This document shows, one piece after another, positions 1-21,981 of a stretch of DNA of 21,981 bases (positions are counted from its first letter, which is position 1; each line of letters begins with the position of its first letter). The stretch spans positions 1 through 21,981 of the IMG/VR virus record IMGVR_UViG_3300042459_000829. The stretch is one strand, 5' to 3'. A model generated the notes under the pieces. It ran no database searches, was not told where the DNA came from, and saw nothing but the letters and a program-made list of their open reading frames with translations. A program made the translations under genes and the position numbers. The DNA is from a virus.

Positions 1-2
1 AT

Positions 3-74
3 ATTGAAGCGGTCAAAAAAATTAAAATATTTGCTAACCCAGCTCTGGATAAGAACGAGACAAAATTAAACTAA
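3..74 (+). CDS. C-terminal end of an upstream gene (partial)
   Basis: An open frame enters from the left edge and reads 23 residues (IEAVKKIKIFANPALDKNET, then KLN) before TAA at 72-74. The stop lies six bases before the next start, which fits the tight gene packing seen everywhere else here. The fragment is too short to assign a family. It is in the same frame as the following gene, so it could also be the N-terminal part of that gene if the TAA is an error or is read through. Confidence 0.4.
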   Translation: MEAVKKIKIFANPALDKNETKLN

Positions 75-80
75 AGTCCA

Positions 81-806
81 GTGATCAGCAAAGAGAAGAA
101 AACACAAATAAAAAACGAACTCGAAAGCTTTTTAAGCACCTATTCTGGAGATACTTCAGAAAATGATATAGTCGACGATCGTTTTAATGAACTTGAGCAA
201 AATCCTCCTATTGATTTTGATGAAATGAGTTCAGGTTTCAAGAAGAAAGCTCTTGAGATTACAGATTCCCTATTTAAATTTTATGTAGATTTAGGTTTAA
301 TTACTCAACACGATTACCTAAAACAAAAGAAAGAACTCGATAATATGAATATCGAGACCATGTTCTTTCAGCATAAAACTATTAAGATGGCGATTGAAAG
401 AATTATGGAAGAAATAAATCAGGGTGCTGCACATCCGCGTTTATTTGAAGTAATGTCACAATTGCAGGATCGTCTTACCACAGTTACTAAAACACAAGCA
501 AACTATATGTTGTTCTTAGAGGATACGTACAAGAAAATGCGTAGTGAAGTTGATTCAAAGGGGGACCAAGCTGGACTCCCTGCCTCTTCTGTAAATGCTA
601 TTCAAGCCGGAGACTATTATATTACGGCTGGTACTAAAAATATCATGAAAGAAATTGAGAGCGATGGTTTGAATAATGATTTTGATAATAGGCTGACTAA
701 TCCAAATGAAAAAAATTCATTGATGACGGAAAGAGGCTTAGAGCATTTAATTGAAAAAGAAAATGACGATGAAGATTTAAGCTCAACTATTTTTGAAATC
801 ATTTAA
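81..806 (+). CDS. Putative terminase small subunit (gp16-like position)
   Basis: This 241-aa protein is predicted mostly alpha-helical. It has an acidic N-terminal third, a central helical region (about residues 55-150, rich in K, E, M and Q, coiled-coil-like), and a low-complexity acidic C-terminus (about 195-235). No catalytic motif is visible. The small-terminase call rests mainly on position: it lies 2 bp upstream of a gp17-type large terminase, as gene 16 precedes gene 17 in T4. T4 gp16 is about 164 aa with a central coiled-coil oligomerisation domain, so this one is long for the family. Small terminases recognise viral DNA and regulate the packaging ATPase. The start is GTG at 81, the first start codon after the in-frame TAA at 72-74; the next in-frame ATG is about 48 codons in and would remove conserved-looking helix. 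There is no Shine-Dalgarno sequence. Confidence 0.5.
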   Translation: MISKEKKTQIKNELESFLSTYSGDTSENDIVDDRFNELEQNPPIDFDEMSSGFKKKALEITDSLFKFYVDLGLITQHDYLKQKKELDNMNIETMFFQHKTIKMAIERIMEEINQGAAHPRLFEVMSQLQDRLTTVTKTQANYMLFLEDTYKKMRSEVDSKGDQAGLPASSVNAIQAGDYYITAGTKNIMKEIESDGLNNDFDNRLTNPNEKNSLMTERGLEHLIEKENDDEDLSSTIFEII

Positions 807-808
807 TT

Positions 809-2767
809 ATGAAAGATTTTTTATCAAAAGGGGGAAGGACTAGCGTACAGGTATCTAGAATGGATGATACTGAAAATAGTGCAGTCTGGACTACAAAAAA
901 AGTAGATCAACTTCTACTAGACTTTGAAAATGGTTTAATTGATATTAAGACCATTAAGAATTCTCCATTTAAGGATAATGACCCTGCCTGGAAAAAGCAA
1001 AATTTGGTTTTTGAATATACTCCAGAAGAACTTGAAGAAATTAAGCGCTGTAAATCTGATGTAGGTTACTTTGCAAATAAGTATGCTCAGGTTTTAACTG
1101 AATATGGAGTAGAACAAATTGTTTTACGTGATTACCAAGAGGAAATTATTAAGGCATTTGGCGCAAACCGCTTTAATATCTTAATGGCAAGCCGTCAAAT
1201 TGGTAAAACTGTAATGTCTGGCGTATTTGTTGCATGGTATCTTATTTTCCATACAGATAAAAATGTTTTAGCGGTAGCCAACATTGCAAGTACAACCAAA
1301 GAGGTTGTTGATAAAATTAAATCTATTTTTGAAAATTTGCCATTTTTCCTAAAACCTGGCTGTATTTCAAATAACGTTATGTCGATGAAGTTCGATAATG
1401 GCTGTAGATTAATTGGACGTACTACAACCAAAAATACAGGTATTGGTTTTACTATTCACTTACTATACATTGATGAGTTTGCTCACATCTCACCAGCATA
1501 CTTAGATTTCTTTTATCGAGCAATTTACCCTACTATTTCTGCATCAACTACCTCCAAGATTATTATTACATCAACTCCAAATGGTATGAATAGATTCTAT
1601 GAAATCTATATGGATGCAGTAAATGGACTAAATACTTATACTCCGCTAAGAGTAGACTGGTGGCAAGTTCCAGGTAGAGATGATAAATGGAAAGCTGAAA
1701 CTATTGCAAACATGGGATCAGAAGAAGACTTTAACCAGGAATATGGTCTACAGTTCTTTTCGTCCGATCGATTATTGCTTTCTTCTAAAGATCTTAAAAA
1801 GATTTTTGGAATTATGACTAAATATGAAGAGCCTCTTAATATTAATTGGGATCCGGAAGTTCTTGCCTTAATGGAAGGGAACTTTACAGTACATCCAAAT
1901 CTAAAGGATTGGGACGAGCAGGATTTTAGAAATTCGCCAGATCGATATGTATTTTCAGTCGATACAGCAGACGGAACAGGAAAAGACTTTTCAGTTATTA
2001 ATGTATTTAAAGTTGCACCTCTTCCAGTTAAAATGTTGGAACCAATTAAAAATCTAGTAAAAAGCGAAATGGATTGCCTATCCCTTGTGCAAGTTGCAAC
2101 TTGGAGAAGTAATAAGCAAACAATTAATGAATATGCTCAAGTTTTAGAATATTTGGTTTATAGACTCTTTAATTTTGAAAATCTTAAAGTCTTAATTGAA
2201 TTAAACCATAAAGGGGATTTTATCTTGGACAAAATTGCAAATAACGAACAGTATTGGCCTGGACAACTAATTCATTCCAAACACACAGAAGCAACTAAAT
2301 TACTTAAGCCCGGTCTTAAACTAAGCGTTACCAATAAAATTAAATTTTGTGAAAGATTTAAATACCACGTTAATGTTAATAAAATTCTTCCAAACGAAAG
2401 TAAAACTGTAATGGAATTAGGATCATTTGGTAGATCAACTAATGGTACATATAGAAGTCAAAGTGGAAACGATGACTTAGCAATGACTTGTGTTAACACT
2501 GCCGCATTCTTTGATTCTCCTAGTTTTCTTGAATTAGGAACAGAAGTTTGGGACAGTACAAGCGAGGAATACAAAAAAGAAATAACTGAAAAAATCTTAA
2601 ATTCTAGTCAGGGTGATGGCTCAACCAAGATTAGCTCAGATTTAGTAGGTTATCTAAATGATACTCCACAACTAAAAAAACCTGGACAGCGTCAAGTTTT
2701 TGATGAAACTTATCTAGATTCGTATAAAAAGACACTGGCTGGATTTTATGGAGATCAAAAAAACTAA
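809..2767 (+). CDS. Terminase large subunit (packaging ATPase-nuclease, T4 gp17 type)
   Basis: This 652-aa DNA-packaging motor has both halves of the family. The ATPase carries the Walker A variant ASRQIGKT (127-134), Walker B LLYIDEFAH (218-226, D222/E223) and the coupling motif ITSTPNG (253-259), followed by NRFYEIY as in T4 gp17. The RNase H-like nuclease shows the expected acidic triad: D385 in VFSVDTADG, E464 in VLIELN and D555/D556 in GNDDLAM. Length is close to T4 gp17 (610 aa) with a modest C-terminal extension. It would dock on the portal, translocate DNA into the prohead and cut the concatemer. Headful packaging would be usual for this family, though the sequence does not show it directly. 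The ATG at 809 follows the previous stop by 2 bp (TAATTATG), with no Shine-Dalgarno sequence. Confidence 0.96.
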   Translation: MKDFLSKGGRTSVQVSRMDDTENSAVWTTKKVDQLLLDFENGLIDIKTIKNSPFKDNDPAWKKQNLVFEYTPEELEEIKRCKSDVGYFANKYAQVLTEYGVEQIVLRDYQEEIIKAFGANRFNILMASRQIGKTVMSGVFVAWYLIFHTDKNVLAVANIASTTKEVVDKIKSIFENLPFFLKPGCISNNVMSMKFDNGCRLIGRTTTKNTGIGFTIHLLYIDEFAHISPAYLDFFYRAIYPTISASTTSKIIITSTPNGMNRFYEIYMDAVNGLNTYTPLRVDWWQVPGRDDKWKAETIANMGSEEDFNQEYGLQFFSSDRLLLSSKDLKKIFGIMTKYEEPLNINWDPEVLALMEGNFTVHPNLKDWDEQDFRNSPDRYVFSVDTADGTGKDFSVINVFKVAPLPVKMLEPIKNLVKSEMDCLSLVQVATWRSNKQTINEYAQVLEYLVYRLFNFENLKVLIELNHKGDFILDKIANNEQYWPGQLIHSKHTEATKLLKPGLKLSVTNKIKFCERFKYHVNVNKILPNESKTVMELGSFGRSTNGTYRSQSGNDDLAMTCVNTAAFFDSPSFLELGTEVWDSTSEEYKKEITEKILNSSQGDGSTKISSDLVGYLNDTPQLKKPGQRQVFDETYLDSYKKTLAGFYGDQKN

Positions 2768-2773
2768 ATACGA

Positions 2774-3037
2774 ATGATTAATTTTGACTTGACTAGAGAC
2801 AGAGACGTCATTTTTAGAAGAACTATTGCTGCAATACAGCATGCGCTTAAAAATGATGTAGAAATTGCGGAGCTTCCTAGTGTTAAGGTTGCAGAATCTG
2901 AAATTGATGCATTCGTTTTAAGGGACGGATGGGAAGATGCTATCGAAAAGGCTAAAAGGCATTTTGAGAAAATTGAGGATTATGAAATGTGCCAAACCTG
3001 TGTTTCGCTAATTGAAGAAATTAAAAAATCAAACTAA
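2774..3037 (+). CDS. Small hypothetical protein
   Basis: This 87-aa protein is not recognised. It is charged and probably all-helical; the second half (about 50-85) reads as two amphipathic helices with a CxxC pair (DYEMCQTCVSLIEEI). A single CxxC is too little to claim zinc binding. It sits between the large terminase and PhoH with 6 bp and 3 bp gaps, so it is very likely co-transcribed with both. The start ATG at 2774 has no Shine-Dalgarno sequence. Confidence 0.75.
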   Translation: MINFDLTRDRDVIFRRTIAAIQHALKNDVEIAELPSVKVAESEIDAFVLRDGWEDAIEKAKRHFEKIEDYEMCQTCVSLIEEIKKSN

Positions 3038-3040
3038 CTA

Positions 3041-3742
3041 ATGCAAAAATCCACTAAAAGAAGAGGTAACTCTACACAATCTATCCCAGAATTATTAAAG
3101 CAAGTTTCGCTTAAACCTTCACAAAAGGAGTATTGTGATAAAATCATGAACAATGATATTACTCTATGTCATGGACCGGCTGGAACCAGTAAAACCTTTG
3201 TTGCATGTTATGCATCAATGAAACTACATACAGAAGATAAGATTCAACGTATAATTTTATCAAAGCCAATTCAAGAGTCTGGAGAAAAATTAGGATTTTT
3301 GCCTGGCGATATTAAAGAGAAAATCGACCCATTTATGGAAAGTTACCGAACTAATCTTGAAAAAATTATTGGTTGGGATAACTTAATTAAATTGGAAGGG
3401 GACGGTCTTATTGAATTTAGACCGCTTGCATATATGAGAGGCGCAACTTTTGATAATTGCTTAATGGTATTAGATGAAGCACAAAATGCAGATTTTAGAC
3501 AACTAATGCTATTCATTACACGAATGGGAAAAAATTCAAAGGTCTTAATTTGTGGTGATGTTAGTCAATATGACATATCAAGAGACAAAGTGGCACTTCC
3601 AAAATTTATTGAAATGATGCAGGGTATCAAAGGAATGGGAATTCATACCTTTGGAGATGCAGATATCGTTCGTAATAAAATTCTAATAGAAATTACGGAA
3701 AGATATGACGAATGGAAGGCAAATAACAAAGTTAATTGGTAA
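3041..3742 (+). CDS. phoH: PhoH-family ATPase
   Basis: This 233-aa P-loop protein is of the PhoH type. Walker A is GPAGTSKT (45-52), with Ser in place of the usual Gly before Lys. The family block GEKLGFLPGD is at 81-90, MRGATFDN at 132-139 and Walker B LMVLDEAQ at 141-148. The length fits a bare PhoH ATPase domain without the N-terminal PIN domain of PhoH2. PhoH is one of the most frequent auxiliary genes in marine myophages; its role in infection is unsettled (an RNA helicase or nuclease-linked ATPase is the usual proposal, and some bacterial homologues respond to phosphate limitation). It starts 3 bp after the preceding stop and is followed by a 40-bp gap before the sigma factor gene, so it probably ends the terminase-side cluster. 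Confidence 0.92.
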   Translation: MQKSTKRRGNSTQSIPELLKQVSLKPSQKEYCDKIMNNDITLCHGPAGTSKTFVACYASMKLHTEDKIQRIILSKPIQESGEKLGFLPGDIKEKIDPFMESYRTNLEKIIGWDNLIKLEGDGLIEFRPLAYMRGATFDNCLMVLDEAQNADFRQLMLFITRMGKNSKVLICGDVSQYDISRDKVALPKFIEMMQGIKGMGIHTFGDADIVRNKILIEITERYDEWKANNKVNW

Positions 3743-3782
3743 ATTAGTTAAGTACAATAACTCTATCTAGAAAATAATTTTT

Positions 3783-4427
3783 ATGACAGGAAACAAAAAG
3801 GTCACAGGTTACGAAGATCTAAACCGCCGCCTCAATGATGAAATGCAGCAGCTTGCCGAAGCAATTGTTGCTAAAACTTTCACCGAAAGAGACCGAAATC
3901 GATTAGTTCGAATAATGGAACCTAAACTTAAATACTTTATTTGGAAGTTCTTTAACGATAAGGACGAAACCGAAGAAGTATTACACAATACGTTCTTTAA
4001 GATATTCAAATCGCTTGATAGCTATAATCCAAAATATAGATTTACAACTTGGATCTATACTATTGCCAGAAATGAATCTCTATTGCATTTGCATAAACTT
4101 AAACAGCAAATGACAACTGATATTGATAAAATTGGAAATTCTCTATTTTTAGTCGATGACAGTCGAGATAATTTAGAAAAGGAGAATTCTTTGGAGAATC
4201 TTTACACTGCAACTATGCTTGCAATTGAAGAGATGCCAGAATCGTTAGAAAAATCCATCCTAATTGACAAGGAGCTAAATAAGATGAAGGGTGCTGATAT
4301 TGCAGACAAATACGATATGAATCTCAATACAGTTAAAACTAAAATCAGAAAAGCACGTAAAATATTAAAAGACTCAGTTTTGGAAAGTAATCCTGAACTG
4401 GTAGAAAAAATAAAGGATCTTTTCTAA
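3783..4427 (+). CDS. ECF-like sigma-70 family RNA polymerase sigma factor
   Basis: This 214-aa protein has the two core domains of a group 4 (ECF) sigma factor. Region 2 spans about residues 40-105, with the 2.3/2.4 signature YNPKYRFTTWIYTIARNE (81-98). Region 4 spans about 145-197, with a helix-turn-helix ADIADKYDMNLNTVKTKIRKARK (given as 171-180 plus 181-193). The linker between them (110-140) is acidic. There is no region 1.1 or 3. This differs from T4 gp55, which lacks a normal region 4, so promoter recognition here may use both -10 and -35 contacts. It would redirect host RNA polymerase to phage promoters. Its stop overlaps the next gene's ATG by one base (TAATG). No Shine-Dalgarno sequence is seen. 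Confidence 0.88.
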   Translation: MTGNKKVTGYEDLNRRLNDEMQQLAEAIVAKTFTERDRNRLVRIMEPKLKYFIWKFFNDKDETEEVLHNTFFKIFKSLDSYNPKYRFTTWIYTIARNESLLHLHKLKQQMTTDIDKIGNSLFLVDDSRDNLEKENSLENLYTATMLAIEEMPESLEKSILIDKELNKMKGADIADKYDMNLNTVKTKIRKARKILKDSVLESNPELVEKIKDLF

Positions 4428-4924
4428 TGAAATACATAAATCCAATAGTTTTTATAACTAAGTTAATCTCCTTGATTAAGGAATTAAACATATTTAGACG
4501 TTATTTGGGAATCATATCCGAATTGGAAAAAAACGGAGACCTTACCAAATTAAATCTAAGACGAACTAGACTTGGTCGATTATACTATGTTAAAAATCTC
4601 CAACCAGAAGTTCTTTTAAATACTGATGATTTATCTGGATTTGAAATAATGCAAGTTAAAGAATCACTAGCTGACTATAACGATCCTATTACTAGACTTG
4701 GTATTATCGATTTTGTTAAAACCGGCTTCCGTAGAATTAAAACGCCAGACGTATATGCATATTTAGTTTGGATGGAATTTGATTTTAAACAAATTTCTCT
4801 AGAAAGAATTTTATACATTATAATTTATCCAGTTATTGTATTTTTCTTAATTTCACTAATTTTTATACCTGCACTTGGACAAGTAGAGTGGTCACAAATT
4901 TGGCAAACTTTAAATTCCAAATAA
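4427..4924 (+). CDS. Hypothetical protein with a C-terminal membrane segment
   Basis: This 165-aa protein is not recognised. The first ~125 residues look soluble and basic, with a RRTRLGRLYYV stretch near 45-55. A single strong hydrophobic helix lies at about 134-153 (ILYIIIYPVIVFFLISLIFI), followed by a short polar tail. This makes it a likely C-tail-anchored inner-membrane protein. Its start overlaps the sigma factor stop by one base, so the two are probably translationally coupled. A one-TM protein coupled to an ECF sigma gene resembles sigma/anti-sigma pairs in arrangement, but no anti-sigma domain can be seen. Other possibilities include a lysis or membrane-remodelling protein. Confidence 0.75.
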   Translation: MKYINPIVFITKLISLIKELNIFRRYLGIISELEKNGDLTKLNLRRTRLGRLYYVKNLQPEVLLNTDDLSGFEIMQVKESLADYNDPITRLGIIDFVKTGFRRIKTPDVYAYLVWMEFDFKQISLERILYIIIYPVIVFFLISLIFIPALGQVEWSQIWQTLNSK

Positions 4925-4930
4925 ATAATA
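4921..4930 (+). promoter_or_regulatory. Candidate late-type promoter box (ATAAATAATA)
   Basis: ATAAATAATA overlaps the stop of the preceding gene; its TAAATA starts 29 bp before the ATG at 4951. It resembles the T4 late promoter box TATAAATA and the cyanophage late box NATAAATA. The same box recurs before several other genes in this window. No consistent -35 element is visible. Confidence 0.4.
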
Positions 4931-4950
4931 GTATCAAATAATCTTAAATT

Positions 4951-5226
4951 ATGAATAAAGTAGAACAATTTTTACAGAAAAACGGATTAAAGGTAGTAAT
5001 ATTTTTATTAATTTTAACCTATATGAAATCTTGCGGAGTAGACCGTGAAGTTACTAAAATTAAAAAGCAATTAACTACTCTAGACTCGCTAGCAACAAAA
5101 AAGGACCTTGAAATTGAGGGTCTTAAAGCAGAAAAACGCATGATTCAGGCGACTGACCGAAAAATGCTAGACGTTCAACGTCAATCTGAGATTGATGCTG
5201 AATTGAAAAAACTTGGAGCACAATAA
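4951..5226 (+). CDS. Small membrane-anchored coiled-coil protein
   Basis: This 91-aa protein has an N-terminal membrane segment (about residues 13-27, LKVVIFLLILTYMKS) ending at a Cys (28), followed by a heptad-like coiled coil (about 33-85, rich in K, E, L and Q). The Cys context (MKSC) is a poor lipobox, so lipoprotein processing is doubtful. The topology (short cytoplasmic N-terminus, one TM, extracytoplasmic coiled coil) is that of an inner-membrane spanin (Rz-like), but no outer-membrane partner is evident nearby, so the lysis role is only a suggestion. Its last base overlaps the first base of the next ATG. Confidence 0.75.
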   Translation: MNKVEQFLQKNGLKVVIFLLILTYMKSCGVDREVTKIKKQLTTLDSLATKKDLEIEGLKAEKRMIQATDRKMLDVQRQSEIDAELKKLGAQ

Positions 5227-5936
5227 TGAAAAATAAAGCAACCCATTACTTTATAATTGGTTCTTTTGTTACTTTATACCTCTTAGTATCAATTATTTCT
5301 ACGATTCACGTAATCGACTTTTTTAAATTATCAAATCCTACTTGGCTAGCAGTTTCTCTTGCAATTGGCTTTGAAGTTGGTGCAGCTGCATCCCTAGCAT
5401 CTCTTATTATTTTAGAAAAAATGAATAAAGGTATTGTTTGGGGTCTCTTTATTCTTTTAACTGCAATGCAAGCAATGGGAAATACGTATTATGCGTTTTC
5501 TCATCTTGAAAATTTTACAAGCTGGATTGAATTGTTTGGACTTCAAGAAGAAGATCTAATCTATCAAAAAAGGATTCTTGCAATTATATCAGGCGCAGTT
5601 TTGCCAATTGTTGCATTAGGATTTATTAAGTCTCTTGTTGATTATATTAAACCTACCCCAGAAACCGTTCAAACTGAACCCATTGTAGAAGATTCTATTA
5701 TAGAAGAACCGAGTATGGAACCAGTTGGACAGCCTGTCCAAGAAAGTGTCCAAGTCGAGACTCCTAATAAAGCGCCAAAAGTTAAAAAAAAGACTCCAGT
5801 GAGCCAGGAAAAATCTACTGGACCAATTGAAGTTGATTTAACCAAGCCAAAGCATATCGATTTACTTGAAGTTCCAGATAGAGATACCAGAAGACTTTCA
5901 GCAGATGAAAGAATCTCTAGAGGAATTGTTTCCTAA
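5226..5936 (+). CDS. Four-TM membrane protein with Pro/Glu-rich tail
   Basis: This 236-aa protein has four predicted membrane helices at about residues 8-30, 39-63, 68-90 and 117-140. A C-terminal soluble tail (about 143-236) is rich in Pro, Glu, Val and Lys and looks disordered, with a basic patch KAPKVKKKTP. The family is not recognised. It is coupled to the coiled-coil membrane gene upstream (TAATG overlap), so the pair probably works together at the inner membrane. It is large for a holin and lacks transporter motifs; superinfection exclusion or lysis control are possible but unsupported. It is one of the few genes with a chance GGAG 8 bp upstream of its start, lying inside the preceding coding sequence. 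Confidence 0.8.
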   Translation: MKNKATHYFIIGSFVTLYLLVSIISTIHVIDFFKLSNPTWLAVSLAIGFEVGAAASLASLIILEKMNKGIVWGLFILLTAMQAMGNTYYAFSHLENFTSWIELFGLQEEDLIYQKRILAIISGAVLPIVALGFIKSLVDYIKPTPETVQTEPIVEDSIIEEPSMEPVGQPVQESVQVETPNKAPKVKKKTPVSQEKSTGPIEVDLTKPKHIDLLEVPDRDTRRLSADERISRGIVS

Positions 5937-5943
5937 ATCGAAG

Positions 5944-5953
5944 GTAAATAATA
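5944..5953 (+). promoter_or_regulatory. Candidate late-type promoter box (GTAAATAATA)
   Basis: GTAAATAATA lies in the 33-bp gap between genes, with TAAATA starting 25 bp before the ATG at 5970. It is the same box as those upstream of the 4951, 8372, 11923, 15682 and 19906 genes, with G in place of A at the first position. It would place a promoter at the head of the virion gene block. Confidence 0.4.
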
Positions 5954-5969
5954 AAAAGAACTTCGGCTA

Positions 5970-6758
5970 ATGTCTTACATTAAATTTAAAGGTGATCCAA
6001 GCTATAAAAGAGTCAATTCGGCTATGGCTAAATTATGCGATCCAGTCCCTGTTAAAAAGTCACTTAGGCTTATTGACAACTGTTTTTCAATAGTAGACAA
6101 AAATGTTAGCCAAGCTGATCTTTGTGACTTTGGTAAATTGGCATATCCTGCGGATTCTTATGTTAAACAGGAATTAGAAATATGTCAAGGCGAAACTGCC
6201 ACGGTATTTACTAACAGTTTAGTTGGTGGAACTACTGCGGTTTCTTCAACGACTCTTAATAGCACTGCTGTAGTTACGGCTTCAGCTAATTCAGCAATTA
6301 GAGTCGGTAGTACAGTTTCTGGAAGTGGAATTGCCGATGGAACTACTGTCACTGCAGTTAACGGAACGGCTGTAACTTTATCTAAGCCTGCTACTGCAAC
6401 TAGCGGAAGCGTTAGTTTAACATTTGTTGAAGTTTTAAATCCAAACAAAGCTTACGTAAAGGGAGTTATTATCTATGTAAATTACCCTACGCTAGATGAA
6501 GACGGTGCAGAAATTAATCCTTCTGAATATCTACTAACTGGATCTATTTCTATGATTCTTACAAATGGTGGAAGCAGCCCATCTAACTTTACAATAGGAC
6601 AAGCTTATATGTACTTTGCACCAGAGGCAACTACTGATCCAACTAAGATTATAAACACCTTAACTTTATTAAACCCAAGTTCAAAATTCAGCGTTAAAGT
6701 TAGTGTCTTATTAATTAAGACAAAAACTGATGTTGATCCAAATAATTGTGATTGCTAA
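5970..6758 (+). CDS. Putative virion structural protein with inserted Ser/Thr/Gly-rich beta domain
   Basis: This 262-aa protein has N-terminal (1-72) and C-terminal (about 155-262) parts that look like one fold. Residues about 75-150 are Ala/Ser/Thr/Val/Gly-rich, with the pattern IRVGSTVSGSGIADGTTV, then TAVNGTAVTLS. That pattern recurs in many phage tail, capsid-decoration and fibre proteins as a small beta-sandwich module, and here it looks like an insertion. The C-terminus is beta-rich and ends in CDC. The exact virion location cannot be told. It is followed by a one-base overlap (TAATG) with the next gene. It has no membrane segment or enzymatic motif. Confidence 0.7.
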   Translation: MSYIKFKGDPSYKRVNSAMAKLCDPVPVKKSLRLIDNCFSIVDKNVSQADLCDFGKLAYPADSYVKQELEICQGETATVFTNSLVGGTTAVSSTTLNSTAVVTASANSAIRVGSTVSGSGIADGTTVTAVNGTAVTLSKPATATSGSVSLTFVEVLNPNKAYVKGVIIYVNYPTLDEDGAEINPSEYLLTGSISMILTNGGSSPSNFTIGQAYMYFAPEATTDPTKIINTLTLLNPSSKFSVKVSVLLIKTKTDVDPNNCDC

Positions 6759-7210
6759 TGAGACCAGTAATGTCATATGGACAAAAGAATAACTTTATAA
6801 GTAGTATTCCATTTCAAGGAAGAGGAGATTTTGGTTTTGTTGCATCCCAATCAAACTTTACTCCAGGTATTACAATTAAACTTTTGCCGCTAGCGGATCT
6901 TTCTCTTCCGCAAGAGGTTGAAACATCAGAATTTGATCAATTAATAAATGACTTAAACGATCAATTTAGACCTGGTAAAAGACTTAGCGGCGTTGAAGTA
7001 AATACTCAACACCAAAAGGGAGGATCTCATAAAGTATTTGGAAGATTTATTGGATTTCAATTAGATAGAAAGAACCAAGTAATTAGAGCTTTTATTAGAG
7101 ACTCTGCGTCTAATAAAAAAGTTGAAGTTTATCCTGCTTCGCTAATGACTGTTAACGAAGCCAGCTCTCACCATACAAAAACTTTTATGCAATTTTTAAT
7201 ACAAGACTAG
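6758..7210 (+). CDS. Hypothetical protein in virion gene block
   Basis: The chosen start is the ATG at 6758, which overlaps the preceding TAA by one base; an upstream TTG at 6752 is less likely because other genes here start in the same TAATG arrangement. The resulting 150-aa protein is unrecognised. The C-terminal part (about 92-130: KVFGRFIGFQ..., then KKVEVYPASLM) reads as a small beta-barrel (SH3/KOW-like) segment. The N-terminus is Gly/Phe/Ser-rich and flexible. It lies between a structural protein and the gp26-like gene, so a head/tail assembly role is plausible but not shown. Confidence 0.7.
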   Translation: MRPVMSYGQKNNFISSIPFQGRGDFGFVASQSNFTPGITIKLLPLADLSLPQEVETSEFDQLINDLNDQFRPGKRLSGVEVNTQHQKGGSHKVFGRFIGFQLDRKNQVIRAFIRDSASNKKVEVYPASLMTVNEASSHHTKTFMQFLIQD

Positions 7211-7231
7211 AAAAGGTCAAGTATTAATACA

Positions 7232-8152
7232 ATGCAAGAGATAGACATTCAACAAGAAAATTCTGCACCTAGTCCAAAGGCCAAAAAAGCGGCTTCGGTT
7301 AAACCAGAGGTCTCTGTACCAAATCAATTAGGACTAAAGAGTATTCCATTATCATTTCTACCAAGTCAGGGAAAATATTATCTTCCTGGATTTGAACTTT
7401 CAATTAGGTCTGCCACTGTTGCAGAAATTCGTCATTGGTCAACCATTGATGAAAATGACTTATTGTCAGTAGACGACCAATTAAACTATATTTTAGAACG
7501 TTGTGCAACTGTAACAATTGATGGAGTTCCAGCGAGTTGGAAAGAAATCTTGGAAATTGATAGATTCTATATTATATTTAGAATACAAGAGTTAACTTTC
7601 CCAAATGGAGAAAACTATATTCCTCATAAGTTTGAATGTGCATGCGATGAAAACGAGCCATACAGTGAAAAGAAACCTATTTCAAGTTCAATGCTGAGTG
7701 CATTTGATTTTCCAGAAGAGCTTGAAGTTTTTTATTCTGAAGAGCTTAAAGCATATCGAGTAGAATCAGAAAAACTTAATACTTCATTTAATCTATTTTT
7801 ACCTACCCTAGGTACAATGCAAAAACTTAGAGATATTGTCTTAGATATTAATCGAGCCGGTAAAAAAATAGATAAGGCTTTCTTAAAAGTAGTTCCATAC
7901 TTGATTGGAGATTGGGACAGTCTTACCCCACAGACGTTTTCTGCACTAAATGAAGAGTCTTTGACTTGGCATATTAACAAATTTACATTTATTACTAAAT
8001 TTGCAGATGCTATCCAAAAATCTAAAAAACAGATTTTAAAGGATGACTGCCCTAAATGTGGAGCCAAAATAGAATCAAGAATTTTTTTGGACTCCAGCTT
8101 CACTGTCAAAGATCTTTTCCTTATTTCAGCTGGATTTAGTGAACTTGTTTGA
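7232..8152 (+). CDS. Baseplate assembly protein, T4 gp26-like
   Basis: This 306-aa protein follows the pattern of the T4 baseplate gp26 family: a disordered N-terminus (1-35), then FLPSQGKYY (42-50) and a beta strand with LSIRSATVAEI, a stretch around an ILEIDRFYIIFRI motif (about 108-120), and cysteine pairs. The Cys residues are CxC (C136, C138) and CPKC (C273, C276), a likely zinc-binding set as often seen in phage members of this family. T4 gp26 is about 208 aa, so this is longer. Gp26 works in assembly of the baseplate hub. It overlaps the next small gene by 14 bp in the +1 frame. Family recognition is from memory of the sequence pattern, not from a profile search. Confidence 0.6.
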   Translation: MQEIDIQQENSAPSPKAKKAASVKPEVSVPNQLGLKSIPLSFLPSQGKYYLPGFELSIRSATVAEIRHWSTIDENDLLSVDDQLNYILERCATVTIDGVPASWKEILEIDRFYIIFRIQELTFPNGENYIPHKFECACDENEPYSEKKPISSSMLSAFDFPEELEVFYSEELKAYRVESEKLNTSFNLFLPTLGTMQKLRDIVLDINRAGKKIDKAFLKVVPYLIGDWDSLTPQTFSALNEESLTWHINKFTFITKFADAIQKSKKQILKDDCPKCGAKIESRIFLDSSFTVKDLFLISAGFSELV

Positions 8153-8327
8153 GACTAACAAGTTCTTGGCGGTGAAGCTGAATCAACCATTGGACCAATT
8201 GTATTCGCTTCCATTTTATGAATATTCAATCTACTTAACTATTATTAATAAACAAATAGAAGAATCTAACGCTAGAATTCTAGCTGAACAGGATGAATTA
8301 TTGAATCTACCGGGAAGACTTGCATAA
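8139..8327 (+). CDS. Small protein overlapping the gp26-like gene; possible tail/baseplate assembly partner
   Basis: This 62-aa protein starts at GTG 8139 inside the end of the gp26-like gene, in the +1 frame with a 14-bp overlap. A TTG at 8145 is the only alternative start nearby. The sequence (LYSLPFYEYSIYLTIINK, then QIEESNARI) is helical and resembles the short second chaperone reading frames that follow tail-assembly chaperones, which often carry an 'LP-x-YE' motif. In such systems the second frame can be reached by ribosomal frameshifting. No clear slippery sequence is visible (the codons are CTT GTT TGA), so coupled initiation is more likely. Confidence 0.6.
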   Translation: MNLFETNKFLAVKLNQPLDQLYSLPFYEYSIYLTIINKQIEESNARILAEQDELLNLPGRLA

Positions 8328-8349
8328 TTTGGTTTTACTGGATATTTCG

Positions 8350-8359
8350 ATAAATAACA
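8350..8359 (+). promoter_or_regulatory. Candidate late-type promoter box (ATAAATAACA)
   Basis: ATAAATAACA lies in the 44-bp gap between genes, with TAAATA starting 21 bp before the ATG at 8372. It shares ATAAATAA with the boxes at 4921, 11895, 15652 and 19883. No Shine-Dalgarno sequence and no clear -35 accompany it. Confidence 0.4.
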
Positions 8360-8371
8360 AAAAGCAGTTTA

Positions 8372-9505
8372 ATGAGCGGTCTATATTTAGAACTAGGAGC
8401 ACTTAATCCAACCCTGAAAACCACTGGGCAAAGCGTTCCAAATTTAATGGATTTAATGCAGCCCGAAGGGTTTGTACCAGATTTAAATTTGGCAGAGTCT
8501 GTTTCTACAGCAAGTTCTCCATTGAGTCCTGCTACTGAAAAAACTTTACCTGCCGGTCAATCTGCTATAGTTAATTCCGATGAAATTTTATCAGGTCTTT
8601 CTGATACCCTATCAACTCTTTCTGAAAGACTACCTAAACCTAACTCAACTGTAAATAATTCAACGCTAAATACAGTAAATAATTCACTGTCAATTACAAG
8701 TGATCTTGTAAAGATTGAACCAAAGAAAGTTGAATTATCAATAAAGGATGTTGCCGCTCTAGAAGATCTTATCAAAAATATTTCTAGCGCAAAGGAGGAA
8801 TCTACTAAAACTACCCCAGACGTTGTTTCAACTAAGGCTCTAACTACTGTTCCAGAAGAGACAGTTTCAAATAAACCCAAAGTAAGCTTAGATTTATTTA
8901 GAACTGCATTAAGTCAACAAGAAAATCAGCTCGAAGCTGACGTTAATTCTATTATAGCATCAGGTGGAGATTTATCGACTATATTTAAAACCGATGTAGT
9001 TAGCGCAACCGGCTCTGCTGCTGGAGGAGAATTGTCAAATACATTTAGTAAAGGTATTACGTCAGCAGTTGAAGAATTTGAAAGAACTGCCGAAATTGAA
9101 AAAACTAAACGAGAAGCACAAACAACAGCGACTCTTAGCTCAAACGACCCAGCCGCAATTTTATCCTTAATTAGTAATCCGTTAGCTCCTGCTAAAGAAG
9201 TCGAGCCGCCGACATTTAATAAAGCAATTGCACAGGGTCTCACAGATGTAGCCGAGTCTAATTCAAAGATCGTATCTCAAACCAATATTGTTAATCAAGC
9301 AGCCTCTACTTCTCCAGTTCAACCTCAGCCTAAACCAATAGAAGAGGTTACACCAAATCAGCCACAACCAAACCAAGCTGCAACTGCCGATGGAATGCAA
9401 CCTAATACAGTTTCCGTAAATTCTGGAGATCCAGCCTTAGCCGGATATATGTTACAGATGCTAAATATTCTAAAGTCAGGTCAATTAAAAGTTAAAATCT
9501 CATAA
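8372..9505 (+). CDS. Low-complexity, probably disordered protein in virion block
   Basis: This 377-aa protein is dominated by Ser, Thr, Pro, Ala and Val with Asn runs (for example NSTVNNSTLNTVNNS near 90-105) and Pro/Gln tracts near 310-350 (PVQPQPKPIEE, NQPQPNQ). Only short segments look structured: a helix near 120-140, a helical piece near 210-245, and the C-terminal 35 residues (AGYMLQMLNILKSGQ). Function is not recognised. The ordered C-terminus could be a binding peptide with a long flexible arm, as in some scaffold or tail proteins. Its stop is 2 bp before the next ATG (TAATAATG). Confidence 0.7.
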   Translation: MSGLYLELGALNPTLKTTGQSVPNLMDLMQPEGFVPDLNLAESVSTASSPLSPATEKTLPAGQSAIVNSDEILSGLSDTLSTLSERLPKPNSTVNNSTLNTVNNSLSITSDLVKIEPKKVELSIKDVAALEDLIKNISSAKEESTKTTPDVVSTKALTTVPEETVSNKPKVSLDLFRTALSQQENQLEADVNSIIASGGDLSTIFKTDVVSATGSAAGGELSNTFSKGITSAVEEFERTAEIEKTKREAQTTATLSSNDPAAILSLISNPLAPAKEVEPPTFNKAIAQGLTDVAESNSKIVSQTNIVNQAASTSPVQPQPKPIEEVTPNQPQPNQAATADGMQPNTVSVNSGDPALAGYMLQMLNILKSGQLKVKIS

Positions 9506-9507
9506 TA

Positions 9508-9732
9508 ATGGAAGTACCTATTAATATTAAAACCGAAGCCAAACTTATAGTTTCAGAATATTCTCAAATATTTGAAGAGCTTGAAAAACTTGAAATGCTG
9601 GCTTCTAGTCTAGAATTACAAAAAGACCTTTTGCTAAGCAGATTGGAAACACTAAGAGAGCGTGAGCATGTGTTAATAGATAATATAGGAGAGGTCGATG
9701 CAAAAATTACATTAGAATCTCTTCTATCGTAA
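9508..9732 (+). CDS. Short coiled-coil protein
   Basis: This 74-aa protein has a long amphipathic helix across about residues 14-62 with Leu/Ile spacing typical of a coiled coil (IFEELEKLEMLASSLELQK, then LLSRLETLRE). It has no Cys and no membrane segment. It lies 2 bp after the disordered protein and 25 bp before the 698-aa protein. It is probably a small structural or assembly oligomer. The family is not recognised. Confidence 0.7.
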   Translation: MEVPINIKTEAKLIVSEYSQIFEELEKLEMLASSLELQKDLLLSRLETLREREHVLIDNIGEVDAKITLESLLS

Positions 9733-9757
9733 TTATAAAAATTAAATTGAATCACGG

Positions 9758-11854
9758 ATGCAGTCTAGATTTATAAAATTAACCGATTATTGTTTACTGG
9801 AATATCAGTATGAATCATTATCGCCGGCAAGTCCGATTTTAATTAATTCTCCGTTCTATGCATTAACATTAGGCGAGGGAGAGATTTACCTATACAACCC
9901 AGATTCAGCACTATATGAAACTGGAAACATTAAAGATTTGACTGCAGTTCCGCTGTCAACTAATAGCGGGCGATTTGTTTATTTAGACTCAGAAGATTCT
10001 CCAAACTATACAGAATATGCAATTAGTAAAGTTCCTGGAGCGTCTGAAACATTAATTCCAGCTGGATCAATTATTGCAGATCGAGTAAGATTCCATTTTG
10101 CATCTGGTTTTCAATTTGATGACTTTTCTAGCCTTGTACTATCAATTAGACAAGATATGAATAATGGTAATGCTTTAATACTAGCAAACATACTAATTAA
10201 TTCAACTACACTTGGTGATGTTTTATTATTTGCAACCAGACCAATGATTATTGGTAATGCAATGTACGACCGATATATTGATATAATTGTACCATCTATT
10301 AAAAATATGGATGAGCAATTCTATACTTCACCAAATCCAGCGATTACTTTTGAATATAAAGCAACAACCGTTACGGTAAATGGCACGGCAACTGGTGTAG
10401 GTTTAGTTAAAAACAATCCAATTACAGTTAATCTATTTGAATGTAAAGAGGGCCCAGCCTTTAATACAGCAGACGAGGTTTATTCAACATATGATGTAAA
10501 TCAAGCATATGTCGCTCAAGTAAGTCAAGCAAATGAATTTGATTTAATTGGTGCTAAAATTAGAGAAGCATTAGATGGAGATTATATTGAATTTAATGCA
10601 ACCTGGAATGAAGGTTTCCCAGAAGAATTTATTGGTATACTTGAAAAACGTACTGGACAATCTTGGATAATCTTTCACCAGCTTACAATATTTGAACAAA
10701 TTGGCTCATCATTTATTAAAAGTGGTGACGCAACATTCTTTCAAGAAAGTAATTTTGATGAACCTCTAATTTATAGACCAATTTTAAAAAATGCAAATGA
10801 GGCAGTTAGCATGGCAATTGACTATTCAGTTAGATTAGTTAATAGAACAACAAACGAACAAATTATTAGAACTGGATCTCTAGTAGTAGTTAATCCAAAT
10901 AAGTATGGAAAATCTTTAAGTAAACTTGAATTGGCAGATAAACCAAATTCTAATAGAATTAATAACTTAATTATTACTAAAGTTACAGATTCACTTAAAG
11001 TATACAATGAAACTGAAGCAAACCGCTCAGCTACTTCGACTAATCAGGCGGCTTTAGCAGTTCAATCAGTTGAAACAGTGCCTCAAATTGAAATCCGAAC
11101 TGTTACCGAATACGTTCCAGTATTATTTTCAAATAATAGCATTTTATTAGCGGAAAGCAGTAAAATGACTGGAAGTGGTCAAAACACTGAAGTTGCATAT
11201 GGTCAAGGTTTACTTTCTATTATAGTAAGTCCATTTGATAATGTTTTTAAATTTAAAGTAAAACAAGAAAAATTAAATACTTCAGGTAATCCTGTAATTA
11301 GAACAGTTGATCTTACACAATTTTCATCATTTGAATTAGTTTTTGGAACAGATAATTCAAGAGTTACTGTTAAAAATACTACTAAACAGTCTGAAGTTAA
11401 TTCTGATCTTGGAGAAATTCTATTTAAGTTTGATGTAGCAACAACGTCTAAGATTCTTATGTTAGAAGATACAAAATTCTATATTGTATCGGTAGGAAGT
11501 GACGGCACCCGAACTGCCCTATACACAGGAAAATGGTATAAGCCAGACGGAGCAACTGAGGCAACTACTCAAAACACAGCAGAGGAAACTAGAATTAAAG
11601 CTGAAGAAACTTTAAGAAAGAGACTTGACGAGCTTTCTACTTTAGTTGATCAGCTTAGGGATGAAAATGCAAACCTTAGAAAAAATAGTATTAAGTACCA
11701 AACTTCTCAGGCATCAAACTCAACGTCAGATACTGCGCCAGATTCTAACCCAATCAGACAAGTTAAACCACTCTCGACTGGATATGGAAGGTCCTTAGGT
11801 AGACCTGGATCAGGCGGGAGATTTACCGGAGATGATATAACGACTCAATTCTAA
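9758..11854 (+). CDS. Large beta-rich virion-like protein with C-terminal coiled coil and Gly/Arg tail
   Basis: This 698-aa protein is not recognised. About residues 1-600 are beta-rich, with alternating hydrophobic strands and many Asn/Thr/Ser turns; there are no enzymatic motifs. A charged helix follows at about 608-648 (EETRIKAEETLRKRLDELS), predicted coiled coil, then a disordered tail ending in a Gly/Arg/Ser-rich stretch (SLGRPGSGGRFTGDD). The size and composition suit a tail, baseplate or neck structural protein, possibly oligomeric through the coiled coil. It does not look like the T4 hub gp27 or gp29 by eye. The A/T-rich start region (TATAAAAATTAAATT at 9734-9748) contains a weak late-box-like sequence. 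Confidence 0.75.
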   Translation: MQSRFIKLTDYCLLEYQYESLSPASPILINSPFYALTLGEGEIYLYNPDSALYETGNIKDLTAVPLSTNSGRFVYLDSEDSPNYTEYAISKVPGASETLIPAGSIIADRVRFHFASGFQFDDFSSLVLSIRQDMNNGNALILANILINSTTLGDVLLFATRPMIIGNAMYDRYIDIIVPSIKNMDEQFYTSPNPAITFEYKATTVTVNGTATGVGLVKNNPITVNLFECKEGPAFNTADEVYSTYDVNQAYVAQVSQANEFDLIGAKIREALDGDYIEFNATWNEGFPEEFIGILEKRTGQSWIIFHQLTIFEQIGSSFIKSGDATFFQESNFDEPLIYRPILKNANEAVSMAIDYSVRLVNRTTNEQIIRTGSLVVVNPNKYGKSLSKLELADKPNSNRINNLIITKVTDSLKVYNETEANRSATSTNQAALAVQSVETVPQIEIRTVTEYVPVLFSNNSILLAESSKMTGSGQNTEVAYGQGLLSIIVSPFDNVFKFKVKQEKLNTSGNPVIRTVDLTQFSSFELVFGTDNSRVTVKNTTKQSEVNSDLGEILFKFDVATTSKILMLEDTKFYIVSVGSDGTRTALYTGKWYKPDGATEATTQNTAEETRIKAEETLRKRLDELSTLVDQLRDENANLRKNSIKYQTSQASNSTSDTAPDSNPIRQVKPLSTGYGRSLGRPGSGGRFTGDDITTQF

Positions 11855-11894
11855 TCAATTACAATAATCCAGTGAATCGCTATATAAGGCACAG

Positions 11895-11904
11895 ATAAAT
11901 AATA
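11895..11904 (+). promoter_or_regulatory. Candidate late-type promoter box (ATAAATAATA)
   Basis: GATAAATAATA lies in a 68-bp gene-free gap; TAAATA starts 27 bp before the ATG at 11923. It is the cleanest intergenic copy of the repeated box, and the gene behind it ends in a strong terminator, so it may drive a single-gene transcript. Confidence 0.45.
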
Positions 11905-11922
11905 AAAAATAGATCGTCTATA

Positions 11923-13587
11923 ATGAACGACTTAACAAAAAACTTAATCAAAGAATTAAAAGCAGCACAAGCTGTATCTGAAAGCAGAATGCTACAGATG
12001 TTCGTCGCTGGCGTTGAGGCCAACGTTAATGCTTCTGGCAACATCGAGCAAGCTCTAGCCGATCTAGCTGAAGTTAGTGAAAAACTACAAAATACTGAAC
12101 TTGATGCAATCGTTAAGAAATTTAACGAAATGTCAAATACTCCAGCTAAAAAATTAAAAATGATCGAAAACGGCGCAGCAGTTCTTCCAAAGATTGCTCA
12201 AATTAAAGAATCTGCAGCATATGCAGACCCTATTTTTAGAACAGTTGTTTTAGGTCTTGAAAAAGCAGTAACTGTAAATTCTGAGCCAATCGTGGTAGAA
12301 TCAGTTATTACTAAACTTGCACCATTTTCGTTTGACTCTACTGTTAAGTCAGTGGTTGCTGAATTAACTAAATATGTATCAGAAAATCGTGCAACTATTG
12401 CAATCTTCAATACAATAGCAGATTTAAAGAAAGCACCAAACGCATATTATGCAAAAGTTTGCGAAAAACTAGAAGGAGCAATTCTTGAAGGTAGAACTTC
12501 AGTTGATGCTTTAACTATGATTTTAGCAGAAGCTACTGCTCAACCAGTTATCAAAAATCTTCTTAATAGACTTTCACAATTTGAATCTTCTCAAAACGGA
12601 GGATTTAATTTAGGTTCAGGTAATAGCTCAACTAAAATTAATCCAGTAGTTGGAGTTTATACTAGAACTGCAAACGGAGTTAGAGTTTTAATCGAGAATC
12701 ATATTATTGATATGAATGGTGAAGAAGAAGCCGAAATGGTTCCCTTCTCATCTCTTCCACAAGAAGACGAGTTTACTCAAACTGCAAAAGCTTACACTGA
12801 TTTAGGTTTTAAACCTACTGAACATGGTGTAGAAGCTAAAGGTAAAGCAAATACTATTGCATTTAAAGTTTCTCCAGAAGGAGAAGTTTCATTTGAAATC
12901 AATGGTAAAGTTGCAGAAGACTTAAATAGCTCTGAAATTTACAAAACTTTAGTTGTTGAAACTATTTCATTTAAACAAAATGTTGCAAAGATTTTAGAAA
13001 ATGCAAATATGATTGCTCAATTTGAATTCGTTCAACGCTTTGTTACTGAAGGTGCTCAAAGTTATGCTATTAATACTGAAAAATCTGGTATTTTTGTTTT
13101 AGACAGACAAGGTCTTAAGAAATATGATACGTTAGGCTTCCATAAATATGTTGCTGAAACATTTAAGTATGACGTAAGCGATATGTTTGCAATTCAACTT
13201 TCAGAAAGACAAGAATTTATTAAAAGCGTTAACGAAAGAAAATCTGCAATCCAAGCTGATATTGCAAAATTAGAAGAATCTATCTCTCAACTAGATTCAG
13301 TAATTGCAGAAGCAGATGAAGAAACTCAAGATCAATTGGAAACTCTTAAACATACAATTAATTCAAGTATTGTAGGTCTTAAGGATGAATATCTTTCGTT
13401 AGACGATAGTTTAGAAACTGATCCTATGTTAGGTTCAAACGGTTCTAAATACGGAATCGGCGATAAAGTAATGCATAATGGTGAACCTGTTGAAATTAGC
13501 GGAGTTACTGCAGATGGTTTATATCAATTAAGCAATGGCGAAACCGTTAAAGAGGACGAGATTATGCCAGAAGTTGAAACTATGTAA
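11923..13587 (+). CDS. Unknown protein, probably monocistronic and strongly expressed
   Basis: This 554-aa protein is not recognised. The N-terminal ~215 residues are helical repeats rich in Ala, Glu and Lys. A Gly/Ser/Asn linker follows (about 222-240), then a mixed alpha/beta central region (about 240-430), a charged coiled coil (about 437-475, with ERKSAIQADIAKLEESISQ) and a small C-terminal beta domain with KYGIGDKVMHNGEPV, then SNGETVKEDEI, which looks SH3-like. Residues 8-11 (LIKE) could be a cleavage-type L/I-x-E site but are not conclusive. It has a late-type box upstream and a strong terminator 27 bp downstream. Its first ~200 bases use more C/G-ending codons than the neighbours, consistent with high expression. 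It could be an internal head or core protein. Confidence 0.8.
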   Translation: MNDLTKNLIKELKAAQAVSESRMLQMFVAGVEANVNASGNIEQALADLAEVSEKLQNTELDAIVKKFNEMSNTPAKKLKMIENGAAVLPKIAQIKESAAYADPIFRTVVLGLEKAVTVNSEPIVVESVITKLAPFSFDSTVKSVVAELTKYVSENRATIAIFNTIADLKKAPNAYYAKVCEKLEGAILEGRTSVDALTMILAEATAQPVIKNLLNRLSQFESSQNGGFNLGSGNSSTKINPVVGVYTRTANGVRVLIENHIIDMNGEEEAEMVPFSSLPQEDEFTQTAKAYTDLGFKPTEHGVEAKGKANTIAFKVSPEGEVSFEINGKVAEDLNSSEIYKTLVVETISFKQNVAKILENANMIAQFEFVQRFVTEGAQSYAINTEKSGIFVLDRQGLKKYDTLGFHKYVAETFKYDVSDMFAIQLSERQEFIKSVNERKSAIQADIAKLEESISQLDSVIAEADEETQDQLETLKHTINSSIVGLKDEYLSLDDSLETDPMLGSNGSKYGIGDKVMHNGEPVEISGVTADGLYQLSNGETVKEDEIMPEVETM

Positions 13588-13613
13588 TTTTTTAATATTT
13601 TAAATATTTTTAG

Positions 13614-13638
13614 AGCCCGAGGTAACTCGGGCTTTTTT
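13614..13638 (+). terminator. Rho-independent terminator with GTAA tetraloop
   Basis: A perfect 8-bp stem AGCCCGAG / CTCGGGCT encloses a GTAA loop (a GNRA tetraloop in RNA), followed by a T tract. It lies 27 bp after the 554-aa gene stop and is nearly the same design as the second terminator at 14516. Confidence 0.93.
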
Positions 13639-13642
13639 ATTA

Positions 13643-13651
13643 GTATAATAA
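13643..13651 (+). promoter_or_regulatory. Candidate promoter box GTATAATAA after terminator
   Basis: GTATAATAA lies 5 bp past the terminator and 32 bp before the ATG at 13676. The same 9-mer follows the next terminator at 14563-14571. TATAAT is a classic -10 hexamer, but no good TTGACA -35 is visible; it may also be a variant of the TAAATAA box. Confidence 0.35.
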
Positions 13652-13675
13652 TCTAAACATACTTAAAGTAGTAAC

Positions 13676-14494
13676 ATGGCAAAACAGAAAACAGCAGACG
13701 TATTGATTAGTCTAGAAGAAGCTAGAGAACGCGGACTCCTAATCCATACCAAAAAAGACACACCGTATTTTAATTACAGTTTATTTGTACGTTCAGAAGA
13801 TGAAGTTAAATACAATATTAATCAAAACATCAGTAAAACTGCTACAGGCGGGGAATACTTTAGTCCATTATTTAGAACCGATTGGAATACTAATGGTCAT
13901 CAATTTCAGTTAGAAGACTTAGATCAGGAAGACGTGTGGTTAGATGCAGGTGGACATATTGGAGTGTTTGCTACTCGTTTGCTAACTCAGTTTCCAAGAA
14001 TTAAGAAAGTTTTGTCGTATGAACCTTTTCGTAATAATATTGAGTTTGCTGAACTTAATCTTGGAGAAAATGGCGTAGCTGACCGTTGTGAAATGATTGA
14101 GGCTGCACTTGTACCAAACGATGATACAAAAAATGTAGACTTCTTTTTAGCTTGGGATTCAGGTAAACACTCACTACTTCCAGTTAGAGGTCGTACTCAA
14201 GTAACAGTTCCTGCTAAAAACTTTAGCGAAGCCCTTAAAGAAGCAACCTGCTTAAAAATGGATGTAGAGGGCGCTGAATACGATTTGATTAAATCTGTAG
14301 AAGATTGGTCAAATATCAGAATTGCTATTATTGAATACCATTTCCACTATCGTAATCTTTCTAAAGGGCGTGTTGAAAAATTCAATGAAATCTTAGATAT
14401 TTTTAGAGCAAATTTTGATGACATTTATGTTTGCCCTAATGTTGAAAATACTAAAACTTGGATTACTCACTTTGCAGCAGTAAAGAGAGGTTAA
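13676..14494 (+). CDS. FkbM-type SAM-dependent methyltransferase
   Basis: This 272-aa protein has a Rossmann-fold SAM-binding core: motif I VWLDAGGHIGVF (87-98), acidic loop SYEP (114-117) and the FkbM signature LKMDVEGAEYDLI (193-205), which matches the family's K-x-DVEGAE block. FkbM enzymes are O-methyltransferases, usually acting on sugars or polyketides. An N-terminal ~85 residues precede the core and may bind the acceptor. The gene is flanked by two terminators and followed by a probable glycosyltransferase, which suggests modification of a glycan: phage DNA, virion glycoprotein or host surface sugar. The acceptor cannot be told from sequence. The start is ATG at 13676, with no Shine-Dalgarno sequence. 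Confidence 0.88.
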   Translation: MAKQKTADVLISLEEARERGLLIHTKKDTPYFNYSLFVRSEDEVKYNINQNISKTATGGEYFSPLFRTDWNTNGHQFQLEDLDQEDVWLDAGGHIGVFATRLLTQFPRIKKVLSYEPFRNNIEFAELNLGENGVADRCEMIEAALVPNDDTKNVDFFLAWDSGKHSLLPVRGRTQVTVPAKNFSEALKEATCLKMDVEGAEYDLIKSVEDWSNIRIAIIEYHFHYRNLSKGRVEKFNEILDIFRANFDDIYVCPNVENTKTWITHFAAVKRG

Positions 14495-14515
14495 TTTAAG
14501 TTGATCTAGACCTAC

Positions 14516-14540
14516 AGGCCGAGGAAACTCGGCCTTTTTT
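14516..14540 (+). terminator. Rho-independent terminator with GAAA tetraloop
   Basis: A perfect 8-bp stem AGGCCGAG / CTCGGCCT encloses a GAAA loop (GNRA), followed by a T run. It lies 21 bp after the methyltransferase stop and just before the glycosyltransferase start. Confidence 0.93.
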
Positions 14541-14562
14541 GTAATCTTATGATGAAACTATT

Positions 14563-14571
14563 GTATAATAA
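14563..14571 (+). promoter_or_regulatory. Candidate promoter box GTATAATAA that decides the next start
   Basis: This is the same GTATAATAA as at 13643, located between the terminator and the ATG at 14576. If it is a -10 element, the upstream ATGs at 14549 and 14552 would lie outside the transcript and the true start would be 14576. A TTGTAA at 14539-14544 is a weak -35 with 19-bp spacing. Confidence 0.35.
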
Positions 14572-14575
14572 AAAT

Positions 14576-15655
14576 ATGAATACCCCAGCTGCATTATATG
14601 CATATTTTGGATATCTAGGTGATTTTTCAACAGATATTCCAGGTCACACATTTTATCAACTTGGTCTAATTGATCAATTATGTCTTTCTCATCATGTAGA
14701 TAAAGTCGATTTTTATTCCTACTTATCACATGATTCGATTGGAGCAGATCAAAAATCTCCAGTTTGGCCAAAGAGCCCAGTTACGCCAGTTTTTGAAAAA
14801 TTTACCAAAGAAAGAATTCGTTCCTACAATTTAAGTTTTCCGAAAATTATGGAAAATATTGAAAAGGGTCGATATGAAAAAATATTTCTAAAGGCTAGAT
14901 TTAGAAATCTTTCAACTTTAACTAAACAATTAACTGATGCTAAGCAGTTTGAACTAATTATTACAGCAGCGATTCAAAGTGGCCAGGCAAATAAGGTTGT
15001 AATACTAGATACAGATCTTTCACTAGAACCAGAGTTTGTGGAATTTTGCAAATCTCAAGGAATCTCATTTGAAATTCCATCAATAGACTATCCAAACATA
15101 TCAAAGGCCTTTATTAAAGACTGCGAAAAGGTTTGGTTAGAAGAAACAGATCGTTTTGATAGAAACAATAAGATTTTTTATTATGGAAATATTTCATTTG
15201 GAAATTATAAAGCAGGTCATGCAAAAAATCCAATTGTAGTTGATGCAATTAAAAATTCTGCAGAGTTTAAATCATTTACTGGAAAAAAATATGAGGTATC
15301 AGTAGCTGGAAAGCTTGACCCAACTTTAGCAGAAGAGTTTACAGAAAGACATATTAAATTAATTAAACGATACGATCGTTTTGATATTTGGAATGAATAT
15401 GCAAGTTCAACTATTAGTTTAAATATTTCAAAGGATCTTTATGTAGAACGCGGATTTTATCCAGCCAGGGTATACGAAAGCCTTATATTTGGCGCGATTC
15501 CAGTCTCATATAAAGATTATCGTATTCATGAAGCTCTTGGATTTACAGATTTGGTTAAATTAGAAGAAATTCTGGCATTTTTTAAAGACTCTAGCCCTTC
15601 TGACCGAGCTTCCATCTATTCTAAGTGTATTTCAAATCTGTTTCCATTTAGATAA
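14576..15655 (+). CDS. Probable glycosyltransferase (GT-B-like)
   Basis: With the start at ATG 14576 the protein is 359 aa (MNTPAALYAYFGYLGD...). An in-frame ATG at 14549 would add nine residues but begins 8 bp after the terminator T run and upstream of the likely promoter box. The C-terminal third carries GFYPARVYESLIFGAIPVSY (about 292-311), the R-x-YE-x6-P pattern common in CgeB-like/GT-B glycosyltransferases, where the Glu contacts the nucleotide sugar. The N-terminal half is a Rossmann-like mix of helices and strands. The family assignment is from motif alone. It follows the FkbM methyltransferase, so the two may build a methylated glycan. It could alternatively glucosylate DNA as T4 enzymes do. 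Confidence 0.6.
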   Translation: MNTPAALYAYFGYLGDFSTDIPGHTFYQLGLIDQLCLSHHVDKVDFYSYLSHDSIGADQKSPVWPKSPVTPVFEKFTKERIRSYNLSFPKIMENIEKGRYEKIFLKARFRNLSTLTKQLTDAKQFELIITAAIQSGQANKVVILDTDLSLEPEFVEFCKSQGISFEIPSIDYPNISKAFIKDCEKVWLEETDRFDRNNKIFYYGNISFGNYKAGHAKNPIVVDAIKNSAEFKSFTGKKYEVSVAGKLDPTLAEEFTERHIKLIKRYDRFDIWNEYASSTISLNISKDLYVERGFYPARVYESLIFGAIPVSYKDYRIHEALGFTDLVKLEEILAFFKDSSPSDRASIYSKCISNLFPFR

Positions 15656-15660
15656 ATAAA
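15652..15660 (+). promoter_or_regulatory. Candidate late-type promoter box (ATAAATAAA)
   Basis: GATAAATAAA overlaps the stop of the glycosyltransferase gene and lies 29 bp before the ATG at 15682. It is another copy of the repeated box and would begin the large virion gene group. Confidence 0.4.
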
Positions 15661-15681
15661 GAAAAATGGCCTTACTATTAA

Positions 15682-18213
15682 ATGGCATCAAAATATATTC
15701 AATCTAGGGAATCTGTATTATCACTAAACCCTGGGGACGCGGAGAGATTATCATCATTTATTAATGAGTTTGGAGAGTCTCTTATTAACATTATTGAAAA
15801 CTGTGCAATCCGAATTCAGGACGTACAAACTGCAACCGATACTGCAGATTTTAGAAAGTATCAGCTTTCATTAGAAAGCGTTGGATTTAACCAGTCTGAA
15901 ATTACCCAAATCGAGCATACTCTATTTGCTAAGGGTCTTATTGGAGAAAATCTTTTCGTTGAATCAAATTACCAAATAACTAGAATTATCGATGAATATA
16001 CTTCAATTAATGAAGGAGTAGTTGATTTTTTAGCTGGTTTATGGAATGCGTTAACTGAAGACAGTTCGCCAATTGGCATTCTTCAATTCTTATTAGATTT
16101 AATTGGATTTATTCCAGCATCATACTTTGGATTTCCAATTGATGTTGTTGCAGATGGATTAAATGCTATAATTTACATGTTTAGAGGACGCTGGTTGGAT
16201 GCAGGAATTAGTGCAATTGCAGCGTTTTTACCTGGAATTGGTGATGCAGCAAAAGCGGTAAAATACGGTAAAAATGCAGCCAAATTAGAAAAAGCATTTG
16301 AATCTATTATTAAAACAGGTAAAGCTGAAGAAAAACTTATTGCTGAGCTTGCTACAGACTCTGGTGCAAAGGTTGTATTAGATGGAATGTCATCAGTTGG
16401 TACAATTATGCTTAAAGTTTTTCATGGTATTGCTTTAGGAATTGGCCATATATTAAGTATGCCTCCTATTAGTTGGCTTACATTTGGTGGAAGTACTGCA
16501 TTAGGAAAGAAACTTATTTCTTGGGTTGATGAAGTAATCACACCAGTTGCTAGAAATCTAGAAAAATTTGGTGGCGAGACCGTACTTAAAGGCGGCGAGG
16601 ATATTGCATCTCTAATAAAGACTGGAGATATTTCGAAAATTACAGATAATATTGATGAGTTAATTGCAGCTGGAAAATTTGGAGATATTGCTCAACATGT
16701 TCCTTTCAGAAAAATGCTTGCAAGTTCAGAACTTGCATTTACTAAGGAAATGGCTTCCAATCCAGACCTATTTAGAAAGGCAGTTGATGCAAACTTTGAT
16801 AAATTTAAAAATGAACTTATCGATTTTAGATCAAAGTTGAAAAAGCCCATTGAAAAAGCTGAGCTTGATATGCTAGACAATGAAATGAGAGCTGTTTATT
16901 ATGAAATGGAATCAAATAAATTGTTTGTAAAAGGTCTTCTTAAATTAGATGAGGCTGGCGGAGAGGTTCTTGCAAAATATTGGTCAGCCGCAGCAGTTGG
17001 TGGAAAGGGTACAAGTCTATCAGCAGATATTTTTAAAACTTTAAAGGACGATCCCGAAAATATTAAGAAATTTTTTGGTTGGTTAGTAAGCCACCCAGAA
17101 ACAGTCAAAGTATTAAATGATGCTGGCCCAGGCGTAACTCAACTATTTAGAGTATTTGCAAAAAACCCTGAAATTGCAATTAAATTGTCAGAGGCTGGAA
17201 CCCAAGCTGCTGCAAAATTTGCAAAACTTCAAGATGAATTGGGAGATCTTGGTATAGCTTTAGTAAGAAGAAGATTTAATAGAAACCGCCTTATTACTGC
17301 AAAATATTTAATCGGCGCAGCATTGCGTTGCCCAGTTAGTTTTATGGCAAAGGGCGCAAACGTTCTTACTGGTAATCTTGGTAAAATGTTTGGACCAGAA
17401 AAGACTGCTGATAAGAAAGGATTTGGAGAATTTAATGAAGGATTAAAGTATATTAAATACAAATACGAATTTTTAGCAGAGGCTACTAAAACTGAAGATG
17501 AATTTAAAGCTAGCTCAGAGTTCAGTAATTGGGGAAGTGTTGAACAAAATACAAACGTTACTATCCAAACTGAAGAATTAAAAAAGGAAGTAGCAGTTGA
17601 AACCAAAAAGATTGCAGATACACAGCTTATTGCAATTATTGGTCCTAAGAGCTTTAATGATATTTGTTTAAGTGTTCCAGCTCAAGTTATCGACACTGCA
17701 GCTGCGACCCAAACTTTGACTGATACCGGCGGACATGGTGATAATACTTCTAAAATTCAAGAGATAACTGGAGCTACTCCATTGAGCGCAACTGCTAATG
17801 ATGATGCAGTTAATCAAGTTCTAGATCAAACTGGTGTACCGAGAGTAAATAATTCAACGGAAGGAATTTTTGTAGAATTTAATGCTGGAACTGATCCTAA
17901 TTTAATTGCAGAAGCTAGACTCGATGCCGATCTTGGAGTTAGAGGATTATGGTATCACTTAGCACAAATTCAAAATGGAGAAATATCATACGAAGGCTCT
18001 ATTGTAAATAAAATTAATTCATTAATGGATTTATATGGAAGCTATTATAATAAGGTTTCAGCAAATGCCGATAGACTCTCAAAACCTTCTTTATATCCAA
18101 ATCCAACTGAAATTGCTTGGATTAAATCTGAATTAGCTAAAGTAAAAGCAGACCCGTCTTATATGCCAAACTTTTTTGGCGCGGACGTAAATCCAAATGT
18201 ATTATTTAAATAA
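15682..18213 (+). CDS. Large virion-like protein with pretoxin-like hydrophobic domain
   Basis: This 843-aa protein is mostly helical. Residues about 131-205 are hydrophobic and glycine-rich and follow the pattern of the 'pretoxin' domain of polymorphic toxins: LLDLIGFIPASYFGFPID, then GLNAIIYMFRGRWLDAGISA and FLPGIGDAAKAVKYGK. A second hydrophobic region is at about 228-275. The rest (280-640) is charged helix; the C-terminal ~150 residues (after about 690) form a separate mixed domain. No toxin domain, HINT or nuclease motif is evident. Its place among tail/head genes and its membrane-active core suggest a tape-measure or DNA-ejection protein that enters the host envelope. An alternative ATG at 15666 is out of frame. 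The ATG at 15682 has no Shine-Dalgarno sequence. Confidence 0.75.
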   Translation: MASKYIQSRESVLSLNPGDAERLSSFINEFGESLINIIENCAIRIQDVQTATDTADFRKYQLSLESVGFNQSEITQIEHTLFAKGLIGENLFVESNYQITRIIDEYTSINEGVVDFLAGLWNALTEDSSPIGILQFLLDLIGFIPASYFGFPIDVVADGLNAIIYMFRGRWLDAGISAIAAFLPGIGDAAKAVKYGKNAAKLEKAFESIIKTGKAEEKLIAELATDSGAKVVLDGMSSVGTIMLKVFHGIALGIGHILSMPPISWLTFGGSTALGKKLISWVDEVITPVARNLEKFGGETVLKGGEDIASLIKTGDISKITDNIDELIAAGKFGDIAQHVPFRKMLASSELAFTKEMASNPDLFRKAVDANFDKFKNELIDFRSKLKKPIEKAELDMLDNEMRAVYYEMESNKLFVKGLLKLDEAGGEVLAKYWSAAAVGGKGTSLSADIFKTLKDDPENIKKFFGWLVSHPETVKVLNDAGPGVTQLFRVFAKNPEIAIKLSEAGTQAAAKFAKLQDELGDLGIALVRRRFNRNRLITAKYLIGAALRCPVSFMAKGANVLTGNLGKMFGPEKTADKKGFGEFNEGLKYIKYKYEFLAEATKTEDEFKASSEFSNWGSVEQNTNVTIQTEELKKEVAVETKKIADTQLIAIIGPKSFNDICLSVPAQVIDTAAATQTLTDTGGHGDNTSKIQEITGATPLSATANDDAVNQVLDQTGVPRVNNSTEGIFVEFNAGTDPNLIAEARLDADLGVRGLWYHLAQIQNGEISYEGSIVNKINSLMDLYGSYYNKVSANADRLSKPSLYPNPTEIAWIKSELAKVKADPSYMPNFFGADVNPNVLFK

Positions 18214-18215
18214 TT

Positions 18216-19886
18216 ATGAAAAACTATACTAGTCTAAACCAATTAATACTTGAAGCAGAAGAAGACGTTAAATTTAAATTAGAAGGTCGTCCAGAAGATA
18301 ACTTATTAAATGGACTTGTGCCTAAGCGATTTGCATATTCTTATACTTATCCTAAGAAGTCTACTTCAATTATTACGCCTAAATCAATTTTAGATTACAT
18401 TATAAATTCAACTGAAGGCGATGCTAATCAAATCAAGACAACTATCAATAGTTTGTCTAGCCCAGCTGCCGTTGGAATTTCAGCAGATCCTTCAAATAAG
18501 GCAGGTCTTCTTGGAGGAAAAAACCGTATAGAGGGCCACGTTTACATATTTAAAAATGTAACAGATGATTCGGTAAAATCTGTAAATCCAGAGCAATTAC
18601 TAGGAAAAACTGGCTCAAATAATATTACAGCCCTTCATGTTCTTTCTACGCCAAGAAAAAGCGGAGAGTCAATCCAGCAAAATTTGGCAAATATTATAAA
18701 TTCTTCTGGCAAAGCTTCAACTAATTCTACAACTTCTTCAACTACAACTTCGGCTCAATCTACTTCCAAGCTTACAATGATGGAATTAAATACAATTATG
18801 CCAAAGGCCGGACCTGGTGGAAAACCTAATGGCGGTATGGTGTATTTTACAAAAGTCGTCAATGGTACATTTAGAAATCCAGCTTCACCAGATGTACTAC
18901 TAAAAGATAATGAAATAATTAAGATAGGAGACATGTCTCCAGTTATGCTTGTGCTTAGTAAATTTTTTAGTTCACAAAGTCCACTAAATTCATTAGTTAA
19001 AGGCCAAGTTGATTCGTATACCCCTGACATTAAGTCTGCATTTACTGAGATCTTAAATAAATCCGGAGATCCTGATTATAAAGTTGGTCCATCATACGAT
19101 TTAGATAAACTAACAAAAACTCAATTGGTTTCAATTATGTCAGTTTGGTTAATTTATGCAGTAAATAACGGGCTAATTCCAAGATCAGAGGTTGAAACTG
19201 ATACATATCCAACACTAAAAACTTTTATTGATTCGGTAACAGCCGCTGCTTCTGCCGCACCGGCAGGCGGACAGCCTGCTTCGGGTCAACCTGCTGCTGG
19301 ACAAGGTTCGGCTATGGATCAAGCTACACTGGCTGCAAAGAAGAAAAAGCAAACAGCACGCTTAGCTGGACCAACTAGCATCGAAAATGAACAGGAACTT
19401 ATTGAAATTTTAAAAGGTACTGGTTATACTGATGCAGATATATTTGTAAATAATAAATTACACCCAACCTTTTCATCAGGCTTAGTTACTGCGGCTGGAG
19501 ATTCTTTTAAGAACGCCTCTGCATGGAAGGCAACTGATAGCACCGGAAATATTATTCTTGAATTTGATACATCTAACATTGGTGCATTTAATGCAGATGG
19601 AACAGCTAAGATTTTTACGCCAAACTTTACTGGAATACATTCGGCCCTTGGAATTTTACGTTTAATTTTACTAGATAAACAAACTAAATCTCCTATTTCT
19701 GGCCAACCGACTTTAAATAGAGTCCCAACTGCCGCTGATTTACTAGCCATGTCTAAGAGAAAGACCGGATCGATAACTGGACCAATCCAAGCTGACATAG
19801 ATTTAGTTAAAAAGGGCTTTGGATGGGATAATGATTTAGCACAAGCTATTACATTTTACCGAACTGAATATTATAAAAAGGCATAA
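18216..19886 (+). CDS. Virion-like protein with capsid-targeting-like leader
   Basis: This 556-aa protein is not recognised as a family. It begins MKNYTSLNQLILE followed by AEED: an Ile-Leu-Glu/Ala junction after residue 13 that resembles the capsid-targeting sequences of T4 internal proteins (MKTYQEFIAE, cleaved after Glu by prohead protease gp21). Three apparently folded parts are separated by linkers: a Ser/Thr-rich one at about 162-188 and a GQPA-repeat/Ala-rich one at about 342-369. It starts 2 bp after the 843-aa gene (TAATTATG), so the two are co-transcribed. If the leader is real, it would be an internal head protein ejected with the DNA. Confidence 0.75.
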   Translation: MKNYTSLNQLILEAEEDVKFKLEGRPEDNLLNGLVPKRFAYSYTYPKKSTSIITPKSILDYIINSTEGDANQIKTTINSLSSPAAVGISADPSNKAGLLGGKNRIEGHVYIFKNVTDDSVKSVNPEQLLGKTGSNNITALHVLSTPRKSGESIQQNLANIINSSGKASTNSTTSSTTTSAQSTSKLTMMELNTIMPKAGPGGKPNGGMVYFTKVVNGTFRNPASPDVLLKDNEIIKIGDMSPVMLVLSKFFSSQSPLNSLVKGQVDSYTPDIKSAFTEILNKSGDPDYKVGPSYDLDKLTKTQLVSIMSVWLIYAVNNGLIPRSEVETDTYPTLKTFIDSVTAAASAAPAGGQPASGQPAAGQGSAMDQATLAAKKKKQTARLAGPTSIENEQELIEILKGTGYTDADIFVNNKLHPTFSSGLVTAAGDSFKNASAWKATDSTGNIILEFDTSNIGAFNADGTAKIFTPNFTGIHSALGILRLILLDKQTKSPISGQPTLNRVPTAADLLAMSKRKTGSITGPIQADIDLVKKGFGWDNDLAQAITFYRTEYYKKA

Positions 19887-19892
19887 ATAATA
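19883..19892 (+). promoter_or_regulatory. Candidate late-type promoter box (ATAAATAATA)
   Basis: CATAAATAATA overlaps the stop of the 556-aa gene; TAAATA starts 22 bp before the ATG at 19906. It is another copy of the repeated late-type box. Confidence 0.4.
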
Positions 19893-19905
19893 AAATTTTA
19901 TTAAA

Positions 19906-21516
19906 ATGAAGAAAATTAAATCGATATCTATTTTATTAGAGCAAGGTCCACCTGATCTTAGCGCTCTTCAAAGTGGAACTATTACTACTCCAACTACACA
20001 ACCAGCTGACGGTAAAGGGAGGAGAACTAGAAAGGATGATACTAACACAGATACTGATACTGATCCCGCTCCTACTGACACTCGCTCTGAACTTAAAGAT
20101 AAGGAGCCGTGGGTATCTCTATTGAAATTACCAGGCAGTATTCTACATGATCAAGATGGAGTTAAAGTTGGAACAGATAAAACTATTAAAGAACCTTGGC
20201 CTTGGGCTGTAGCATGGACTTCGACTGGTGGAGAAGTATATTCTCCTACAAGTAAAACTCCAGTTAAAACTGATAAAGAATATATTTTTAAAACAGAAGG
20301 CGGACAGGAAGTAATAGTTCACTGGAAAAAGTCTGCAACGGATATTCCGTATTTGTATAGTGGAACTTATACAATTGGTAGCGGCAAGCTTACAATAACT
20401 GGACTGGGCGGACAGTCTGAGATTATAGATTTAGCAACCGGTAAAATTGAAAAGACTAATGTAAGCGTTGTTCCAAGTAGTGAGCTTGAATTAAATGCAG
20501 TAGTATCTTCCTTTTCAAGAAGAAGTATCAACCTATCTTGGTATTTTTATATGAGAATGTTTAATTTAAAAACAGAGAGCCCGGCTCTATACTCTTTAAT
20601 TAAAACCAAATTAGAAAGTAAAGGTTACGAAGTGTTTACTAAGCCGGCTGGCTTTATTAATAAAAAAGATATGACAATTGATGCTAGCTCACTTCGTAAA
20701 TACACAGCTGGGTATTGGCCAGTTACAAATAAAATATATTCACAGTTTGCGCCCGGAATAGATTCTGTGCCATTTGCCTCAATCGCAGACTTAGGTAATT
20801 CTGTAGTAGGTAAGAAAGGAGATCCTGCAAAGGATGCAACATTTACCTCTGGTTATGACTACATCTCATATAAAGTAGAAAAGGCCATGTCCAGTACAAA
20901 TTTTGATACATCTGAAGCCCAAGCATTTTATGCAATATTAATAGGACTAAGACAATCTGCTCTAAATACTCTTAACGGTTATGCTAAAACTGCTGGTATT
21001 AATATTCCAAATAGTTTAAGTCTAAGCGATTACATATTAGGAGAAGTTAGTTCAGAGTGGAAGTCGACTTATGAAAAATATATTTCTCCACTCCAATCGA
21101 CAAATGGAAAGTCTTTTCCGATTAGTGCGCTTGAAGCAGATGGTGGAAAGGGTTCTGGCGATGAGGCTTGGTTTAAGGCTGTATCAGATTTGAATGCATT
21201 AGGTGGAGATGTTTTAGAAAAGGCTCTAAGTAGCATACCAGCTGCACCAGCAAAAGTTACTCAATCTAACCCCAATGACCCAGCCGTTGGTGGAATTATG
21301 TCGGACTCTAGACTAAAGGACGATATTAATTTAATAGGTACGTCAGAAAGCGGTCTAAACATTTATTCATTTAAATATAAAGATAAAGAGGGATATTATC
21401 AAGGGGTAATGGCCCAAGAATTAATTGGAACAAAATTTGAATCTGCGGTAATCCTAGAAGATGATTTTTATTCAGTTAATTATGATTTAATTGATGTTGA
21501 CTTTAAACAAATTTAA
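19906..21516 (+). CDS. Virion protein with C-terminal peptidase S74 intramolecular chaperone domain
   Basis: This 536-aa protein begins MKKIKSISILLE then QGPPD, a second capsid-targeting-like leader (L-L-E at residue 12). A Thr/Asp/Pro-rich linker with TDTDTDP repeats (about 40-60) follows, then a large unrecognised domain. The C-terminal 71 residues form an S74 domain: SDSRLKDDI (466-474) with the catalytic Ser and the Lys/Asp positions, then IYSFKYKDKE, GVMAQELI and YSVNYDLIDVDF. S74 domains fold trimeric tail fibres/spikes and self-cleave. A tail-spike role and an internal-protein leader are not easily reconciled. The next gene starts 4 bp after this stop. Confidence 0.8.
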   Translation: MKKIKSISILLEQGPPDLSALQSGTITTPTTQPADGKGRRTRKDDTNTDTDTDPAPTDTRSELKDKEPWVSLLKLPGSILHDQDGVKVGTDKTIKEPWPWAVAWTSTGGEVYSPTSKTPVKTDKEYIFKTEGGQEVIVHWKKSATDIPYLYSGTYTIGSGKLTITGLGGQSEIIDLATGKIEKTNVSVVPSSELELNAVVSSFSRRSINLSWYFYMRMFNLKTESPALYSLIKTKLESKGYEVFTKPAGFINKKDMTIDASSLRKYTAGYWPVTNKIYSQFAPGIDSVPFASIADLGNSVVGKKGDPAKDATFTSGYDYISYKVEKAMSSTNFDTSEAQAFYAILIGLRQSALNTLNGYAKTAGINIPNSLSLSDYILGEVSSEWKSTYEKYISPLQSTNGKSFPISALEADGGKGSGDEAWFKAVSDLNALGGDVLEKALSSIPAAPAKVTQSNPNDPAVGGIMSDSRLKDDINLIGTSESGLNIYSFKYKDKEGYYQGVMAQELIGTKFESAVILEDDFYSVNYDLIDVDFKQI

Positions 21517-21520
21517 GTTA

Positions 21521-21715
21521 ATGCTAATTATTGATATAAAAAATTCAGACTCATTAGAGCGAGCTCTAAAAATACTTAAGCGAAAGGTTATTGACACTAA
21601 GCAATTACAAAACTTACGTGACCGTAAAGAATTCGAAAAGCCTAGTGTAAAGCGTCGTTCTGAAATTAATAAAGCAAAGTACATTCAAAAAAAGCGAGAT
21701 GTAAATAATAAATGA
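21521..21715 (+). CDS. rpsU: Phage-encoded ribosomal protein bS21 (Bacteroidota type)
   Basis: This 64-aa protein is a full-length bS21: MLII start, ERALKxxKRK (13-22), LRDRKEFEKPSVKRRSEI (32-49), then KAKYIQKKRD. It matches the pattern of Bacteroidota bS21 (MLII..., KPSVxRR, YIQ) better than the E. coli form, which is longer with a basic extended tail. bS21 sits at the 30S platform next to the 16S rRNA 3' end. Y54 aligns with the Tyr that, to my recollection, stacks on the anti-Shine-Dalgarno region in Flavobacterium ribosomes. The ATG at 21521 is chosen over an upstream TTG at 21491 that lies inside the previous gene. It has no Shine-Dalgarno sequence. Its stop overlaps the next ATG (ATGA). 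Confidence 0.93.
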   Translation: MLIIDIKNSDSLERALKILKRKVIDTKQLQNLRDRKEFEKPSVKRRSEINKAKYIQKKRDVNNK

Positions 21716-21981
21716 TTTTTACCTTCACAGACTATTTAGCAGAAAGCGAAAAGCAGCTTGAAATTAGAGCAGCCGGCCTCGCTATTATCTGGGAAGGAAA
21801 GCTTTTATTAATTCATCCATCAAATGCAAGTTGGAAAAATCAACCTTTTGGAATTCCTAAAGGAGGAATTGAACTAGGTGAAGATCTTTTAACTTGCGCA
21901 ATTCGTGAAACTAGAGAAGAGACCGGGGTTACGGTAGATCCAGAACTAATTGATAAAAATGAGAAATATTTTGTATTTTAC
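21712..21981 (+). CDS. Nudix hydrolase with capsid-targeting-like leader (partial, runs off window)
   Basis: An ATG at 21712 overlaps the bS21 stop by four bases (ATGA) and reads 90 codons to the window end without a stop. The Nudix box is complete: GGIELGEDLLTCAIRETREE then TGV, at residues 51-73 (G51, E57, R65-E66, E69-E70, G72). Nudix enzymes cleave nucleoside diphosphates linked to X, including capped RNA 5' ends, NAD and ADP-ribose; the substrate cannot be told here. The N-terminus MIFTFTDYLAE-S matches the T4 capsid-targeting pattern (MKTYQEFIAE-A) with the Nudix fold beginning just after, at about residue 18. It is likely co-translated with bS21. Confidence 0.9.
   Translation, partial: MIFTFTDYLAESEKQLEIRAAGLAIIWEGKLLLIHPSNASWKNQPFGIPKGGIELGEDLLTCAIRETREETGVTVDPELIDKNEKYFVFY

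Follow-up and report, generated by a model that had tools for sequence, protein, structure and literature searches.

A phage bS21 gene of the Bacteroidota type with a leader free of Shine-Dalgarno sequence, and a minority of phage rpsU genes that carry one

The window analysed here is the whole of a 21,981-base stretch of viral DNA (IMG/VR record IMGVR_UViG_3300042459_000829, positions 1 to 21,981), and it covers a tailed-phage packaging and structural region with genes for terminase subunits, PhoH, a sigma factor and virion proteins. The best-ranked relatives of the large terminase subunit (809..2767, + strand; 30-38% identity) include three huge bS21-carrying phages (Flavobacterium phage MaF61 and Prevotella phages Lak); cyanophages are among them as well. 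A phage sigma factor with sigma-70 region 2 (3783..4427, + strand) adjoins PhoH and could drive late genes. An rpsU-like gene at 21521..21715 (+ strand), recognized by translation, phmmer, Pfam and NCBIfam, encodes a 64-aa bS21 with Tyr54, the residue that contacts the anti-Shine-Dalgarno (anti-SD, or ASD) sequence. Directly upstream lies a 536-aa gene (19906..21516, + strand) whose C-terminus matches Peptidase_S74 and a PHROG virion structural family; its stop ends 4 nt before the rpsU ATG, and the 25-nt rpsU leader (21496..21520, + strand) overlaps its 3' end. Downstream, a NUDIX hydrolase gene (21712..21981, + strand; profile match) is cut by the window end and is 160 aa long in a relative, L002. 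Its ATG overlaps the rpsU stop (ATGA), and this 4-nt overlap is kept in all eight unique loci of the window clade, across which the gene upstream of rpsU varies in length. rpsU shares the strand of both neighbours in 7/7 of these loci with an upstream gene in reach; the eighth has none in reach. The NUDIX gene (window 21712-21981; L002:6192-6674) matches Ap4A hydrolases and has a weak, below-cut-off similarity to RNA pyrophosphohydrolase. A search of the window for RNA families and tRNAs returned none. A 142-kb record carries a bS21 identical to the window protein.

The sequence-only reading of this DNA had proposed a Bacteroidota-type bS21 of 64 aa at this place, and the translation, both family profiles and a structural reference bear this out: the protein scores 46.5 bits against Pfam PF01165 (cut-off 27) and 37.7 bits against NCBIfam TIGR00030 (cut-off 28.95), and phmmer aligns its residues 1-60 without gaps on Flavobacterium johnsoniae bS21 (7JIL chain z, E 3.7e-11). 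That reading had left the equivalence of Tyr54 to be decided by alignment, and the gapless alignment places Tyr54 on Tyr54 of the F. johnsoniae protein. By sequence, the window protein has the residue that marks the Bacteroidia-type ASD-sequestering bS21, and stacking on A1534 is predicted. An AlphaFold model (mean pLDDT 86, pTM 0.43) has helices at 12-26, 28-34 and 41-63 in a helical bS21-like form; all 13 Foldseek matches in the PDB are ribosome entries, the best at E 0.057 and none below 0.001. The C-terminal core (Lys40, Arg46, Ala52, Tyr54) is conserved. Of 78 unique phage proteins, 65 have Tyr at position 54, 3 have Phe, 2 have His and 8 have Arg; in a larger set of 155 phage proteins drawn from the matches listed, 131 have Tyr. 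The eight unique Arg54 proteins form one phage clade within L035-L053, with His in L040; this clade lies outside the aromatic-only pattern of the 61 proteins of Chen et al. 2022, as described in the covered parts of that paper (PMC9723584).

Comparison of 155 phage proteins (among the matches listed) with 147 host proteins gives the greatest divergence at positions 18, 24, 21, 23, 28, 8 and 30, with positions 17, 20, 22, 40, 42, 46, 52 and 54 nearly alike in the two groups. Most of these phage proteins carry substitutions for the basic residues at 18, 21 and 30; the window protein has Ile18, Val23, Ile24, Gln28 and Gln30 and still has Arg21. This list agrees with and extends the differing residues given in the covered text of Chen et al. 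(Arg21, Phe23, Asp25 and Thr28; PMC9723584). A FastTree tree of 302 leaves (phage proteins among the matches listed), built on 64-residue proteins with one host order thinned to a third, requires only 5 host/phage changes; 50 label shuffles gave a mean of 100 and a lowest value of 91. The nearest host bS21 found (G010) is 60% identical to the window protein. This separation and distance point to an established phage lineage and not to recent capture from a host.

Ribosome-binding potential was expressed as the pairing of each leader with the 13-nt 16S rRNA tail that holds the anti-SD, an extended SD being a pairing below -13 kcal/mol; an AGGAGGT placed in neutral surroundings scores -12.5 kcal/mol on this scale. 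Among 16 genomes, the 13-nt anti-SD was exact in nine, had one mismatch in one and three mismatches in another, and was not found in five. The genome with three mismatches, of 1.7 Mb and from the order of G181, has a 16S-like 3' end ATATCTCTTTTTT (G408:C19:1132-1174) with an apparently altered anti-SD. The 25 bases before the window ATG are GTTGACTTTAAACAAATTTAAGTTA and pair at -0.6 kcal/mol, so that the earlier observation of a start without an SD stands. The leader falls outside the class of SD-autoregulated rpsU genes, which is defined by an extended SD, and SD-based feedback is not expected for it. The ATG is the correct start, since close relatives share the protein from that codon (GTG in L004 and L005) and do not share the upstream sequence; a longer, TTG-started ORF of 74 aa (start 21491) was rejected on the lack of upstream conservation in close relatives. 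The claim that the phage genes lack SD sequences in general also survived: the strongest pairing among the 23 window genes is -6.4 kcal/mol, with no SD in any, and in the 142-kb record one of 107 ORFs of at least 100 aa pairs below -9 and three below -7 kcal/mol. No SD was found in the eight unique leaders of the window clade. The A content of the window-gene leaders is unremarkable, except for A at -1 in 70%.

Leaders of phage rpsU genes were surveyed in IMG/VR through three scans blind to SD and two SD-seeking scans; together these yielded 159 unique pairs of leader and protein whose starts could be read, among the matches listed. One SD-blind scan took 80 of 558 relatives; another returned at least 120 matches, of which 118 were used and two rejected. 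L019 and L042 were left out for unreadable starts, and G136:C32 and several other loci, mostly in 600-kb genomes, lie outside the survey. Survey ORFs begin at the first ATG, some starts therefore being wrong, and many of the contigs and of the host genomes are closely related. Eight of the 159 leaders pair below -9 kcal/mol and one below -13 (among the matches listed), and none of the eight belongs to the window clade. The SD-blind scans gave 2/80 and 3/97 leaders below -9 and none below -13, and 48 phage clusters at 70% identity include four with a leader below -9 and one below -13, again among the matches listed.

A minority of phages with an SD on rpsU went beyond what the sequence-only reading had expected. 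A scan for GGAGG before a bS21 start found 15 contigs (L442, L451, L453, L455, L463, L465, L488, L490, L531, L536, L539 and L572-L575) with seven unique leaders at -11.2 to -13.5 kcal/mol and sites such as AAAGGAGG, AGAGGAGGT and similar; the scan is complete but bound to particular codons and GGAGG, and misses some SD bearers such as L322. On the fetched stretches of the 15 contigs, 0/113 other ORFs of at least 80 aa pair below -9 and one below -7 kcal/mol, the contigs being near relatives and the ORFs not independent; a mock region further upstream of the same 113 ORFs gave nine below -7. L322, outside the 15, has an rpsU leader at -9.8 kcal/mol and one of ten other ORFs below -9, which argues against an SD on rpsU alone. 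Three relatives of the SD-bearing contigs (L632, L649 and L677) have partial sites (AAAAGGAAAA), and the site is thus subject to gain or loss. Since rpsU has an SD in the 15 contigs and the 113 other ORFs have none, phage rpsU may exist in two regulatory states.

A second feature separates the window clade from most other phage rpsU genes. The element GTCAAA occurs within 80 nt before rpsU in 110/159 unique phage leaders among the matches listed (50 shuffles: mean 3.4, maximum 7), whereas no member of the window clade has it. The element is specific to rpsU: elsewhere on these stretches it precedes 21/705 ORFs, against 22 in a reversed control. Among the matches listed, 84 of the 110 leaders, for example L309, L328 and L577, also have an ATATTT-type box (ATATTT[G/A]TA) 3' of GTCAAA, by a regular expression defined post hoc from leaders already inspected. 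In these 84, again among the matches listed, the box ends 3-5 nt from the ATG in 42, 18-23 nt in 35 and between these distances in seven. The Flavobacterium -7 element is TAHHTTTG, 4-5 nt from the start site (PMC6847099, parts covered); with this spacing, a box 3-5 nt from the ATG predicts a leaderless or nearly leaderless rpsU mRNA. The 18-23 nt class should, from its spacing, have short leaders, and the L442-type SD sits within such a short leader. In F. johnsoniae, 87% of predicted transcripts have leaders longer than 10 nt (PMC6847099, same parts). A TAnnTTTG-like box was rejected as a general promoter of the antisense phages (7 matches before 263 other ORFs, 8 in the reversed control). 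An ARAGORN tmRNA call in L565 has a long tag and looks like a false positive.

The bS21 type, the lack of SDs on the genes and the terminase relatives at 30-38% identity, cyanophages among them, make it probable that the host is a member of the Bacteroidota. Host rpsU leaders were sampled in the order of G002, reached through Flavobacteriales-labelled MAGs; no bS21 in this order is close to that of F. johnsoniae, and a second sample was therefore drawn from the order of G181, with bS21 97% identical to the F. johnsoniae protein. Sampling was even over genome species and included many small genomes. Extended SDs occur in 18/92 unique leaders of the order of G181, 6/140 of the order of G002 and 8/13 further picks across the phylum, and Flavobacterium-type host genes that carry one pair at about -17 to -22 kcal/mol. 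The expectation of a strong SD on host rpsU thus holds for some lineages and fails as a general statement. In the covered text of McNutt et al. 2023, an extended SD is reported on rpsU in ~80% of Flavobacteriales and 0 Bacteroidales (PMC9976891). At 70% identity, leaders below -13 kcal/mol occur in 4/26 host clusters from the order of G181. A row-level Fisher test (18/92 against 1/159 among the matches listed, p 6e-8) is inflated by relatedness and was not relied on. Among the 27 host loci nearest to the window protein, an extended SD is present in five and absent from 22, and the nearest (G010) has no SD. Three genomes of the order of G181 (G257, G272 and G242) combine a single SD-bearing rpsU with additional, divergent bS21 copies (context loci L556-L559); the leaders of these copies pair at -9.8 (L402) and -1.5 kcal/mol (L397), those of L418 and L419 are not below -9, and none of the four is below -13. 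A search for a CRISPR link compared 20 kb of the window with 296 genomes from the order of G181; 71/296 gave a match, the best in the PhoH region, and none of five short matches inspected lies in a spacer array. L552 has three copies of a 20-base repeat, spaced 102 bases apart, some 2 kb away from its match to the window.

Viral rpsU and phage bS21 with Tyr54 are known already, and the window gene is a further member of this group with a different gene order. The Flavobacterium bS21 and ASD literature on which the sequence-only reading drew is represented correctly there, as far as the covered parts of two papers go (PMC9976891, PMC9723584). The phages of Chen et al. (PMC9723584, parts covered) share with the window the bS21 family, Tyr54 or another aromatic residue, a structural-gene neighbourhood, a diverged N-terminal helix and predicted Bacteroidetes hosts. 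Their rpsU is described as antisense to the structural genes, whereas the window rpsU lies on the same strand, after a virion-protein gene and overlapping NUDIX. The autoregulated rpsU of F. johnsoniae (PMC9976891, parts covered) has a homologous product, Tyr54 at the same position and SD-less surroundings, but a Flavobacterium-like leader pairs at about -20 kcal/mol on the measure that gives -0.6 for the window. Pelagibacter phage HTVC008M also encodes a bS21 and belongs to another host group, a likeness drawn from its description; its bS21 is reported to enter E. coli ribosomes (Mizuno et al. 2019, as cited in PMC9976891). According to the covered text of McNutt et al., SD blindness depends on the C-terminus of bS21 and on Tyr54, and a reporter given AGGAGGU responds to bS21 mutation or depletion, which the SD-less original does not (PMC9976891). 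A search by title and opening of the abstract, with subscription papers and preprints mostly outside its scope, found no paper on the SD status of phage rpsU leaders. In the covered parts of Chen et al. (PMC9723584), 'promoter', 'ribosome binding site' and 'autoregulat' are absent and 'SD sequence' appears once, on Bacteroidetes generally.

We consider it probable that the phage bS21 encoded in the window is functional and replaces host bS21 on the 30S platform, its synthesis probably falling late, together with that of the structural proteins. The family match, the Tyr54 alignment, the frequency of Tyr54, the host/phage split in the tree and the SD-less leaders of the clade favour this replacement model. 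Exchange of phage bS21 into Bacteroidetes ribosomes is itself a published proposal (Chen et al. 2022, PMC9723584; McNutt et al. 2023, PMC9976891, discussion; parts covered), and phage bS21 is described as expressed late in replication, with structural genes (PMC9723584, same parts). Tyr54 of the phage protein would stack on A1534 and keep the anti-SD tail masked, and ribosomes carrying it would stay SD-blind and suited to SD-less mRNAs such as the phage's own. Without an SD on its mRNA, synthesis of phage bS21 would be independent of bS21-deficient ribosomes and outside the SD-based feedback loop. In a host with this loop, excess phage bS21 would fill bS21-free ribosomes, and the feedback of the host itself would then turn host rpsU down and so help replacement along. 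Where the loop is missing, as it is for most of the Bacteroidota leaders sampled, the replacement step alone would apply. McNutt et al. suggest that host rpsU autoregulation is a possible counter-defence that refills host bS21 (PMC9976891, parts covered), and a phage bS21 able to mask the anti-SD would weaken this defence. The earlier proposal of escape from host autoregulation fares unevenly: the phage leader is SD-less, but the 22 of 27 nearest host loci without an extended SD speak against the feedback-escape part. Escape is not claimed for the window phage.

The SD absence may instead have no regulatory meaning, phage genes being SD-less generally and host rpsU perhaps too, with replacement occurring and nothing escaped. 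We judge this unlikely, even with the absence of SD from all 23 window genes, the 134/140 unique leaders of the order of G002 that are not below -13 kcal/mol and the SD-less rpsU of the nearest host found to recommend it. The weak contrast at cluster level (4/26 host clusters below -13 against 1/48 phage clusters among the matches listed) also fits it and counts against the best explanation, and SD-less leaders are the default in these phages, so that SD absence alone is no proof of selection for escape. Against it, some phages have an SD on rpsU and on 0/113 other ORFs, which means that the site can arise or persist, and the SD is strong and rpsU-specific in Flavobacterium-type hosts (PMC9976891, parts covered).

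A reading centred on specialised ribosomes, in which the altered N-terminal helix (18-30) shifts mRNA choice towards phage mRNA and rpsU regulation is secondary, follows the proposal of Chen et al. (PMC9723584, parts covered) and seems to us rather doubtful. Positions 18, 21, 23, 24, 28 and 30 are among the most host/phage-divergent, with the basic residues at 18, 21 and 30 mostly replaced, as this reading would have it, and residues 21, 23, 25 and 28 of Chen et al. (covered text) point the same way; yet host mRNAs are largely SD-less too, and leader A content, the sole phage mRNA feature examined, is unremarkable save for the A at -1. It is very improbable that bS21 works chiefly away from the ribosome or lowers host translation by competing weakly: nothing favours this beyond the NUDIX partner and the changes in the N-terminal region, whereas the C-terminal core is conserved and incorporation into ribosomes has been reported for another phage bS21 (cited in the covered text of PMC9976891).

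The part worth following is the two-state pattern of phage rpsU leaders. We put forward tentatively, as a possibility we hold with less than even confidence, that phage rpsU genes occupy distinct positions relative to host bS21 feedback, most being open loop and a few wired in. Open-loop genes would be SD-less within late operons, as in the window clade, or leaderless to short-leadered from a dedicated rpsU promoter, as in the antisense clades. In the wired-in type, rpsU would be apparently the sole SD-bearing phage gene, best translated by bS21-lacking ribosomes; by analogy, phage SD sites similar in strength to the AGGAGGU of McNutt et al. could sense bS21-free ribosomes. Bacteroidota ribosomes lacking bS21 are a clear published case of specialised ribosomes, and phages are suspected of exploiting bS21. 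SD-less and SD-bearing phage rpsU genes are natural variants, and the replacement model is testable with the published F. johnsoniae rpsU'-gfp reporters. If the pattern is true, phages would either override or tap the specialised-ribosome switch of their hosts.
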